Of a stretch of 64,000 nucleotides of DNA, positions 1-64,000 are shown in pieces. The stretch covers positions 1,178,001 through 1,242,000 of the forward strand of contig NZ_JANUHB010000001.1 in assembly GCF_024756255.1 (NCBI RefSeq), in the 5' to 3' direction. The notes below the pieces were generated by a model that saw only the letters and a program-made list of their open reading frames with translations, had not been told where the DNA came from and did not search any database. Both the position numbers and the translations under genes were made by a program. How positions within the stretch are numbered: the stretch's first letter is position 1; each line of letters begins with the position of its first letter. The stretch comes from Massilia agilis. GTDB lineage: Bacteria; Pseudomonadota; Gammaproteobacteria; Burkholderiales; Burkholderiaceae_D.

Positions 1-800
1 TCGCGCTGTGCGTGGGCTTTGGCTACTTCAGCGACTTCCTGGCCGGCGCGCACGCGATGGACGAGCACTTTCGCAGCGCCCCGCTCGAAGAGAACATGCC
101 GGTGCTGCTTGGCCTGATCGGTTTCTGGAATCGCCAGTTCCTCGGCTGCCCGTCGGTCACCATTGCGCCCTACCACCAGGACCTGGCGCGTTTTCCGGCC
201 TACCTGCAGCAGCTTGAGATGGAGAGCAACGGCAAGCGCGTCACGCGCGATGGCGAGCCGGTGGACACGCCGACCTGCCCGGCGATCTGGGGCGAGCCCG
301 GCACCAACGGCCAGCACGCCTATTTCCAGATGCTGCACCAGGGAACGGACGTGACGCCGATCGACTTCATCGCCGCGCTCTCCCCGTCGCACGAACTGCA
401 CCATCACCACACTGCCCTGCTGGCCAACTGCTTTGCCCAGTCCGAAGCCTTCATGAAGGGAAAAACGCCGGACGAGGTGCGCCGCGACCTGCAAGGCCTG
501 CCGCTGGCCGAGATCGAACGGCTGGTGCCGCACAAGACCTTTCCCGGCAACCGGCCCAGCAACACGATCCTGATGGAGTACCTGAATCCAGCCTCGCTCG
601 GCGCACTGATCGCGCTGTACGAGCACAAGACTTTTGTGCAGGGCGTGCTGTGGGGCGTGAACAGTTTCGACCAGTGGGGCGTCGAGCTGGGCAAGGTGCT
701 GGCCAAGAAAATCGAGGCCGAGCTGGCGGGCGAACCGCAGCCGGCGCTGCACGACAGCTCGACCAATGGCCTGATCGCGCGCGCCCGCGCCGCCATCTGA
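1..800 (+). CDS. pgi: Glucose-6-phosphate isomerase, C-terminal part (cut by window start)
   Basis: Cytoplasmic phosphoglucose isomerase, interconverting glucose-6-phosphate and fructose-6-phosphate. Only about the last 265 residues are inside the window; the reading frame is open from base 3. Family hallmarks are visible: [11 protein letters not shown] with the catalytic Glu, QMLHQGT with the catalytic His, and near the C-terminus the PGI signature [14 protein letters not shown] (about 653-695) whose last Lys is the conserved catalytic lysine. The stop is a TGA at 798-800, followed 10 bases later by the lactonase gene with a GAGG ribosome site between them, so the two are probably co-transcribed. 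Identification is secure; the 5' end and promoter are outside the window. Confidence 0.97.
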
Positions 801-810
801 GGAGGCGCGC

Positions 811-1695
811 ATGGACGATATCCGCGTCGCGTTCGACCAGCCGATGCAGGTGGGCGAGTGCCCGCTGTGGCACCACGGCGAAAGCAGGCTGTATTGGGTC
901 GACATCGACGGCCGCGCGGTGCACCGGCTCGATCCGGCCAGCGGTGCGCACATGTCGTGGAAGATGGACAGCGAACCGTCGGCGCTTGCGATCCATGAGC
1001 GCGGAGGGCTGGTTGTCGCGCTGCGTGCGGGCCTGGTCCACCTGGATTCCGTAAGCGGCGCGGTCACGCCAATCGCGCCCGCCCCTTACGAGACGGCGAA
1101 GATGCGCTTTAACGATGGCCGGGTCGATCCCGCAGGCCGGTTCTGGATCGGCGGACGCGACGAACAAGGCGAAGCCGCCGCCATGTACGTGCTCGAACGC
1201 GGGCGCTTGCGCCAGCAGTGGCCCGGCACGATGAAGAATTCGAACGGGCTGGGTTTCTCGCCCGATGGCCGCCACATGTACCACACCGACACCGCGACGC
1301 ACCGCATCGATCGCTACGATTTCGATCCGGCCACAGGCATCGCGTCCAACAAGCAGGTATTCCACCAGTTCGCCACCAACAAGGGCGCGCCGGACTACGG
1401 CGGACGCCCGGACGGCGCGGCGGTGGACAGCGAAGGCAACTACTGGTGCGCCATGTTCGAAGGCGCCCGCGTACTGTGCTTCGCCCCCGGCGGCAAGCTG
1501 CTGCGCGAAGTGAAGCTGCCGCTGCGCTGCCCGACCATGATCGCATTCGGCGGTGGTGACCTGAAGACGCTCTACATCACCAGCGCCAGCCATCATCGGC
1601 CGGCCGAAGAACGTGCACAGTACCCGCTGACCGGCCGCCTGCTCGCGCTGCGCGTGGACGTTCCCGGCAAAGCTGAACCGGCCTACCTGCCCTGA
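811..1695 (+). CDS. SMP-30/gluconolactonase family lactonase
   Basis: A 294-residue six-bladed beta-propeller hydrolase of the SMP-30/regucalcin/gluconolactonase family. The expected divalent-metal ligands are present at the right places: Glu16 in GECPLW, Asn101 in NDGR, Asn145 in NSNGLGF and Asp201 in DGAAVD, so the protein looks active. Family members open sugar lactones such as D-glucono-1,5-lactone. Position directly behind pgi and near zwf makes hydrolysis of a gluconolactone or 6-phosphogluconolactone attractive, because no pgl-type gene (DevB/Pgl) is visible nearby; that substrate is inference. No signal peptide, so cytoplasmic. It ends with TGA at 1693-1695, directly abutting the stop of the convergent gene at 1696. 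Confidence 0.88.
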   Translation: MDDIRVAFDQPMQVGECPLWHHGESRLYWVDIDGRAVHRLDPASGAHMSWKMDSEPSALAIHERGGLVVALRAGLVHLDSVSGAVTPIAPAPYETAKMRFNDGRVDPAGRFWIGGRDEQGEAAAMYVLERGRLRQQWPGTMKNSNGLGFSPDGRHMYHTDTATHRIDRYDFDPATGIASNKQVFHQFATNKGAPDYGGRPDGAAVDSEGNYWCAMFEGARVLCFAPGGKLLREVKLPLRCPTMIAFGGGDLKTLYITSASHHRPAEERAQYPLTGRLLALRVDVPGKAEPAYLP

Positions 1696-2784
1696 TCAGG
1701 ATTCGGCACGCCTGATCGCCAGCCGCGGGTGGTCCGGGTCGCGCAGGTCCAGCGAGAACGCATAGGCCCCCGGCTGGTCCACATCCAGCACCAGCCGCTC
1801 GCCGTGATACTTGAGCGCCAGGTCTGCGCCTGGCGACACCACCAGATCGCGCGGCGCGCCGCCAAAGGCCAGCCAACCATCGCCCGACTCGAGGCGGAAC
1901 TTCCACTTGCCGCGCTTGAGGTCGACCACGGCGCTGTATCGGTTTTTCTCCTGCTCGCGGAACGGCGCGCCCTCCTTCCAGTTGTCCGCCGAGGTCATCA
2001 ACGCTATCGGCCTGGTGGCGAGGAACTGCTGTTTGCGCTCCATGCTCGCTTGCGACCAGAACTCGAACTCAATCAGGGCGTCATCGGACAACGACTTGTC
2101 GGACACCGGCGCGAACAGCTTGTAACCGTCGGAACGGAACGGCTGGCGTACACCGTGATCGACGATCGCTGCACTCAACGGCCAATCCCCCAGGAAGGCG
2201 GCGACCTTGATGCGCTTTGACGAACACCAGTCACCGCCGAGGAAAACCGTGTTGAAGAAGGCGCGCTGGGCGAAGCCGATCTCCTTCTTGGCGACCGCGA
2301 TCTTCACCTCGCACTCCAGGCGCAGGTCGCCCAGGCGGCGCACATTCGGCGCCAGGCCTGGTGTGCGCACCTGCGCGTCGTAGCCCACCGTGGACTTTTT
2401 CTGGTTCAGGACAAGGTCTGCGTCATCGTCATACGCTGCCTGGCTGCGCGGCAGCACGAATGTGCCATCGACCGCGACCGGCACCGGGAGCGAATGCTCG
2501 TTGCCGGCCAGCCGCAAGGTGACACCATCCCAGCGCTCCTGTTCGCCGAACACCGCGTTGCGTCGCCAGAACCGCCCGCGCAGCTCGGCCTTCGGCGCGA
2601 GGCTGCGATGCTCGTCAAACGCGTCCAGAGCGGCCCACAGGGTGCGGTAAGGCTTGAGATCGGCATTGCGCATGCCTTCAACCGTCACCTCGGCGACCTG
2701 TTCCGGTTCCTGCGCCACAGCCGCGCACGCGGACAGGGCCGCCAGCACCACGCAAGACAAGGCCAATGTTCGCGATGTCGACAT
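1696..2784 (-). CDS. Exported or lipid-anchored protein of unknown function
   Basis: About 362 residues, not assigned to a family. The N-terminus is a clear export signal: a hydrophobic stretch LALSCVVLAALSACAAVA followed by a charged mature start. The LSAC tetrapeptide could be a lipobox, giving a lipoprotein, or AVA-QE could be a signal peptidase I site. The start chosen is the ATG at 2784, which has GAAGG seven bases upstream; a TTG at 2790 overlapping the preceding stop is the alternative. The rest is a soluble, charged, beta-rich-looking sequence. It lies 2 bases downstream of the exported protein gene at 2787-3524 and is surely translated from the same message; the two may act together in the envelope. 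Confidence 0.75.
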   Translation of the reverse strand: MSTSRTLALSCVVLAALSACAAVAQEPEQVAEVTVEGMRNADLKPYRTLWAALDAFDEHRSLAPKAELRGRFWRRNAVFGEQERWDGVTLRLAGNEHSLPVPVAVDGTFVLPRSQAAYDDDADLVLNQKKSTVGYDAQVRTPGLAPNVRRLGDLRLECEVKIAVAKKEIGFAQRAFFNTVFLGGDWCSSKRIKVAAFLGDWPLSAAIVDHGVRQPFRSDGYKLFAPVSDKSLSDDALIEFEFWSQASMERKQQFLATRPIALMTSADNWKEGAPFREQEKNRYSAVVDLKRGKWKFRLESGDGWLAFGGAPRDLVVSPGADLALKYHGERLVLDVDQPGAYAFSLDLRDPDHPRLAIRRAES

Positions 2785-2786
2785 GG

Positions 2787-3524
2787 TCAAGCCTTCGGCG
2801 CGAAACTGTAGGTGTTGTGGTACTGGGTGCTGCTGCCCAGGCCCTTCGCCGTGCCCTGCTCGTCACGCTTGAGCACCACCAGGCGATTGGCCACCACGCT
2901 GAACACGAAGTCCTCCCTGGCCTGCTGCTCGAACGACAGGAACACCATGACCTTGGCGCGCCGCCGGTGCGTGATGCTGGCCGCCAGCGGCACATTGTCC
3001 GCCCCCAGCCAGACCTGCGCGATGTGGGTGCTCTCCTTCATCTTGATCTGCTCCTCGTCAGGGCCGCGCTCCACCAGCGCCAGCTCCAGCACACGCACCG
3101 GCTTGCCCTGGTAGGTGTCGGCGCGCTCCGACTTCAACTGGGCGCCATCGAGGGCGCGCACGAAGGCAGGCGCGTAGTTGACCAGGTTGGCGATGCGCAG
3201 CGCGGACGAGGTGCCGACCAGCGTGGACAGCGCTTCGTTGCGCCTGGCCCCATTCGGCGGGCTGGCCTCGTCGGCGGCGCGCTTGAGCGTGGCGCGGTCC
3301 CAGCGGATCTGCAGGGTGCCCGGCTCCTCTTCCACTTGCGCCGAGGCGTGCGCGTCTTGCGGCGGCTTCTTGCCGTCGAGGTCGCGCTCGGACTGCTTCG
3401 CCTCGAACGTGCCGCGCAGTGTTCCCTGGCCTTGCAAGGTCACGAGGCCAGCGCGCAGGTCGTCCAGCCCGTTGGCCCAGGCGGCATTGGCAAGCAACAG
3501 TGCAAGCAGCGCGGCATACCTCAT
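2787..3524 (-). CDS. Exported protein of unknown function
   Basis: A 245-residue protein with a typical Sec signal peptide (short basic start, then LLALLLANAAWA, cleavage probably after AWA near residue 17). The mature part begins NGLDDLRAGLVTL and has an overall look of a periplasmic beta protein; the C-terminal region includes long charged strands. I cannot name a family. It is the first gene of a two-gene unit with the lipoprotein-like gene downstream on the same strand, and is transcribed divergently from zwf across about 330 bases. Function unknown; it could be an envelope stress or outer-membrane maintenance factor, but nothing in the sequence proves this. Confidence 0.75.
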   Translation of the reverse strand: MRYAALLALLLANAAWANGLDDLRAGLVTLQGQGTLRGTFEAKQSERDLDGKKPPQDAHASAQVEEEPGTLQIRWDRATLKRAADEASPPNGARRNEALSTLVGTSSALRIANLVNYAPAFVRALDGAQLKSERADTYQGKPVRVLELALVERGPDEEQIKMKESTHIAQVWLGADNVPLAASITHRRRAKVMVFLSFEQQAREDFVFSVVANRLVVLKRDEQGTAKGLGSSTQYHNTYSFAPKA

Positions 3525-3859
3525 CTGGGATCCCTTCGTAAGTGTTGGTTAATCTGGCGCGCCAACTATACCGGACGCGCCGATGAACGGTTGATGAGTT
3601 TGTAATGGGTTGTTTCGGGCATATGCACGGCATGGCTCAATGTCGCGCGCAGTGAGCGCCATATTCAATTTATTGCCGCAACCAACCGCACACGTCCCGC
3701 CAGTCGCCTTGATCGCGCTTCGCGCGACCTCTGCTCAATCGATATGGCACCATAGCCAGTCAGATTCCCACCCAGCCGTAGTAAATTTTCTTGCAAACTC
3801 CATATTTGCGTAGTAAATTTACATGTATGCGTCCACTCCCACTTTGCGATCGACTACCC
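3525..3859 (+). promoter_or_regulatory. Divergent intergenic region upstream of zwf
   Basis: About 335 bases without a convincing gene between the exported-protein gene (minus) and zwf (plus). It is clearly richer in A+T than its surroundings, especially 3655-3830, as expected of a promoter. The notable content is a pair of direct repeats at 3778-3820, annotated separately. No clean -35/-10 pair could be chosen by eye. Confidence 0.6.
3778..3822 (+). promoter_or_regulatory. Pair of putative HexR operators before zwf-hexR
   Basis: The 11-mer GTAGTAAATTT occurs at 3778-3788 and again at 3810-3820, 32 bases apart, about three helical turns. The second copy extends to a perfect 10-bp palindrome, GTAAATTTAC (3813-3822); the first copy has nine of ten. 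HexR/RpiR-type regulators of zwf bind short palindromes of this A/T-rich kind, and hexR is the second gene of the operon that starts 38 bases downstream. Assignment to HexR is inference from position and symmetry. Confidence 0.6.
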
Positions 3860-5329
3860 ATGGCTCTCAACGATTTCGACCTCGTTCTGTTCGGCGGCAG
3901 CGGCGACCTTGCAATGCGCAAGCTGCTGCCCGCGATGTACGCGCGCGACTACTGCAAGGACCTGCCGGAGACGGCCCGCATCATCTGCGTGGGCCGCGCC
4001 GAATGGTCGCAGGAGCACTTCCTGCAAACGGTGGAAACGAGCTCGAAGCCGCACATCAAGGAGACCCCGACCGACGAGCACTGGGAGCGCTTCCTGCAGC
4101 GCCTGGTGTACGTGTCGGTCAACGCGACCGACGTGGCCAGCTATGGCGCCTTGGTTGAGGCGCTGCGCCGCGACCCGGCGATCACGCGTGTGTACTACCT
4201 TGCCACCCCGCCCTCGCTGTTCGCCCAGATCTGCGACAACCTGAAGGCGACGGGGCTGGCCACGCCGAACTCGCGCGTGGTGCTGGAAAAGCCGCTCGGC
4301 CGCGACCTCGCGTCGGCCAAGCGCATCAACGCCGAAGTGGGCAAGGTCTTTGCCGAGCAGCAGATCTACCGGATCGACCACTACCTGGGCAAGGAAACGG
4401 TGCAGAACCTGCTGGCCCTGCGCTTCGGGAACATCCTGTTCGAGCCGCTGTGGCGCCGCGAATGGATCAGCGACGTGCAGATCACCATCGCCGAAAAGAT
4501 CGGCGTGGGCAACCGCCTGGGCTACTACGACACCTCGGGCGCGCTGCGCGACATGCTGCAGAACCACCTGCTGCAGCTGCTGTGTATCGTCGCCATGGAG
4601 CCGCCGACCTCGATCTCGCCGGACGCGGTGCGCGACTCCAAGCTGCAGGTGCTGCGCTCGCTCAAGCGCTTCACCCCGACCACGCTTGCGCAGAACATCG
4701 TGCGCGGCCAGTACCGCGGCGGCTACGTCGACGGCAAGGCGGTGCCGGGCTACCGCGAGGAGCCGGACGCGCCCAAGCATTCCAAGACCGAGACCTTCGT
4801 CGCCCTCAAGGCCGAAATCGACACCTGGCGCTGGGCCGGCGTGCCGTTCTACCTGCGCACCGGCAAGCGCATGGCCGACCGCCTGGCCGAGATCGTGGTG
4901 CGCTTCAAGCAGATCCCGCATTCGATCTTCCACCAGCCCACGTCCACCTTCCAGCCCAACAGCCTGGTCATTCGCCTGCAGCCGGACGAAGGCCTGTCGC
5001 TGAACCTGATGGCCAAGACGCCGGGCGACAGCATGCGCCTGAAGCAGGCCGAGCTCGAGCTGGACTTCCGCGAGCAGTTCAAGGCCCCGCGCATGGAAGC
5101 CTACGAGCGCCTGCTGCTGGACGTGCTGCGCGGCCAGCTCACGCTGTTCATGCGCGGCGACGAACTGGAAGCGGCATGGGAATGGGTCGAGCCGATCCTC
5201 AACCACTGGGAACAGGACGACAACTCGCCCCTGCCCTATGCGTCCGGCACCTGGGGCCCGGCCGCATCGTCCGCGCTGATCGGGCGCGACGGCCTGCAGT
5301 GGCGCGAAGAAGCGCTGCCGGAAGACTAA
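3860..5329 (+). CDS. zwf: Glucose-6-phosphate 1-dehydrogenase
   Basis: First enzyme of the oxidative pentose phosphate and Entner-Doudoroff routes; oxidises glucose-6-phosphate with NAD(P)+ to 6-phosphogluconolactone in the cytoplasm. The dinucleotide-binding motif FGGSGDLA is at residues 11-18 and the active-site signature RIDHYLGKE at 171-179. From the ATG at 3860 the protein is 489 residues, the usual length; the frame is open further upstream to 3791, but that would add residues before the conserved LNDFDLVLFGGSG start and would run through the operator palindromes. The next gene, hexR, begins 16 bases after the stop, so the two form an operon, presumably self-regulated through the repeats upstream. 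Confidence 0.97.
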   Translation: MALNDFDLVLFGGSGDLAMRKLLPAMYARDYCKDLPETARIICVGRAEWSQEHFLQTVETSSKPHIKETPTDEHWERFLQRLVYVSVNATDVASYGALVEALRRDPAITRVYYLATPPSLFAQICDNLKATGLATPNSRVVLEKPLGRDLASAKRINAEVGKVFAEQQIYRIDHYLGKETVQNLLALRFGNILFEPLWRREWISDVQITIAEKIGVGNRLGYYDTSGALRDMLQNHLLQLLCIVAMEPPTSISPDAVRDSKLQVLRSLKRFTPTTLAQNIVRGQYRGGYVDGKAVPGYREEPDAPKHSKTETFVALKAEIDTWRWAGVPFYLRTGKRMADRLAEIVVRFKQIPHSIFHQPTSTFQPNSLVIRLQPDEGLSLNLMAKTPGDSMRLKQAELELDFREQFKAPRMEAYERLLLDVLRGQLTLFMRGDELEAAWEWVEPILNHWEQDDNSPLPYASGTWGPAASSALIGRDGLQWREEALPED

Positions 5330-5345
5330 GGGCGAGGAACAGACC

Positions 5346-6200
5346 GTGCTGCTCGATTCAATCCGCACCCAGCTCGACTCGCTGTCGCGCTCCGAACGCA
5401 AGGTGGCGCTGGCGGTGCTGGACAATCCAGCCGCCACCGTCAGCCAGAACATCACCGCGCTGGCCAAGAGCGCGCAGGTGTCCGAGCCGACCGTGGTGCG
5501 CTTTTGCCGCACCCTCGGCTACGAAGGCTGGCATGAGTTCAAGCTCAAGCTGGCGCAGGGGCTCGCGCTCGCGCTGCCCGGCGCCACCGACCAGCCGGCG
5601 CAGGACGACCTTGCGTCCGACCTCGTCAACAAGATCTGCAGCCGCTCGATCAACACCCTGCTCGACCTGCGCAACAACCTGAACCCCGAGACCATCCAGA
5701 AAGCGCTCGACATCCTCTCGCGCGCCAACAAGATCGAGTTCTACGGCCAGGGCACGTCGGGCTTCGTCGCGGCCGATGCGCAGCACAAGTTCTTCCGCTC
5801 GGGCGTGCCGACGGTGGCCTATACCGACCCCGCGATCCACTCGATCGCCGCGGCGCTGGTGCACGAGGGCGACGCGGTGGTGGCGATTTCGCAGCGCGGC
5901 AACAACCCGGCGCTGGTGCGCTCGGCCAAGCTGGCGCGCCGCGCCGGGGCGGACGTGATCGTGCTGGCGCCCTCGGGCACGCCGCTGGCGGACATGGCCA
6001 CGGTACTCATCCCGATCGACCTCGTGTTTGCGATCGACCCCTACACGCCGATCTCGGCGCGCCTTGCTTACCTGGTCGTGATCGACGTGCTGGCCGTGGG
6101 CCTGGCCCTGCAGCGCGGACCCGAATTCCGCAAGAAGATGCAGAACGCCCAGAAGGCGCTGCAGGAATTCGACATGCAGTTCGATTCCTTCATCGGATAG
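5346..6200 (+). CDS. hexR: HexR-like RpiR-family transcriptional regulator
   Basis: A 284-residue sugar-phosphate-responsive DNA-binding regulator. The N-terminal RpiR helix-turn-helix covers about residues 1-75, with the recognition segment around AQVSEPTVVRFCRTLGY; a SIS sugar-phosphate-binding domain follows at about 125-255 (EFYGQGTSGFVAAD, AISQRGNNPALV). Members of this group, called HexR, repress zwf and Entner-Doudoroff genes and release DNA upon binding 2-keto-3-deoxy-6-phosphogluconate. The start is a GTG at 5346 with a GAGG site just upstream, 16 bases after zwf. Being cotranscribed with zwf behind two putative operators points to autoregulation. HexR rather than another RpiR paralogue is supported by the zwf linkage. 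Confidence 0.9.
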   Translation: MLLDSIRTQLDSLSRSERKVALAVLDNPAATVSQNITALAKSAQVSEPTVVRFCRTLGYEGWHEFKLKLAQGLALALPGATDQPAQDDLASDLVNKICSRSINTLLDLRNNLNPETIQKALDILSRANKIEFYGQGTSGFVAADAQHKFFRSGVPTVAYTDPAIHSIAAALVHEGDAVVAISQRGNNPALVRSAKLARRAGADVIVLAPSGTPLADMATVLIPIDLVFAIDPYTPISARLAYLVVIDVLAVGLALQRGPEFRKKMQNAQKALQEFDMQFDSFIG

Positions 6201-6242
6201 CCCGCCACATCTGCGTGCGCCGGTGCAGTCCTGCGCCCGCGG

Positions 6243-7076
6243 CTAAATCATCTCCAGCGGCACCTTGCGGCGCGGCGGAGGAAACGCCCGGTCAAGCGCT
6301 TGCATGTCGATCGGGGACAGGCGCAGGTCGAGCGCCGCGCGTGCCTGCTTGACGTAGTGCGGCGTGCCGGCCTTCGGTATCGCGATCACCTGTTCATCGC
6401 GCAGGACCCAGGCAAGGGTGATCTGCGCCGGCGTCGTCGAATATTCGTCCGCCAGCCGCAGCACCTCGGCCTCGCGCAACAGCACGCCCTGCTCCAGCGG
6501 CGAATACGCCATCACCGGCATCGCATGCCGCCTGCTCCACGGCAGCAGGTCGAACTCGATCCCGCGCCGCATCAGGTTGTAGAGCACCTGGTTGGCCTGG
6601 GCGTTGCGCCCGCCCGGCAAGGCCAGCAGTTCCTCCATGTCGTCGGTATCGAAATTGCTCACGCCCCAGTGGCGGATCTTGCCGTCGCTGGCCAGGCGCT
6701 CCAGCGCATCGACGGTCTCGGCCAATGGCACGCCCCCGCGCCAGTGCAGCAGGTACAGGTCGATGTAGTCGGTCGCCATGCGCTTGAGGCTCGCCTCGCA
6801 TGCCGCGATCGTTCCCTTGCGCGAGGCATGTTGCGGAAGCACCTTGCTGACGATGAACGCTTCCTGCCGGCGTCCTGCGAGCGCCTCCCCAACCAGCTCC
6901 TCGGCCGCGCCGTCGCCGTACATCTCGGCGGTATCGATCAGGGTCATCCCGTTGTCGAGTGCGCAGACCAGGGCGTCAAGCTCGTGGCGGCGCCTTTCCG
7001 GCTGCTCGCCCATGCGCCAGGTGCCGATGCCTAACACCGGCACGTCCACGCCTGCGGGAAGTTTCGTGGTACGCAT
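6243..7076 (-). CDS. Aldo/keto reductase
   Basis: NADPH-dependent oxidoreductase of the aldo/keto reductase superfamily, 277 residues, cytoplasmic. The catalytic tetrad is visible: Asp48 and Tyr53 in LIDTAEMYG, Lys78 in IVSKVLP and His111 in YLLHWRGG. The ending [14 protein letters not shown] is the usual cofactor-binding region near the C-terminus. The start was set at the ATG at 7076 because an excellent AAAGGAG ribosome site lies five bases before it; an in-frame ATG at 7094 would put that site inside the gene. Substrate unknown. It is monocistronic and divergent from the transglutaminase-like gene. Confidence 0.92.
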
Positions 7077-7165
7077 ATCCGCTCCTTTACTCATCAGATA
7101 GCCTGCCCCGGCAAGCCGGCGCCTGCGTGATAAAGTGATGCTTTATTGACCATCAAGCGTAGCAC

Positions 7166-7756
7166 ATGCGCCCTTACCTTTCCTCGAGCAAGTACATCGA
7201 CTTCGACAACCCGGAAGTGCTGTCGGTTGCCCGTCGCCTGAAGGCCTCTGCCGGCTCCGAATCCGACCTCGTGCGCCTGTGCTTCGAGTTCGTCCGGGAC
7301 GAGATCGAGCACAGCGTCGATTTCAAGCGCAATCCCGTGACCTGCAAAGCGTCCGATGTGTTGCGGTTCCGGACCGGCTACTGCTATGCAAAAAGCCATT
7401 TGCTCGCGGCTTTGCTCAGGGCGAACGGCGTTCCGGCAGGCCTCTGCTACCAGCGTCTTTCGACGGGGTCCAGCAGCGCACCGTACTGCCTGCATGGCCT
7501 GAACGCCGTGTACCTCAAGGAGCATGGCTGGTACCGGCTCGACGCGCGCGGCAACAAGCCCGGCGTGGATGCCCGGTTTACGCCTCCGCGCGAGGCCCTC
7601 GCCTTTTCGATCAACGAGCCGCAGGAACGGGACCTGCCCGAAATCTGGGCCGAGCCGCTTCCGGTCGTGGTCGAGGTTCTCGCGCGCTACGACACCTTTG
7701 ACCAGGTGCTCGCCAACCTGCCGGACGTCGAGCTTGCGGAGCTGCCTGTAAAATAG
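7166..7756 (+). CDS. Transglutaminase-like (papain-fold) protein
   Basis: A 196-residue protein with the transglutaminase-like cysteine-peptidase fold. The triad can be placed as Cys73 in RTGYCYAKS, His110 in YCLHGLNAVYL and Asp126 in WYRLDARGN, with the usual spacing. No signal peptide or membrane segment, so probably cytosolic. Bacterial proteins of this compact kind are thought to be peptidases or amidases rather than true cross-linkers, and the substrate is unknown. It starts about 90 bases from the divergent aldo/keto reductase and ends 33 bases before the methionine sulfoxide reductase gene, with which it may be cotranscribed. Confidence 0.87.
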   Translation: MRPYLSSSKYIDFDNPEVLSVARRLKASAGSESDLVRLCFEFVRDEIEHSVDFKRNPVTCKASDVLRFRTGYCYAKSHLLAALLRANGVPAGLCYQRLSTGSSSAPYCLHGLNAVYLKEHGWYRLDARGNKPGVDARFTPPREALAFSINEPQERDLPEIWAEPLPVVVEVLARYDTFDQVLANLPDVELAELPVK

Positions 7757-7789
7757 CGTGTTTTACAAGCGCTCGTCCGACATCCGAAC

Positions 7790-8287
7790 ATGCACATCTC
7801 CCCAGAACGCAGTACCCGCCCCGATTACGACCTGCTGGTACGCCAGGTCACCAGCGTCCTTGAAGGCGAGACCTCGCTGGTCGCCAACGCCTCGCAGTTT
7901 TCCGCGCTCGTCTACGACACCCTGGCGGACCTGAACTGGGCCGGCTTCTACCTGACCGTGCCGGGCAAGAACGGCCGCGAGCAGGACCTGCTGGTCGGCC
8001 CGTTCCAGGGCAAGCCGGCGTGCGCCCGCATCCCGTTCGGGCGCGGCGTGTGCGGCACCGCGGCGGCCGAGCGGCGCACCATCGTCGTGGCGGACGTGCA
8101 TGCCTTCCCCGGCCACATCGCCTGCGACTCGGCATCCAACGCCGAGATCGTGATCCCGCTGGTCAAGAACGGCAAGGTGATCGGCGTGTTCGACATCGAC
8201 AGCCCGAGCCTGAACCGCTTTACCGAAGAAGACCGCGCCGGCCTGGAAGCGATGCTTAAGGCCTTCCTCGACGCGACCGATTGCTGA
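7790..8287 (+). CDS. msrC: Free methionine-(R)-sulfoxide reductase (GAF domain)
   Basis: A single GAF domain of 165 residues that reduces free methionine-R-sulfoxide, a cytosolic repair enzyme against oxidative damage. The three functional cysteines are present: Cys78 in ACARIPFG, Cys88 in RGVCGTAA and Cys112 in HIACDSASN. Their spacings (10 and 24 residues) equal those of E. coli Cys84/94/118, and the closing segment VIGVFDIDSP is typical. This separates it from GAF domains of sensory proteins. It sits just before tal, 27 bases apart, in the same direction. Confidence 0.93.
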   Translation: MHISPERSTRPDYDLLVRQVTSVLEGETSLVANASQFSALVYDTLADLNWAGFYLTVPGKNGREQDLLVGPFQGKPACARIPFGRGVCGTAAAERRTIVVADVHAFPGHIACDSASNAEIVIPLVKNGKVIGVFDIDSPSLNRFTEEDRAGLEAMLKAFLDATDC

Positions 8288-8314
8288 TCCGACCATCCCT
8301 ACCAGAACACGCAC

Positions 8315-9244
8315 ATGAACCAGCTCGAACAACTGAAGCAGTACACCACCGTCGTCGCCGACACCGGCGACTTCCAGTCGATCAAGGCCTACGCGCCGCA
8401 GGACGCGACCACCAACCCGTCGCTGATCCTGAAGGCGGTGCAAAAGCCGGAGTACCGCCCGCTGCTCGAAAAAACCATCGCCGACTTCCCGAAAGCCTCG
8501 ACCGGCGAGATCATCGACCGCCTGCTGATCGCGTTCGGCACCGAGATCCTCAAGTACGTGCCGGGCCGCGTCTCCACCGAGATCGACGCCGCGCTGTCGT
8601 TCGATACCGAAGCGACGGTCGCCAAGGGCCGCGAGCTGATCGCGCTGTATGAAGAAGCGGGCATCGACCGCAAGCGCGTGCTGATCAAGATCGCATCGAC
8701 CTGGGAAGGCATCCGCGCGGCCGAGATCCTGGAGCGCGAAGGCATCCGCTGCAACCTGACGCTGCTGTTCTCGCTGTGCCAGGCGATCGCCTGTGCCCAG
8801 GCCAATGTGCAGCTGATCTCGCCGTTCGTCGGCCGCATCTACGACTGGTACAAGAAGTCGACCGGCATCGACTACCAGGGCGCGGACGACCCGGGCGTGC
8901 AATCGGTCAAGCGCATCTACCAGTACTACCGCAAGTTCGGCTACAAGACCGAAGTGATGGGCGCGAGCTTCCGCAACACCTCGCAGATCCTGGAACTGGC
9001 CGGCTGCGACCTGCTGACCATCTCGCCGGACCTGCTGCAAAAGCTGGCCGATGCGAGCGGCACGGTCGAGCGCAAGCTGAGCCCGGACGCGGGCGCGGCG
9101 ATCGAGAAGATCGCCATGGACGAGAAGACCTTCCGCTTCATGCTCAACGAAGACGCGATGGCGACCGAAAAGCTGGCCGAAGGCATCCGTGCGTTCTGCG
9201 CCGACTCGGGCAAGCTCAAGCAGATGATCGAATCGATGCGCTAA
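8315..9244 (+). CDS. tal: Transaldolase
   Basis: Non-oxidative pentose phosphate pathway enzyme, moving a dihydroxyacetone unit between sugar phosphates in the cytosol. 309 residues, usual for the TalB class. The Schiff-base lysine is Lys125 in [12 protein letters not shown]; the N-terminal [11 protein letters not shown] and DATTNPSLI motifs and the [12 protein letters not shown] segment are diagnostic. It closes the sugar block that began with pgi, zwf and hexR, though other genes intervene. Followed by a family-1 palindromic repeat that may serve as the terminator between it and the convergent TetR gene. Confidence 0.97.
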
Positions 9245-9260
9245 GCCCGCCGCGCATCAT

Positions 9261-9333
9261 GTAGGGTGGGCTCTCGAGCCCACGCGGGCACACGGTGCGT
9301 GTCGATGCGCGTGGGCTCAAGAGCCCACCCTAC
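9261..9333. repeat. Family-1 palindromic repeat, copy A
   Basis: Two inverted arms (GTAGGGTGGGC at the left, GCCCACCCTAC at the right) joined by a short spacer. Each arm is itself a hairpin: GGGCTC/GAGCCC in both. It lies between the convergent ends of tal and the TetR gene. Seven more copies occur in the window (16015, 19001, 25638, 34637, 36386, 51466, 53636). Confidence 0.9.
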
Positions 9334-9345
9334 GCTCCCTGTATC

Positions 9346-9948
9346 TCAACGCCGCAAGCCGTTAATCTGCGCATCCACCGCCTGCGTGCCCACCTCGACC
9401 AAATCGAACGCCTGCTCGAACAGCCAGCTGCGGATCAAGCCCTCCGCCAGCGACCACATGGTCAGCGCCACGGCGCGCGGCACCACCCCCTCGCGCAACT
9501 CGCCGCGCTCGGCCGCGCACTTGATGCGCTCTTCCGAACGCTCCATCCACGTCTGCAGGCACTGGTGCCGGCGAACGCGCGCAGCCTCCAGCTCGCCGAC
9601 GAATTCCATCTTCAGCGCCGCGATCTCGAACACGCGCCGGGCGCGCTCATCCTGCACCGTCTTGCGCAGGCCGGCCAGCATGTACTCGCGCAAATCGCGC
9701 AGCGGGTCTTCGGTATCCAGCTGGACCAGAGCCGACTCGAGCGGCATGATCACGCGCTCCAGCATCGCGTTGAACAGGGCCACTTTGTCGTCGAAGTGCC
9801 AGTAAATGGCCCCGCGCGTCACGCCGGCGGCCGTTGCGATATGCTGCAAGGTCGTGCGCGACACGCCATGTTCCGCAAACAACTGCTCTGCAGCATCCAA
9901 AATGCGGTCACGGGTGGCCGCCGCCTCTTCCTTGGTCTTGCGGGCCAT
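9346..9948 (-). CDS. TetR-family repressor of the adjacent RND efflux operon
   Basis: A 200-residue TetR/AcrR-family regulator. The N-terminal helix-turn-helix is about residues 13-58 (RDRILDAAEQLFAEHG, then IATAAGVTRGAIYWHF), and the C-terminal ligand domain carries the AcrR/TtgR-like run ALTMWSLAEGLIRSWLF. It is divergent from the efflux adaptor gene, the standard place for the local repressor of an RND pump, and an AcrR-like operator can be seen in the intergenic region. It probably represses both the pump and itself and is released by drugs or metabolites that bind the C-terminal pocket. AcrR, TtgR or BpeR would be equally good names. Confidence 0.9.
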   Translation of the reverse strand: MARKTKEEAAATRDRILDAAEQLFAEHGVSRTTLQHIATAAGVTRGAIYWHFDDKVALFNAMLERVIMPLESALVQLDTEDPLRDLREYMLAGLRKTVQDERARRVFEIAALKMEFVGELEAARVRRHQCLQTWMERSEERIKCAAERGELREGVVPRAVALTMWSLAEGLIRSWLFEQAFDLVEVGTQAVDAQINGLRR

Positions 9949-9985
9949 GCCTACTCCGCGGTTTTTGGTTGGTTGAAAACATTAA

Positions 9986-10007
9986 ACATACATCCGTGAT
10001 AGTATCT
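9986..10007 (+). promoter_or_regulatory. AcrR-like operator between the TetR gene and the efflux operon
   Basis: The imperfect palindrome ACATACATCCGTGATAGTAT closely resembles the E. coli acrAB operator (ACATACAT, two-base gap, GTGA, then GTAT). It lies 38 bases upstream of the repressor start and about 110 bases upstream of the adaptor gene. Binding by the adjacent TetR protein is inferred. Confidence 0.6.
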
Positions 10008-10113
10008 CCAAAATTTCGTAAAAGCCAGTGACGACGCCGTAGCGGAGCAAGGATCGTTCCGCCGGGGTGGTTTTGTTGCTGATGTCCACAAAGAAGAGAA
10101 GGAAGCACAAGGA

Positions 10114-11325
10114 ATGCGTTCTGCAAACTCCTCCCACCTGTCCCTGACCCGGATTGCCGTGAGCACCCTGGCGGCGCTGACCCTGCTGTCGGCCTGCGGC
10201 CCGAAAGAAGCGGCGCCCGGCGCCCCCGGCGGCAAGATGCCGCCGCCCGAAGTCGGCATCATCACCACCAAGTTCCAGCCGGTCGCGCTGCAGACCGAAC
10301 TGCCGGCGCGCGTGGACGCGTTCCGCGTGGCCCAGGTGCGCGCGCGCGTGAACGGCGTGGTGCTCAAGCGCCTGTTCACCGAGGGCAGCGAAGTCAAGCA
10401 GGGCCAGTCGCTGTTCCAGATCGACCCGCAGCCGTACGAGGCCCAAGTCAACTCGGCCAAGGCCGCGCTGGGCAAGGCCGAGGCCGCACTGGCATCGGCC
10501 ACCGCCCAGGCCGAGCGCTACAAGCCGCTGGTGGCCGCCGAGGCCGTGAGCAAGCAGGAGTACACCAACGCCGTGGCCGCCCAAAAGCAGGCCGAGTCGG
10601 ACGTGAACTCGGCCAAGGCGGCCTTGCGCATCGCCCAGATCAATTATGACTATGCCAACGTCTATGCGCCGATCGCGGGCCGCATCGGCCGCGCCATGGT
10701 CACCGAGGGCGCGCTCGTGTCCGCCACCGAGGCAACCCAGCTGGCCACCATCCAGCAGCTGGACAAGGTGTACCTGAACATCACCCAGTCGGCCTCCGAG
10801 CTGCAGCGCCTGCGCCGCCAGGCCGGCGAGAAGAACGTCTCGTCCGGCATGCCGGTGACCGTGGTGCTGGATGACGGCAGCACGCTGCCGCACCAGGGCC
10901 GCCTGCTGTTCTCCGACGTCACCGTGGACCAGGGCACCGGCCAGCTGACCCTGCGCGCCGAAATGCCGAACCCGGACCGTTCGCTGCTGCCGGGCCAGTA
11001 CGTGCGCGTGCGCGTGGCCCAGGCCGAGCTGCCTAACGGCATCCTGGTGCCGCAGCAAGCCGTCACCCGCGGCGGCGCCCAGGGCGACAGCCTGATGGTG
11101 ATCGGCGCCGACAACAAGCCGGCCCCGCGCGTGGTCAAAATCGCGTCCCAGCAGGGCAGCGACTGGGTCGTCACCGACGGCCTGAAGGCCGGCGAGCAGG
11201 TGATGGTCGATGGTTTCCAGAAAATCGCGATGCTGCCCCCGGGCACGCCGGTCAAGCCGGTGCCGTGGACGCCCGCAGCCGAAGGCGCAGCCGCCAAGGC
11301 GTCGGGACCGGCCGCGAGCCGCTAA
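10114..11325 (+). CDS. RND efflux periplasmic adaptor lipoprotein (AcrA/MexA family)
   Basis: Membrane fusion protein of a tripartite drug efflux pump, 403 residues, linking the inner-membrane pump to the outer-membrane channel. A lipoprotein signal ends in LLSAC with the lipidated Cys28. The lipoyl/hairpin region follows: RARVNGVVLKRLFTEGSEVKQGQSLFQIDP, with the alpha-hairpin rich in Ala and Gln, then the beta-barrel domain ending in PGQYVRVRV. The gene starts 165 bases from the divergent TetR gene and ends 31 bases before the pump gene, so it leads the operon and is likely repressed by that TetR protein. Confidence 0.95.
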   Translation: MRSANSSHLSLTRIAVSTLAALTLLSACGPKEAAPGAPGGKMPPPEVGIITTKFQPVALQTELPARVDAFRVAQVRARVNGVVLKRLFTEGSEVKQGQSLFQIDPQPYEAQVNSAKAALGKAEAALASATAQAERYKPLVAAEAVSKQEYTNAVAAQKQAESDVNSAKAALRIAQINYDYANVYAPIAGRIGRAMVTEGALVSATEATQLATIQQLDKVYLNITQSASELQRLRRQAGEKNVSSGMPVTVVLDDGSTLPHQGRLLFSDVTVDQGTGQLTLRAEMPNPDRSLLPGQYVRVRVAQAELPNGILVPQQAVTRGGAQGDSLMVIGADNKPAPRVVKIASQQGSDWVVTDGLKAGEQVMVDGFQKIAMLPPGTPVKPVPWTPAAEGAAAKASGPAASR

Positions 11326-11356
11326 TCGCAGCAACGGATAGAAACAGGATTTTCCA

Positions 11357-14300
11357 ATGGCACGTTTTTTTATTGACCGCCCCATCTTTGCCTGGGTGAT
11401 CGCCCTGTTCATCATGGTGCTGGGCGGCGTCGCGATCAAGCAATTGCCGATCGCGCAATACCCGACCGTGGCGCCGCCGACCATCGTGGTCTCGGTGGCC
11501 TACCCGGGCGCTTCGGCCCAGACCCTCGAAGACTCGGTGATTTCCGTCATCGAGCGCGAGATGAACGGCTCGCCCGGCATGGTGTACATGGAATCGACCA
11601 GCCAGGCCAACGGCACCGGCTCGATCACCATCAGCTTCGAGACCGGCACCAACCCCGACCTGGCCCAGGTGGACGTCCAGAACCGCCTGTCGCGCGCCAC
11701 CCCGCGCCTGCCGCAGGCGGTGGTCCAGCAGGGCGTGCGCGTGGACAAGGCGCGCTCCAACTTCCTGCTGTTTACCATCCTCTCGTCGGACGACCCCAAC
11801 TGGGATCCGATCGCGCTCGGCGACTATGCCTCGCGCAACGTGCTGCCTGAAATCCAGCGGATCGACGGCGTGGGCCAGGCCCAGCTGTTTGGTACCGAGA
11901 AGGCGATGCGGATCTGGATCGACCCGGCCAAGCTGGTCGGCTTCAACCTGTCGCCCAACGACGTGAACAACGCGATCCGCCAGCAGAACGCCCAGGTCGC
12001 GTCCGGCACGATCGGCGACCTGCCCCTCGCCGCCGGCCAGCAGATCACGGCCACCGTGGTGGTCACCGGCCAGCTGTCGACCATCGAGCAGTTCGGCAAC
12101 ATCGTGCTGCGCGCCAACCCGGACGGCTCGACCGTGCGGCTGAAGGACGTGGCCCGCATCGAGATCGGCGGCCAGAGCTACGCCACCAGCGCGCGCCTGA
12201 ACGGGCGCTCGTCCACCGGCATCGGCGTGCAGCTGTCGCCGACCGGTAACGCGCTCCAGACCGGCAACCTGATCAAGGCCCGCATGCAGGAATTGTCCAA
12301 GTACTTCCCGAAAGGCATGAAGTACTCGATTCCTTACGACAGCACCAAGTTCATCGACATCTCGATCAAGCAAGTGGTGGAAACCCTGGTCGAGGCCGTG
12401 TTCCTGGTGTTCCTGGTGATGTACCTGTTCCTGCAGAACATCCGCTACACCCTGATCCCGACCATCGTGGTGCCGGTCGCCCTGCTCGGCTCGTTCGCGA
12501 CCCTGCTCGCGCTCGGCTTCTCGATCAACGTGCTGACCATGTTCGGCATGGTGCTGGTGATCGGTATCGTGGTGGACGACGCCATCGTGGTGGTCGAGAA
12601 CGTCGAGCGCATCATGAGCGAGGAAGGCTTGCCGCCGCTCTTGGCCACGCGCAAGGCGATGGGCCAGATTTCCGGCGCCATCATCGGCGTGACCGTGGTG
12701 CTGATCTCGGTGTTCGTGCCGCTGGCGTTCTTCGCCGGCGCGGTCGGCAACATCTACCGCCAGTTCTCGGCGGTGATGGTGTCCTCGATCGCGTTCTCGG
12801 CCTTCATGGCGCTGTCGCTCACGCCGGCCCTGTGCGCCCACCTGCTCAAACCCGTGGAAGCGGGCCACCACATCGAAAAGCGCGGCTTCTTCGGCTGGTT
12901 CAACCGCAGCTTTGCGCGCGGCGCCCGCGACTATGAAAGCCTGGTCGCGCGCATCCTGCGCCGCACCGGCCGCGCCATGGTGGTGTTCGGCGTCGTTGCC
13001 GCCGTGGTCGCGCTGATCTTCACCCGCATGCCCAACTCGTTCCTGCCGAACGAGGACCAGGGCTACATCATCGCCAACATCCAGCTGCCGCCGGGCGCAA
13101 CCGCGGAGCGTACCCGCGCCGTGCTGAACCAGGCCGAGGACTTCATCCTCAAGCAGCCGGAGGTGTCGGACATGGTGGCCGTGACCGGCTTCTCGTTCTC
13201 CGGCCAGGGCCAGAACATGGGCCTGGGCTTCATCATCCTGAAGCCGTGGGAAGAGCGCAAAGGCGCCGGCCACAGCGCGCAAGACCTGGCCGGCCGCATC
13301 ACCGGCCGCCTGATGGGCCTGCGCGACGCCTTCATCTTCGCGATCAGCCCGCCGCCGATTCCCGAGCTGGGCCGCGGCGCCGGCTTCTCGTTCCGCCTGC
13401 AGGACCGCGGCGGCGCCGGCCACAACGCCCTGCTTGCCGCGCGCAACCAGCTGCTGGGCATGGCGATGAAGAGCCCGGTGCTGACCGGCATCCGTCCGGA
13501 AGGCCTGGAAGACGCACCGCAGCTGTCGCTCGATATCGACCGCGACAAGGCGCAGGCGCTGGGCGTGACCTTTGACGCGATCAACACCGCGATCTCGACC
13601 ACGTTGGGCTCGGCCTACATCAACGACTTCCCGAACGCCGGCCGCCTGCAACGCGTGGTGGTGCAGGCAGACGCGCCGTCGCGCATGCAGCCGGGAGACC
13701 TGCTCAAGATCAACGCGCTCAACACCAAGGGCCAGCCGGTGCCGCTGTCGGCCTTCGCGACCACGCACTGGGTCACCGGCCCGATGCAGACCGTGCGCTA
13801 CAACGGCTACCCGGCCATGAGCATCACTGGCGAACCGGCCCCGGGCCACTCGTCGGGCGAGGCGCTGGCCGAAATGGAGCGCCTGGCGGGCCAGCTGCCG
13901 GCCGGCTTTGCGTTCGAATGGACCGGCCAGTCGCGCGAGGAGATCCTCGCCGGCTCGACCGTGTTCATCCTGATCGGCTTCTCGCTGCTGGCCGTGTTCC
14001 TGGCCCTGGCGGCGCTGTATGAAAGCTGGTCGATCCCGGTGTCGGTGCTGCTGGTGGTGCCGCTGGGCGTGCTGGGCGCGCTGCTGGCGGCCACCATGCG
14101 CGGCCTGCCCAACGACGTGTACTTCAAGGTGGGCCTGATCACGATCATCGGCCTGGGCGCGAAGAACGCGGTCTTGATCATCGAGTTCGCAAAAGACCTG
14201 CAGGCGCAGGGCATGTCGGTGGTGGAAGCGGCGATCAAGGCCTGCCACCTGCGCTTCCGCCCGATCCTGATGACGTCGATGGCCTTCATCCTGGGCGTGC

Positions 14301-14515
14301 TGCCGCTGGTGATCGCCGGCGGCGCGGGCGCGGCCTCGCAGCGCGCGATCGGCACCGGCGTGATGGGCGGCATGCTGGCCGCCACCGCGCTCGGCGTGTT
14401 CTTCGTGCCGGTGTTCTTCGTCGTGATCCGCAGCATTTTCAAGGGCAGCGAGCGCCAGCGCAAAATGTATGCGCACGAACAGGAAGCCGCGGCCCAAATC
14501 GAGGAAAAAATATGA
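11357..14515 (+). CDS. RND multidrug efflux pump, HAE1 family (AcrB/MexB)
   Basis: Inner-membrane proton/drug antiporter, 1052 residues, the standard length. Starts MARFFIDRPIFAWVIA, the classic HAE1 N-terminus with the first membrane helix. The proton-relay pair Asp407-Asp408 lies in GIVVDDAIVVVEN, exactly at AcrB numbering, and the C-terminal half carries the second set of helices with GAKNAVLIIEFAK and the partner Lys region. Twelve membrane helices and two large periplasmic loops are expected. Its stop overlaps the start of the outer-membrane channel gene (ATGA), showing translational coupling. Confidence 0.97.
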   Translation: MARFFIDRPIFAWVIALFIMVLGGVAIKQLPIAQYPTVAPPTIVVSVAYPGASAQTLEDSVISVIEREMNGSPGMVYMESTSQANGTGSITISFETGTNPDLAQVDVQNRLSRATPRLPQAVVQQGVRVDKARSNFLLFTILSSDDPNWDPIALGDYASRNVLPEIQRIDGVGQAQLFGTEKAMRIWIDPAKLVGFNLSPNDVNNAIRQQNAQVASGTIGDLPLAAGQQITATVVVTGQLSTIEQFGNIVLRANPDGSTVRLKDVARIEIGGQSYATSARLNGRSSTGIGVQLSPTGNALQTGNLIKARMQELSKYFPKGMKYSIPYDSTKFIDISIKQVVETLVEAVFLVFLVMYLFLQNIRYTLIPTIVVPVALLGSFATLLALGFSINVLTMFGMVLVIGIVVDDAIVVVENVERIMSEEGLPPLLATRKAMGQISGAIIGVTVVLISVFVPLAFFAGAVGNIYRQFSAVMVSSIAFSAFMALSLTPALCAHLLKPVEAGHHIEKRGFFGWFNRSFARGARDYESLVARILRRTGRAMVVFGVVAAVVALIFTRMPNSFLPNEDQGYIIANIQLPPGATAERTRAVLNQAEDFILKQPEVSDMVAVTGFSFSGQGQNMGLGFIILKPWEERKGAGHSAQDLAGRITGRLMGLRDAFIFAISPPPIPELGRGAGFSFRLQDRGGAGHNALLAARNQLLGMAMKSPVLTGIRPEGLEDAPQLSLDIDRDKAQALGVTFDAINTAISTTLGSAYINDFPNAGRLQRVVVQADAPSRMQPGDLLKINALNTKGQPVPLSAFATTHWVTGPMQTVRYNGYPAMSITGEPAPGHSSGEALAEMERLAGQLPAGFAFEWTGQSREEILAGSTVFILIGFSLLAVFLALAALYESWSIPVSVLLVVPLGVLGALLAATMRGLPNDVYFKVGLITIIGLGAKNAVLIIEFAKDLQAQGMSVVEAAIKACHLRFRPILMTSMAFILGVLPLVIAGGAGAASQRAIGTGVMGGMLAATALGVFFVPVFFVVIRSIFKGSERQRKMYAHEQEAAAQIEEKI

Positions 14516-15942
14516 TTGGAAAAATCAAACTCTTCGCCACGCCGCTGGCCCTGGCCATGGCGCTGGCCGGCTGCGTGAACCTGGCGCCCAAGTATGAGCG
14601 CCCGGCGGCGCCGGTGGCCACCAGCTTCCCGACCGTCGGCGGCACCAACGCCAGCGGCAACCCGGTGGCGGCCCAGGCGCCGGCCACGATCGCCTGGCAG
14701 CAGTTCTTTACCGATGCGCGCCTGCAGCAGCTGATTAACATCGCGCTGACCAACAACCGCGACCTGCGCATCTCGATCGCCAACATCGAGCAGGTGCGCG
14801 CGCAGTACCAGATCACGCGTTCGCAGCAGTTCCCGGCGCTGTCGGCGGCCTTCAACGGCAACCGCCAGAGCACCCAGGTCAACGGTGTGGACACGATCAC
14901 GAGCGTGTACCAGGCCGGCATCGGCGTGTCCGCCTTCGAGCTCGACCTGTTCGGGCGCGTGCGCAACCTGTCGCAGGCGGCGCTGGCGCAGTTCCTGGCC
15001 ACCGAGGAAGCGCGCAAGTCGGCGCAGATCAGCCTGATCGCCTCGGTCGCCAACGCCTACCTGCTGGCCCTGGCCGACGACGAGCAGCTCGCCCTCACCC
15101 GCGACACACTCAAGACCCGCGAAGAGTCGCTGCGCCTGATCCGCCTGCGCTTCGAGAACGGCGTGGCCTCGCGCATCGACCTGGACTCGGCACAGTCGCT
15201 GGTGGACAACGCGCGCTTCGTGCTGCAGCAGCAGCTGCGCCAGCGCGCGCAGGACGACAACCTGCTCACGCTCCTGATCGGCCAGCCGATCCCGGGCGCG
15301 CTGCCGGCCGGCAGCACGCTGGCCGCGACCAACCTGCCCGACCTGCCGGCCGGGCTGCCGTCGGACCTGCTGGCCGAGCGCCCGGACATCCGCGCCGCCG
15401 AGCAGCAGCTGATCGCCGCCAACGCCAACATCGGCGCGGCGCGCGCGGCCTACTTCCCGCGCATCGCCTTGACCGCGAACGGCGGCAGCGCCAGCACGCA
15501 ATTGTCGAACCTGTTCTCCAGCGGCTCGTATGGCTGGCAGTTCCAGCAGAACATCACGATGCCGATCTTCGACTTCGGCCGCACCCGTGCCGGCGTGGAC
15601 TCGGCCAAGGCCGGGCGCGACATCGCGGTGGCGCAGTACGAGCGCTCGATCCAGACCGCGTTCCGCGAGGTGTCCGACGCGCTGGCCGGCCAGGCCACGT
15701 TCGCCGAGCAGCTGCGCGCGGCGCGCAGTTCGGCCGACACCGAGGCCAACCGCTTCAGCCTGGTCAACCAGCGCTACCGCACCGGCACCGCCAGCTACCT
15801 CGACCTGCTGGACGCGCAGCGTTCGCTGTTCCAGGCCCAGCTGACGGCAGTGCAGGCCAACCTGGCACGGCTGCAGAACCAGGTCACGCTGTACCGCGTG
15901 CTCGGTGGCGGCTGGAGCGGCACCGCAGCGCCCGGCGCGTAA
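14512..15942 (+). CDS. Outer-membrane efflux channel lipoprotein (OprM/NodT family)
   Basis: TolC-like exit duct of the pump, 476 residues. Lipoprotein signal with LAGC, Cys21 being the acylated residue. Two outer-membrane efflux repeats are visible: the first around ALTNNRDLRISIANIEQVRAQ and ANAYLLALA, the second around ERPDIRAAEQQLIAANANIG and FREVSDALAGQ, as in all NodT-type proteins. The gene overlaps the pump gene by four bases and is followed 21 bases later by a strong hairpin with a T run, so the operon is adaptor-pump-channel and ends here. Confidence 0.95.
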   Translation: MIGKIKLFATPLALAMALAGCVNLAPKYERPAAPVATSFPTVGGTNASGNPVAAQAPATIAWQQFFTDARLQQLINIALTNNRDLRISIANIEQVRAQYQITRSQQFPALSAAFNGNRQSTQVNGVDTITSVYQAGIGVSAFELDLFGRVRNLSQAALAQFLATEEARKSAQISLIASVANAYLLALADDEQLALTRDTLKTREESLRLIRLRFENGVASRIDLDSAQSLVDNARFVLQQQLRQRAQDDNLLTLLIGQPIPGALPAGSTLAATNLPDLPAGLPSDLLAERPDIRAAEQQLIAANANIGAARAAYFPRIALTANGGSASTQLSNLFSSGSYGWQFQQNITMPIFDFGRTRAGVDSAKAGRDIAVAQYERSIQTAFREVSDALAGQATFAEQLRAARSSADTEANRFSLVNQRYRTGTASYLDLLDAQRSLFQAQLTAVQANLARLQNQVTLYRVLGGGWSGTAAPGA

Positions 15943-15963
15943 GTTCCAGATCTCACCTTCTGC

Positions 15964-15994
15964 AAGGGTTCCCGCGAAAGCCGGAACCCTTTTT
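15964..15994 (+). terminator. Rho-independent terminator of the efflux operon
   Basis: A 9-bp stem AAGGGTTCC/GGAACCCTT (15964-15972 with 15983-15991) with a 10-base loop, followed by a run of five T. It starts 21 bases after the channel gene. Confidence 0.85.
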
Positions 15995-16014
15995 CATTTG
16001 TCGTCGCACGTATC

Positions 16015-16088
16015 GCAGGGTGGGCTCCTGAGCCCCCGCGTTGCTCACGCGCCGCGTACGTCGGCGTGGGCTCGAGAGCCAACCCTAC
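16015..16088. repeat. Family-1 palindromic repeat, copy B
   Basis: A somewhat decayed copy: outer arms GCAGGGTGGGC and GCCAACCCTAC, inner hairpins GGGCTC/GAGCCC. Located between the efflux terminator and the M28 gene. Two outer mismatches suggest an older insertion than the other copies. Confidence 0.8.
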
Positions 16089-16222
16089 GCGCCCTTGGCC
16101 GTTCCCGTGCGCTCGCCCCCCTGATTGGCTTCGTGTTCACAATCCCGCCCGCCGCGGCGAACTTGGATGCGCCTGCCGTGTCTACCAGTTGAGCGGCGCC
16201 CCTTTCGCGCCGGCAGACTGCC

Positions 16223-17020
16223 ATGCGAACCTTTCTTGCCACACACTGGAAATCCATTGTCGCGCTCGTCATCCTCGTGCTGCTGGCGGTGATCACGATG
16301 AGCCCCGGCGCCGCCACGCCCGGGCTGGCCGCGCGCCTGCGCACCAACGTCGAGTCGATCGCGTCCAGCGAACACAACCCGGCTACGCACGCCGCCCGCT
16401 ATATCGAGGACACGCTGGCGCAGCAAGGCTACCGGGTGCGCCGGCAGGAATACCTGGCGGACCGCGTCGTGGTGCGCAACATCGAGGTCTCACTGGCCAA
16501 CGTCGCGGCCGGCGCGCGCCCGGACCGCATCTTCATCATCGGTGCGCACTACAGCCCGACGCCGGGTGCCGGCGACAACGGCAGCGGCGCGGCCGCCGTG
16601 CTGGAACTGGCACGGCTGCTCAGGGCCGCGCACCCGCGCCAGGGCACCGAAGTCAGGTTCACGTTTCTCGTCAACGAGGGACCGCCCGGCCCGGCCGGTC
16701 ACGACCCGGCCCCCGGCAACTTTATCGCCTTCGTCGGCACGCGTGCCTGGGCGCAGGTCGTCGCGCAGGCGCTGGCAGCATTTCGTGCCGGCCCCGACCT
16801 CCCGGCCCAGGGATTGGCCGCACCAGCTTACGTGCAGGGCCTCACCCTGTCCGGCCCTGGCTACCCGGCCCTGATGCTCACCGACACCGCTTTCTTGCGC
16901 TCCCCCTACGACGACACGGCATCGGACACCACCGACAAGCTCAACTACACATCGATGGCGCGCGTCGTGGCCGGGCTGTCGCACGCCATCGCAACCCTGG
17001 CTGGAACGACCTCGGGGTGA
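16223..17020 (+). CDS. Degenerate M28-family peptidase-like membrane-anchored protein
   Basis: A 265-residue protein with one N-terminal membrane segment (about residues 9-27) and a domain like M28 aminopeptidases: RPDRIFIIGAHY with His109 and GAGDNGSG with the bridging-type Asp118. Other metal positions look wrong. The usual Glu-Glu pair appears as NEG (Glu152-Gly153), keeping the general base but losing the metal-binding Glu, and the C-terminal ligand His of the family pattern PHYHT is Asp231 in PYDDTASDT. It may be inactive, or use one metal or a different mechanism. It stands alone between two repeats and the chemoreceptor gene. Family call fairly sure; activity uncertain. Confidence 0.75.
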   Translation: MRTFLATHWKSIVALVILVLLAVITMSPGAATPGLAARLRTNVESIASSEHNPATHAARYIEDTLAQQGYRVRRQEYLADRVVVRNIEVSLANVAAGARPDRIFIIGAHYSPTPGAGDNGSGAAAVLELARLLRAAHPRQGTEVRFTFLVNEGPPGPAGHDPAPGNFIAFVGTRAWAQVVAQALAAFRAGPDLPAQGLAAPAYVQGLTLSGPGYPALMLTDTAFLRSPYDDTASDTTDKLNYTSMARVVAGLSHAIATLAGTTSG

Positions 17021-17285
17021 AGCTGGACCACCTCGGTGTTGTAGAAATTTCCCATCGGGAACTACTTATGCACACGGCGTAATGACTCAGGCATAATCAG
17101 ACGCAGCAACGTCCATACAAGGAGAGCCAGCTGCCCCGGCCGGTCTGCTGCCTCTCTCCCACTCCAAGGCGACGGCGTCAAGCCCCAGGCAACATTTTTT
17201 GCCCAAATGCAACACTCTGCACCATGATCGAGCGGGATCGGTCATAATCGTCTCAACGTCGATTCATCTATATCAACTATATTAA
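17021..17285 (+). promoter_or_regulatory. Leader region of the chemoreceptor gene
   Basis: 265 bases without a supported gene. The last 60 bases are A+T-rich (CATAATCG, ATATCAACTATATT), fitting a promoter directly before the chemoreceptor start. No clear sigma-28 sequence was found. Confidence 0.35.
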
Positions 17286-18989
17286 ATGAGACAATATTTC
17301 CAGAACCTGCAGATCGGGACCCGCCTCGCCCTTGGCTTTGCCCTCATTCTTGGACTGTCGATCGTCTCGACCACCTACGCCTTGCTCAACGCGCGCAGCA
17401 GCGTGGCCTCGATGCGCCAGATGATGGCCGACCCGATCGTGACCGAACGGCTCGCGGCCGATATGAAGACCCTCATCATGAGCGGCGTGTGGCGCACCGC
17501 GATGGTGGCGGGCAGCACCGACACCAACCTCGGCGTGACCTTCGCCAAGGCGATTGCCGACGGCGCGCGCGATGGCAGCGCGGTGATGAAGAAGATCCAG
17601 AGCCGGCTCGTGACCGACGAAGAAAAATCCGTGTTCGCCGCACTCAACGAGACGCGCAACAAGTACCAGGCCGCCAAGAACGCCGTGATCGACGCCAAGA
17701 AGGCCGGCAAGCTCGAGGAAGCCGACCGCCTCTACAAGGAAGTGTTCACGCCCGCCACCGACGCCTACAAGGCGGGCGTCGAAGAAATGCTCAAGCTGGA
17801 GCGCCGCATCAGCGACGACATGGCCGACCGCATTGAAGCGGCAACCGAACGCGACACCATGCTGTGCATCCTGCTCGGCGCGCTGATGCTGGCGTTCGGT
17901 GGCGTGTGCGCCTTCTTGCTGGCGCGCTCGATCACCCGTCCGCTGGCCTCGGCCGTGAAGGTGTCGCAGGCGGTGGCCAGCGGCGACCTGACCACCGTGT
18001 TCACGGCCCAGCCCAAGGACGAGGTGGGCGACCTGATGCGCGCGCTGCAGCAGATGAACGACGGCCTGGCCAAGCTGGTGGGCGAGGTCCAGGCGGGCAC
18101 CCACGCCATCGCGGGCGCATCGGGCGAAATCGCCAGCGGCAACCTCGACCTGTCGGCGCGCACCGAGCAGCAGGCCAGCGCGCTGGAAGAGACGGCATCG
18201 TCGATGGAAGAGCTGACCGCAACCGTGCGCCACAACGCCGACAACGCCGGCCAGGCCAACCAGTTGGCCCAGGCGGCATCGACGGTGGCCGGCCGTGGCG
18301 GCGAGATCGTCGGCAAGGTGGTCGACACGATGGGCTCGATCGACGCCTCCTCGCGCAAGATCGTGGACATCATCGGCGTCATCGATGGCATCGCCTTCCA
18401 GACCAATATCCTGGCGCTCAATGCCGCCGTGGAAGCGGCGCGCGCGGGCGAGCAGGGTCGCGGCTTCGCGGTGGTGGCCTCGGAGGTGCGCAACCTGGCA
18501 CAGCGTTCCGCGGCAGCGGCCAAGGAGATCAAGACCCTGATCGGCGACTCGGTCGAGCAGGTGAACCAGGGCACGGAACTGGTGCAGCGCGCCGGTGCGA
18601 CGATCAAGGAAGTGGTGGACAGCGTGGCGCGCGTGACCGACATCATGGCCGAGATCACGGCGGCCAGCCGCGAGCAAAGCGCCGGCATCGACCAGGTGAA
18701 TGAAGCGATCACGCACATGGACCGCGCAACGCAGGAAAATGCGGCGCTGGTCGAGGAAGCCGCCGCGGCGGCGGCCAGCATGCAGGAGCAGTCGGCACGG
18801 CTGGCCGCGGCGGCGAGCCGCTTCCGGCTGGGGGCGGGACAAAGCGTGCCCGCGCCGGTTGCCCCGCGCGCGGTGGCAAAGACCGCGCCGCCAACCAGGC
18901 GCATCGCGCAGAAAGCCACTGCCGCCAAGCGCCCGGCACGGCGCGAGCCCGAGCTGGCGGCAGCTGGCGGCGAATGGGAACAGTTCTGA
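17286..18989 (+). CDS. Methyl-accepting chemotaxis protein
   Basis: Inner-membrane chemoreceptor of 567 residues. First membrane helix about residues 12-34, a periplasmic four-helix-bundle sensor (about 35-187), second helix about 188-212, HAMP ([20 protein letters not shown]), then the cytoplasmic signalling coiled coil with the CheA/CheW hairpin tip [30 protein letters not shown] at about 364-393. The C-terminus EWEQF resembles the pentapeptide that tethers CheR/CheB (NWETF type), reached by a basic, Ala/Pro-rich linker. The periplasmic region tells nothing definite about the ligand. The preceding 265 bases hold no gene; no sigma-28 promoter of good quality was found there. Confidence 0.94.
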
Positions 18990-19000
18990 TTCACGCCGTC

Positions 19001-19085
19001 GTAGGGTGGGCAGGTCTTCCTGCCCACGCGTTCAGCCAGTGCATGCGTGATCTGGACGCGTGGGCGGGAAACCCGCCCACCCTAC
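19001..19085. repeat. Family-1 palindromic repeat, copy C
   Basis: Outer arms GTAGGGTGGGC and GCCCACCCTAC; inner hairpins differ from copy A but remain paired: GGGCAGG/CCTGCCC on the left and GGGCGGG/CCCGCCC on the right. Lies between the convergent chemoreceptor and hemW genes and probably blocks read-through in both directions. Confidence 0.9.
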
Positions 19086-19097
19086 GCACCCCGGGCC

Positions 19098-20330
19098 TCA
19101 CGCGGCCAGGAACATCTCCTGCAAGTCATTGAGGAACCGCTGCCCCAGCTCGGTGGGCCGGATCACCTTGTGGTCGCGGTACAGCAGCCCTTTCGCCTCC
19201 GCCTCGTTCAGCTGCCTGTCGATCGCGTTGATGCCCATCCCCGTGCGCTCGCCAAACAGGTTCGGATCGAAGCCTTCCGTGAGCCGCAGCGCATTGAGCA
19301 TGAACTCGAAGCCCATGTCGGCCCGCGCGATCTCGTGCTCTTCCGCCACCGGGTTGCCCGCGCGCGCCGCTTCCATGTATGAAGCAGGCTGCTTGAAGCG
19401 CGCCTGCCGCAGCACCCGGTGCGGGAACGACAGCTTCGAGTGCGCACCCGCGCCGATGCCCAGGTAGTCCCCGAACTGCCAGTAATTCAGGTTGTGGCGC
19501 GCACGCCGTCCCGGCTGCGCATAGGCCGACACCTCGTAATGATCGTAACCGGCGCCCGCGGTCGCCTCAAGAATCATATCCTGCATGTCCGCGCTCTCGT
19601 CCTCGCCCGGCAGCTGCGGCGGGTACTTGGCGAACACCGTGTTCGGTTCCATCGTCAGGTGATACATCGACAGGTGCGGCGGCGCGAACGACAGCGCCGT
19701 TTGCAGGTCGCGCCTTGCCTCGTCCAGCGTTTGCGACGGCAGCGCGAACATCAGGTCCAGGTTGAAGTTGTCGAAGTTCGCCTGCGCGATCTCGACCGCG
19801 CGGCGCGCCTCGCGCTCGTCGTGGATGCGTCCCAGCGCCTTCAGGTGCGCCCCGTTGAAGCTCTGGATACCGATCGAGAGCCGGTTCACGCCGCTCTCGC
19901 GGTACGAGCGGAACTTCTCGGCCTCGAAGGTGCCCGGGTTGGCCTCCATCGTGATCTCCGCGTCCAGCTCCAGCGGCAGCAGCGTGCGCACGTCCGACAG
20001 CAGCCGGTCCAGACCCGCCGCCGACATCAGGCTGGGCGTGCCGCCGCCGATGAAGATCGTACGAATCGGCCGGCCCCAGATCATCGGCAGGGACTGCTCC
20101 AGGTCCAGCCGCAGCGCGTCCAGGTAGTCCTGTTCCGGCAGCGCGCCTTTGGCCTCGTGCGAGTTGAAGTCGCAGTACGGGCACTTGCGCACGCACCACG
20201 GGAAGTGGATGTACAGCGACAGCGGCGGCAGCGCCTGCAGGTTGAGCGCGCCGGGCTTCAGGTACTGGAGGGCGGCGGTGGCCGGCGAGCGTGGCTCGCT
20301 GCGCGCATCGACCGGTTTAATCGGGATCAT
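19098..20330 (-). CDS. hemW: Radical SAM heme chaperone HemW
   Basis: 410 residues, HemN-like radical SAM protein that, in the HemW subgroup, carries heme to acceptor proteins rather than oxidising coproporphyrinogen. The iron-sulfur cluster cysteines are Cys46, Cys50 and Cys53 in PWCVRKCPYCDF (C-x3-C-x2-C); IFIGGGTPSLM and MEANPGTFE are SAM-binding segments; the C-terminal HemN domain includes YWQFGDYLGIGAGAHS. The ATG at 20330 overlaps the rdgB stop as ATGA, so it is translated coupled to rdgB. The frame is open further upstream, but that part only reads through rdgB. Confidence 0.94.
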   Translation of the reverse strand: MIPIKPVDARSEPRSPATAALQYLKPGALNLQALPPLSLYIHFPWCVRKCPYCDFNSHEAKGALPEQDYLDALRLDLEQSLPMIWGRPIRTIFIGGGTPSLMSAAGLDRLLSDVRTLLPLELDAEITMEANPGTFEAEKFRSYRESGVNRLSIGIQSFNGAHLKALGRIHDEREARRAVEIAQANFDNFNLDLMFALPSQTLDEARRDLQTALSFAPPHLSMYHLTMEPNTVFAKYPPQLPGEDESADMQDMILEATAGAGYDHYEVSAYAQPGRRARHNLNYWQFGDYLGIGAGAHSKLSFPHRVLRQARFKQPASYMEAARAGNPVAEEHEIARADMGFEFMLNALRLTEGFDPNLFGERTGMGINAIDRQLNEAEAKGLLYRDHKVIRPTELGQRFLNDLQEMFLAA

Positions 20331-20911
20331 TTCAGCTTCTCGACCAGCGCGCGCAGCGCCTGGCCGCGGTGCGACATGGCGTTCTTCGTTTCCGGCGCCA
20401 GCTCGGCAACGGTCTTGCCCAGCGACGGCACCAGGAAATACGGGTCGTAGCCAAAGCCGCCGTCGCCACGCGGCGTATCGACCATCTCGCCGCGCCACAT
20501 GCCATCGGCGATCACCGGCTGCGGGTCGTCGGCATGGCGCACGTAGACCAGCACGCAGTAGTAATACGCCGTTTTGTCGGCATGCGCCGCCAGTTCCGCC
20601 ACCAGCTTTTCGTTGTTGCGGGCATCCGATTTCGGCTCGCCGGCGTAGCGCGCGGAATACACGCCGGGCGCGCCGCCGAGCGCGTTCACGCACACGCCCG
20701 AATCGTCGGCCAGCGCGGGCAGCCCGGTCAGGCGCGCGGCATGACGCGCCTTGGCCAGCGCGTTCTCGACGAAGGTCGCGTACGGCTCTTCCGCCTCGGG
20801 CACGTTGAACTCGCCCTGCGGGTGCAGCTCGAAGCCGATCGGCGCGAGCAGCTGGGCGAATTCCTTGAGTTTACCGGCGTTGTTGGAGGCGAGGACGAGG
20901 CGTTGGGTCAT
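20327..20911 (-). CDS. rdgB: XTP/dITP pyrophosphatase (RdgB/HAM1)
   Basis: Cytosolic house-cleaning enzyme hydrolysing dITP, XTP and ITP to monophosphates. 194 residues from the ATG at 20911; a TTG at 20935 in frame is the alternative, but neither has a good ribosome site and the family starts near the LVLASNNAGKLKEF motif, here at residues 5-18. Further family marks: ADDSGVCVNAL, GVYSARYAG, GFGYDPYFLVP and AMSHRGQALRAL. In related bacteria it directly follows rph; here a foreign-looking block of a CPBP gene and a REP doublet lies between them. Coupled by ATGA to hemW. Confidence 0.95.
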   Translation of the reverse strand: MTQRLVLASNNAGKLKEFAQLLAPIGFELHPQGEFNVPEAEEPYATFVENALAKARHAARLTGLPALADDSGVCVNALGGAPGVYSARYAGEPKSDARNNEKLVAELAAHADKTAYYYCVLVYVRHADDPQPVIADGMWRGEMVDTPRGDGGFGYDPYFLVPSLGKTVAELAPETKNAMSHRGQALRALVEKLK

Positions 20912-21091
20912 GGCGGCAGGAGCGAAATCGGGCAAACCGGTATTGTACCGCCGCCGCGCGGCGCTCGCCTCGCGCGCCGGGTATTGACCGCTTATCCCTG
21001 AAATCGTGCAGTTCGTCGCACTCCCTTGGCCGGCGCTGCGCGGCGTCGTTACAGTGGCGCCAGTTCAACAACAACCAGATCGGAAAACGAC

Positions 21092-21838
21092 ATGTCCCTC
21101 CGCGAATTCGCCAACAAGCGCCCTGTGCTCACCGCCGTGCTGTGCGCCGGCTTCCAGTTTGCCCTCACGGTCGCGATTTTGAAGACCGGCATGGCGCTGG
21201 CGCCGGCCAGCTTCGGCAAGGTCAAGATGGTCGCCTTCGCATCGACCATCCTGCTGCCGCTCCTGCTGACCCACCTGTTCGGGATGCGGCGCGAGGTGCG
21301 CCTTGGATTCAGCAACCTCAAGCCCAGCCCGTTCTACCTGGCGTGCCTGGTGCCGGTGCTCATGTTCGCCTCGATGGGTGTGCACGCCCGCGAAGGGAGC
21401 AGCGTCGGCGACGACCTGGTGATGCAGCTCTTTAACGCGTTCGGCGAGGAGCTGCTGTTTCGCGGCGTGATCTTCGTGATCCTGCTCAGCCTTCCGCAAT
21501 GGCAGGCGATCCTCATCAACGGCGTGCTGTTCGGGTCCATGCACCTGATTCACGGCTTCATGGACGGGAACTGGGCGAACGCATTCGTGTGGGCATTCAT
21601 GTCGACCGGCGCCGGCCTGATGTTCACCGCGGCGCGCTACCGCGCCAACAGTCTGTGGCTGCTCGTGCTGCTGCACATGATCGTGAACCTGGCGAGCATG
21701 TACTCGAATGTCGAGCACCTGGCCGGGCCGGCCGTGAATACGATGGTCCAGCACGCGGTCAAGGTGGTGGAGTATGGGCTGGGGCTGTATGTGATGGTGG
21801 CGAGCCTGCTGCGCCGGCCTTTGGCCCACGCCTCCTGA
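21092..21838 (+). CDS. CPBP-family intramembrane metalloprotease
   Basis: A 248-residue polytopic membrane protein of the CPBP (Abi/CAAX) family. The glutamates and Arg of motif 1 are in FGEELLFRG (Glu119, Glu120, Arg124), motif 2 His in FGSMHLIHG (His151), and motif 3 His195/Asn199 in LLHMIVNL, so all expected catalytic residues are present. Around six to eight membrane helices. Members cleave or process membrane proteins or peptides; some serve in bacteriocin self-immunity. It is on the opposite strand between rph and rdgB, normally neighbours, which suggests insertion. Start at the ATG at 21092, aligned with the first basic residues before the first helix. Confidence 0.88.
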   Translation: MSLREFANKRPVLTAVLCAGFQFALTVAILKTGMALAPASFGKVKMVAFASTILLPLLLTHLFGMRREVRLGFSNLKPSPFYLACLVPVLMFASMGVHAREGSSVGDDLVMQLFNAFGEELLFRGVIFVILLSLPQWQAILINGVLFGSMHLIHGFMDGNWANAFVWAFMSTGAGLMFTAARYRANSLWLLVLLHMIVNLASMYSNVEHLAGPAVNTMVQHAVKVVEYGLGLYVMVASLLRRPLAHAS

Positions 21839-21839
21839 G

Positions 21840-21945
21840 ACGTCGTTCCCGCGCAGGCGGGAACCCATGGACAGCTGGGCAGGCCGCAAGATCGCCGCGA
21901 GCAGTTCGAGCTCAGCATGGGTCCCCGCCTGCGCGGGGACGACGT
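21840..21945. repeat. Family-2 REP doublet, empty (106 bp)
   Basis: Inverted pair of about 29-base arms (21840-21868 and 21917-21945). The right arm folds on its own as GTCCCCGC and GCGGGGAC around a CTGC loop; the left arm has a one-base pair change with both sides altered (TTCCCGC/GCGGGAA), keeping pairing. About 48 bases separate the arms. It sits directly between the stop codons of the CPBP gene and rph, and matches the doublets at 63762 and 29052. Confidence 0.9.
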
Positions 21946-22680
21946 TTATGAGTTGATGGCCAGCGCCTGCTTTTGCAGGCGAATCAGCTGCGCGATGCCG
22001 CTTTCGGCCAGGTCCAGCAGGCGGTTCATCGCGGCGCGGTCGAAGGCCGCGCCTTCCGCCGTGCCCTGCACTTCGACAAAGTGGCCGGCATCGGTCATCA
22101 CCACGTTCATGTCGGTGTCGCAGTCCGAATCCTCGACATAATCGAGGTCCAGCACCGGCATCCCACGGAATACGCCCACCGAAATCGCGGCCACGAAATG
22201 CTTGACCGGCACCGCCGGGATCACGCCTTGCGCCACCAGCCGCGCAAACGCGTCATACGCAGCCACCATCGCGCCGGTGATCGACGCGGTGCGGGTGCCG
22301 CCGTCGGCCTGGATCACGTCGCAGTCGATCTGCAGCGTGCGCTCGCCGAACGCCTCCAGGTCGAACGCGGCGCGCAGCGAGCGGCCGATCAGGCGCTGGA
22401 TCTCCTGCGTGCGCCCGGACTGCTTGCCGCGCGCGGCCTCGCGGTCCATGCGCGTGTGGGTCGAGCGCGGCAGCATGCCGTATTCGGCCGTCATCCAGCC
22501 CTGCCCTTTCCCCTTCAGGAAGCCCGGCACCTTGTCCTCGATGCTGGCGGTGCAGATGACCTTGGTGTCGCCGCACTCGATCAGCACCGAGCCTTCCGCA
22601 TGCTTGGTGTATTGGCGCGTCAGGCGGATGTCGCGCAGCTGGTCGACCGCGCGAGCGCTCGGGCGTTGTTCGAACGTCAT
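21946..22680 (-). CDS. rph: Ribonuclease PH
   Basis: Phosphorolytic 3'-5' exoribonuclease finishing tRNA 3' ends; forms a hexameric ring in the cytosol. 244 residues, the usual length, starting [18 protein letters not shown]. The family core [30 protein letters not shown] and the phosphate-binding [18 protein letters not shown] are intact. The ATG at 22680 overlaps the stop of the phosphatase gene (ATGA), so the gene is translationally coupled to it. On the other side its stop touches the REP doublet. Confidence 0.96.
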
Positions 22681-23624
22681 GGTGTGCCTTTGTCTAGTAA
22701 TTGGGATGACTTCTCGATCGCCTCGCGGATCTCGGCGATCGCCTTTTCGATCTCGTCCTCGTTGAACGCATCGGCCGCGTCCGCGGCCTGCGGCGCGGGT
22801 TCGTCGGCAATGGTGCTGTTGACCTCGTGCTCGGGCAGCATCTGGGTCGAGATCAGGTCGTTGCCTGCGGCCGTCGCCTCGTCGCCCGCGCCCTGCCACA
22901 TGATCGCCAGCGCGGTCGTGTTGTCGGCCTTCGGGCCGGCCACTTCCAGCGCGGTCTCGATCATGTCGGGCACGGCCTGTACCACGGTCCTGGTGGACAG
23001 GCGCTGCACGATGTCATGGTCCGGCAGCATCGACCACAGCCCGTCCGAACACAGCATCATCACGTCGCCCGCCTGCAGGCTGGCCTGGCGCGACACTTCC
23101 ACATTCGGCGGCTGGGAGGCGCCCAGGCAGTTGTACAGCTTGTTGCGGTCCGGGTGGGTGCTGCGCTCGAATTCGCTGGCGCGGCCCTTGGCGATCAGGT
23201 ACTCGATGTGCGAGTGGTCGCGCGTGCGCCCGAGCAGCTGGCCGCGCCGCACCCAGTACAGGCGCGAGTCGCCGCAATGCGCCCAGATCGCCGTGTTGTG
23301 CTGGATGAGGCAGGCCACCACCGTGGTGCGCGGCGTATCGGACAGCTGGTGCACGGCAGCGTAGCGCAGGATGTCATGGTGCGCCTTCAGGAACGCCTCT
23401 TCGAAAAAGCGCTCGGGCCGTTTGACGTAGGGCGCGGCGTGCGACTGGAACAGCGACGACAGCGCCTGCATCGCGATCGTGGCCGCGATCTCGCCGCCCT
23501 TGTGCCCGCCCATGCCGTCGGCCAGCGCCAGCAGCAGCGCTTCGCGCGTGTAGCTGTAGCCCATCCGGTCCTGGTTGACGCGGCGCGCGCCGATGTCGCT
23601 CTTCTGGTACACCGAAAACTGCAT
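22677..23624 (-). CDS. PP2C-type Ser/Thr protein phosphatase
   Basis: 315-residue metal-dependent phosphatase, about 250 residues of catalytic PP2C domain plus an acidic C-terminal tail. Metal-binding motifs are intact: RRVNQDR near residue 14, [14 protein letters not shown] near 35, [22 protein letters not shown] and ADNTTALAI. The start ATG at 23624 has GGAG eight bases upstream; longer frames read into the kinase gene. The gene follows the kinase by 13 bases and is coupled to rph, so kinase and phosphatase form an opposed pair working on the same targets. The tail (about 260-315), rich in Ala and Glu, may be a docking segment. Confidence 0.93.
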
Positions 23625-23637
23625 GGTCAAGCTCCGT

Positions 23638-24633
23638 TCAGGTCTGCTGGCCGCCAGCCTTGCCGCGCGCGCGCAGGCCCAGCTTGCCCACGAGGCCGCG
23701 CCATCCGCCCTTTTCCGGCCCGGCCGCCCGCTTGCGCTCGGCGGCCTTCGGCAGCGCCGCCTGCAGCACCTTCTGCAGCGCGAACACGCTTTGCGGCCGC
23801 GCCAGCGGGTCCAGCGCCAGGCAGGCGCGCACCATGGCCACCAGCTCGTCCGAATAGGTGCCTGCCAGCGCGTCAAACTGGGCCTGCATCGTGTCCTCGT
23901 TCTTGCGCTGGTTGGCCGGCTGCGGCGGTGCGCCGCTCATGCAGGCGAACATGGACGCGCCGATGCTGTAGATGTCCGACCACGGCCCCAGCGGGGTGCC
24001 CTTGGTGTACAGCTCGGGCGGCGCGAAGCCGGGCGTGTACATTGGCCGCAGCAGCGGCGAGTCGGTCTCGATGGTCTGGCGCGCCGCGCCAAAGTCCAGC
24101 AGCAGCGGCGTGCCGTCGGTACGCAGGTAGATGTTGGCCGGCTTGATATCCAGGTGCAGCAGCTTGTTGGCATGGACCTCGCGCAGGCCCGAGCACACGC
24201 CGATGAACAGCTGGCAGATCGCCGCTTCCGACAGCCGGCTGCCCTTGGACGCCACGCGCGCGATCCGCTCCTGCAGCGTGTGGCCCGATTCGTAGGCCAT
24301 CACCATGTATACGGTGTCGTGCGCCTTGAAGAAGTTGACCACCCGGACCACGTTCGGGTGCACGATGCGCGCCAGCGCCCGCCCCTCTTCGAAAAAGCAC
24401 TTCAGGCCGATGCGGAAAATGGGCAGGTTGGGCTTGTCGATGGTCGGCACCAGCTCGCCGGGCTGACGCAGCGCAAGCGCGCTGGGAAGATACTCCTTGA
24501 TGGCGACCGCATTGCCCTCGCCGTCATAGGCGAGATATACAATACTGAACCCGCCGGACGCAATTTTCTTTACAATGCGATATCCGGCAATTTCGAGCCC
24601 ATCGGGCAAGGGAGCATTATTTTGTGCGGCCAT
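23638..24633 (-). CDS. Hanks-type Ser/Thr protein kinase
   Basis: Eukaryotic-like protein kinase of 331 residues with no membrane segment or sensor domain. Glycine loop IASGGFSIVYLA (24-35), ATP lysine Lys46 in VAIKEYL, helix-C Glu near 82-83, catalytic loop HLDIKPANI at 160-168 with Asp162, and DFG at 180-182. The HRD arginine is replaced by Leu (HLD), so it is a non-RD kinase that may not need activation-loop phosphorylation. The C-terminal 40 residues are basic. The start at 24633 has AAGGAA at proper distance; the frame is open upstream but without a good start. Divergent from yicC. Confidence 0.92.
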   Translation of the reverse strand: MAAQNNAPLPDGLEIAGYRIVKKIASGGFSIVYLAYDGEGNAVAIKEYLPSALALRQPGELVPTIDKPNLPIFRIGLKCFFEEGRALARIVHPNVVRVVNFFKAHDTVYMVMAYESGHTLQERIARVASKGSRLSEAAICQLFIGVCSGLREVHANKLLHLDIKPANIYLRTDGTPLLLDFGAARQTIETDSPLLRPMYTPGFAPPELYTKGTPLGPWSDIYSIGASMFACMSGAPPQPANQRKNEDTMQAQFDALAGTYSDELVAMVRACLALDPLARPQSVFALQKVLQAALPKAAERKRAAGPEKGGWRGLVGKLGLRARGKAGGQQT

Positions 24634-24709
24634 CCATGGGTTCCTTGCGTAACACGGCGATTGTGTGGATAAATCTGTTCTTTGTAAAGAATAAAAACCG
24701 GGGAATCCA

Positions 24710-25612
24710 TTGAGCATTTCAAGCATGACAGGTTACGCGGTCGCCACCAGCGAAGGGGCGGCCGGCACCCTCACAATCGAAATCAAGAGCGTCAACTCGC
24801 GCTTTCTTGACCTGCAGTTTCGCATCAACGACGACCTGCGCGCCCTCGAACCCGACCTGCGCACCGCGATCATGGGCGCCATCAGCCGCGGCAAGGTCGA
24901 GGTGCGGGTGTCGTTCGGCCGCAAGGTGGCCAGCGGCTCGCAAGTGCTGAACCAGGACCTGCTGGCCGACCTGGCGCGCCTGCAGGCCGAAGTGACCCGC
25001 CATTTCGTCTCCGCCCCGCTGATGACGGTGGCCGAGCTGCTGCGCTGGCCGGGCGTCATCGAGGAATCGCACGTCGGCCAGGAATCGCTGCAGGCCGATG
25101 TGGCGGCCCTCACCGCCAGGACCATCGCCGCCTTCGTCGAAAGCCGCAAGCGCGAAGGCGCCGCGCTCGAAGCGATGCTGGTGTCGCGCATCGACGCGAT
25201 GGAAGACATCGTCAAGCGCATCACCCCGCTCATCCCGCAGGTGATTTCGCAGTTCCAGCAAAAGGCGGTCGAGCGCATGCAGGACGCATTGGGCCTGGCC
25301 GGGCACGGCAACCCGCAGGCGCTGTCGCGCCAGGAAGTGTTCGAGCGCATCCGCCAGGAAGTCACCCTGTACGGCATCCGCATCGACGTGTCCGAAGAGC
25401 TGTCGCGCCTGTCCGCGCACCTGGCCGAGACGCGCCACATCCTCAAGAAAGGCGGCCAGGTCGGCAAGCGCCTGGACTTCATGATGCAGGAACTGAACCG
25501 CGAGGCCAACACGCTCGGCGCCAAGGCCTCGGTCAAGGAGCTGGCCGATGCGTCGATGGAGCTCAAGCTGCTGATTGAGCAGATGCGCGAGCAGGTGCAG
25601 AATCTGGAATAA
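24710..25612 (+). CDS. yicC: YicC/YloC family endoribonuclease
   Basis: 300-residue YicC-type protein; relatives are endoribonucleases linked to small-RNA turnover and envelope or stress phenotypes. The start SMTGYAVA and the C-terminal block GKRLDFMMQELNREANTLGAKASVKELADASMELKLLIEQMREQVQNLE are the two conserved ends of the family. The start is a TTG at 24710, five residues before SMTGYA and preceded by GGGGA; an ATG at 24725 would remove residues the family keeps. It is divergent from the Ser/Thr kinase and is followed by a family-1 repeat and gmk. Confidence 0.92.
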   Translation: MSISSMTGYAVATSEGAAGTLTIEIKSVNSRFLDLQFRINDDLRALEPDLRTAIMGAISRGKVEVRVSFGRKVASGSQVLNQDLLADLARLQAEVTRHFVSAPLMTVAELLRWPGVIEESHVGQESLQADVAALTARTIAAFVESRKREGAALEAMLVSRIDAMEDIVKRITPLIPQVISQFQQKAVERMQDALGLAGHGNPQALSRQEVFERIRQEVTLYGIRIDVSEELSRLSAHLAETRHILKKGGQVGKRLDFMMQELNREANTLGAKASVKELADASMELKLLIEQMREQVQNLE

Positions 25613-25637
25613 ATCGCGCCCGGCATCGCTACCGGTA

Positions 25638-25727
25638 GTTGAACGCGTGGGCGGGAGACCCGCCCACCCTACCGGCGCCGCCGGCGCTGACACGTAGGGT
25701 GGGCAGATCTCTGCCCACGCGTTCAAC
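25638..25727. repeat. Family-1 palindromic repeat, copy D (arms inverted)
   Basis: Here the arms point outward: GTTGAACGCGTGGGC at the left end and GCCCACGCGTTCAAC at the right end, with CACCCTAC and GTAGGGTG in the middle. Inner hairpins are GGGCGGG/CCCGCCC and GGGCAGA/TCTGCCC. It separates yicC from gmk in one transcription direction. Confidence 0.9.
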
Positions 25728-25786
25728 CAGCGCAAGTGCAGCCACACAGCCTGCAGAACCCGTTTTAAGTTTTGAGGAACCACACC

Positions 25787-26440
25787 ATGTCCGTCGTCCC
25801 CGCCCCCGCCTATTCCGGCAGCCTGTTCATCGTCGCCGCCCCGTCCGGCGCCGGCAAGTCGACCCTGGTGAATGCCCTGCTCGCGCTGGAGCCGGGCATC
25901 AAGCTGTCGATCTCGACCACCACGCGCGCGCCGCGCCCGGGCGAACAGGACGGCCGCGAATACTACTTCACCACCGCCGACGATTTCGTCGCGCGCGCCG
26001 AGCGCGGCGAATTCCTGGAATGGGCCGAGGTGCACGGCAACTACTACGGCACCAGCCGCCTGACCGTGGAACAGGAGATGAAGAACGGCACCGACATCCT
26101 GCTGGAAATCGACTGGCAGGGCGCGCGCCAGGTGAAAAAGCAGTTCCCGCATGCGGCCGGCATCTTTATCCTGCCGCCGTCGATCGCCGCGCTGGAAGAG
26201 CGCCTGTACAAGCGCGGCACCGACGAGCCGCACATCATCACCCGGCGCCTGCTGGCGGCCGGCGGGGAGATCGCTCACGCTCCCGAGTTCGAATATGCTA
26301 TCATCAACGAAGAGTTCAACGTCGCCCTGTCCGAACTGCAGGCGATTGTCAAAGCGACACGTTGCCGGTTCGCCCAGCAGGCCGCCCGCAACGCCTCGCT
26401 GTTTGCCCAGCTGGGTATCCACGCGCAACAAGAATCGTGA
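25787..26440 (+). CDS. gmk: Guanylate kinase
   Basis: Phosphorylates GMP to GDP in the cytosol; essential in purine nucleotide synthesis and a supplier of the GTP that SpoT uses. 217 residues. P-loop APSGAGKST at 18-26, GMP-binding region [14 protein letters not shown] and [15 protein letters not shown], later [10 protein letters not shown]. The start ATG at 25787 has GAGGAA seven bases before; a TTG inside that ribosome site at 25772 is less likely. First of the conserved run gmk-rpoZ-spoT. Confidence 0.97.
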
Positions 26441-26493
26441 CCCGCTCGCTTGCCTAAGCGCGCGTATCACATCGTTATTCAGGAGTGAACAAC

Positions 26494-26697
26494 ATGGCCC
26501 GCATCACCATTGAAGATTGCCTCAAGAACATCCCCAACCGCTTCCAGCTGACCCTGGCAGCCACCTACCGCGCGCGCCAGCTCCTGCAAGGCCACACCCC
26601 CAAGGTCGAAGCCAAGGACAAGCCGACCGTGCTGGCCCTGCGCGAAATCGCCGCCGGTAAAGTCGGGCTGGAAATGCTGAAAAAGGTGCCGATGTAA
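26494..26697 (+). CDS. rpoZ: RNA polymerase omega subunit
   Basis: Small subunit (67 residues) that binds the beta-prime subunit, helps assemble RNA polymerase and forms part of a ppGpp site. Canonical start [19 protein letters not shown] and typical helix [11 protein letters not shown]. The ATG at 26494 has AGGAG eight bases upstream. Located 53 bases after gmk and 75 before spoT, the order known in most beta- and gammaproteobacteria. Confidence 0.97.
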
Positions 26698-26772
26698 GTT
26701 TCTCCGGTCATCCGGGGGAGTCAGTCCGTAATTCTGTTATTCTGTTCAAACAAGGGCTGAACGACATTGCGT

Positions 26773-29010
26773 ATGAACCTGACCACCCCGGATTCGACTC
26801 AAGCAGGCAACGCCAAGACCCGGGCCAGGCGCCCGGAGCCTGCGCAGCAGGATTCCGCCGACGCGTCGCAAGGCGTGGCTTCGGTCACGCAGCTCGTCAA
26901 CAAGCTCCAGCAATACCTCACCCCCGCCGAACTGAAAAAGGTCAAGGAAGCCTACCGCTTCTCTGACGAGATGCACCTTGGGCAATTGCGCAAGTCCGGC
27001 GAGCCCTACATTTCCCATCCGATCGCCGTCGCCGAAATCTGCGCCGACTGGAAGCTCGACGCCCAGGCCATCATGGCCGCGCTGCTGCACGACGTGATGG
27101 AAGACCAGGACGTCAAGAAGGACGAACTGATCGAACGCTTCGGCCCGCAGGTGGCCAACCTGGTGGACGGCCTGTCCAAGCTCGAAAAAATCGAGTTCCA
27201 GAGCCTGGTCGAGGCGCAGGCCGAAAACTTCCGCAAGATGCTGCTGGCCATGGCCAGCGACGTGCGCGTCATCCTCATCAAGCTGGCCGACCGGCTGCAC
27301 AACATGCGCACGCTCGGCTTCATGACGCCGGCCAAAAAGCGCCGCATCGCGTCCGAGACGATGGAAGTGTATGTGCCGATCGCGCACCGGCTCGGCCTGA
27401 ACAACATCTACCGCGAGCTGCAGGACCTGGCGTTCTCGCACCTGTACCCGATGCGCTACCGCACCCTGGCCAAGGCGGTCAAGGCGGCGCGCGGCAACCG
27501 GCGCGAGGTGGTCAAGAAGATCCTCGAGGCGGTCAAGAACACGCTCGCGATGGCCGGGCTCCCGGCCGAGGTGTACGGGCGCGAAAAGACGCTGTACGGC
27601 ATCTACAAGAAGATGCGCAACAAGCACCTGTCGTTCTCGCAGGTGCTGGACGTGTACGGCTTTCGCGTGGTGGTGGACACGGTCCCCAACTGCTACGTGG
27701 CACTGGGCGCGCTGCACGGGCTGTACAAGCCGATGCCGGGCAAGTTCAAGGACTACATCGCGATCCGCAAGATCAACGGCTACCAGTCGCTGCACACCAC
27801 GCTGATCGGCCCGTACGGCACGCCGGTGGAATTCCAGATCCGCACCCAGGAGATGCACCGCACCGCCGAATCTGGCGTGGCGGCGCACTGGCTGTACAAG
27901 AACGGCGACGCCAACATGAGCGACCTGCAGCAGCGCACCCACGCGTGGCTGCAGTCGCTGCTCGACATCCAGCAGCAGACCGGTGACTCGGCCGAGTTCC
28001 TGGAGCACGTCAAGGTCGACCTGTTCCCCGATTCGGTGTACGTATTCACGCCCAAGTCCAAGATCATCGCCTTGCCGCGCGGCGCCACCGCGCTCGACTT
28101 TGCCTACTCGATCCACACCGGCATTGGCGACCACACGGTGTCGGTCAAGATCAACCACGAGCCGCAGCCACTGCGCACCGAGCTGCACAACGGCGACATC
28201 GTCGAAATCGTCACCGATCCCGACTCGCGGCCGAGCCCCACCTGGCTCAGCTTTGTCCGCACCGGCAAGGCGCGCTCGGCGATCCGCCACCACCTGCGCA
28301 CGGTGAACCTGAACGAATCGGTGGAGCTGGGCCAGGAGCTGCTGGCGCAGGCGCTGGGCGTGCTGGGCATCAAGCCCGACCTGCCGCCGGCCACGGTCGA
28401 AAAGCTGCTGGGCGAATCGTCGGCCAAGTCACTGGAAGAGGTGTATGCGGACATCGGCATCGGCAAGCGCATGCCGGCGCTGGTGGCGCGCCACATCTTC
28501 GGCCTGATGGACGAGACCGGCGCCCTGCCGGCGGCGCAGCCGGCTGCCGGCGGCGAGCTGGACCCGGTCACGATCTACGGCAGCGAGGGCGTGTCGGTGC
28601 AGTTGGCCCCGTGCTGCCTGCCGATCCCGGGCGACTCGATCATCGGCCAGCTGCGGCGCGACCAGGGGCTGGTGGTGCACACGGCAGACTGCTCGCAGGG
28701 CAAGCGGTTGCGCCTGAAGGAGCCGGACCGCTGGATCGCGGTACAGTGGGGCACGGAGCTCAATCGCCGGTTCGACTGCCGCATACGCCTGTTGATCAAC
28801 AACGAAAAAGGCATCCTCGCGCGCGTGGCGGCCGAAATCGGCGAGTCCGACGCCAACATCACCTATGTGGGCATGGACGAGGACGACGAACACATGATGA
28901 CCCAGCTGCGCTTCACGATCCAGGTGAAGGACCGCGTGCACCTGGCGCACCTGATCCGCAACCTGCGGCGCGTGGCCGGCGTGAATCGCGTGGAGCGCGA
29001 GCGGGCGTAA
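26773..29010 (+). CDS. spoT: Bifunctional (p)ppGpp synthetase/hydrolase SpoT
   Basis: Stringent-response enzyme that makes and degrades (p)ppGpp. About 745 residues. N-terminal HD hydrolase domain with HDVMED near residue 107 and the later DRLHNMRTL; synthetase domain about 250-370 with YGREKTLYGIYKKM and KINGYQSLHTT; TGS domain from about 416 (LFPDSVYVFTPKSKII); a linker region with CCLPIPGD; C-terminal ACT domain about 665-745 (ARVAAEIGESDANITYVGM). The intact HD motif shows hydrolase capacity, hence SpoT rather than RelA. The ATG at 26773 was taken; a TTG two codons earlier is possible. The C-terminus is followed after 41 bases by the palindrome doublet with the nuclease. Confidence 0.96.
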   Translation: MNLTTPDSTQAGNAKTRARRPEPAQQDSADASQGVASVTQLVNKLQQYLTPAELKKVKEAYRFSDEMHLGQLRKSGEPYISHPIAVAEICADWKLDAQAIMAALLHDVMEDQDVKKDELIERFGPQVANLVDGLSKLEKIEFQSLVEAQAENFRKMLLAMASDVRVILIKLADRLHNMRTLGFMTPAKKRRIASETMEVYVPIAHRLGLNNIYRELQDLAFSHLYPMRYRTLAKAVKAARGNRREVVKKILEAVKNTLAMAGLPAEVYGREKTLYGIYKKMRNKHLSFSQVLDVYGFRVVVDTVPNCYVALGALHGLYKPMPGKFKDYIAIRKINGYQSLHTTLIGPYGTPVEFQIRTQEMHRTAESGVAAHWLYKNGDANMSDLQQRTHAWLQSLLDIQQQTGDSAEFLEHVKVDLFPDSVYVFTPKSKIIALPRGATALDFAYSIHTGIGDHTVSVKINHEPQPLRTELHNGDIVEIVTDPDSRPSPTWLSFVRTGKARSAIRHHLRTVNLNESVELGQELLAQALGVLGIKPDLPPATVEKLLGESSAKSLEEVYADIGIGKRMPALVARHIFGLMDETGALPAAQPAAGGELDPVTIYGSEGVSVQLAPCCLPIPGDSIIGQLRRDQGLVVHTADCSQGKRLRLKEPDRWIAVQWGTELNRRFDCRIRLLINNEKGILARVAAEIGESDANITYVGMDEDDEHMMTQLRFTIQVKDRVHLAHLIRNLRRVAGVNRVERERA

Positions 29011-29051
29011 CTGTCGCCCCGCGAGCGTTCACTTTCGCCCGCTCTCTCCGC

Positions 29052-29502
29052 ACGTCGTCCCCGCGCAGGCGGGGACCCATAGACCGCCAGCACACTTGTT
29101 GCGCGCGTTCATATCAAATCAAAGTAAAGATCCCTCCACTGCGGATTAAGTGCGTGCACCAGCCTGAGCTTCCACTCGCGATTCCAATGCTTGATCTGCT
29201 TTTCGCGGCGGATTGCTTCGACAATATCGGTATGGACCTCGTACCAGACGAGCTGTTTGACTCCATATGTTTTGGTGAACCCATCGGCGAACTCTTCGCG
29301 ATGTTCCCACACGCGGCGAATGAGGTCGGACGTGACGCCGATATACAGCGTCCCGTAACGACCGCTGGCGAGCATGTACACGAACGATGGCTGGCCCATG
29401 TGGCGTATCGTTAGGGTTTGGGAGCAGGTCGCGGATGATGAGGCTCAACCGTCCGCGCCTTCGGTAACGCAGCATGGGTCCCCGCCTGCGCGGGGACGAC
29501 GG
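29052..29502. mobile_element. Family-2 REP doublet enclosing a GIY-YIG nuclease gene
   Basis: Inverted arms of about 29 bases at 29052-29080 and 29474-29502, nearly identical to those of the empty doublets at 21840 and 63762; each arm forms the GTCCCCGC/GCGGGGAC hairpin with a CTGC-type loop. The sequence next to the arms (CCATAGAC at left, CAGCATGGG at right) also recalls the empty copies (CCATGGACAG, CTCAGCATGGG). The nuclease gene fits neatly between: its stop is 28 bases from the left arm and its start 75 bases from the right arm. No target-site duplication was recognised. Confidence 0.65.
29109..29399 (-). CDS. Small GIY-YIG nuclease-domain protein
   Basis: A 96-residue stand-alone GIY-YIG endonuclease domain. 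The two signature strands are SFVYMLAS (Tyr8 in the GIY position) and GTLYIGVTS (the YIG part), followed by the helix DLIRRVWEHREEF with Arg28 and His33, the strand QLVWYEVH and the helix EAIRREKQIKHWNREWK, which holds the metal-binding Glu and the conserved Asn73. All expected catalytic side chains are present, so it should be active. There is no DNA-recognition domain. No good ribosome site precedes the ATG at 29399. It is framed by inverted family-2 palindromes, suggesting a role in their movement or upkeep; this is inference. Confidence 0.88.
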   Translation of the reverse strand: MGQPSFVYMLASGRYGTLYIGVTSDLIRRVWEHREEFADGFTKTYGVKQLVWYEVHTDIVEAIRREKQIKHWNREWKLRLVHALNPQWRDLYFDLI

Positions 29503-29578
29503 TTTTGAGGTCTGCGGTACTGCTCGATCAATCCGGAAATAGGCGCGCCAAAACCGCGAGTGAGCGTGCCAACCCGGC

Positions 29579-30064
29579 TCACAGCCGCGGGTCGTAGAGG
29601 AACTGGCGCGATACCTCAGCCGAGAGCAGGACGGCCTCGGGGTGGGCCGGATTGACCAGGACATTGAACTCTTCTGGAACGATCACCGAAGGGAGCAGCA
29701 GCAAGGCCGAGCGAGCGCTGGCCAGCCATTCGTTCCCCAAGCGAATGCTGGTGGACCCCGGCGGTTCAGCCAGCCAAGTCGGATCGAGCTGGTGTGCCTG
29801 CACGATCTCGCGGCCCGACCACACCACAGCAGGAACCGTGACCCGCACCAGGAAAGCGTTTCGAAGGGCGATGTTGTCGCCGAGATGGGCGAGCGTCTCC
29901 AGCGTGGACAGGGCGATGGACGTCGATGCGTAAACGACGGCCTTGCCCTTCGCATTCCAGCGTCCGCCCGTCAGGCGCGCTCCCCCACCGGTCAGGTCGG
30001 TTGCGGGGTACTGCTCCGTGTGCTTTGCAAACCGCCAGATGGTCCGGTCGCCTTCAGGCGTCAC
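29579..30064 (-). CDS. RES-domain toxin
   Basis: A 161-residue RES-family protein, the toxin of a Xre-RES type II toxin-antitoxin pair; relatives degrade NAD+ or modify a target with ADP-ribose. Family residues: Arg35 in TGGRWNAKG, Tyr45/Ser47 in VVYASTSIA, Glu56 in LSTLETLAHL, and a Ser in LLLPSVIVPEE, followed by the typical NVLVNPAHP. Start is GTG at 30064, overlapping the antitoxin stop as GTGA, so the pair is coupled. It starts after the antitoxin, the usual order of this group. Confidence 0.9.
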   Translation of the reverse strand: MTPEGDRTIWRFAKHTEQYPATDLTGGGARLTGGRWNAKGKAVVYASTSIALSTLETLAHLGDNIALRNAFLVRVTVPAVVWSGREIVQAHQLDPTWLAEPPGSTSIRLGNEWLASARSALLLLPSVIVPEEFNVLVNPAHPEAVLLSAEVSRQFLYDPRL

Positions 30065-30519
30065 GAAATTACCCCGAATTCGATTCTTCCTAGCGTGTCG
30101 AGCACAAGTTCGTAGCCAACTTCGGTATCGAGCATCGCCAGCGGCACTTCACCGCCCAGCGCGCGATTTTCGCGGTTCAGCCACGTGCGCGCGGCGGCGG
30201 CGTCTTCCAGTACCGAAATAGCTCGGTTCAGCACGCGTTCTGCGCGGTAGACACGGTCTTGCTCGGTTGCGGACAGCAGCTCGTTCTTGCTGATGCGCCC
30301 CTTCACCGTACTTTTGGGCAAGCGGAGCAATTCGAACAAGCGTTCCTGGCTGACGCCAAGGTTGGCCGCGACGGCGGGGATAGCGCGGGCAGGCGTGCCC
30401 GCCCGCATTTGCCGGATCATGTCGCCCGTGTCACCGGCAAACGCCACCGGCCCCTGGCTTGCCACTCCTGCACTCGCCCGGCTCGCGACGTCGTGCTTCG
30501 TTGCTGACTTGAACACCAT
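30061..30519 (-). CDS. Xre/MbcA/ParS-type antitoxin
   Basis: A 152-residue antitoxin, first gene of the pair. The central part (about 45-85) is an Xre-like helix-turn-helix (IPAVAANLGVSQERLFELLRL, then STVKGRISKNELLS) and the C-terminal part is the toxin-binding domain formerly called DUF2384, with RTWLNRENRALGGEVPLAML and the end VLDTLGRIEFGV. It should repress its own operon through the N-terminal domain and block the RES active site with the C-terminal tail. Starts at the ATG at 30519. Confidence 0.9.
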   Translation of the reverse strand: MVFKSATKHDVASRASAGVASQGPVAFAGDTGDMIRQMRAGTPARAIPAVAANLGVSQERLFELLRLPKSTVKGRISKNELLSATEQDRVYRAERVLNRAISVLEDAAAARTWLNRENRALGGEVPLAMLDTEVGYELVLDTLGRIEFGVIS

Positions 30520-30603
30520 GATGTGCCATCCAATTTTAGCCGTCTCGCCGTATGATTATAGACGTCCGGGCCCTGCGCACGCTTTCGCAGGCGTTGAAAA
30601 GCA

Positions 30604-31206
30604 TCAAACTACGGAATCAGCGCTGGCCTCAGCAAAGGCGAGTGCAAGCATCGCATCAAACGCATCACAGGCCCCGGCACAAGCCTCCCCAATCTCGGCC
30701 CCGCTGCGCACGTTCTCGCGCAGCGCTTGCAGAAATGCGCGCCAGCGCGGCCCCGGCCCCTCGGGCGCGCCACGCAGGTAGCTGAGCGGGTGCGGCGCCA
30801 ATCGTTCGCGCAGGCGCTGGTACAGCACCGTTCCGCCAAGCTGCGAGCCTTCGATCACATAGCACACGCCCCAGCGGTAGGCCGCGCTGGCGAGCGCCGG
30901 CCACTGCCGCCCGCCCGGCTGCGCGCCCGGCGGCACCAGCCCATGCAGGCTCGGATGGGACAAGTCGGCCGCGATCAGCGCCAGCCGGTCGGCGCCGGGC
31001 AAGCCGGCATCGCCCCCGGCCAGCCAGGCCTGCAAGGGCGCCAGCCAGTCGCGCAAGAGAATCAGGTGGGACACATAGTCGGCCAGGCTTGCCGCTTCGG
31101 CCGACAGCGGCAGGCCCGCGTCGAGCGCCGCGTGGCGGCTGGCCGTGGCCTGCCGCAGCGCGGCAAGCACGTCGGCGTCGCCCGCGCCGCGATTGGTGGA
31201 ATTCAT
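30604..31206 (-). CDS. Biliverdin-producing heme oxygenase
   Basis: A 200-residue cytosolic heme oxygenase that opens heme to biliverdin, CO and iron. The proximal heme ligand is His25 in TASRHAALD; the distal helix with flexible glycines is YVIEGSQLGGTVLYQRL at about 116-132. In bacteria such genes serve iron recovery (PigA, HmuO) or make chromophore for bacteriophytochromes (BphO). No phytochrome gene is in this window; the histidine kinase nearby has PAS domains but no visible GAF-PHY chromophore core. Name BphO or HmuO cannot be decided. Lies between the toxin-antitoxin pair and greB on the same strand. Confidence 0.88.
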   Translation of the reverse strand: MNSTNRGAGDADVLAALRQATASRHAALDAGLPLSAEAASLADYVSHLILLRDWLAPLQAWLAGGDAGLPGADRLALIAADLSHPSLHGLVPPGAQPGGRQWPALASAAYRWGVCYVIEGSQLGGTVLYQRLRERLAPHPLSYLRGAPEGPGPRWRAFLQALRENVRSGAEIGEACAGACDAFDAMLALAFAEASADSVV

Positions 31207-31256
31207 GGTGTGCTGGTGGGGGGCGAAACCGCCATTTTACCAGCTAGTTTGCAAAT

Positions 31257-31826
31257 TTAACGATCTTGCGGCTCGGGATACTCGACGCTGAGGATCTCCA
31301 GCTCGTCCACGCCCAGCGGCGTGTGCAGGGTGATCAGGTCGCCCTCGCGCGCCTTGGTCAGGGCCCGCGCCACCGGCGAGACCCAGCTGATCTTGCCCTT
31401 GAGCGGGTCGAGCTCGTCCACGCCGACGATGGTCACCGTGTGCTCTTCCCCCGCCTTGTTGAGGTAGGTGACGGTGGCGCCGAAGAAGACCTGGTCGTTG
31501 CCGTGGTGGACCGACGGATCGACCACGAACGCCGAATCCATGCGCTTGGTGAGGAAGCGGATGCGGCGGTCGATCTCGCGCAGGCGCCGCTTGCCGTAGA
31601 TGTAGTCGCCGTTTTCCGAGCGGTCGCCATTGGAGGCCGCCCAGTGCACGACCTTGACCACCTCGGGCCGCTCGACGTCGATCAGGTGCAGCAGCTCGTC
31701 CTTGATCGCCTTGTAGCCGGCCGGGGTGATGTAGTTCTTGGCGCCTGCGGGAATGGCCGCGGCCAGCGCCGCGCCCTCGGCGTCGTCATCGTCCGCGTCG
31801 GACTCTTTTACAAATGCCTTATTCAT
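31257..31826 (-). CDS. greB: Transcription elongation factor GreB
   Basis: Binds in the RNA polymerase secondary channel and stimulates cleavage of backtracked RNA. 189 residues, slightly longer than E. coli GreB because of an acidic N-terminal extension (ESDADDDDAEG) before the coiled coil. The coiled-coil tip region SNGDRSENGDYIYGKRRLREIDRRIRFLTKRM is the clear GreB form (GreA lacks the YIYGKRR run). The C-terminal globular domain has GVDELDPLKGKISWVSPVARALTKAREGD. The start ATG at 31826 is divergent from the membrane protein gene. Confidence 0.95.
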   Translation of the reverse strand: MNKAFVKESDADDDDAEGAALAAAIPAGAKNYITPAGYKAIKDELLHLIDVERPEVVKVVHWAASNGDRSENGDYIYGKRRLREIDRRIRFLTKRMDSAFVVDPSVHHGNDQVFFGATVTYLNKAGEEHTVTIVGVDELDPLKGKISWVSPVARALTKAREGDLITLHTPLGVDELEILSVEYPEPQDR

Positions 31827-31885
31827 AATCCTTATTGTAGCGGCACACCGGCCGGAGCGCGCCATGTTTGCCGTATCATGCCGTC

Positions 31886-32506
31886 ATGACACGAAGCATC
31901 CCAACCCGCTCCCGGCTGCTCGCGCCCCTGGTCTACCTGGTGGCGCTGTTGCTGCTGTTCGAAGAGTGGTGCTGGGACTTTGGCGCGCGCATCGCCGCCG
32001 CGATCGGCGCCTGGCCGCCGCTGCGCGCGCTGGAGGAGCGCGTGCGCCGGCTGCCGCCCTACGTGGCGCTGGTCGCCTTCGTGCTGCCGGGGCTGCTGCT
32101 GTTCCCGGTCAAGGTGCTGGCGCTGGTCGCGATCGCGCGCGGCCACCCGGCTTCCGGCATCCTGGCCCTGGTCGTGGCCAAGCTGGGCGGCGCCGCCGTG
32201 GTCGCCCGGCTGTACGTGCTGACCCTGCCCTCGCTGCTGGCGCTGGCCTGGTTCGCACGCTGCCATGCCTGGTTCGTCCGGCTCAAGGACCGCTCGATCG
32301 CCTTCCTGCGCGCCAGCGACACCTGGCGCCGCGCGCGCCGCCTGGCGCAGGCCCTCCGGCGCCTGCTGCGTCGCGTGCGCAAGCGCCTGCACCGCCGCCA
32401 TCCGTTCGGCCCGGGCCAGCGCCGCAGCACCGCGCGCTTCCTGCGCCGCTTCATCGCCCAGTGGCGCGCGCGCCGCCGCAAATCCACCGAATCAGAACAG
32501 CCATGA
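31886..32506 (+). CDS. Membrane protein of unknown function
   Basis: A 206-residue protein with about three hydrophobic segments (about residues 9-28, 56-82 and 92-120) and a strongly basic, Arg-rich C-terminal tail of about 60 residues (for example RRLAQALRRLLRR) that should lie in the cytosol near nucleic acid or phospholipid. No family recognised. It is the first gene of a unit with the histidine kinase (ATGA overlap) and the response regulator, so it may be part of the signalling system, for example as a membrane partner of the otherwise soluble kinase. Start at the ATG at 31886, 59 bases from divergent greB. Confidence 0.65.
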   Translation: MTRSIPTRSRLLAPLVYLVALLLLFEEWCWDFGARIAAAIGAWPPLRALEERVRRLPPYVALVAFVLPGLLLFPVKVLALVAIARGHPASGILALVVAKLGGAAVVARLYVLTLPSLLALAWFARCHAWFVRLKDRSIAFLRASDTWRRARRLAQALRRLLRRVRKRLHRRHPFGPGQRRSTARFLRRFIAQWRARRRKSTESEQP

Positions 32507-33984
32507 GTCCCCCGTCGCCCACCCTCGCCGCCAGCATGCAGGCCGCCACGTCCGAGATCTACCTGATCGATGCCGACACGCTCCACCTGGTTGACGCCAA
32601 CCAGGCCGCGCGCCACAACCTCCAGTACGACCAGGACCAGCTGGCGGCCATGACGCCGCTCGACCTGGCGCCCGGCCTTGCGCGCGCGGACCTCGAACGG
32701 CTGCTCGCCTCGCTCGGCGACGAGGTCGGGGCCCAGGTCGCGCTGCGCACCCGCCACCGGCGTGCCGACGGCAGTTCGTATCCGGTCAAGCTGTGCTTCC
32801 TGCGCATCGTGCGCGACGGCCGCTCGCTGCTGCTGGGGATCGGCGACGACCTGTCGCTCGAGCACGCCGCCGCCGCCGCCCTGGAACAGTACCAGGCGCG
32901 CTACAACGCGGTGGTCAGCCACACGCCGGGCCTGGTGTACCAGTTCGTGCTGCACGCCGACGGCGCGATCGGCTTTCCCTACCTGTCCGAGGCCAGCGCC
33001 GCGCTGCTCGGGCTGCCGGCCATGCGCCTGCAGGCCGAACCCGGCCTGTTCCTCGACCTGGTGCTGCCCGAGGACCGCAAGGGCTACCTCGAATCGATGC
33101 AGGAATCAAAGGCCAGCCTGGCCAACTGGAACTGGGAGGGCCGCATCTGGATCGACGCCTGGCATGACGTCAAGTGGATCAACCTGCGCGCCACGCCGCA
33201 GCTGCTGCCGGACGGCGCGGTGCAGTGGGACGGCATCATGACCAACATCACGGACAGCAAGAACGAGCACGCCGAGCTGATGGCCTCGCGCGCGCGCCTG
33301 GCCGAGCTGACCGCGCACCTCGAACAGGCCAAGGAGCAGGAGCGCACCCGCATCGCGCGCGAGATCCACGACGACCTGGGCGGCAACCTTACGGCGATCA
33401 AGATGGCGCTGGCGATGCTGGCCGCGCGCCTGCCATCCGATGCCGCCCTGGCCGACAAGGCCGCCTACCTCGACGGCCTGGTGGACCGCACCATCGACGC
33501 CGTGCACCGCATCGCGCTCGACCTGCGCCCGCCGACCCTGGACCTGGGGATCGTCGCCGCGCTCGAATGGCAGGCGCGCGAATTCGAAAAGCAGGCCGGC
33601 ATCGCCTGCGTGTTCCGCTCGCCCAACAAGGACATCGCGCTCGACCCCGACCACGCCAGCGCCCTGTTTCGCATCTTCCAGGAAGCGCTCACCAACATCG
33701 CCAAGCACGCCGGCGCCACCCGGGTGACGGTGACCCTGCGCCGCGAGCGGCGCCACCTGCTGCTGACGATCCGCGACAACGGCCGCGGCATCGCCCCGGC
33801 CGACCGGCTCAAGCCGCAATCGTTCGGTTTGCGCAGCATGAGCGAGCGTGCGCATGCCCTCGGCGGCACATTGGCCTTGTCGGGAGCGCCCGGAGGTGGC
33901 ACGATGGTGGCAATAAAGATCAGGCTGGTCGCGCCAATCCCGCCGCGCCTGGCCAGCAGAACCGACGCACGCCATAATGAGTGA
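32503..33984 (+). CDS. PAS-domain sensor histidine kinase, NarL-type
   Basis: A 493-residue kinase without a visible membrane helix. Two PAS-like regions at about 12-125 and 135-255, then the HisKA_3 dimerisation helix with the phosphate-accepting His289 in RIAREIHDDLGGNL, and the HATPase domain with the N box IFQEALTNIAKHAGA and the G boxes DNGRGI and GLRSMSERAHALGG. This HisKA_3 class pairs with LuxR/NarL-type regulators, exactly the next gene, which its end overlaps by eight bases. Starts at the ATG at 32503, overlapping the membrane protein stop. Confidence 0.93.
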   Translation: MSPPSPTLAASMQAATSEIYLIDADTLHLVDANQAARHNLQYDQDQLAAMTPLDLAPGLARADLERLLASLGDEVGAQVALRTRHRRADGSSYPVKLCFLRIVRDGRSLLLGIGDDLSLEHAAAAALEQYQARYNAVVSHTPGLVYQFVLHADGAIGFPYLSEASAALLGLPAMRLQAEPGLFLDLVLPEDRKGYLESMQESKASLANWNWEGRIWIDAWHDVKWINLRATPQLLPDGAVQWDGIMTNITDSKNEHAELMASRARLAELTAHLEQAKEQERTRIAREIHDDLGGNLTAIKMALAMLAARLPSDAALADKAAYLDGLVDRTIDAVHRIALDLRPPTLDLGIVAALEWQAREFEKQAGIACVFRSPNKDIALDPDHASALFRIFQEALTNIAKHAGATRVTVTLRRERRHLLLTIRDNGRGIAPADRLKPQSFGLRSMSERAHALGGTLALSGAPGGGTMVAIKIRLVAPIPPRLASRTDARHNE

Positions 33985-34624
33985 CAAAGCAACAATACGT
34001 GTCTTTATCGCCGATGACCACGCGATCGTCCGCGAAGGTCTGAAACAAATCCTCGCCGAGCAGCGCGACATCGTCGTTGCGGGCGAAGCCGAAAACGGGG
34101 TCGACGCGATCCGCCTGTACCCACGCTCGCGCTGCCATGTGATGCTGCTCGATATCTCCATGCCCGACCGGAACGGCATCGAGGTGCTCAAGCAGGTCAA
34201 GAAGGACAAGCCCGAACTGGCCGTGCTGATGCTCTCGATGCACCGCGAGGACCAGTACGCGATCCGCTCGCTGAAAGCCGGCGCGGCCGGCTACCTGACC
34301 AAGCAGAGCGCGCCGCGCGAGCTGGTGGTGGCGATCCGCCAGGTCGCCGCCGGCCAGAAATACGTCAGCGCCGCGCTGGCCCAGACCCTGGCCGCGCAGG
34401 TCGGCGCCGACCACGAGGCGCCGATGCACGACAGCCTGTCCGACCGCGAATACCAGACCCTGATCATGATCGCGTCCGGCAAAACGGTCAGCGACATCGC
34501 ACGCGAGCTCTCGCTGTCGGTCAAGACCGTGAGCGAATACCGCGCGCGCCTGCTGGTGAAGATGAAGCTCAAGAACAGCGCCGAACTGACCCACTACGCG
34601 ATCCGCAACCACCTGATCGAATAG
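33977..34624 (+). CDS. LuxR/NarL-family response regulator
   Basis: A 215-residue DNA-binding regulator. Receiver domain about 1-125 with the acidic pair Asp12/Asp13, the phosphorylation site Asp59 in MLLDISMPD, and the Lys in GYLTKQSAPREL. C-terminal helix-turn-helix of the LuxR type, about 145-210: LSDREYQTLIMIASGKTVSDIARELSLSVKTVSEYRARL. It is phosphorylated by the kinase just before it, with which it overlaps by eight bases. Target genes unknown. A family-1 repeat follows 13 bases after the stop. Confidence 0.95.
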   Translation: MSDKATIRVFIADDHAIVREGLKQILAEQRDIVVAGEAENGVDAIRLYPRSRCHVMLLDISMPDRNGIEVLKQVKKDKPELAVLMLSMHREDQYAIRSLKAGAAGYLTKQSAPRELVVAIRQVAAGQKYVSAALAQTLAAQVGADHEAPMHDSLSDREYQTLIMIASGKTVSDIARELSLSVKTVSEYRARLLVKMKLKNSAELTHYAIRNHLIE

Positions 34625-34636
34625 CCTCGCGCCTTG

Positions 34637-34709
34637 GTAGGGTGGGCACTCGTGCCCACGCGGTGATACGCGCCGCGTGAAAACGCGTGGGCACAAGTGC
34701 CCACCCTAC
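34637..34709. repeat. Family-1 palindromic repeat, copy E
   Basis: Outer arms GTAGGGTGGGC and GCCCACCCTAC; inner hairpins GGGCAC/GTGCCC in both halves. Lies between the response regulator and the diguanylate cyclase gene. Confidence 0.9.
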
Positions 34710-34806
34710 GACCCCGTCCGCATTTATTGCTCGGGTTCATTGGTTAGGTGCAACTACCAGTGATATCATTGCGGCAACGAGCAGTTAACGCCACGTTTGG
34801 CCCTCG

Positions 34807-36378
34807 ATGCACAAGCTACCGCCCAACCTCCCCACCACCCCGCCAACCGCGCCGGCCAATCCGGCCGACATCGCACGCGAAGCGTTTCGCCGCCTGGCCT
34901 CGCGCCGGGTCGCGCCCACGCCGGATGCCTACCGCGACGTGTACAACGAGGTCGCCGGCATCATGCCGCCGCCATCGGACGCCGGCGCGGTGCAGGTGCT
35001 GTCCGGGCTCGCGGTGCGGCTGGCCGACATGCCGGGCGAGCTGTCCGAAAGCGGCGTGCTGCTGCGCCGCGCGGTCAAGGAGCGCGACTGGGACGCCGCC
35101 ACCAAGGTGCTGCTGCGTGTGATGGAAACCCATCTGCGCAAGGGTGGCGCGCTCGACCGGATCGGCACCGAGGCGCCGGAAGCGCGCCTGCTGCGCGATA
35201 TGCTCAGCCGCACGCTGGGCTTTGCCCTGCCCGGCCTGCTGGCGGCGGTGCCGGAGCTGACCGCCGAGGCCGAGTCGCTGGGCGAAGCGGTGCGCGGCGC
35301 AGTGACCGAGAGCGCCCTGCAGGCGCTGGGGCCGCGCCTGAAGCAGCTGTGCTACCAGATCGAGCTGTACAGCGGCGACATGGGCGAACAGCAGGAGCTG
35401 CTGCTGCGCCTGTTCCGCCTGCTGCTGGACAACGTGGCCGAGCTGCTCGACCACGACAACTGGATGCGCGGCCAGATCGCCGTGGTGCAGGAACTGATCG
35501 CCGGCCCGATCAACCACCGCGCGCTGGACGATGCCACCCGCAGCCTGAAGGACGTGATCTACCGCCAGGGCAAGCTCAAGCACAGCCTGGCCGAGGTCAA
35601 GCTCACCGTGCGCAACATGATGATGACCTTCGTCGACCGGCTCGGGTCGGTGGCGGCCAGCACCGGCGACTTCCAGGCCACGATGAGCGGCTTTGCCGAG
35701 CGCATCAGCCAGGCCGGCAACATCGCCGAGCTGAACGACGTGCTGGGCGAAGTGGTGCGCGCGGCGCAGAAGGTCGAGGCCGAAGCGCTCGTCTCCCAGC
35801 AGCACATGCTGGCCGCGCAGAGCGAGGTGCAGGAAGCGGAGCAGCGCATCCGCACGCTGGAAACCGAGCTGCAGCAGATGAGCGAACGGGTCCACGAAGA
35901 CCACCTGACCGGCAGCCTGAACCGCCGCGGGCTGGACGAGGCGTTCGAGCGCGAGCGCGCCCGCGCCGAGCGCCGCCACACGCCGCTGTGCGTGGCCCTC
36001 CTGGACCTGGACAACTTCAAGAAGCTCAACGACACCTACGGCCACGCCGCCGGCGACGGCGCGCTGCGCCACCTGGTGCGCGTGGTCAAGGAGACATTGC
36101 GCTCGGTGGACACCGTGGCCCGCTTCGGCGGCGAGGAATTCGTGATCCTGATGCCGGACACCACGCTGGAGGCGGCCGCCCAGACCATGGTCCGGGTGCA
36201 GCGCGCGCTGACCGCACATTTCTTCCTGCACGAGCACGACAAGCTCCTGATCACCTTTTCGGCCGGCGTGGCGATCCTGAAACCAGACGAGGACCAGGCC
36301 GCCCTGATGGCGCGCGCCGACAAGGCCATGTATGAGGCCAAGCACACCGGCAAGAACCGGGTGGTGGTGGCAAGCTAG
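34807..36378 (+). CDS. Diguanylate cyclase (GGDEF)
   Basis: Makes the second messenger c-di-GMP from GTP. 523 residues; no membrane segment. The first 340 residues are helical with a coiled-coil end (EVQEAEQRIRTLETELQQMSERV) that should hold the dimer together. GGDEF domain about 360-520: DHLTGSLNRRGLDEAF, LDLDNFKKLNDTYGHAAGD, then the active-site GGEEF at 441-445. The inhibitory I-site Arg432-x-x-Asp435 is exactly five residues upstream, so product feedback is expected. Position just before fliC and the PilZ-containing flagellar block suggests action on motility. Confidence 0.95.
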   Translation: MHKLPPNLPTTPPTAPANPADIAREAFRRLASRRVAPTPDAYRDVYNEVAGIMPPPSDAGAVQVLSGLAVRLADMPGELSESGVLLRRAVKERDWDAATKVLLRVMETHLRKGGALDRIGTEAPEARLLRDMLSRTLGFALPGLLAAVPELTAEAESLGEAVRGAVTESALQALGPRLKQLCYQIELYSGDMGEQQELLLRLFRLLLDNVAELLDHDNWMRGQIAVVQELIAGPINHRALDDATRSLKDVIYRQGKLKHSLAEVKLTVRNMMMTFVDRLGSVAASTGDFQATMSGFAERISQAGNIAELNDVLGEVVRAAQKVEAEALVSQQHMLAAQSEVQEAEQRIRTLETELQQMSERVHEDHLTGSLNRRGLDEAFERERARAERRHTPLCVALLDLDNFKKLNDTYGHAAGDGALRHLVRVVKETLRSVDTVARFGGEEFVILMPDTTLEAAAQTMVRVQRALTAHFFLHEHDKLLITFSAGVAILKPDEDQAALMARADKAMYEAKHTGKNRVVVAS

Positions 36379-36385
36379 CTTGCCC

Positions 36386-36413
36386 GTACGGTGGGCTCTC
36401 GAGCCCACCCTAC
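36386..36413. repeat. Family-1 palindromic repeat, copy F (single hairpin)
   Basis: A half-size copy: outer GTACGGTGGGC and GCCCACCCTAC close directly around a single GGGCTC/GAGCCC hairpin. It follows eight bases after the diguanylate cyclase stop and may act as its terminator. Confidence 0.8.
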
Positions 36414-36464
36414 GCGCCTTGTTGCAATTTAATCAAAAATCTCCCCCGCCAGCCGGGCCTTAAC

Positions 36465-36490
36465 GGCAAAAAAATAAAATTTTTTTTGCC
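36465..36490 (+). promoter_or_regulatory. A/T-rich hairpin or UP element before the fliC promoter
   Basis: An inverted repeat with GGC plus seven A on one side and seven T plus GCC on the other, loop of six bases, ending one base before the fliC -35. In DNA this is a strongly bent, A-tract promoter upstream element; in RNA it could fold as a hairpin ending the upstream message. Confidence 0.45.
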
Positions 36491-36491
36491 C

Positions 36492-36518
36492 TAAAGATTC
36501 CCCAAAACCCGCCGATTA
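36492..36518 (+). promoter_or_regulatory. Sigma-28 (FliA) promoter of fliC
   Basis: TAAAG at 36492-36496 and GCCGATTA at 36511-36518 match the FliA consensus TAAA, 15 bases, GCCGATAA with only one mismatch. Transcription would start near 36525 and give a leader of about 165 bases before the flagellin ATG. Confidence 0.85.
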
Positions 36519-36692
36519 CACGCCGCGATCCCCGGGACTTGAGGGGGAAGCCGCAAATTTTTTCCACTCAAGTTTTCCGGTGCAAGCACGTTACCCACCT
36601 CAGCAGCGGTCTGATTGTCACGGAACAGCGTGGCAGACCAAAGTGAACAGGGCACGCCGCCCGCCCCGAAATAAGTTTGGAGAACAAACACC
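36519..36692 (+). promoter_or_regulatory. fliC 5' leader
   Basis: About 165 untranslated bases between the sigma-28 start and fliC, with no gene. It has purine-rich GGA elements (around TTGAGGGGGAA near 36540 and TTTGGAGAAC near 36675, the second being the ribosome site), which could bind an RNA regulator such as CsrA. This is only a suggestion. Confidence 0.4.
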
Positions 36693-38534
36693 ATGGCATC
36701 CGTCATTAATACCAACATCGCGTCGTTGAATGCACAGCGTAACCTGACCACTTCGCAGTCGTCGCTGAACACCTCGCTGCAGCGCCTGTCCTCGGGCCTT
36801 CGCATCAACAGCGCAAAAGACGATGCAGCAGGCATGGCCATTGCTGACCGCATGACCAGCCAGATCAACGGCCTGAACCAGGCCGGCCGCAACGCCAACG
36901 ACGGCATTTCGCTGGCACAAACGGCCGAAGGCGCCTTGTCTTCGATCGGCGACAGCCTGCAGCGCATCCGCACCCTGGCCCTGCAGTCGGCCAACTCGAC
37001 CAACTCGGCTTCGGACCGTTCCTCGCTGAACGCGGAAGTCCAATCGGCGCTGTCTGAAATCGGCCGCGTCGCCGGCACCACCCAGTTCAACGGCATCAAC
37101 CTGCTGGACGGCTCGTTCCAGAACTCGCAGTTCCAGGTCGGCGCCAACGCCAACCAGACCATCAGCGTCAGCGTCGCCGGCGCCTCGACCAACCTGATCG
37201 GCGCTTACCAGCAGACTGGTACCGCCGTGTCGTCCAGCGCGTTCGACGGCAACAGCTTCAGCATCACCTCCAGCGGCAGCGCCAACGCGGTCAAGATCGG
37301 TGTGTCGGTGCAAACCGGCGCAACCGGCAACAACCTGGTCACGGCCGACTCGGCTGCAGCGAAAGCCGCCGCCATCAACGCCAAGTCGTCCGAGACCGGC
37401 GTGAGCGCCACCGCCACCAACTCGGTCGCCGGCGGCGCGCTGGTTGCCCGTTCGGGCCTGGCATCGGGCGACCTGGTGATCAACGGCGTGAAGATCGGTG
37501 CAATCGCCTCGAGCACCAGCGTTGTGACCCAAGGCAAGAACGCGGAAACCGCGATCAACGCCCAGACCTCGCTGACCGGCGTTACCGCCAAGGCTGACCT
37601 GTCCACCGGCCAGCTGACCCTGACCGCCGCAGACGGCCGCAACATCGACCTGAAAACCGGCGACGGCACCGCAGCGACCGCCAACAAGATCCAGAACGCC
37701 ATCGGCCTGGACGTGTCGGCCGGCGCCAACGCCAGCGGCCACCGCACCGACGTGCTGACCCTGGCTGCCGGCGCGACCGGTTCCGGTACCGGCCTGGCAG
37801 TCGGCGACAAGGTGACCGTGGGCGGCCAGACCTATGAATTCGCCCTCACCGGCGGTTCGGTGACCTCGGGCAACGTCAAGGTCGACATCGGCGCCGCTAC
37901 CGGCGGTACCGCTGCCGCAGCCGGCGACGCGCTGAAAGCTGCCGTGCAGGCGCAGTACGCTGCGGGCAACACCAGCGTGGTGGTCAGCGGTTCGGGCACC
38001 AGCCTGACCTTCACCGACGACAAGTTCGGTACCCAGGCTGCTACCTCGTTCACATCGGCTACCGGCGTGACCTCGTTCACCAACAGCGCCACCGGCACCG
38101 ACGCGGCCGACGGCAGCGGCGTAACCACCCGCGGCACCCTGACCCTGAGCTCGGGCACCGGCTTCACGGTCCAGAGCGCCACGGACGCAGGCCTGTCGAA
38201 CGGCTCGGCTACCCTGAGCACCATGTCGACGGTCGATATCTCGACCCTGGACGGCGCCAACAAGGCGATCGCCCTGGTCGACGGCGCCCTGAGCCAGGTG
38301 AACTCGATGCGCGCTAACCTGGGTGCAGTGCAGAACCGCTTCTCCTCGACGATCAGCAACCTGCAGACCTCGTCGGAGAACATCTCCTCTGCACGCAGCC
38401 GTATCCAGGACACCGACTTTGCAGCAGAAACGGCCAACCTGACCCGCGGCCAGATCCTGCAGCAAGCCGGTACCGCGATGCTGGCGCAAGCGAACTCGCT
38501 GCCCAACGGCGTCCTGAGCCTGCTGCGCGGCTAA
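36693..38534 (+). CDS. fliC: Flagellin
   Basis: Filament subunit, 613 residues, exported by the flagellar secretion system without a cleaved signal. The conserved N-terminal D0/D1 domain (MASVINTNIASLNAQRN, LSSGLRINSAKDDAAGMAIA) covers about 1-165 and the C-terminal D1/D0 (RANLGAVQNRF, ISSARSRIQDTDFAAETANLT, ending SLLRG) about 525-613. Between them is a long, Thr/Ser/Ala/Gly-rich surface region of about 350 residues, larger than in many flagellins. Only one flagellin gene is seen here. Expression from the sigma-28 promoter upstream; a terminator closes the gene. Confidence 0.97.
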   Translation: MASVINTNIASLNAQRNLTTSQSSLNTSLQRLSSGLRINSAKDDAAGMAIADRMTSQINGLNQAGRNANDGISLAQTAEGALSSIGDSLQRIRTLALQSANSTNSASDRSSLNAEVQSALSEIGRVAGTTQFNGINLLDGSFQNSQFQVGANANQTISVSVAGASTNLIGAYQQTGTAVSSSAFDGNSFSITSSGSANAVKIGVSVQTGATGNNLVTADSAAAKAAAINAKSSETGVSATATNSVAGGALVARSGLASGDLVINGVKIGAIASSTSVVTQGKNAETAINAQTSLTGVTAKADLSTGQLTLTAADGRNIDLKTGDGTAATANKIQNAIGLDVSAGANASGHRTDVLTLAAGATGSGTGLAVGDKVTVGGQTYEFALTGGSVTSGNVKVDIGAATGGTAAAAGDALKAAVQAQYAAGNTSVVVSGSGTSLTFTDDKFGTQAATSFTSATGVTSFTNSATGTDAADGSGVTTRGTLTLSSGTGFTVQSATDAGLSNGSATLSTMSTVDISTLDGANKAIALVDGALSQVNSMRANLGAVQNRFSSTISNLQTSSENISSARSRIQDTDFAAETANLTRGQILQQAGTAMLAQANSLPNGVLSLLRG

Positions 38535-38562
38535 TCCCCGACAAGCAGTGCTTTGACGTGAT

Positions 38563-38595
38563 CCCCGGCAGGCGTTTCGCCCGCCGGGGTTTTTT
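38563..38595 (+). terminator. Rho-independent terminator after fliC
   Basis: Stem CCCCGGC (38563-38569) with GCCGGGG (38583-38589) plus inner CG pairs around a short loop, followed by six T. Partial read-through would reach flaG 16 bases later. Confidence 0.85.
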
Positions 38596-38610
38596 CGTAA
38601 GGAGACTGAC

Positions 38611-38991
38611 ATGGAACTGCGTACCAACGGTCCGACCCTGTCCACCATTAACCGCATGGCCGACAAGCCGCTTCCCGCTGCGGCTGCGCAACCGGCCGCC
38701 AGCGCCGAACTCGCCCCCGCCGCCACCAGCACCGCCCAGGCCGTCCAGCAGCCGGACGCCGCACCGCCCCAGGCCAAGCTGGACGAGGCGCTCAAGAGCA
38801 TCAACAAATCCATGCAGGCGCTGTCTCAGGAGATCGAGTTCTCGATCGATCCGGACACCGACCGCACCGTCGTCAAGGTGGTCGACCAGCGCACCAAGGA
38901 AGTGATCCGCCAGATGCCGTCGGCGGAAACCCTGGAGATCGCCAAGGCGCTCGACCGCCTGCAGGGCTTGCTGATCCGGCAAGAAGCGTAA
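38611..38991 (+). CDS. flaG: Flagellar protein FlaG
   Basis: A 126-residue FlaG-family protein; relatives influence filament length. The N-terminal 55 residues are Ala/Pro-rich and low in complexity; the family domain follows: LDEALKSINKSMQALSQEIEFSID, then TVVKVVDQRTKEVIRQMPS and the ending AKALDRLQGLLI. It lies between the fliC terminator and fliD, the usual place. Confidence 0.92.
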   Translation: MELRTNGPTLSTINRMADKPLPAAAAQPAASAELAPAATSTAQAVQQPDAAPPQAKLDEALKSINKSMQALSQEIEFSIDPDTDRTVVKVVDQRTKEVIRQMPSAETLEIAKALDRLQGLLIRQEA

Positions 38992-39028
38992 GTAGCGCAA
39001 ACGACAAATAACGACGGAAACTGCCCTC

Positions 39029-39055
39029 TCAAGTCCGCTTGGGAGCTGCCGATAA
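39029..39055 (+). promoter_or_regulatory. Sigma-28 (FliA) promoter of fliD
   Basis: TCAAG at 39029-39033 (one mismatch to TAAAG), 15-base spacing, then a perfect GCCGATAA at 39048-39055. It lies 36 bases before the fliD start, so the leader is short. fliD-fliS-fliT and likely the genes after them are served. Confidence 0.8.
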
Positions 39056-39090
39056 CTGGATATAGTTAAGTTTTTCCGCCAGGAGGCATT

Positions 39091-41136
39091 GTGGCCACTA
39101 CATCCGGTGTCGGTTCGTCCGGTCTAGACGTAAACAGCATCGTCAGCCAGTTGATGGCGGTCGAGTCGCGGCCGCTGACCGCGCTGGCGCAGAAGGAAGC
39201 GGGGTACCAGGCGAAGATCGCGGCGTTCAACTCCGTCAGCGGCGCGCTCACCTCGTTCCAGGGCACGCTCAAGTCGCTCAGCGACCCCGAGCGCTTCCGC
39301 GGCGTGACCGCCAGCTCGGGCGACGCGACCATCTTCACCGGCACCGCCACCACCAAGGCCGTGGCCGGCAACTACGACGTCAACGTCACCCAACTGGCCA
39401 AGGCGCAGACCATCACCAGCGCCGGGCAGCTGACCATGAACGCGCCGGTCGGCGCCGGCACCAAGACCATCCTGACCTTCGATTTCGGCACCATCACCGG
39501 CGGCAAGCTGGCGGACGGCCGCTATGTCCAGGACGCTACCGCCACCCCGCCGGACCCGACCTTCACCGTGAACGACAAGAAGGCGGCCGGCACGCTCGTC
39601 ATCGACAGCAGCAACAACAGCCTGCAAGGCATCCGCGACGCCATCAACAAGGCCGGGCTGGGGGTCACCGCGACCATCGTCTCGGACGGCAGTGCCAATC
39701 CTTACCACCTGGTGCTCACCTCGAACGACTCGGGTGCGGCCTCGAGCATGCGGATCAGCGTGGCCGGCGACAACGGCGCGCCCGACGCTGCCATCGCCGG
39801 GCTGCTCGCCTATGATCCGACCGGCACCCAGAACATGACCCAGACCGCCGCGGCGGCCGACACCAAGCTGTCCGTCAACGGCATTGCCGTGAGCAGCGCC
39901 AAGACCACGGTGGACGACGCGATCCAGGGCGTCACGCTGGACGTCCGCAAGATCGGCAGCAGCACGCTGTCGGTCGCACGCGACACCGATTCAGTGAAGG
40001 CCGCCGTCAACGGCTTCATCAAGTCCTTCAACGACCTGAACAAGACGATCAAGAGCGTCTCGTCGTACAACGCCGACACCAAGCAGGCCGGCCTGCTGCT
40101 GGGCGATCCGGCGGTGCGCGCGATCGAGAGCCAGCTGCGCGGCATGTTGTCGGACAGCCTCACCGGCGGCAACCTGACCAACCTCACCCAGCTGGGCATC
40201 ACGTTCCAGAAGGACGGTACGCTGGCGGTCGATGACAGCAAGCTGAACAAGGCGATCGCCAACAACTTCGACGACATCGCCGGCCTGTTCTCGTCGGTCG
40301 GCACGGCCAGCGACAGCCTGGTCGAGTTCACCGAGTCGAGCAGCGCGACCAAGCCGGGCACCCGCTCGCTCTACATCAGCCAGCTGGCCACCCAAGGCAA
40401 GCTGGTCGGCGCGGGCGCGCCCTCCAGCCTGCAGATCATCGCCGGCAGCAATGATGAATTCGCGGTCTCGATCGATGGCGTCAGCTCGACCATCAAGGTG
40501 GCCGCCAAGACTTACGCCTCCAGCGCCGCGTTCGGCACCGCGCTGCAGGCGGCGATCAACAGCAGCAAGGACTTCGCGTCGCAAGGCGTGTCGGTGAGCG
40601 TGTCGGCAGCGGCCGACGGCACCTTGACCGTGCAGTCGGACCGCTACGGTTCGGCCTCCAAGGTCGCCATCGGCGGCAGCGGCGCCCCCAACATCTTTGG
40701 CGCCACCCCGAGCGCCACCGACGGCCAGGACGTGAAGGGCACGATCGACGGTGTCGACGCCACCGGCTCCGGCCAGGTGCTCAGCGGCGCCGCCGGTAGC
40801 ACCGCGGCCGGCATGAAGATCACGATCAAGGGCGGCACCACCGGCAACCGCGGCAGCGTCACCTTCACCCAGGGCTTCGCCCAGCAGATCGGCGCCATGG
40901 TCGACAACTACGTCGGCACCAAGGGCATGCTCAAGTCGCAGACCGACGGCATCAACGTATCGATCAAGCTGCTGGACAAGCAGCAGGCCGCGCTGCAGGA
41001 CCGCCTGACCATGACCGAAAAGCGGCTGCGCGCCCAGTACAACGCGCTCGACCAGGCGCTGGCGAGCATGGGCCAGACCCAGACCTACCTGACGCAACAA
41101 CTTACGCAGATCTCGAATCTGTCCAAGTCTTCTTAA
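39091..41136 (+). CDS. fliD: Flagellar hook-associated protein 2, filament cap
   Basis: Filament cap protein (HAP2) that folds incoming flagellin; 681 residues, on the long side. The N-terminal coiled-coil part GLDVNSIVSQLMAVESRPLTAL and C-terminal coiled coil (GINVSIKLLDKQQAALQDRLTMTEKRLRAQYNALDQALASM) are the conserved ends; domains D2/D3 between are Ser/Thr/Ala-rich like the flagellin. The start is a GTG at 39091 with AGGAGG a few bases before. Under the sigma-28 promoter just upstream. Confidence 0.96.
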   Translation: MATTSGVGSSGLDVNSIVSQLMAVESRPLTALAQKEAGYQAKIAAFNSVSGALTSFQGTLKSLSDPERFRGVTASSGDATIFTGTATTKAVAGNYDVNVTQLAKAQTITSAGQLTMNAPVGAGTKTILTFDFGTITGGKLADGRYVQDATATPPDPTFTVNDKKAAGTLVIDSSNNSLQGIRDAINKAGLGVTATIVSDGSANPYHLVLTSNDSGAASSMRISVAGDNGAPDAAIAGLLAYDPTGTQNMTQTAAAADTKLSVNGIAVSSAKTTVDDAIQGVTLDVRKIGSSTLSVARDTDSVKAAVNGFIKSFNDLNKTIKSVSSYNADTKQAGLLLGDPAVRAIESQLRGMLSDSLTGGNLTNLTQLGITFQKDGTLAVDDSKLNKAIANNFDDIAGLFSSVGTASDSLVEFTESSSATKPGTRSLYISQLATQGKLVGAGAPSSLQIIAGSNDEFAVSIDGVSSTIKVAAKTYASSAAFGTALQAAINSSKDFASQGVSVSVSAAADGTLTVQSDRYGSASKVAIGGSGAPNIFGATPSATDGQDVKGTIDGVDATGSGQVLSGAAGSTAAGMKITIKGGTTGNRGSVTFTQGFAQQIGAMVDNYVGTKGMLKSQTDGINVSIKLLDKQQAALQDRLTMTEKRLRAQYNALDQALASMGQTQTYLTQQLTQISNLSKSS

Positions 41137-41162
41137 GCAGCTCGACATCAAGAGGAATATTT

Positions 41163-41639
41163 ATGTTCGGTTCAATGAAAAAAGGCGCCAGCGCCTATGC
41201 AAGCGTGGGCATCGAAACTGGCGTGATGTCGGCCAGCCCGCACAAGCTGATCGTGATGCTGTTCGAAGGCGCGCAGACCACGCTGCGCATGGCCGTGCAG
41301 CTGATGCAGGCCGGCGACGTGCCGGGCAAGGGACGCGCGATCTCGAAAGGCATCGACATCATCCAGAACGGCCTGCGCGCCAGCCTGGACAAGAATGCCG
41401 GCGGCGAGATCGCGGCCAACCTGGACGCGCTGTACGCCTACATGATCGAGCGCCTGCTGCAGGCCAACCTGCACAACGACCCGGAACGCATCACCGAAGT
41501 GCTGCGCCTGTTGGGCGAACTGCACGATGCCTGGAAAGCGATCGCCCCGGTCGCGGCCAACGAACCGGCCGTGGCCAGCGCCGCCGCCCCCGGCAACGAT
41601 GCGCTCGCACCGCGCAACACCTCGTTTGTGAGCGCGTGA
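41163..41639 (+). CDS. fliS: Flagellin export chaperone FliS
   Basis: A 158-residue four-helix chaperone that binds the C-terminal end of flagellin in the cytosol and stops early polymerisation. Family marks: SAYASVGIETGVMSASPHKLIVMLFEGA near the start and LNAYMIERLL-like (LYAYMIERLLQANLHND) in the middle. The Ala-rich C-terminal 25 residues are an extension. Follows fliD by 26 bases; its stop overlaps the fliT start. Confidence 0.96.
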   Translation: MFGSMKKGASAYASVGIETGVMSASPHKLIVMLFEGAQTTLRMAVQLMQAGDVPGKGRAISKGIDIIQNGLRASLDKNAGGEIAANLDALYAYMIERLLQANLHNDPERITEVLRLLGELHDAWKAIAPVAANEPAVASAAAPGNDALAPRNTSFVSA

Positions 41640-41977
41640 TGATGAACGGAGAAGAAGTGATCTCGATGTACCAGGGTCTGTCGGAGCTGACCGGCCAGAT
41701 GCTGGCCTGCGCCAAGGTCGGCGACTGGGACCACATGGTGGAGCTGGAATCGCGCTGTGCCGACCAGGTGCAGGCGCTGCGCGCCGGCGAAGTGCTGGCG
41801 CCACTGAGCGGCGCCTCGCGCGAGCGCAAGGTCAGGATCATCCATGAGATCATGGCCAACGACCGCGCGATCCGCGACCTCGCCTCGCCGTGGATGACCG
41901 AGCTGTCGCGCATGCTGTCGAGCACCGGCAACGAACGCAAGCTGGCCGCCGCCTACGGCGCCGGAAACGGCCTCTGA
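41639..41977 (+). CDS. fliT: Flagellar export chaperone FliT
   Basis: A 112-residue helical protein placed where FliT always is, behind fliS. FliT is a chaperone for FliD and in some bacteria an inhibitor of FlhDC. Sequence is poorly conserved in the family; the start MISMYQGLSELTGQML-like segment (VISMYQGLSELTGQML) and length support the call. Several starts compete (GTG 41636, ATG 41639, ATG 41642); the ATG overlapping the fliS stop by one base was chosen for translational coupling. Confidence 0.85.
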   Translation: MMNGEEVISMYQGLSELTGQMLACAKVGDWDHMVELESRCADQVQALRAGEVLAPLSGASRERKVRIIHEIMANDRAIRDLASPWMTELSRMLSSTGNERKLAAAYGAGNGL

Positions 41978-42024
41978 ACGTCCGCGCACGGCGCCGGTAA
42001 CGCCGAGCGCCGCTGGAGTCGCCC

Positions 42025-43224
42025 ATGCTGCCCCGCGATCCCGCCATCTCACCGGTGCTCCGCCCGGGGCCGGCCACCGCCGCCGAGGCGCTCGGCGACC
42101 CGCGCCAGCAGGCGTTCCAGCGCGCCCTCGCCGGCCAGCTCGGCAAGCCGATGCAGGCACACGTGCTGGCCCGCCTTGCCGACGGCAGCGCGGTGGTGCG
42201 GGTGGCCGACACCCAGGCGCGCATGATGCTGCCCGCCGGGGCCCAGGTCGGCTCCGACATTCCGCTCAAGCTGGTTGCCATCAACCCGCGCCCCACCTTT
42301 GAATACAGCAGCGGCGGCACCGCCGCCCTGATCGAGGCCACGCCCGCCCCGCCCGCCGGCCAGGCGCCTGCCGCCGCGCCCGCCCAGCCGGACGCGGAAG
42401 GGGCTGCGACCTTCATCCCGCACGGCGAAACCGGCCCCCTGCTGTACCGCCCGGACGGCAAGGCGCCGGCAAGCGCCGCCGGCGCCGCCGCCGCCAGCCA
42501 GGCGGCAGCAGCGGCGCGCGGGGCCGAACTCCAGCACCCGGCCCAGCCCGGCGACCCGTCCACCACCCTGAGCCCGGCCGGCAAGGTGATCGGCGAGGTG
42601 ATGGCGGCGGTGATGCGGCTCGAGCATCCGGCGGCGGCAGTGACCGCCAGCACGCCGGCACTGGCCGCCCCCACGCCGGACGCGGCCGCGATCGCCCCGG
42701 CGCTCAGGCAGGCGCTGGGCAAAAGCGGCCTGTTCTACGAATCGCACGTGGCCGAGTGGGCGCGCGGCCAGCGCGACATCGCGGACCTGGCCGCCGAGCC
42801 GCAGATGGCCAGCCGCCCGGGCGCGCCGACCGAGCCGCAGGCGGCCGAACTGATCAACCTGCAGCTGGCGGCCCACGAAACCGGCCAGCTTGCGTGGCAA
42901 GGACAGCTCTGGCCCGGCCAGCCGATGCAATGGGAGATCCGGCGCGACGCGCCGCAGCGCGAGCCGGGGCGCGAGGCAGGAAGTGAAGCGGCCGACGCGC
43001 CGGTCTGGAAAAGCCGCCTGCGCCTGTCCTTCCCGGGCCTGGGCGAGCTGCAGGCGACGCTGGTGCTGGCCGCCGGCCAGGTGGCCGTGCGCGTGGAGCC
43101 GGAGCAGGAACAGGTGGCCGGCGTGCTGCGCGCCCAGGCCCGCGCGCTGTCCGACGCGCTGGAAGCGAGCGGCATTGCGCTCGCCGCCTTCGCGGTGATC
43201 CCGCGCGAGGCCGGCCATGAATGA
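42025..43224 (+). CDS. FliK-like protein (second hook-length-control-type protein)
   Basis: A 399-residue protein, Ala/Pro-rich in its first 240 residues, ending in a globular part like the FliK C-terminal domain: LINLQLAAHETGQLAWQGQLWPGQPMQWEI, then KSRLRLSFPGLGELQATLVLAAGQVAVRV. It is distinct from the canonical fliK at 50095. Its end overlaps the FlhB-like gene by eight bases, so the two are made together. FliK proteins signal FlhB to switch substrate at hook completion; this pair may form a second, dedicated switch. Function beyond this is inference. Confidence 0.75.
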   Translation: MLPRDPAISPVLRPGPATAAEALGDPRQQAFQRALAGQLGKPMQAHVLARLADGSAVVRVADTQARMMLPAGAQVGSDIPLKLVAINPRPTFEYSSGGTAALIEATPAPPAGQAPAAAPAQPDAEGAATFIPHGETGPLLYRPDGKAPASAAGAAAASQAAAAARGAELQHPAQPGDPSTTLSPAGKVIGEVMAAVMRLEHPAAAVTASTPALAAPTPDAAAIAPALRQALGKSGLFYESHVAEWARGQRDIADLAAEPQMASRPGAPTEPQAAELINLQLAAHETGQLAWQGQLWPGQPMQWEIRRDAPQREPGREAGSEAADAPVWKSRLRLSFPGLGELQATLVLAAGQVAVRVEPEQEQVAGVLRAQARALSDALEASGIALAAFAVIPREAGHE

Positions 43225-43537
43225 GGAGCACAAGGGGCCGCGCCCGAATGCGGTGGCGCTGGCCTACGACGGTGACGGCGCCCCGAAAGTGGTGGCCAAG
43301 GGCCAGGGCCTGGTCGCCGAGCAGATCATCGAACGCGCGCGCGAAGCCGGCGTGTTCGTCCACCAGTCGCGCGAACTGGTGGGCCTGTTGATGGAAGTTG
43401 ACCTGGACCGGGAGATTCCGCCGTCGCTCTATCGAGCAATTGCGGAACTGCTGGCGTGGCTTTATCATATTGAGTCCAACCAGCATCATCAACAGCTCGC
43501 GCTTCCGCCGGGCGCGAATATAACAACGCAGGACTGA
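43217..43537 (+). CDS. FlhB-like C-terminal cytoplasmic domain protein (FlhX type)
   Basis: A 106-residue protein homologous to the cleaved C-terminal domain of the export protein FlhB, without its membrane part: AVALAYDGDGAPKVVAKGQGLVAEQI, then IIERAREAGVFVHQSRELVGLL and PPSLYRAIAELLAWLYHI. The auto-cleavage motif NPTH that should precede AVAL is replaced by GPRP at residues 7-10, so it is made directly in the cleaved form. Such proteins (FlhX) can stand in for the FlhB C-terminus. Overlaps the FliK-like gene by eight bases. Confidence 0.85.
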   Translation: MNEEHKGPRPNAVALAYDGDGAPKVVAKGQGLVAEQIIERAREAGVFVHQSRELVGLLMEVDLDREIPPSLYRAIAELLAWLYHIESNQHHQQLALPPGANITTQD

Positions 43538-43559
43538 GAGACAAGGCGGACCGAAGCAA

Positions 43560-44309
43560 ATGGCTAATTCGGAACTGGACAACTGGCACGACTACCGTGT
43601 GGTGTCGCGCAGGGAAATCGTGGCCCTGCTGCGCCAGATCGCAGAGAAGAACCAGCTCGTGCGCATGCTGGTGCACGGCGAGGCCGACGTGTGCGTCACC
43701 TCGATCCTGGAAGTTGATCCGGACAACGACACGCTGGTGCTGGACCGCTCGATCGACCGCGACCAGAACCGCCGCATCCTGTCCGCCGGCAAGGTCTCGT
43801 GCGAGACCAGCCTGGACAAGATCCGCATCATGTTCAAGCTCGAGAACGTGCGCGAGACCGAATACGAGGGCAGCAACGCGCTCGAAGCGGACATTCCGGA
43901 AACCATGGTGCGCCTGCAGCGGCGCGAGTTCTATCGCATGGCAACGCCGGTGACCAACCCGGTGCGCGCGATCATTCCCCTGCCCGAGGAGCTCGGCGGC
44001 GGCACCGCCTCGTTCCCGCTGTCGGACATCAGCTGCGGCGGCATCGCCTTCCTCGACAGCAAGCACCAGCTGGGCGAAGCCATGGGCCGCACCTTCGAGG
44101 GCTGCCGCATCGACCTGCCCGACATCGGCCCGGTGGTCACCGGCCTGGAGATCCGCAACATGTTCGACGTGACGCTGCTGAACAACAAGACCAGCCGCCG
44201 TTTCGGCTGCATGTTTGTCAACATCTCGCGCGGCAACCTCTCCAACGTCCAGCGCTACATCACCCGGCTGGAGCGCGAACGCAACGCGCGCCTGGCCGGC
44301 CTCGGCTGA
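43560..44309 (+). CDS. ycgR: PilZ-domain flagellar brake protein (YcgR-like)
   Basis: A 249-residue c-di-GMP receptor that slows the flagellar motor when c-di-GMP is bound. N-terminal YcgR domain about 15-115, with VLVHGEADVCVTSIL-like strands (MLVHGEADVCVTSIL), then the PilZ domain about 118-235: RREFYRM with Arg122/Arg126 of the RxxxR motif, and DISCGGIAF with Asp156, Ser158 and Gly161 of the DxSxxG motif. Both are complete, so it should bind c-di-GMP. It starts 22 bases after the FlhB-like gene. The diguanylate cyclase at 34807 is a plausible source. Confidence 0.92.
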   Translation: MANSELDNWHDYRVVSRREIVALLRQIAEKNQLVRMLVHGEADVCVTSILEVDPDNDTLVLDRSIDRDQNRRILSAGKVSCETSLDKIRIMFKLENVRETEYEGSNALEADIPETMVRLQRREFYRMATPVTNPVRAIIPLPEELGGGTASFPLSDISCGGIAFLDSKHQLGEAMGRTFEGCRIDLPDIGPVVTGLEIRNMFDVTLLNNKTSRRFGCMFVNISRGNLSNVQRYITRLERERNARLAGLG

Positions 44310-44310
44310 G

Positions 44311-44328
44311 CCGGCGCCGCGGCGCCGG
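44311..44328. terminator. Perfect 18-bp palindrome between convergent ycgR and fliE
   Basis: CCGGCGCCGCGGCGCCGG is its own reverse complement and lies between the two stop codons. It may stop transcription from both sides, but has no T run, so a simple intrinsic terminator is uncertain. Confidence 0.35.
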
Positions 44329-44336
44329 AGCGCCGG

Positions 44337-44678
44337 TCAGACCTGCATGTTCATGATTTCATGGTAAGCCGAAACGAGCCGGTTACGCACCTGCACCGTG
44401 GTCTGGAAGCTGATGTTGGCCTTTTGCATCGCAATCATCATCTCCGGCAAGCTCACCGTATCGTCGCCCATCGCCACCCGCTGGCCCATCTGGTCGGCGC
44501 CCTCCTGGGCCGCGCTGACCTGCTGCAGCGACGTCTTGAGCGCCTGCGCGAAGTCGGCCTTGGGCGCGGCGGCCGGGCCCGGCGCGGCCACCGGGGACGC
44601 GGCCGGACGGGTGGCGGCAGCCTTGAGCTGCGCCATCATCGCCTCGATCCGGCTGCTGTCGATTCCACCCATGTTCAT
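44337..44678 (-). CDS. fliE: Flagellar hook-basal body protein FliE
   Basis: A 113-residue rod-base protein joining the MS ring to the rod. The C-terminal helix is diagnostic: VSLPEMMIAMQKANISFQTTVQVRNRLVSAYHEIMNMQV, with the preceding ADFAQALKTSLQQVSAAQ helix. The ATG at 44678 has a strong AGGAGG five bases before it. The gene is divergent from fliF across about 185 bases, an arrangement common in this group. Confidence 0.95.
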   Translation of the reverse strand: MNMGGIDSSRIEAMMAQLKAAATRPAASPVAAPGPAAAPKADFAQALKTSLQQVSAAQEGADQMGQRVAMGDDTVSLPEMMIAMQKANISFQTTVQVRNRLVSAYHEIMNMQV

Positions 44679-44864
44679 CTGATCCTCCTGTGTCGTGGCA
44701 CGCCTTGCCCGCGCGGCGGACAAGCGAACTCAGGCTGTCAGAATAGCAGCATGATGGCAAGCCACAGTCCCGAGCAGGGGCGTAAATGCGCCTCTTTTTC
44801 GGCCTTTGAACCCACGCCGCCGGCCTGATAATGCCGGCTTAAATCCCCCTATCCCGAGACCACC

Positions 44865-46541
44865 ATGGCAGCAGCGGAAGACGCCGACAACCAGCCGCAA
44901 CCCTTTCTCCAGACCGCCTTTGGCCGCAATATCGTGCTGGGCGTGGTGGCGGCCGTCGCGCTGGCGGTGGCAGTGGCGCTGTGGATGTGGAGCCAGCAGC
45001 CGGAATACCGGGTGTTGTTCTCGAACTACAGCGACCGCGACGGCGGCGCCATCACGGCCTCGCTCGACCAGATGGGGGTCAAGTACAAGTTCTCCGAGGG
45101 CGGCTCGGCGATCCTGGTGACCGCCGACCAGGTGCACGACGTGCGCCTGAAGCTGGCCGCCCAGGGCCTGCCCAAGGGCGGCAACGTCGGCTTCGAGCTG
45201 ATGGAAAACCAGAAGCTGGGCGTGTCCCAGTTCCTCGAACAGGTCAACTACCAGCGCTCGCTCGAAGGCGAGCTGGCGCGCTCGATCCAGTCGCTGGGCG
45301 CGGTGGCCAGCGCGCGCGTGCACCTGGCCATGCCCAAGCCGTCGGTGTTCGTGCGCGAACAGCAAAAGCCGACCGCCTCGGTGCTGCTGACCCTGCAGCC
45401 CGGGCGCGCGCTCGACCGCGGCCAGGTCTCGGCCATCGTGCACCTGGTCGCCTCCAGCGTGCCCGAGCTGACCACCGGGAACGTGACCGTGGTGGACCAG
45501 AACGGCAACCTGCTGTCCGACCCGAACAACGGCGCGGGCGCGCACCAGCTCGACCCCAACCAGCTCAAGTATGTCGAGCAGCTGCAGGCCAACATCGCCA
45601 AGCAGGTCGAGTCGATCATCACGCCGCTGGTCGGCCAGGGCAACGTGCGCGCCGAGGCGACCGCGGAAGTGGACTTCGCGCAGGTCGATACCGCGGCCGA
45701 GATGTACAAGCCGAACTCGCCGCCGGAACCGCAGGCGATCCGCAGCCAGCAGACCGGCGAGACCTCGCCCGCCCCGGCGCCGGCGTCGGGCGTGCCGGGC
45801 GCGCTGTCGAACAACCCGCCGAACAACCCGAACAACCAGCCCAACAACCCGCAGCAGAACGGCAGCACCACCGCCGCCGGCCAGCAAGCGCCGGCCAACC
45901 CGCAGCCGGCCAACAACACGCACCGCGAAGCCACCACCAACTTCGAGGTGGACAAGACCGTGCGCTACGAGCAAAAGCCGATGGGCGGCATCAAGCGCCT
46001 GACCGTGGGCGTGGTGGTCAACTACCGGCGCGTGATCGATCCGAAGACCGGCAAGGTATCGGCCACGCCGCTGCCGCCGGCGGTGGTGGCGCAGATCAAT
46101 GAACTGGTCAAGCAGGCGATGGGCTACAACGCCGCGCGCGGCGACACCCTGAACGTGACCAACGCGCCGTTCGAAGGCGTGGACAAGCTGCCCGAGGTGC
46201 CGCCGGCGCTGGCCTGGTACCGCGATCCGGAGACGGTGTCGCTGGCGTCCACGGTCGGCAAGTACCTGATGTCGATCATCATCGTCGGCTTCCTGTACAT
46301 GCGCTTCGGGCGGCCGCTGCTGCGCCGCTACGACGAAATCGCGGAGCCGCCGCCCGAGCCGGACCCGAACCTGGCCGCGCAAGAGCAGCGCGCCCTGCTT
46401 GAAGCCGAGATGGAAGAGGCGGAGGCGCACCAGCAGGCCAAGGGCTACCGCTCCAACCTGCAGATGGCAAAGGACCTGGCGCGCGACGATCCGCGCGTGG
46501 TGGCCAACGTAGTGAAGACATGGGTGGGTGCAAATGAATGA
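44865..46541 (+). CDS. fliF: Flagellar MS-ring protein FliF
   Basis: Builds the inner-membrane MS ring, 558 residues. Two membrane helices, about 23-43 and 467-483, enclose a large periplasmic part with ring-building motifs (YKFSEGGSAILVTADQVHDVRLKLAAQGLP; SARVHLAMPKPSVFVREQQKPTASV). A Pro/Asn/Gln-rich linker lies at about 300-355. The cytoplasmic tail ends with NLQMAKDLARDDPRVVANVVKTWVG, which binds FliG. The fliG start overlaps by eight bases. Confidence 0.97.
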   Translation: MAAAEDADNQPQPFLQTAFGRNIVLGVVAAVALAVAVALWMWSQQPEYRVLFSNYSDRDGGAITASLDQMGVKYKFSEGGSAILVTADQVHDVRLKLAAQGLPKGGNVGFELMENQKLGVSQFLEQVNYQRSLEGELARSIQSLGAVASARVHLAMPKPSVFVREQQKPTASVLLTLQPGRALDRGQVSAIVHLVASSVPELTTGNVTVVDQNGNLLSDPNNGAGAHQLDPNQLKYVEQLQANIAKQVESIITPLVGQGNVRAEATAEVDFAQVDTAAEMYKPNSPPEPQAIRSQQTGETSPAPAPASGVPGALSNNPPNNPNNQPNNPQQNGSTTAAGQQAPANPQPANNTHREATTNFEVDKTVRYEQKPMGGIKRLTVGVVVNYRRVIDPKTGKVSATPLPPAVVAQINELVKQAMGYNAARGDTLNVTNAPFEGVDKLPEVPPALAWYRDPETVSLASTVGKYLMSIIIVGFLYMRFGRPLLRRYDEIAEPPPEPDPNLAAQEQRALLEAEMEEAEAHQQAKGYRSNLQMAKDLARDDPRVVANVVKTWVGANE

Positions 46542-47529
46542 CGAAGGGATCCAGAAGGCAGCGATCCTGATGCTCGCGCTGGGCGAGGCCGAGGCGGCCG
46601 AGGTGATGAAGTTCCTCGGCCCGAAGGAAGTGCTCAAGCTGGGCGCCGCGATGGCAACCATGCGCCAGGTGCAGCACGAACAGGTGGTCAAGGTGCTCGA
46701 GTCGTTCCGCGAGCAGACCGACCTGAATTCGACCGTGGGCCTGGATTCGGACGAGTACATCCGCCAGGTGCTCACGCGCGCGCTGGGCGACGACAAGGCC
46801 TCCGTGCTGCTGTCGCGCATCCTGGGCGGCAAGGACGCCTCCGGCATCGAGAGCCTGAAGTGGATGGACGCCTCGTCGGTGGCGGAGCTGATCCGCAACG
46901 AGCACCCGCAGATCATCGCCACCATCCTGGTGCACCTGGAGCGCGACCAGGCTTGCGAGATCCTGGGCCACTTTTCCGACCGCCTGCGCAACGACGTGGT
47001 GCTGCGCATCGCCACCCTGGACGGCGTGCAGCCGGCCGCGCTGCGCGAGCTGAACGACGTGCTGACCAAGCTCTTGTCGGGCAACGAGAACATCAAGAAG
47101 TCCTCGCTGGGCGGCATCCGTGCGGCCGCCGAGATCCTCAACTTCATGAGCGGCGAGCAGGAATCGTCGGTGATGGACAACATCAAGAACTACGACAACG
47201 ACATGGCGCAGAAGATCATGGACGAGATGTTCGTGTTCGATAACATCATCGACATCGACGACCGCGGCATCCAGCTGCTGCTGCGCGAGGTGCAGTCCGA
47301 GATGCTGATCATCGCGCTCAAGGGCGCCAGCCAGGACCTGCGCGACAAGATCTTCAAGAACATGAGCCAGCGCGCCGCCGAGATGATGCGCGAGGACCTC
47401 GAATCGAAAGGGCCGGTGCGCCTGTCCGAGGTCGAGTCGCAGCAAAAGCAGATCCTGCAGATCGTGCGGCGCCTCGCCGACGAAGGCCAGATCGTCCTGG
47501 GCGGCAAGGGCGAGGACTCGTTCGTCTGA
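46534..47529 (+). CDS. fliG: Flagellar motor switch protein FliG
   Basis: Rotor protein contacting FliF, FliM and the stator; 331 residues. N-terminal FliF-binding domain (IQKAAILMLALGEAEAAEVMKFLGPKEVLKLG), middle domain with the EHPQ motif in NEHPQIIATILVHLE, and C-terminal domain with charged residues for torque (DRGIQLLLREV, KNMSQRAAEMMREDLESKGPVRLSEVE). The ATG at 46534 overlaps the end of fliF by eight bases. Confidence 0.97.
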   Translation: MNDEGIQKAAILMLALGEAEAAEVMKFLGPKEVLKLGAAMATMRQVQHEQVVKVLESFREQTDLNSTVGLDSDEYIRQVLTRALGDDKASVLLSRILGGKDASGIESLKWMDASSVAELIRNEHPQIIATILVHLERDQACEILGHFSDRLRNDVVLRIATLDGVQPAALRELNDVLTKLLSGNENIKKSSLGGIRAAAEILNFMSGEQESSVMDNIKNYDNDMAQKIMDEMFVFDNIIDIDDRGIQLLLREVQSEMLIIALKGASQDLRDKIFKNMSQRAAEMMREDLESKGPVRLSEVESQQKQILQIVRRLADEGQIVLGGKGEDSFV

Positions 47530-47540
47530 GCTGAAAGCAC

Positions 47541-48200
47541 ATGCAAAAAGAACTCCAAACCGCCTACCAGCGCTGGGAACTGGCCTCGTTCGGCGACGAA
47601 CGCCCGGCCGCCGTGGCGCGCCGCGCCGCCGAGCAGGAAGCCGTGGTCGCCGCGCCCAAGCTGCCGACCGAAGCGGAAATCGCCGCGATCCTGGAAAACG
47701 CGCGCGCCGAGGGCCTGGCGCTGGGCCGCGCCGCCGGCCACGCCGAAGGGCTGGCCCAGGGCCGCGCCGAAGCCACCGCCGAACTGCAGCGCCTGCGCAC
47801 CATCGCCGACACCTTCGGCCAGGCCGTGGCGCGCGCCGACGAGACCATCGCCAGCGACGTGCTCGACCTGGCGCTGCACCTGGCGCGCGGGATGGTGAAA
47901 ACCGCGTTCGAAGTGCGGCCCGACCTGATCATCCCGGTGGTGCGCGAGGCGATCGAATACCTGCCGGTGCTGCAGCAGCCTGCCCTGTTGATGCTCAACC
48001 CGCTGGACGCGCCGGTGGTGCGCGCCGGGATCGGCGAAGAGCTTGAAAAGGGCGGCTGGCGCGTGGTCGAGGACGCGCAGGTCGGGCGCGGCGGCTGCAA
48101 GATCGACACCGCCAGCAACCAGATCGACGCCCAGGCCGCCACCCGCTGGCAGCGCCTGTCGCACGCGCTGGGCAAGAACGTGGACTGGCTCGAGCCGTGA
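47541..48200 (+). CDS. fliH: Flagellar export ATPase regulator FliH
   Basis: Stator-like subunit binding FliI and the C ring; 219 residues. The middle contains the typical alternation of Ala, Gly and Glu ([27 protein letters not shown], a GxxxG-rich helix), and the C-terminal part ([19 protein letters not shown], then [21 protein letters not shown]) is the FliH/YscL domain. Its stop overlaps the fliI GTG start as GTGA. Confidence 0.95.
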
Positions 48201-49603
48201 GCGAAACCGCCGCCCCTGACGTCCACACCGCGCGCTGGAAGAGCTTCCTGCGCGACTGCGGGGCCGTGCTCGATTTCGTCGAGCCGATGCAGGTCTCGGG
48301 GCGCGTCACCCGCGTGGCCGGCCTGGTGATGGAGTGCGTGGGCCTGCGCCTTGCCGTGGGCAGCGCCTGCACCATTCCCGTGGCCAGCGGCGCGCGCATC
48401 GAGGCCGAGGTGGTCGGCTTCGAGGGCGAGCGCCTGTTCCTCATGCCGCAAAGCGATGTCGAAGGCGTGCTGCCCGGCGCGCGCGTGTTCCCGGTGGAGG
48501 CGGCCGTGCCGCGCCCCGGCAGCGTGCCGCACCCGCGCCGCCGGCCGAGCGACCGCGCGCGCCACCTGCCGGTGGGCAGCAAGCTGCTGGGCCGGGTGGT
48601 GGACGGCGCCGGCCGCCCGCTCGACGGCCGCGGCCCGCTTGGCACCGACGAAGTGGCGCCCATCAACGCGCGCCCGATCAACCCGCTCGACCGCGCGCCG
48701 ATCAGCACCACCCTGGACGTCGGGGTGCGCGCCATTAATTCGATGCTGACCGTGGGCCGCGGCCAGCGCCTGGGCCTGTTCGCCGGCACCGGCGTGGGCA
48801 AATCGGTGCTGTTGGGGATGATCGCGCGCTACACCAGCGCCGACGTGATCGTGGTCGGCCTGATCGGCGAACGCGGCCGCGAGGTCAAGGAATTCATCGA
48901 ACAGATCCTCGGGCCCGAGGGGCTGGCCCGCTCGGCCGTGGTGGCCGCCCCGGCCGACAGCCCGCCGCTGATGCGCCTGCAGGGCGCGGCCTACGCCACC
49001 GCGATCGCCGAACACTTCCGCGACCAGGGCAAGAACGTGTTGCTCATCATGGATTCGCTGACCCGCTACGCGATGGCCCAGCGCGAGATTGCGCTGGCGA
49101 TCGGCGAGCCGCCCGCGACCAAGGGCTACCCGCCGTCGGTGTTCGCCAAGCTGCCGGTGCTGGTCGAACGCGCCGGCAACGGCGTGGAAGGCGGCGGCTC
49201 GATCACCGCGTTCTACACCGTGCTCTCGGAGGGCGACGACCAGCAGGACCCGATCGCCGACGCCGCGCGCGGTATCCTGGACGGCCACATCGTGCTCGAC
49301 CGGCACCTGGCCGAGGCCGGCCACTACCCTGCCATCGACATCGAGCAGTCGATCAGCCGCGCCATGCACTCGATCACCTCGACCGAGCACCAGCAGGCGG
49401 CGCGGCGCCTGAAACAGCTGTACTCACGGTTCCAGCGCTCGCGCGACCTGATCTCGGTGGGCGCCTACGCTGCCGGCAGCGATCCGGTGCTCGACCAGGC
49501 CATCGCGCTGCACGACAAGATCGAGGCTTTCCTGTGCCAGGAAATCCACGAGCGCTCGGCCATGCCCGAGAGCTTGGGGCAACTTACCTCTCTATTCCAC
49601 TGA
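48197..49603 (+). CDS. fliI: Flagellum-specific ATPase FliI
   Basis: ATPase of the type III export apparatus, hexameric, 468 residues. Walker A GTGVGKS at 197-203; Walker B hydrophobic strand with [18 protein letters not shown]; the T3S-ATPase signature [16 protein letters not shown]. Start is a GTG at 48197 overlapping fliH. A 37-base gap separates it from fliJ. Confidence 0.97.
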
Positions 49604-49640
49604 TCGAAGCGCGCGGCCGGGTCCTATACTTTGACCCATC

Positions 49641-50081
49641 ATGGCCAACCCTTCAGCCCTCGATACCCTGACTGAACTGGCCCAGCGCGAGTCCGACGAA
49701 GCGGCCAAGCGGGTCGGCGCGGCGCGGCGCGCGGTGGAAGAAGCACAGCAAAAGCTGCAGATGCTGCTCGGCTACCGCGACGAATATGCGCAGCGCCTGG
49801 ACGCGGCCCAGATGGCGGGCATCACGCCGCACGCGTACCACAACTTCGTGGCCTTCGTGGGCAAGCTGGACCACGCCATCGCCGGCCAGCAGGAAGTGCT
49901 GCGGCACGCCGAGGCGCGTATCGCGCTGGAGCAGAAGGCATGGCAGCAGTGCGAGCGCAAGCGGCTGTCCTACCGCACCTTGAGCGAGCGGGCGGCGCGC
50001 GAGGCGCTCAGGGTGGAGAACAAGCGCGACCAGAAGCTGATGGACGACCACGCGGCGCGCACGGTGTACTACAAACGTTGA
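49641..50081 (+). CDS. fliJ: Flagellar export protein FliJ
   Basis: A 146-residue antiparallel coiled coil that sits in the FliI ring and links it to FlhA. Nearly all charged and Ala/Gln heptads (AAKRVGAARRAVEEAQQKLQMLLGYRDEY; EQKAWQQCERKRLSYRTLSERAAREALRVENKRDQKLMDDHAA). Position between fliI and fliK and the length make the call safe. Confidence 0.93.
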   Translation: MANPSALDTLTELAQRESDEAAKRVGAARRAVEEAQQKLQMLLGYRDEYAQRLDAAQMAGITPHAYHNFVAFVGKLDHAIAGQQEVLRHAEARIALEQKAWQQCERKRLSYRTLSERAAREALRVENKRDQKLMDDHAARTVYYKR

Positions 50082-50094
50082 CGGCGGATTCGAC

Positions 50095-51465
50095 ATGCAG
50101 ACCAACCCATTACTGAACCTGAACCCTGGCGCGAACGTCAACGGCGCGCCGCAGCGCGCCAGCGCCGACGCCGGCAACGGCGATGGCCAGTTCAGCGCCG
50201 CCCTGTCGCGCGAGATGGGCGGACGCAGCCAGGCGGCCTCCCAGCAGCCGCACGCCAGCCAGGCCGACAAGCCGGCCGCGGCCCAGCCGCCACAGCCGGC
50301 CAAGCCACAGCAGGCGGCGCCGGCCGACGCCGACAGCAAGCCCCAGGGCACGGCCGAGGCCAGCACCAAGGACGGCGCGGACGAAGCCGCCCAGGACAGC
50401 GCCGCCGCGGCCGACGCCAGCGGCGCGGTGCCGATGGCCGACATGCTGGCCATGGTCGCCAACTTCAACCAGTTGCTCAAACAAGGCGCCGCCGCGCCTG
50501 GCGCTGCGCCGGCGGCACACGCCAAGGCCACCGCAACGGCGACCGACAAGGCGCTGCCGCAGCTTGCCGCACTGGCCACTGCGGCGCAGGGGGAAACCGC
50601 GCCGGCCCAGCCAGGCGCCACGCCCGACGCGGCGGCCCGCTTCGCCGCCCTGATGCGCGGCGCGCAGCGCCCCGCCACCGAATCGGCAAGCACCACCGCG
50701 ACGGCGGCGGCCGCCCGCGCCGCAGCCGACGAAACCGGCAAGGCGAAGGCCACCAACGCCAGCGCCAGCGGCCAGGACCTGGCGGCGCAGGCGGGACAGG
50801 CGCCGTCGCACGCCCCCAGCGCCGCCCCCGGCATGGCGCCGGATGCGGCGGCGGCCAACGCCGCGGCGGCCGCACCGGAACAGATGCGCCTGGAGCAGCT
50901 GGCCGCCGCCGCCGAGCGCCGCGACAACGCACAGGCACAGGCAAGCGCCCAGCTGCTTGCCGCCACCCAGGCGCCGGCGGCCGCGCCCGTGGTGGCGCAG
51001 GCCGTCGCGGCCAGCGAACACCTGGGCGCGCGCGTGGGCACCCCGGCCTGGGACAACCAGGTCGGCCAGAAGATCGTATGGATGGTGGCCGGCGGCGAAC
51101 AGAGCGCCTCGCTCACCCTCAACCCGCCCGACCTGGGACCGATGCAGGTGGTCCTGTCGGTGACCGGCGACCAGGCCAGCGTCGCCTTCTCGTCCAACCA
51201 GCAGGAAGTGCGGCACGCCCTGGAAAACGCGCTGCCGCGCCTGCGCGAGATGATGGGCGAGAGCGGTATTTCGCTGGGCAGCGCAACCGTCAGCACCGGC
51301 ATGCCGGATGGGCGCCAGGCGCAGGGCGAGTGGAGCGGCCAGGGCGGATCGGGCGCGCGCATGGCCGATGGCGGCAGCGCGCCGGCCTCCGACGTGGCTG
51401 CCCCGCGCACGGCGACGCGCACGACGGTCCTGGGCGAGCGCGGCATGGTCGATACGTTTGCGTGA
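50095..51465 (+). CDS. fliK: Flagellar hook-length control protein FliK
   Basis: The canonical FliK, 456 residues: molecular ruler for hook length and trigger of the FlhB substrate switch. The first 320 residues are very Ala/Gln/Pro-rich and of low complexity, as in the family; the C-terminal Flg_hook domain at about 330-415 has QSASLTLNPPDLGPMQVVLSV, then LPRLREMMGESGISLGSATVSTG. Follows fliJ by 13 bases. Directly after the stop comes a family-1 repeat, then a hairpin and the separate fliL operon. Confidence 0.94.
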   Translation: MQTNPLLNLNPGANVNGAPQRASADAGNGDGQFSAALSREMGGRSQAASQQPHASQADKPAAAQPPQPAKPQQAAPADADSKPQGTAEASTKDGADEAAQDSAAAADASGAVPMADMLAMVANFNQLLKQGAAAPGAAPAAHAKATATATDKALPQLAALATAAQGETAPAQPGATPDAAARFAALMRGAQRPATESASTTATAAAARAAADETGKAKATNASASGQDLAAQAGQAPSHAPSAAPGMAPDAAAANAAAAAPEQMRLEQLAAAAERRDNAQAQASAQLLAATQAPAAAPVVAQAVAASEHLGARVGTPAWDNQVGQKIVWMVAGGEQSASLTLNPPDLGPMQVVLSVTGDQASVAFSSNQQEVRHALENALPRLREMMGESGISLGSATVSTGMPDGRQAQGEWSGQGGSGARMADGGSAPASDVAAPRTATRTTVLGERGMVDTFA

Positions 51466-51501
51466 GTTGGACGCGTGGGCAGGAGAACCTGCCCACCCTA
51501 C
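51466..51501. repeat. Family-1 palindromic repeat, copy G (single hairpin)
   Basis: A half copy: GTTGGACGCGTGGGC at the left and GCCCACCCTAC at the right, one inner hairpin GGGCAGG/CCTGCCC. Begins inside the fliK stop codon. Confidence 0.8.
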
Positions 51502-51598
51502 CAAACGCCAAGCGCCCAAACCAAGCTCGCGCCACGGTGGAACCAGCATGAGCGGACTGGCAACGAAGAGCGCAAAAACGGCGATCTGATCGCCCTTC

Positions 51599-51619
51599 GC
51601 CCCTCTTTTCGGGGCTTTT
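51599..51619 (+). terminator. Probable intrinsic terminator between fliK and fliL
   Basis: Short stem GCCCC/GGGGC (51599-51603 with 51611-51615), seven-base T-rich loop, followed by four T. It would end the fliF-K message 135 bases after fliK. Weak stem, so efficiency is doubtful. Confidence 0.5.
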
Positions 51620-51685
51620 CGCTGCTCAGTTACTCCCGATAATGACATAATGTCGGCACGATCCACTTGAAAGCCCAGAGGTATC

Positions 51686-52183
51686 TTGAAAGCGAATTCC
51701 AAAACCAAGGCTGACCCGAAAGACGATGCAGGGTCCCCGAACGTCAAGAAGAAGCTGATCGGCATCATCGCCGGCGCCGTGCTGGTGCTCGCGCTCGGTG
51801 GCGGCGCGGGCTGGTACTGGGTGCAGTCGGCCAGCCAGCCGAAGGAACACGCGGCCGCCAAGGCCGAACCGCCCGAGTACATCCAGCTCGACCCGTTCAC
51901 CGTCAACCTGCAGCCGGAGAACGGCGACCAGTACCTGCAACTGCAGTTCACCCTGCAGGTGGCCAATGCCGAAGCGGCGGAGCAGATCAAGGCCAACATG
52001 CCGATCGTGCGCAACCGCGTGCTGCTGCTCCTGTCGGGCAAGCACGCGTCCGAGATCAACACCGTAGAGGGCAAACGCCAGCTGGCCAGCGAAATCGTCG
52101 CCTCGGTCAAGCAGCCGTTCGCCGCCAAGGGTCCGCAGCAGCCCGTGAACGACGTGCTGTTCACCTCCTTCATCATCCAGTAG
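51686..52183 (+). CDS. fliL: Flagellar basal body-associated protein FliL
   Basis: Inner-membrane protein stabilising stator units; 165 residues. Basic N-terminus, one membrane helix about 24-44 (LIGIIAGAVLVLALGGGAGWYW), and a periplasmic FliL domain with YIQLDPFTVNLQPENGDQYLQLQFTL. The start is a TTG at 51686, preceded by AGAGG. First gene of fliLMNOPQR. Confidence 0.95.
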   Translation: MKANSKTKADPKDDAGSPNVKKKLIGIIAGAVLVLALGGGAGWYWVQSASQPKEHAAAKAEPPEYIQLDPFTVNLQPENGDQYLQLQFTLQVANAEAAEQIKANMPIVRNRVLLLLSGKHASEINTVEGKRQLASEIVASVKQPFAAKGPQQPVNDVLFTSFIIQ

Positions 52184-52193
52184 CAGCAGTACC

Positions 52194-53192
52194 ATGGCCG
52201 ATAATTTCCTCTCCCAGGAAGAAGTCGATGCCCTTCTCAAGGGCGTCAACGGCGACCAGGACGATGTCGTCGCGGTCGAAGACACTTCGGGAGTTCGCAC
52301 CTACAACCTGGCAACGCAGGAGCGGATCGTCCGCGGCCGCATGCCGACGCTCGAGATCATCAACGAGCGCTTCGCCAGGTACCTGCGGGTCGGCCTGTTC
52401 AACTTTTTGCGCAGGAGCGCCGAGGTCTCGGTCGGCTCGGTGCGGGTCGCCAAGTACAGCGAATTCATTCGCAACCTGGTGGTGCCCACCAACCTGAACC
52501 TGATCCACATGAAGCCGCTGCGCGGCACCGCGCTGATGGTGTTCGACCCGGGCCTGGTGTTCCTGCTGGTCGATAACCTGTTCGGCGGCGACGGGCGCTT
52601 CCACACCCGCGTCGAAGGACGCGACTTTACCCAAACCGAGCAGCGCATCATCCTGCGCATCCTCGACATCGTGTTCGAGTCGTACGGCAAGTCGTGGGAG
52701 CCGGTGTACCCGGTGCAGTTCGAATACATCCGCTCCGAGATGAACACCCAGTTCGCCAACATCGCCACCCCCAACGAGGTGGTGGTGTCCTCGACCTTCA
52801 CGGTCGAACTGGGCTCGGTGTCCGGCCAGATCCACTTCTGCATGCCGTACTCGATGATCGAGCCGATCCGCGACGCGCTCACCTCCAGCCTGCAGGGCGA
52901 GGCGCTCGAGGTGGACAAGCGCTGGATCCGGCTGATGACGCAGCAGATCCAGGTCGCCGAGGTCGAGCTGGTGGCCACGCTGGGCCACGGCCGCACCACG
53001 TTCGACGAGCTGCTCAACATGAAGATCGGCGACGTCGTGCCGATCACCGTGCCCGAGACGATCCAGGCCACGGTGGACGGCGTGCCGGTGATGGAATGTT
53101 CGTACGGCGTGTTCAACGGCCAGTACGCGCTCAAGGTGGAGAAGCTGCTCTCGACCGCCGAGCACCAACAAGGTGGCAACACAGGAGAATAA
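52194..53192 (+). CDS. fliM: Flagellar motor switch protein FliM
   Basis: C-ring protein that binds phosphorylated CheY; 332 residues. The N-terminal CheY-binding segment is FLSQEEVDALLKGV at about 4-17; then the CheC-like middle domain (LIHMKPLRGTALMVFDPGLVF, NLFGGDGRFHTRVEGRDFTQTEQRII) and a C-terminal SpoA domain (TFDELLNMKIGDVVPI, YGVFNGQYALKVEKLL). Spacing to fliL 10 bases and to fliN 3 bases. Confidence 0.97.
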   Translation: MADNFLSQEEVDALLKGVNGDQDDVVAVEDTSGVRTYNLATQERIVRGRMPTLEIINERFARYLRVGLFNFLRRSAEVSVGSVRVAKYSEFIRNLVVPTNLNLIHMKPLRGTALMVFDPGLVFLLVDNLFGGDGRFHTRVEGRDFTQTEQRIILRILDIVFESYGKSWEPVYPVQFEYIRSEMNTQFANIATPNEVVVSSTFTVELGSVSGQIHFCMPYSMIEPIRDALTSSLQGEALEVDKRWIRLMTQQIQVAEVELVATLGHGRTTFDELLNMKIGDVVPITVPETIQATVDGVPVMECSYGVFNGQYALKVEKLLSTAEHQQGGNTGE

Positions 53193-53195
53193 GCA

Positions 53196-53615
53196 ATGTC
53201 TGATACCCAGGACGACCAGAACCTCGACGACGATTGGGGCGCGGCGATTGCCGAGCAGGCCGCTGCCGAAGCGGCCGCCCTCGAGAAGCAGCAGGCGGCG
53301 CAGGCCGCCGTGTTCAAGGACTTCTCCAACAAGGGCGCGCGCAACGAGACGCCCAACGACATCGACTTCATCCTCGACATCCCGGTGCAGCTCACCGTGG
53401 AGCTGGGCCGCACCAAGATCGCGATCAAGAACCTGCTGCAGCTGGCGCAGGGCTCGGTGGTGGAGCTGGACGGCCTGGCCGGCGAGCCGATGGACGTGCT
53501 GGTCAACGGCTGCCTGATCGCGCAGGGCGAGGTGGTGGTCGTGAACGACAAGTTCGGCATCCGCCTGACCGACATCATCTCGCCGTCGGAGCGCGTGCGG
53601 AAACTGAATAAATGA
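53196..53615 (+). CDS. fliN: Flagellar motor switch protein FliN
   Basis: C-ring protein of 139 residues. The first 50 residues are Asp/Glu/Ala-rich and variable; the SpoA domain follows at about 58-135 (ILDIPVQLTVELGRTKIAIKNLLQLAQGSVVELDGLAGEPMDVLVNG, then FGIRLTDIISPSERV). Its stop codon overlaps the fliO ATG (ATGA). Confidence 0.97.
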   Translation: MSDTQDDQNLDDDWGAAIAEQAAAEAAALEKQQAAQAAVFKDFSNKGARNETPNDIDFILDIPVQLTVELGRTKIAIKNLLQLAQGSVVELDGLAGEPMDVLVNGCLIAQGEVVVVNDKFGIRLTDIISPSERVRKLNK

Positions 53616-54244
53616 TTTCAGCGATTCGCCGTTTCGTAGGGTGGGCACTCGTGCCCACGCGGGCACACGCGACGCGCGCACGTAGCGCGTGGGCACGAGT
53701 GCCCACCCTACGGGCGGCGGCGGCGCTTGCCTTGGCGGCCGGGCTTTGCCTGCCGTCGTACGCACAGGTCCAACAACCGGGCGCCGTAAGCGACCAGGCA
53801 CAAACCAGCGCCAGCGTGGCGACGGCGCCGCAGGCAAGCACGCCCGCCCCCGCGCCGGCCCAGCCGGCGCCGCAGGCCACCTACCAGCCACCCGCCGCGC
53901 CTGCCGCCGGCGGCCTGCTGCAAACGCTGCTCGCGCTGTGCTTCGTGCTGGCCCTGCTGGCGGGCCTGGCCTGGCTGGCCAAGCGCTTCGGCCCGCGCGC
54001 CATGGGCGGCACGGCCAACCTGCGCATCGTCGGCGCCCTGTCGCTGGGCGGGCGCGAACGCATCCTGGTGGTCGAAGTGGCCGACCAGTGGATCGTGGTC
54101 GGCGCCTCCCCTGGCCGCGTCAACGTGCTGTCGACCATGCCCAGGCAGGAGCTCCCGCCCGCGCCCCCGGGCATGGCCGCGAGCGTGCCGGCCGGCTTTG
54201 GCGACTGGCTCAAACAGACCCTTGAAAAACGTAATGCGAAATAA
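53612..54244 (+). CDS. fliO: Flagellar biosynthetic protein FliO, with a repeat-derived N-terminal extension
   Basis: Membrane protein assisting assembly of the FliP export-gate ring; 210 residues. A single membrane helix with [29 protein letters not shown] (about 108-135), then the FliO domain [30 protein letters not shown]. Before it stands a signal-like segment ([18 protein letters not shown], about 35-52). Residues about 9-34 ([17 protein letters not shown]) are encoded wholly by a family-1 palindromic repeat, so the gene start has been invaded by the repeat and stays open through it. Start at 53612 overlaps the fliN stop. Confidence 0.9.
53636..53711. repeat. Family-1 palindromic repeat, copy H, inside fliO
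   Basis: Full-size copy with outer arms GTAGGGTGGGC and GCCCACCCTAC and inner hairpins GGGCAC/GTGCCC in both halves. It lies wholly within the 5' coding region of fliO and is in frame with it; the spacer contains GCACACGCGACGCGCGC-like Cys-free, Arg/Ala codons. Confidence 0.9.
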
Positions 54245-54974
54245 GAATCTCCTGCTGGCGGCGGGCATGCTGCTCCTGCCGCTGGCGGCCGCCGCCGCGC
54301 CCGGCATCCCCGCCTTCACCAGCACCCCCGCCGCCGGTGGCGGCACCAACTACTCGCTGCCGGTCCAGACGCTGCTCCTGATGACGGCGCTGTCGTTCAT
54401 CCCGGCCGCGCTCCTGATGATGACCAGCTTTACGCGCATCGTGATCGTGCTGTCGCTGCTGCGCCAGGCGCTGGGCACCCAGACCGCGCCGCCCAACCAG
54501 GTGATCGTCGGCCTGTCGCTGTTCCTGACGCTGTTCGTGATGGGGCCGACCTTCGACAAGGTCTATACCGAGGCCTACCAGCCGCTGCAGGAGAACAAGA
54601 TCCAGATGGACGAGGCCATGCAGCGCGGCGCCGCGCCGCTGAAGGCCTTCATGATCAAGCAGACCCGCCAGTCGGACCTGGCCCTGTTCGTGAAGATCTC
54701 GCATAGTCCCGCCCTGCAGGGGCCGGAGGACGTGCCGCTGCGCGTACTGATCCCGGCCTTCGTCACCAGCGAACTGAAGACCGCGTTCCAGATCGGCTTT
54801 GCGATCTTCATCCCGTTCCTGATCATCGACATGGTGGTCGCCTCGGTGCTCATGTCGATGGGTATGATGATGATGTCGCCGGCAGTGATCTCGCTGCCGT
54901 TCAAGCTGATGCTGTTCGTGCTGGTGGACGGCTGGCAGCTGCTGCTCGGCTCGCTCTCGCAGAGCTTTTACTAG
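54234..54974 (+). CDS. fliP: Flagellar export-gate protein FliP
   Basis: Core of the export gate, pentameric in the membrane; 246 residues. Starts with a cleavable signal peptide ([17 protein letters not shown]), then [41 protein letters not shown] and the end region [29 protein letters not shown], both diagnostic. The ATG at 54234 lies inside the end of fliO (11-base overlap). Confidence 0.97.
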
Positions 54975-54982
54975 GAACGGCC

Positions 54983-55252
54983 ATGACTCCCGAAACCGTC
55001 ATGACCATGGGCCGCACCGCGATGGAGGTGACGCTGATGGTCGCCGCGCCGCTGCTGCTGGTCGCGCTCATCATCGGCCTGATCGTCTCGATCTTCCAGG
55101 CCGCGACGCAGATCAACGAGGCCACCCTGTCCTTCATCCCCAAGCTGGTCGGCATTTTCGTCGCACTGGTGATCGCCGGGCCGTGGATGCTGTCGGTCAT
55201 GCTCGACTACATGCGCCAGGTCTTTTCCGGCATCCCCGGCATGATCGGCTAG
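54983..55252 (+). CDS. fliQ: Flagellar export-gate protein FliQ
   Basis: Small export-gate membrane protein of 89 residues with two helices (APLLLVALIIGLIVSIFQAATQINEATLSFIPK, then LVIAGPWMLSVMLDYMRQVF). Nine bases after fliP and 16 before fliR. Confidence 0.97.
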   Translation: MTPETVMTMGRTAMEVTLMVAAPLLLVALIIGLIVSIFQAATQINEATLSFIPKLVGIFVALVIAGPWMLSVMLDYMRQVFSGIPGMIG

Positions 55253-55268
55253 GCTCGCCGCCTCGCGC

Positions 55269-56114
55269 ATGATCAGCTTCACTTCGGTCCAACTGAACGC
55301 CTGGATGGCGGCCTTCCTGTGGCCGCTGACGCGCATCCTCGGCCTGGTGGCGGCCGCGCCGGTGTTCGGCAACACCGCCATCCCGGTCACGGTCAAGGTC
55401 TCGTTGGGGGCGCTCATCACGCTGGTGGTCGCGCCCACCCTGCCGCCGATGCCGGCGATCGATCCCGGCTCGTGGGCGGGCCTGTTGATCCTGCTGCAGC
55501 AGCTGGTGGTCGGGCTGGCGATGGGCTTTGCGATGCGCCTGGTGTTCGCCGCCATCGAGCTGGCCGGCGAAGTGGCCAGCCTGACCATGGGCCTGGGCTT
55601 TGCCACCTTCTTCGATCCGTCCTCGTCGGGCCGCTCGTCGGCGATCAGCCAATTCCTGGCGCTGGTGTCGATGATGGCCTTCCTGGCGGTGAACGCGCAC
55701 CTGGCGCTGCTGTCGGCGCTGGTCGAAAGCTTCTTCACGCTGCCGGTGGGCGGGCCGCCGTTCGGCGCCAATGGCCCGCTCGAGCTGGCGCGCTGGGGCG
55801 CGCGCGTGTTTTCCGCCGGCTTCCAGCTGTCGCTGCCGATCGTGGCGGCGCTCCTGATCACCAACGTGGCGCTGGGCATCCTGACCCGCGCCGCGCCGCA
55901 GCTGAACCTGTTCGGCATCGGCTTTCCGGTCACGCTGGGGGTGGGCCTGCTGGTGATCAGCCTGGTGCTGCCCTACCTGGGCACGCCGATCGTCAACCTG
56001 TTCAACCAGGGCATCGAGGAAAGCCGTGCGATCCCGCGCGCGAGCCAGACCAAGGCGCCGGCACAGGCAGCGATCCCCGCCCTGTCCGGGGCGAAGGCGC
56101 CAGTGGCGCCGTAA
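55269..56114 (+). CDS. fliR: Flagellar export-gate protein FliR
   Basis: Sixth subunit of the FliPR ring, 281 residues with about six membrane helices; typical elements are WMAAFLWPLTRILGLVAAAPVFGN at the start and GEVASLTMGLGFATFFDP in the middle. The C-terminal 25 residues (Ala/Pro/Lys) are an extension. Ends fliLMNOPQR; a hairpin with flgL on the other side follows. Confidence 0.96.
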   Translation: MISFTSVQLNAWMAAFLWPLTRILGLVAAAPVFGNTAIPVTVKVSLGALITLVVAPTLPPMPAIDPGSWAGLLILLQQLVVGLAMGFAMRLVFAAIELAGEVASLTMGLGFATFFDPSSSGRSSAISQFLALVSMMAFLAVNAHLALLSALVESFFTLPVGGPPFGANGPLELARWGARVFSAGFQLSLPIVAALLITNVALGILTRAAPQLNLFGIGFPVTLGVGLLVISLVLPYLGTPIVNLFNQGIEESRAIPRASQTKAPAQAAIPALSGAKAPVAP

Positions 56115-56120
56115 AACAAA

Positions 56121-56144
56121 AAGGCTCCCGCGCGGGGGAGCCTT
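56121..56144. terminator. Bidirectional terminator between fliR and flgL
   Basis: Nine-bp stem AAGGCTCCC/GGGAGCCTT with a six-base GC-rich loop. Read in the minus direction it is followed by a T-rich run (complement of the A5 before it), in the plus direction by TTG, so it is more effective for flgL than for fliR. Confidence 0.75.
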
Positions 56145-56170
56145 TGAGCCAAGAGCGGCGAGCGCCGGCG

Positions 56171-57388
56171 TCAGCCGATGTAGTTGAACAGCGACAGCCC
56201 GGACATCACCTTGAACGACTTCTGCGCCGCTTCCAGCGCGCTCTGCTGCTGCGAGAACATCGAGATCGCCTTGACCACGTCCAGGTCCTGCAGGTCCGAC
56301 AGCGTGCTCGCATACTGCAGGTCGAGCTGGTCGCCGGCCGTATCCAGCGTGTCCAGTTCCTGCAGCCGCACACCCACCGACGACTGCACCGTCAGCGCCG
56401 TGTCCATGGCAGTGGTCACGTTGTCGTTGGCGACCGCCAGCGCATTGGCCAAACCGGTCTGTCCGTTGGTGCCGGAGACCGGCGAGCGCAGGGTCTGCAC
56501 CAGGTCCTGCAGGGTCGTGAAGACGGACTGCTTCTTGATCGCGTTCACGTCGAACTGGTCGCCGTCGGCCGGCGCGCCCTTGACGGTCAGCTGCAGGCCG
56601 TCGAACACGATCGGGTCGCCGTCCACATAGGGTTGGGCGCTCTTCACGGTGGCGGCGGGAACCTGGCTGTTGTCGATCACGTCGTAGGTGGTGCCGGTGC
56701 CGGTCACCGTGAACTTCAGCGCGTAGTCATGCCCGGTCAGCTTGCTGCGGTCGAGGATCATGCTGCTGTCCAGCGTGGCGGCGCCCGTGTTGCCGGCCGC
56801 CGCGCCGGCCTTGAAGGTGCCGATGGCCGCCACGTTGTTCTCGAAGATCGCGCTGCCCGAATCGCTGATCGACACCGTGCGCGACGGGCCGATCTGCAAA
56901 TCGCGCTGGCCTTGGTCGCCGTTGTAGGTGGCGCCGGTGGCGGTCTGGGTGAACGGCGCCGTCTTGACCTCGTAGCCCGAGAACAGGTAGGTGCCCGAGC
57001 CGTCGGTGGTGTTGGCCAGGCCGATCAAGTCCTTCAGGCGCCCCTCCAGTTCGGTGGCCAGCGAGTTGCGGTCGGTTGGCGACAGCGCCGGGTTGCCGGC
57101 CCGGACCACCAGCGTCTTCACGTTGGTCAGCAGGTTGGCCACGTTCGACAGGGCACCATCCTCCTGCGCCAGCGAATTGCGCGCGTTGGTGCGGTTGGTC
57201 GCGAACTGCTCGTTCATCGCCTGCGACTGGGTCACCTCCAGCGCGCGCGCCGAGGCCACCGGGTCGTCCGAAGGCGTGAGCAGGCGCTTCTGGGTGGACA
57301 GCTGCATCTGGGTCTTGGCGAGCTGGCCCTGCAGGCTGTTCATCTGGTTGATGCTGGCGTCGAAGATGCCGGCGGTACTGATACGCAT
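56171..57388 (-). CDS. flgL: Flagellar hook-associated protein 3
   Basis: Second hook-filament junction protein (HAP3), 405 residues. N-terminal MRISTAGIFDASINQMNSLQGQLAKTQMQLSTQKRLLTPSDDPVASARAL and C-terminal DLDVVKAISMFSQQQSALEAAQKSFKVMSGLSLFNYIG are the flagellin-like ends. Follows flgK by 18 bases; last gene of the flg run here. Confidence 0.97.
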   Translation of the reverse strand: MRISTAGIFDASINQMNSLQGQLAKTQMQLSTQKRLLTPSDDPVASARALEVTQSQAMNEQFATNRTNARNSLAQEDGALSNVANLLTNVKTLVVRAGNPALSPTDRNSLATELEGRLKDLIGLANTTDGSGTYLFSGYEVKTAPFTQTATGATYNGDQGQRDLQIGPSRTVSISDSGSAIFENNVAAIGTFKAGAAAGNTGAATLDSSMILDRSKLTGHDYALKFTVTGTGTTYDVIDNSQVPAATVKSAQPYVDGDPIVFDGLQLTVKGAPADGDQFDVNAIKKQSVFTTLQDLVQTLRSPVSGTNGQTGLANALAVANDNVTTAMDTALTVQSSVGVRLQELDTLDTAGDQLDLQYASTLSDLQDLDVVKAISMFSQQQSALEAAQKSFKVMSGLSLFNYIG

Positions 57389-57406
57389 GGACTGGAGCTC
57401 CGCTGA

Positions 57407-59383
57407 TTAGTGTCCGATCGACAGCAGTGCGTCGAATACGCTCGACGCGATCTGCATCACCTTGCCCGCTGCCTGGTAGGCCTGCTGGTAGCGCAGCAGG
57501 TTGGTCGCCTCCTCGTCCAGGTTCACGCCCGACACGCTTTGCGCCGCGGCGGTCGCCTGCGACAGCATGGCGTCGGCCGCCTGGCCGTTGACCTGCGACT
57601 CGCGCGCCTTGTTACCCACAAAGCTGACCAGCTTGGCATAGCTCGACTGGTAGGTGGCGTTCTTGTTGTCGAAGATATTGGTGCTCTGCAGGCTGCCCAG
57701 CAGGTTGGCGTTGCGCACGTCGCCGGTGGCGGTGTTGGTGCTGACGACGAAGGTATCCTTGTCCTTGGCGCCGGCGCTGATCGTGAACGTCATGCCGTTC
57801 TGCGAATAGGTCGCGCCGGCGGTGGCGTAGGGAATTGCGGTCGGCGCGGCCGGCGGCGGCGATGCCGGGTAGGTGGTGCTCGTACCGTTCACCGTCACCG
57901 TCACCGGCTTCGCCGGGTCGAAGCCGGTCAGGTTGCCGCTGGCCGCGTCGTAGGTCAGCGTCATCGGCAGTGTCGGCGCGGCGGACAGGAAGCTGGCGTC
58001 GATCGAGCCCGGGCTGATGGTGGCGGTGCCGGTGTTGGTCACCGGCGCCTTGGCGGAGATCGGCGCGGCCGCCGCGATCTGCGAGGTGTCGGTCAACGCC
58101 ACCGCGAAGCCCGAAGCGCCGTTGATGGTCGGCCGCACCAGGAAGTTGTCGCCGGCGGAAGCCGAGCCGGACACTGCGAAATCCACGCCGTCGATGGTCT
58201 GCGGCTTGGATTGCGGAAATGGCGCGATGGTGGTCTTCTTGTTGTCCGACAGGCGCGTGACCATGAAATTGGCGCCGTCGTAATCGACCCGGTAGTCGCT
58301 GCCCGTCAGCGCGGCCGGGTTGCTGATGGTGGCATCGACCTTGGCGCTGCTGAGCTGGTTGTTGTAGATGTTGCTGGTGGTAACCGGCTTGGCCAGCGTG
58401 AAGAAATCGCCGCCCGGCAGGCCGTTCTCATCCACGCCCAGCTTGTGCTGCGCATTGAAGGTGAAGGCCAGGCCGGCCGCCACCTTGCCCAGCTCGTTCT
58501 GGGTCTTGTCCAGCACGTTCGTGCGGAAATCGAGCAGGCCGCCCAGCTCGCCGCCCTGCAGCGTGCTGTCGCCCAGCACGGTAACCTTGCCGTTGGCCGT
58601 TTGCAGGCCCACCTCGGTACGCGCCTGGTCGGTCGGCGAGGTGGTCACCGCCAGCTTGTAGGACTGCTTGCCTACCACCAGCGGCATGCCGTTGCCGATC
58701 GAAACCGTCAGGCTGAAGCCGTCGCCTTGCGACACCTCGGCCTTCACATGCTGGTTCAGTTCGCGCACCAGCTGGTCGCGCTTGTCCAGCAGGTCGTTCG
58801 GCAAGTGCTGGCCGTCGCCGGACACGCCGGTGATCTGGTCGTTCAGGTCGGCGATCTGCTGGGCGTAGGAGTTGATGACGGTGACGTTGGCCGCGATCTG
58901 GCTGTTGATGCCTTCGCGGATCTCCTGCAGCCGGCCGTCCATCGCCTGGAAGCGCCCGGCCAGGGTCTGGGCCCCGGACAGCATCGACTGGCGCGACTGC
59001 ACCGAGGCCTGGTTGCCGGCCACGTCCTGCACGCGCTTGAAGAAGGCCTGCAGCGCGGGCGACAGGCCGGCGCTGCTGTCGGCCAGCAGGTTGTCCAGCT
59101 GGCTGATCTGGGCGTTGAAGGCATCAAAGGCGCTCTTGGCCGTCTGCGAGCTGCGCACCTGGGTGTCGAGGAAGGAATCCGAAAAGCGCTTGATCTGGGC
59201 CACCTGGGTGCCAGTGCCGAAAAAGCCCACACCCATGTCCACCGGCACGGTGGTGGACTGCACCACCACCTGGCGGCTGTAGCCGGCCACGTTGGCGTTG
59301 GCGATGTTGTGCCCGGTCGTGGACAGGCCGGCCTGTGCCGCGAACAGTGCGCTCTTGCCGATACTGAGGATATCTCCAGCCAT
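57407..59383 (-). CDS. flgK: Flagellar hook-associated protein 1
   Basis: First hook-filament junction protein (HAP1), 658 residues. N-terminal ILSIGKSALFAAQAGLSTTGHNIANANVAGYSRQ and C-terminal VSGVNLDEEATNLLRYQQAYQAAGKVMQIASSVFDALLSIG. It lies behind its own sigma-28 promoter in the 71-base gap after flgJ. Confidence 0.97.
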   Translation of the reverse strand: MAGDILSIGKSALFAAQAGLSTTGHNIANANVAGYSRQVVVQSTTVPVDMGVGFFGTGTQVAQIKRFSDSFLDTQVRSSQTAKSAFDAFNAQISQLDNLLADSSAGLSPALQAFFKRVQDVAGNQASVQSRQSMLSGAQTLAGRFQAMDGRLQEIREGINSQIAANVTVINSYAQQIADLNDQITGVSGDGQHLPNDLLDKRDQLVRELNQHVKAEVSQGDGFSLTVSIGNGMPLVVGKQSYKLAVTTSPTDQARTEVGLQTANGKVTVLGDSTLQGGELGGLLDFRTNVLDKTQNELGKVAAGLAFTFNAQHKLGVDENGLPGGDFFTLAKPVTTSNIYNNQLSSAKVDATISNPAALTGSDYRVDYDGANFMVTRLSDNKKTTIAPFPQSKPQTIDGVDFAVSGSASAGDNFLVRPTINGASGFAVALTDTSQIAAAAPISAKAPVTNTGTATISPGSIDASFLSAAPTLPMTLTYDAASGNLTGFDPAKPVTVTVNGTSTTYPASPPPAAPTAIPYATAGATYSQNGMTFTISAGAKDKDTFVVSTNTATGDVRNANLLGSLQSTNIFDNKNATYQSSYAKLVSFVGNKARESQVNGQAADAMLSQATAAAQSVSGVNLDEEATNLLRYQQAYQAAGKVMQIASSVFDALLSIGH

Positions 59384-59411
59384 GGTCGTCTTTTCTTTCC
59401 TTCCTAAGGCG

Positions 59412-59438
59412 TTTTCGGCACGGCTACCGGAAACTTGA
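59412..59438 (-). promoter_or_regulatory. Sigma-28 (FliA) promoter of flgKL
   Basis: Read on the minus strand: TCAAGTTT, 11 bases, GCCGAAAA, against the consensus TAAAGTTT, 11 bases, GCCGATAA (one mismatch in each box). It begins 16 bases downstream of the flgJ stop and 29 bases before the flgK start codon, so it can drive the late genes flgK and flgL independently of the rest of the flg operon. Confidence 0.8.
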
Positions 59439-59454
59439 CTTGTTCAACTAACAA

Positions 59455-60375
59455 TTACGCCAGCGAATGCTTGATAATCTGGGACAGCTTGGCGGCATAT
59501 TGCGGGTCGGTCGCGTAGCCGGCGCGCTGCAGGCCGCGCGCAAAGGTCGCCGCGTCGCCGCCGTGCGCCAGCACGCGCTGGTAGCGCGGGTTGCTGGCGA
59601 GCATGTTGGCATAATCCTTGAAACCTTCCGCGTACGAGTCGTAAGCGCGGAACTTTTCGACCTTGGCCTGGGCCTTGCCATTGACGTATTCGGTGGTGAC
59701 GGCGGTGACGACCTTGCCCTTCCAGCCGGGGCCGGCCTTGATGCCGAACAGGTTGTGGCTCGGGCTGCCGTCGGCGTTGCGGATCTCGCGCTTGCCCCAG
59801 CCCGACTCCAACGCGGCCTGGCCGAGCATGAACTTGGCCGGGATGCCGGTCGCCTTCTCGGCTTCGTCCGCGTGCGCGGCCAGCTTGTCCTGGAACGAGC
59901 GCACGTGCGGCGCCTTCGACCGCGATGCCGCCGCCGGGGCTGCATCGGCCTCCGCCGCCGCGGGCAGCGCGCCCGGCGTCTTCATCAGCATGTCGGCGGA
60001 CAGGCCGGCCGGCATGGTGCCGCCGGCGCCGGCCTCGCCCGACAGCGCCAGCGCCTGGGCATTGACTTTGTTGGCGGTCAGCTGGCGCACCAGCACGTCG
60101 GCCAGGCCGACGCCGCGCTTGGCCAGGTTCTGGCTCATCTGCTGGTCGAGCATGCCGGTGAACATGCGGGTCTGCTCGCTGTCCATCGGCCCGTCCTTCG
60201 GCGTGGCGTCGCGCATGCTCTTCATCATCATGTTGATGAACATGGCCTCGAACTGCTGGGCCGCGCCGCGCAGCGCGTCCGGCGAGCCGTCCTTGGCCCC
60301 CTGCTTCAGGTCGCCCAGCGCCTGGGCGTCGAGTGCAAACCGCGAGGACAGGTCGGAGGTCTTGTTGATGCTCAT
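59455..60375 (-). CDS. flgJ: Flagellar rod-capping protein and peptidoglycan hydrolase FlgJ
   Basis: Two-domain FlgJ, 306 residues. The N-terminal rod-cap domain about 30-100 (AAQQFEAMFINMMMKSMRDATP, MFTGMLDQQMSQNLAKRGVGLADVLVRQL) is followed by an Ala/Pro-rich linker and a C-terminal muramidase/glucosaminidase domain about 155-306 with the catalytic Glu190 in AALESGWGKREI and NLFGIKAGPGWKG. It opens the cell wall for the growing rod. Spaced nine bases from flgI. Confidence 0.96.
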   Translation of the reverse strand: MSINKTSDLSSRFALDAQALGDLKQGAKDGSPDALRGAAQQFEAMFINMMMKSMRDATPKDGPMDSEQTRMFTGMLDQQMSQNLAKRGVGLADVLVRQLTANKVNAQALALSGEAGAGGTMPAGLSADMLMKTPGALPAAAEADAAPAAASRSKAPHVRSFQDKLAAHADEAEKATGIPAKFMLGQAALESGWGKREIRNADGSPSHNLFGIKAGPGWKGKVVTAVTTEYVNGKAQAKVEKFRAYDSYAEGFKDYANMLASNPRYQRVLAHGGDAATFARGLQRAGYATDPQYAAKLSQIIKHSLA

Positions 60376-60384
60376 CCGGCTACC

Positions 60385-61488
60385 TTAGATGATCTCGAGC
60401 TCGGCGTGCAGCGCGCCGGCAGCCTTGAGCGCCTGCAGGATCGCCAGCAGGTCCTGCGGGGTCGCGCCGATCGCGTTCATGGCCTTGACCACTTCGGCCA
60501 GCGAAGCGCCGCCCTGCACGTGCAGCACCTTGCCCGGGTCCTTCTTCAGCTCCACCTTGGCTTGCTGCGATGCGACCGTGGTGCCAAGCGACAGCGGGGC
60601 CGGCTGGCTGACCTGGTTTTCGGAGGTGATCGTGACCGACAGGTTGCCGTGCGAGATCGCGCAGGCATCCAGGGTGACGTTCTGGTTCATCACCACCGAG
60701 CCGGTGCGTGCGTTCATGATGACCTTGGCGGCAGCCGCGGCCGGGCGCACGTCGATGCCTTCGAGCAGGCCCAGGAACGCCACCCGCTGGTCGCTCGAGG
60801 ACGGGGTGCGCACGCGGATCACGCGCCCGTCCAGCGCGGTGGCCACGCCCGGGCCGAACTGGTCGTTGATGGCCTCGACCACGCGCGCGGCGGTGGCAAA
60901 GCCGGTTTCCTTGAGCTCCAGGCGGATCTGGTTGTCCTGGCCCAGGGTCGAGGGCACCGCGCGCTCGACCGTGGCGCCATTGGAGATCTTGCCCACCGAC
61001 AGAGTGTTGACCTGCACCGAGCTGCCGCCGCTGGAGGCGCCGGCGCCGCCGACCACCAGGTTGCCCTGGGCCATCGCGTACACCTGGCCGTCCGCGCCCT
61101 GCAGCGGCGTCATCAACAGCGTGCCGCCGCGCAGGCTCTTGGCGTTGCCCATCGACGAGACGGTCACGTCGATGGTCTGGCCCGGCTGCGCAAACGGCGG
61201 CAGCGAGGTGGTCACCATCACCGCCGCCACGTTCTTGAGCTGCAGCTGGGTGCCGGGCGGCATCGTCACGCCCTTCTGCTGCAGCATCGACATGATGGCC
61301 TGCACCGTGAACGGGGTCTGGGTGGTCTGGTCGCCGGTGCCGTCCAGGCCGACCACGATGCCGTAGCCGGACAACTGGTTCTCGCGCACGCCGGCAATGC
61401 TGGCCATGTCCTTCAGGCGCTCGGCCTGCGCCGGCGCGCCCAGCGCGAACAGGGCGGCGAGCAGGATCAGGAAAACGGGGGAGCGCAT
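60385..61488 (-). CDS. flgI: Flagellar P-ring protein FlgI
   Basis: Periplasmic P-ring subunit, 367 residues. Cleaved signal peptide (FLILLAALFALGAPAQA), then ERLKDMASIAGVRENQLSGYGIVVGLDGTGD, the family start, and the ending ATPQDLLAILQALKAAGALHAELEII. Follows flgH by 12 bases. Confidence 0.97.
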   Translation of the reverse strand: MRSPVFLILLAALFALGAPAQAERLKDMASIAGVRENQLSGYGIVVGLDGTGDQTTQTPFTVQAIMSMLQQKGVTMPPGTQLQLKNVAAVMVTTSLPPFAQPGQTIDVTVSSMGNAKSLRGGTLLMTPLQGADGQVYAMAQGNLVVGGAGASSGGSSVQVNTLSVGKISNGATVERAVPSTLGQDNQIRLELKETGFATAARVVEAINDQFGPGVATALDGRVIRVRTPSSSDQRVAFLGLLEGIDVRPAAAAAKVIMNARTGSVVMNQNVTLDACAISHGNLSVTITSENQVSQPAPLSLGTTVASQQAKVELKKDPGKVLHVQGGASLAEVVKAMNAIGATPQDLLAILQALKAAGALHAELEII

Positions 61489-61500
61489 GCGGTCAAGTCC

Positions 61501-62145
61501 TCAGAACGGCAGCAACGACTGGAAAAAGCGCGACAGCATCGAGTTCATCTCAGCGCGGTCGATACGGCTGGCGGTGCGGTACTCGACGCGGGCGTCGGCC
61601 ACCAGGGTCGAGGACACCACGTTGCCCGGCTGGATGGAATCGGGGCTGACCATGCCCGAGAAGCGGATGTACTCGATGCTGCGGTCCAGCGCCACCTGTT
61701 TTTCGCCGGTCACGATCAGGTTGCCGTTGGGGAGCACCTCGCTGACGGTGACCGCGATGGTGCCGCTGAAGGTGTTCGAATTGCTCTGGTTGCCGGCGTC
61801 CTCGGACTTGTTGGCCGAGTTGGTGCCCACCGTCGCGCCCAAGCGGCCCTGCGCCAGGCCGGGCACGCCGAACGAGGCGCTGCCGGTCTTGCTGGCCGAG
61901 CTCTGGTTGGCCTTCACCGCCGAGGTCTTCTCGACGATGTTGATGGTGAGCAGGTCGCCGATATGGCGCGCGCGCCGGTCCTCGAACATCGGGCGGTAGG
62001 TGCCGGCGTTGTAGATGGCGCCGTCCGCCGCCGCGCCGGCGTCGGCCATCATCGGGCGCGAGCTGGTCGGGCGCTGCACGATCGAGGTCGGCACGCTGGT
62101 GCAGCCGGCCAGCAGCACGAGCGCGATAGCGGTCAGGCGTTTCAT
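61501..62145 (-). CDS. flgH: Flagellar L-ring lipoprotein FlgH
   Basis: Outer-membrane L-ring subunit, 214 residues. Lipoprotein signal ending LAGC with Cys15. Family motifs: [18 protein letters not shown] and [29 protein letters not shown]. Overlaps the flgG stop by four bases (ATGA). Confidence 0.97.
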
Positions 62146-62924
62146 AACTGGGACAGGCGTTGCAGCATCTGGTCGGAGGTGTTGATCGCCTTGCTGTTGA
62201 TCTCGTAGGCGCGCTGGGTCTGGATCATGTTGACCATCTCCTCGACCACGTTCACGTTCGAGGTCTCGACATAGCCCTGCATCAGCACGCCGGCGCCATT
62301 GGTGCCGGGGGTGTTGGTGTTGGGCGAGCCGGAAGCGCCGGTCTCGACGTACAGGTTCTCGCCCTTCGCTTCCAGGCCGGCCGGGTTGACGAAGGAAGTC
62401 ACCATCAGCGTGCCGACCTGGATCGGGGCCGCGCTGCCCGGCAGCTTGACCGAGACCACGCCGTCGCGCCCGACCGTCATTTCCTGCGCGTTGGCGGGAA
62501 TCGTGATGGTCGGCTGGATCGTGTAGCCGCTGGAGGTGACCAGCTGGCCGTTGGCATCCATCTGGAACGAGCCGTCGCGGGTGTAGGCGGTGCTGCCGTC
62601 GGGCAGCAGCACCTGGAAGAAGCCGCTGCCGTTGATCATCACGTCCTTGCTGTTACCGGTCGCTTGCGGGTTGCCCTGGGTGAAGATGCGCTCGGTGGCG
62701 ACGTTGCGCACGCCGGTGCCGATCTGCAGGCCCGACGGCAGCGTGGTCTGCTGCGACGACTGCGCACCCGGCTGGCGGATGTTCTGGTACAGCAGGTCCT
62801 CGAACACCGCGCGCGAACGCTTGAAGCCGTTGGTGCTGACGTTGGCGAGGTTGTTGGTGATGACGTCGAGGTTGGTCTGCTGGGCCTCGAGGCCGGTCTT
62901 GGCGATAAACAGCGAGCGGATCAT
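62142..62924 (-). CDS. flgG: Flagellar distal rod protein FlgG
   Basis: Distal rod subunit, 260 residues. Starts [39 protein letters not shown], ends [34 protein letters not shown], both typical for rod/hook proteins. 64 bases after flgF. Confidence 0.97.
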
Positions 62925-62988
62925 GTTGTTCTCCTATCGGCGGCAGACGGGGACCCGCCACGCACGATAAATTATGGCGGAGAGCAAC

Positions 62989-63732
62989 TCAACTCAAAGC
63001 GAGGATCTGGCTGGCTTTCGCGGCGTTATTCTCGGCGTTCTTCAACAGGCTCATCTGGGTTTCGAAGGAGCGCGCCAGGTTGATCATCTCGACCATCGAG
63101 TCGACCGGATTGACGTTGCTGCCCTCGAGCGCGCCGCCGGCAACGGTCACCTGCGGGTCGGACGGGGCGCTGGGGGCGCCGGTATTGAGGCGAAACAGCC
63201 CGTCGTCGCCGCGCACCAGGTCCTTGTCCGGCGGGTTGACCAGCTTGATCTTGCCCAGCACCGTCGAAATCGCCGGCGGGGTGCCGGCGGGCATGGTCGC
63301 GACCGTGCCGTCGGCACCGATCATCACGGACGCGTCGGGCGGGATCGTGATCGGGCCGCCCTCGCCCGCCACGGCCAGGCCGCCGGCCGATTGCAGCAGG
63401 CCGTTGGGGCTGGTCTGCAGCGCGCCGTTGCGGGTGTAGGCCTCGGAGCCGTCGGGCATCTGCAGGGCGATCCAACCCTTGCCCTTGATCGCCACGTCGA
63501 GGTCGCGCCCGGTCACCTGCAGCGCGCCGGACGACATGTCGGAGCCCGAGTTGTCGTTGGCCACCATCACCCGCGTGTCCAGGCCCTGGCCCAGCACCGG
63601 CACCGCGCGGAACGAATCGATCTGCGCCCGGAAACCGGTGGTGCTGACGTTGGCCAGGTTGTTCGAGACCACCGCCTGCTGGTCGAGGATGTGCTTGGTG
63701 CCGCTGGCGACGGTGTAAATCAGCCGATCCAT
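62989..63732 (-). CDS. flgF: Flagellar proximal rod protein FlgF
   Basis: Proximal rod subunit, 247 residues, starting [39 protein letters not shown] and ending NPVDSMVEMINLARSFETQMSLLKNAENNAAKASQILALS. A family-2 palindrome doublet is placed in front of it, between flgE and flgF. Confidence 0.97.
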   Translation of the reverse strand: MDRLIYTVASGTKHILDQQAVVSNNLANVSTTGFRAQIDSFRAVPVLGQGLDTRVMVANDNSGSDMSSGALQVTGRDLDVAIKGKGWIALQMPDGSEAYTRNGALQTSPNGLLQSAGGLAVAGEGGPITIPPDASVMIGADGTVATMPAGTPPAISTVLGKIKLVNPPDKDLVRGDDGLFRLNTGAPSAPSDPQVTVAGGALEGSNVNPVDSMVEMINLARSFETQMSLLKNAENNAAKASQILALS

Positions 63733-63761
63733 GGTTATCTCCGCAATTCCGTAGCGCTCGC

Positions 63762-63865
63762 ACGTCGTCCCCGCGCAGGCGGGGACCCATGGACAGTGTG
63801 CAGGTTCGCACCGTGTCCGGCAACGGCAAACTCAGCATGGGTCCCCGCCTGCGCGGGGACGACGT
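63762..63865. repeat. Family-2 REP doublet, empty (104 bp)
   Basis: Inverted arms at 63762-63790 and 63837-63865, each folding as GTCCCCGC/GCGGGGAC around CTGC-type loops; spacer 46 bases. It lies inside the flg operon, between the flgE stop and the flgF start, and has the same edges (CCATGGACAG at left, CTCAGCATGGG at right) as the copy at 21840. Confidence 0.9.
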
Positions 63866-63887
63866 TTCGTGCGTTAGCGATCATTCA

Positions 63888-64000
63888 TCAACGCAGGTTC
63901 ACCAGCGTCTGCAGCACCGAGTCCTGCGTCTTGATGGTCTGCGCATTGGCCTGGTACACGCGCTGGGCGGTGATCATGTTGACCAGCTCGGCGGTCAGGT
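63888..64000 (-). CDS. flgE: Flagellar hook protein FlgE, C-terminal end (cut by window end)
   Basis: Only the last 37 residues are in the window: LTAELVNMITAQRVYQANAQ then TIKTQDSVLQTLVNLR, ending with TGA at 63888-63890. This C-terminal helix is the standard hook/rod family ending, and flgE is expected upstream of flgF. The stop is 22 bases from the palindrome doublet. Confidence 0.93.
   Translation of the reverse strand, partial: LTAELVNMITAQRVYQANAQTIKTQDSVLQTLVNLR

Follow-up and report, generated by a model that had tools for sequence, protein, structure and literature searches.

The stretch of Massilia DNA analyzed here, a window of 64,000 nucleotides, probably carries a genetic element with two parts, a small nuclease of the GIY-YIG type and the CGTC-tagged REP hairpins cognate to it. 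The nuclease gene sits inside a long version of an inverted hairpin doublet that is otherwise scattered without a gene, and the number of doublets in the genus depends on the gene.

The nuclease gene and its hairpin arms

The features of the window that belong to the element or adjoin it are as follows.

21840-21945, no strand: short doublet without a gene, presumed non-autonomous relative; one long hairpin, z -6.9
26767-29010: RelA/SpoT gene (called spoT), flanking the nuclease gene on one side
29053-29079, forward strand: CGTC-tagged hairpin arm downstream of the gene, composed of CGTC, an 8-bp stem, a 4-nt loop, and CCA
29080-29086, forward strand: tail TAGACCG inside the downstream arm, common to many short doublets
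29109-29399, reverse strand: GIY-YIG nuclease gene of 96 amino acids, presumed enzyme of the system; complete ORF matching PF01541
29468-29474, reverse strand: tail on the inner side of the upstream arm, TGCTGCG when read from the arm
29475-29501, reverse strand: CGTC-tagged hairpin arm upstream of the gene, in inverted orientation to the downstream arm
29579-30519, reverse strand: RES-Xre toxin-antitoxin pair, adjoining the element on the other side
63762-63865, no strand: short doublet without a gene, presumed non-autonomous relative; one long hairpin, z -11.2

The two arms that enclose the gene are 100% complementary over 28 nt (29053-29080 and 29474-29501). In each of them, the CGTC tag is followed by the stem GTCCCCGC/GCGGGGAC, the loop, and the CCA tail, and one such arm, tail included, folds at -10.5 kcal/mol. 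The sequence-only reading of this locus had described a complete 96-residue GIY-YIG gene between inverted palindromes of 29 bases. The gene and its enclosure stand, but the length is 28 nt rather than 29, because one outer base differs between the arms. The two further copies of the doublet that it had placed in the window without a gene were found, and they fold at -43.5 and -51.8 kcal/mol, beyond 200 of 200 shuffles. The bases inside their arms, which had been called the same as those at the gene, are similar but not identical, with CATGGAC and CTCAGCATGG in the gene-less doublets compared with CATAGAC and CGCAGCATGG in the gene-bearing element. Many short doublets carry TGCTGAG, or a near form of it, where the gene-bearing element has TGCTGCG.

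Arms are abundant in the genome from which the window comes, far beyond chance. Allowing up to three mismatches, we counted 189 arms in each orientation, with none for a reversed control pattern, and 353 arms when a looser pattern was applied at up to two mismatches. A strict pattern with the CGTC heads facing outward returned 76 doublets, again with none for the control, so that the unit has the REPIN-like form of two inverted REPs with a short spacer. A second family, GTAG-type REP doublets, is also present in the window at 9261-9339, 16016-16094, 34637-34715, and 53626-53720.

The anatomy of the arms is already described. In its passages on these repeats, the survey of Di Nocera 2013 (PMC3733652) presents CGTC-1 REPs as sequences with CGTC at one end, an 8-bp stem, a 4-nt loop, and a CCA tail, which occur in high copy number and as head-to-head dimers, and it equates the CGTC REPs of Neisseria with dRS3. 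The window arms agree with this description in the unpaired CGTC end, stem length, loop length, CCA, copy number, and dimers. Since the arms are CGTC-tagged REPs by anatomy, the repeat family is not new, and the proposal of a new REP element family is not supported. According to the same passages, CGTC-1 stems almost invariably have complementary A-T at positions 1 and 2 (PMC3733652), whereas most stems of the window's own genome, among the matches listed, start with G-C (GTCCCCGC or GTTCCCGC); ATTCCCGC and ATCCCCGC stems occur as well.

The ORF at 29109-29399 matches the GIY-YIG domain PF01541 with 46 bits against a cut-off of 22.6, and this is its sole recognized domain; none of the NCBIfam models matched the nuclease at E 0.001. 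An alignment of 18 nuclease sequences, including that of the window, has 25 invariant columns, among them Y7, G20, R28, H32, E65, K69, and N84 (the alignment numbering begins at residue 2). The only other PF01541 match of the genome lies in an open frame of 648 codons, which we take to be UvrC. By sequence, the nearest solved structure and single plausible match is the UPF0213 protein BH0048 (PDB 1zg2, E 1.3e-4), which is close to the nuclease only in relative terms, being a distant match, and for which we know of no link with repeats. With regard to the neighboring RES-Xre pair, alignment shows that similar sequence follows the element in genome G058 and is absent at that position in the closer sister G028.

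Arm number and gene presence across Massilia and beyond

Among 62 genomes of the genus, a full gene is present in 31, with 32 copies in total, 30 of the 31 carrying a single copy. One more genome, G026, gave a partial match (E 4.9e-6) and was scored as lacking the gene. The gene-bearing genomes (n = 31) hold 47 to 484 arms with a median of 202, and those without the gene (n = 31) hold 0 to 206 with a median of 1 (Mann-Whitney p = 9.5e-11 over the 62 genomes). The gene is distributed patchily on a SpoT tree of 61 genomes, from which G048 was left out because its SpoT match was short. When 11 phylogenetically independent pairs were taken on supported branches and genomes were divided at 40 or more arms, arm number went with the gene in 9.7 pairs on average and against it in 0, with no difference in 1.3 (median sign-test p 0.002). 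Cut-offs of 10 and 47 arms gave 8.3 and 10.2 pairs with the gene, respectively, and 0 against. The sequence-only reading had held that gene and palindromes form one system, with palindrome abundance independent of the gene as the contrary case. Arm number tracks the gene across the 62 genomes, and such independence is excluded for this genus.

Counts of GTAG REPs show no link with the GIY-YIG gene (p = 0.23), and a general effect of the nuclease on all REPs was rejected for this reason. One genome without the GIY-YIG gene contains at least seven GTAG repeats in a row at a regular spacing of 91 bases (G003:C11:148561-149134).

Six genomes that lack the gene keep 20 or more arms (G007, G012, G026, G041, G052, and G059, with 20-206 arms), which indicates that the gene is unnecessary for mere persistence of the arms. 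We read these genomes as recent losers of the gene. An overlooked small nuclease gene was considered for them and rejected, as each has one PF01541 match, located in a frame of 662-850 codons that is presumably UvrC. In G026, a truncated nuclease gene lies near an arm next to purD (L113/L224), and this genome still holds 206 arms.

The position of the arms at the gene varies among loci. Within 260 nt upstream or 200 nt downstream, at least one arm is found near 30 of the 32 gene copies. Arms lie on both sides of 16 copies, 15 by the arm rule and one (L087) by complementarity, and the other 16 are not enclosed. Copies with no palindrome nearby, which the sequence-only reading had named as a possible refutation if common, are rare in the genus (two of 32), but unenclosed copies are frequent. 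Eleven of the unenclosed loci have two or three arms, all upstream and none downstream, and apparently represent one chromosomal neighborhood, as judged from ORF clusters that they have in common, some of which are in wrong frames. Two further loci have a single upstream arm, and in G017 there is a doublet upstream only. No arm was found near the gene in G024, which has 137 arms genome-wide, or in G042, where the contig ends 75 nt upstream.

The gene occupies at least three neighborhoods, namely beside purD, at the site shared by the 11 loci, and beside spoT; its neighborhood in G011 has no ORF cluster in common with the other loci. Downstream of purD, which was compared in 16 genomes, four have the gene with arms (G016, G017, which is not enclosed, G021, and G057) and three have a short doublet (G000, G028, in which the second arm is broken, and G058). 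One genome has the truncated gene, one has a GTAG-type doublet, and seven have neither gene nor doublet. At the site after spoT, compared in 61 genomes, the gene-bearing element is present in three, a short doublet in four, and a single arm in one, and the remaining 53 have none of these within 700 nt.

Inverted repeats also accompany the gene outside Massilia. At a score of at least 30, they flank 26 of 43 non-Massilia copies compared with three of 251 control ORFs, and at a score of at least 38, they flank 20 copies compared with two control ORFs. The test covered 250 nt on each side, and the controls were other ORFs in 44 of the loci; L033 and L046 (flank too short), L049 (partial), and L003 and L004 (Massilia) were left out. 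Hairpins of the CGTC or TGTC type make up many of these repeats, and their stems vary from lineage to lineage. When the arm rule was applied strictly, an arm was present within 300 nt in 16 of 45 loci, and arms were 30 times as dense there as in the rest, although arms within one locus are not independent of each other.

Enzyme lineages, tail classes, and doublet turnover

The tail just inside the arm falls into three main classes, TGCTGAG/TAGACC (T-class), AGTT (A-class), and a run of T. The scattered arms mostly share the tail of the resident gene-bearing element. Among the matches listed and judged by eye, the AGTT tail is present in 90 of 100 scattered arms of G057, and T-class tails are present in 50 of 50 scattered arms of G058; two arms with another tail lie near the G058 gene locus, outside these 50. 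Similarly, in stretches of 400 kb, T-class arms account for 60 of 61 in G000 and for 31 of 31 in G028. The earlier suggestion that the short doublets are relatives of the gene-bearing copy is supported in that they mostly have the same subterminal sequences as the resident element.

Stem, loop, and tail of the arms largely vary together with the enzyme lineage. In a nuclease tree of 96 columns with mixed branch support, G031, one G019 copy, G023, G017, and G021 (T-class) group with G000 and G028, and the AGTT-type G056, G057, and the other G019 copy stand together. In the host tree, unlike in the nuclease tree, G019, G031, G056, and G057 group together. G019 has two nuclease genes (L087 and L096), one from each clade, and was predicted beforehand to hold both arm classes. 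This was borne out: the first 100 matches out of 174 comprise 27 T-class and 73 A-class arms, and the two classes have different loops as well. The corresponding prediction for G031, which has a T-clade nuclease and was expected to hold mostly T-class arms, failed, as only four of 50 arms among the matches listed are T-class, two of them at the gene. We suppose, after the fact, that the T-clade nuclease of G031 recently replaced an AGTT-type one.

The turnover of doublets was followed by comparing 400 kb of G000 with its sister G028 (94.7% identical where aligned). At 15 of 29 doublets of G000, a doublet-sized stretch lies at the same place in G028; at two of these sites (A15 and A24), the stretch in G028 is taken up by a GTAG-type repeat. 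Likewise, at A17, G028 has a GTAG-type repeat where G000 has a CGTC doublet. Among ten junctions inspected, no insertion with target duplication was seen. The cleanest case of presence and absence is A16, where the junction is fairly clean and there is no target duplication; at A5 and B3, the arms are also absent from the sister, but the junctions are ragged. In the proposed comparison of empty and filled sites, about half of the doublets are at sites filled in the sister, and A16 is a candidate for a presence/absence difference.

Other sites differ in form. At A6, A22, and A28, the doublet of G000 is matched in G028 by a single, sometimes imperfect palindrome that has CGTC at either end, and at B2 the relation is reversed; this is the pattern that slippage between the two stem-loops would leave. 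At ten shared sites, the interiors were scored for orientation: two were inverted in place, one (A1) was ambiguous, and seven had the same sense. The clear inversions are those of A4 (L151 near base 18194) and A19 (L158 near base 7768), with scores of 54 and 62 against -3 and -4 and with unmoved flanks. The interior of A7 looks inverted by eye. The gene-bearing element beside spoT is reversed in G058 relative to G000 and G028, and the G058 nuclease is of another lineage.

Possible mechanism, alternatives, and known systems

One close parallel is the Ssn family. These site-specific GIY-YIG nucleases of Neisseria are reported, in Nature Communications in 2025, to cut single-stranded DNA at a repeat of which the bacteria have hundreds of copies, and are said to have a role in natural transformation. 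The window system shares two features with that family, a small GIY-YIG protein and a cognate repeat in many copies. By this analogy, the window system is best read as a putative Ssn-like nuclease with cognate CGTC REPs. If that report holds, the window system would be a new member of that kind and adds new evidence on gain, loss, and the matching of enzyme and repeat. Our literature search returned nothing on a link between such an enzyme and the repeats; we do not claim that it is absent from print, given the Ssn report.

The nuclease probably recognizes the arm as a single-strand hairpin, including the CGTC head and the tail, and, as reported for the Ssn family, would cut at the single-stranded arm. 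Recognition and cutting of the arm hairpin would account for the way in which arm and tail vary with the enzyme and for the low number of arms in genomes that lack the gene. Nuclease activity would keep the doublets numerous either by helping copies spread or by favoring conversion of existing copies. In this view, the gene-bearing element would act as the master copy, with the gene-less doublets of about 80-104 nt as its relatives. Once the gene is lost, decay of the doublets would be expected, in part through slippage that reduces a doublet to a single palindrome ending in CGTC on either side.

A stronger version of this account makes the GIY-YIG nuclease the missing dedicated enzyme of the CGTC REPs. 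Gene and arms would form an autonomous mobile element responsible for the generation, conversion, and flipping of doublets. It would be a counterpart of RAYT and REPIN with an unrelated nuclease at its core, and stem, loop, and tail would determine its specificity. We hold this version tentatively, at somewhat less than an even chance. REP elements of enterobacteria and pseudomonads are mobilized by single-copy RAYT transposases that are flanked by inverted REPs. The system described here is similar in that a gene is flanked by an inverted repeat that is also scattered as gene-less inverted doublets. However, the RAYT enzyme of a REPtron is a Y1 HUH transposase, whereas the window enzyme matches PF01541 only. 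In its passages on CGTC REPs, the survey of Di Nocera 2013 (PMC3733652) describes them as apparently without a dedicated transposase and names their extinction among two possibilities. In the system described here, the repeats are tied to a GIY-YIG gene.

An alternative of lower but real probability is that the protein is a domesticated single-strand nuclease serving DNA uptake or genome dynamics, with the arms as selected recognition sites and not as its mobile elements. The reported role of Ssn in natural transformation is in line with this, as is the finding that about half of the G000 doublets (15 of 29) are at sites filled in the sister genome. However, gene and arms are gained and lost together patchily, the gene has several sites, and gene-bearing copies occur where relatives have a short doublet, all of which look more like a selfish element. 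It is improbable that the REP doublets came first and the nuclease gene merely invaded one of them, taking no part in their number. The wealth of AGTT arms in G031 despite its T-clade nuclease and the up to 206 arms of gene-less genomes would fit such an invasion, but arm number depends strongly and specifically on the gene, and in G019 the arm class follows the enzyme lineage.

Mobilization of the CGTC doublets by a RAYT-type Y1 transposase, with the GIY-YIG gene incidental, was considered because the window's own genome has one Y1 match and because RAYTs are regarded as mobilizing GTAG REPs. The distribution of Y1 transposases across the 62 genomes rules this out for practical purposes, as RAYT-like genes are present in 60 of them, including arm-less ones, and their number runs slightly against arm number (rho -0.33, p 0.009). 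Moreover, in its passages on CGTC REPs, the 2013 survey reports no CGTC-flanked RAYT gene in the species examined (Di Nocera 2013, PMC3733652). It is just as implausible that the palindromes are mere transcription terminators between genes and enclose the nuclease gene by coincidence, since strong hairpins and three apparently intergenic window sites would suit terminators but not the lineage-specific hairpins that flank most of the non-Massilia copies or the dependence of arm number on the gene.

The two-part element of nuclease and cognate hairpins is the preferred reading. CGTC REPs, for which the relevant passages of the 2013 survey name no dedicated enzyme, follow a GIY-YIG gene in number throughout a genus, and none of the 11 independent pairs runs the other way. 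This makes it possible to test directly where a repeat known from several phyla comes from. A natural series of enzyme and target pairs is on offer for this, together with intermediate genomes in which the gene is gone and the repeats remain.
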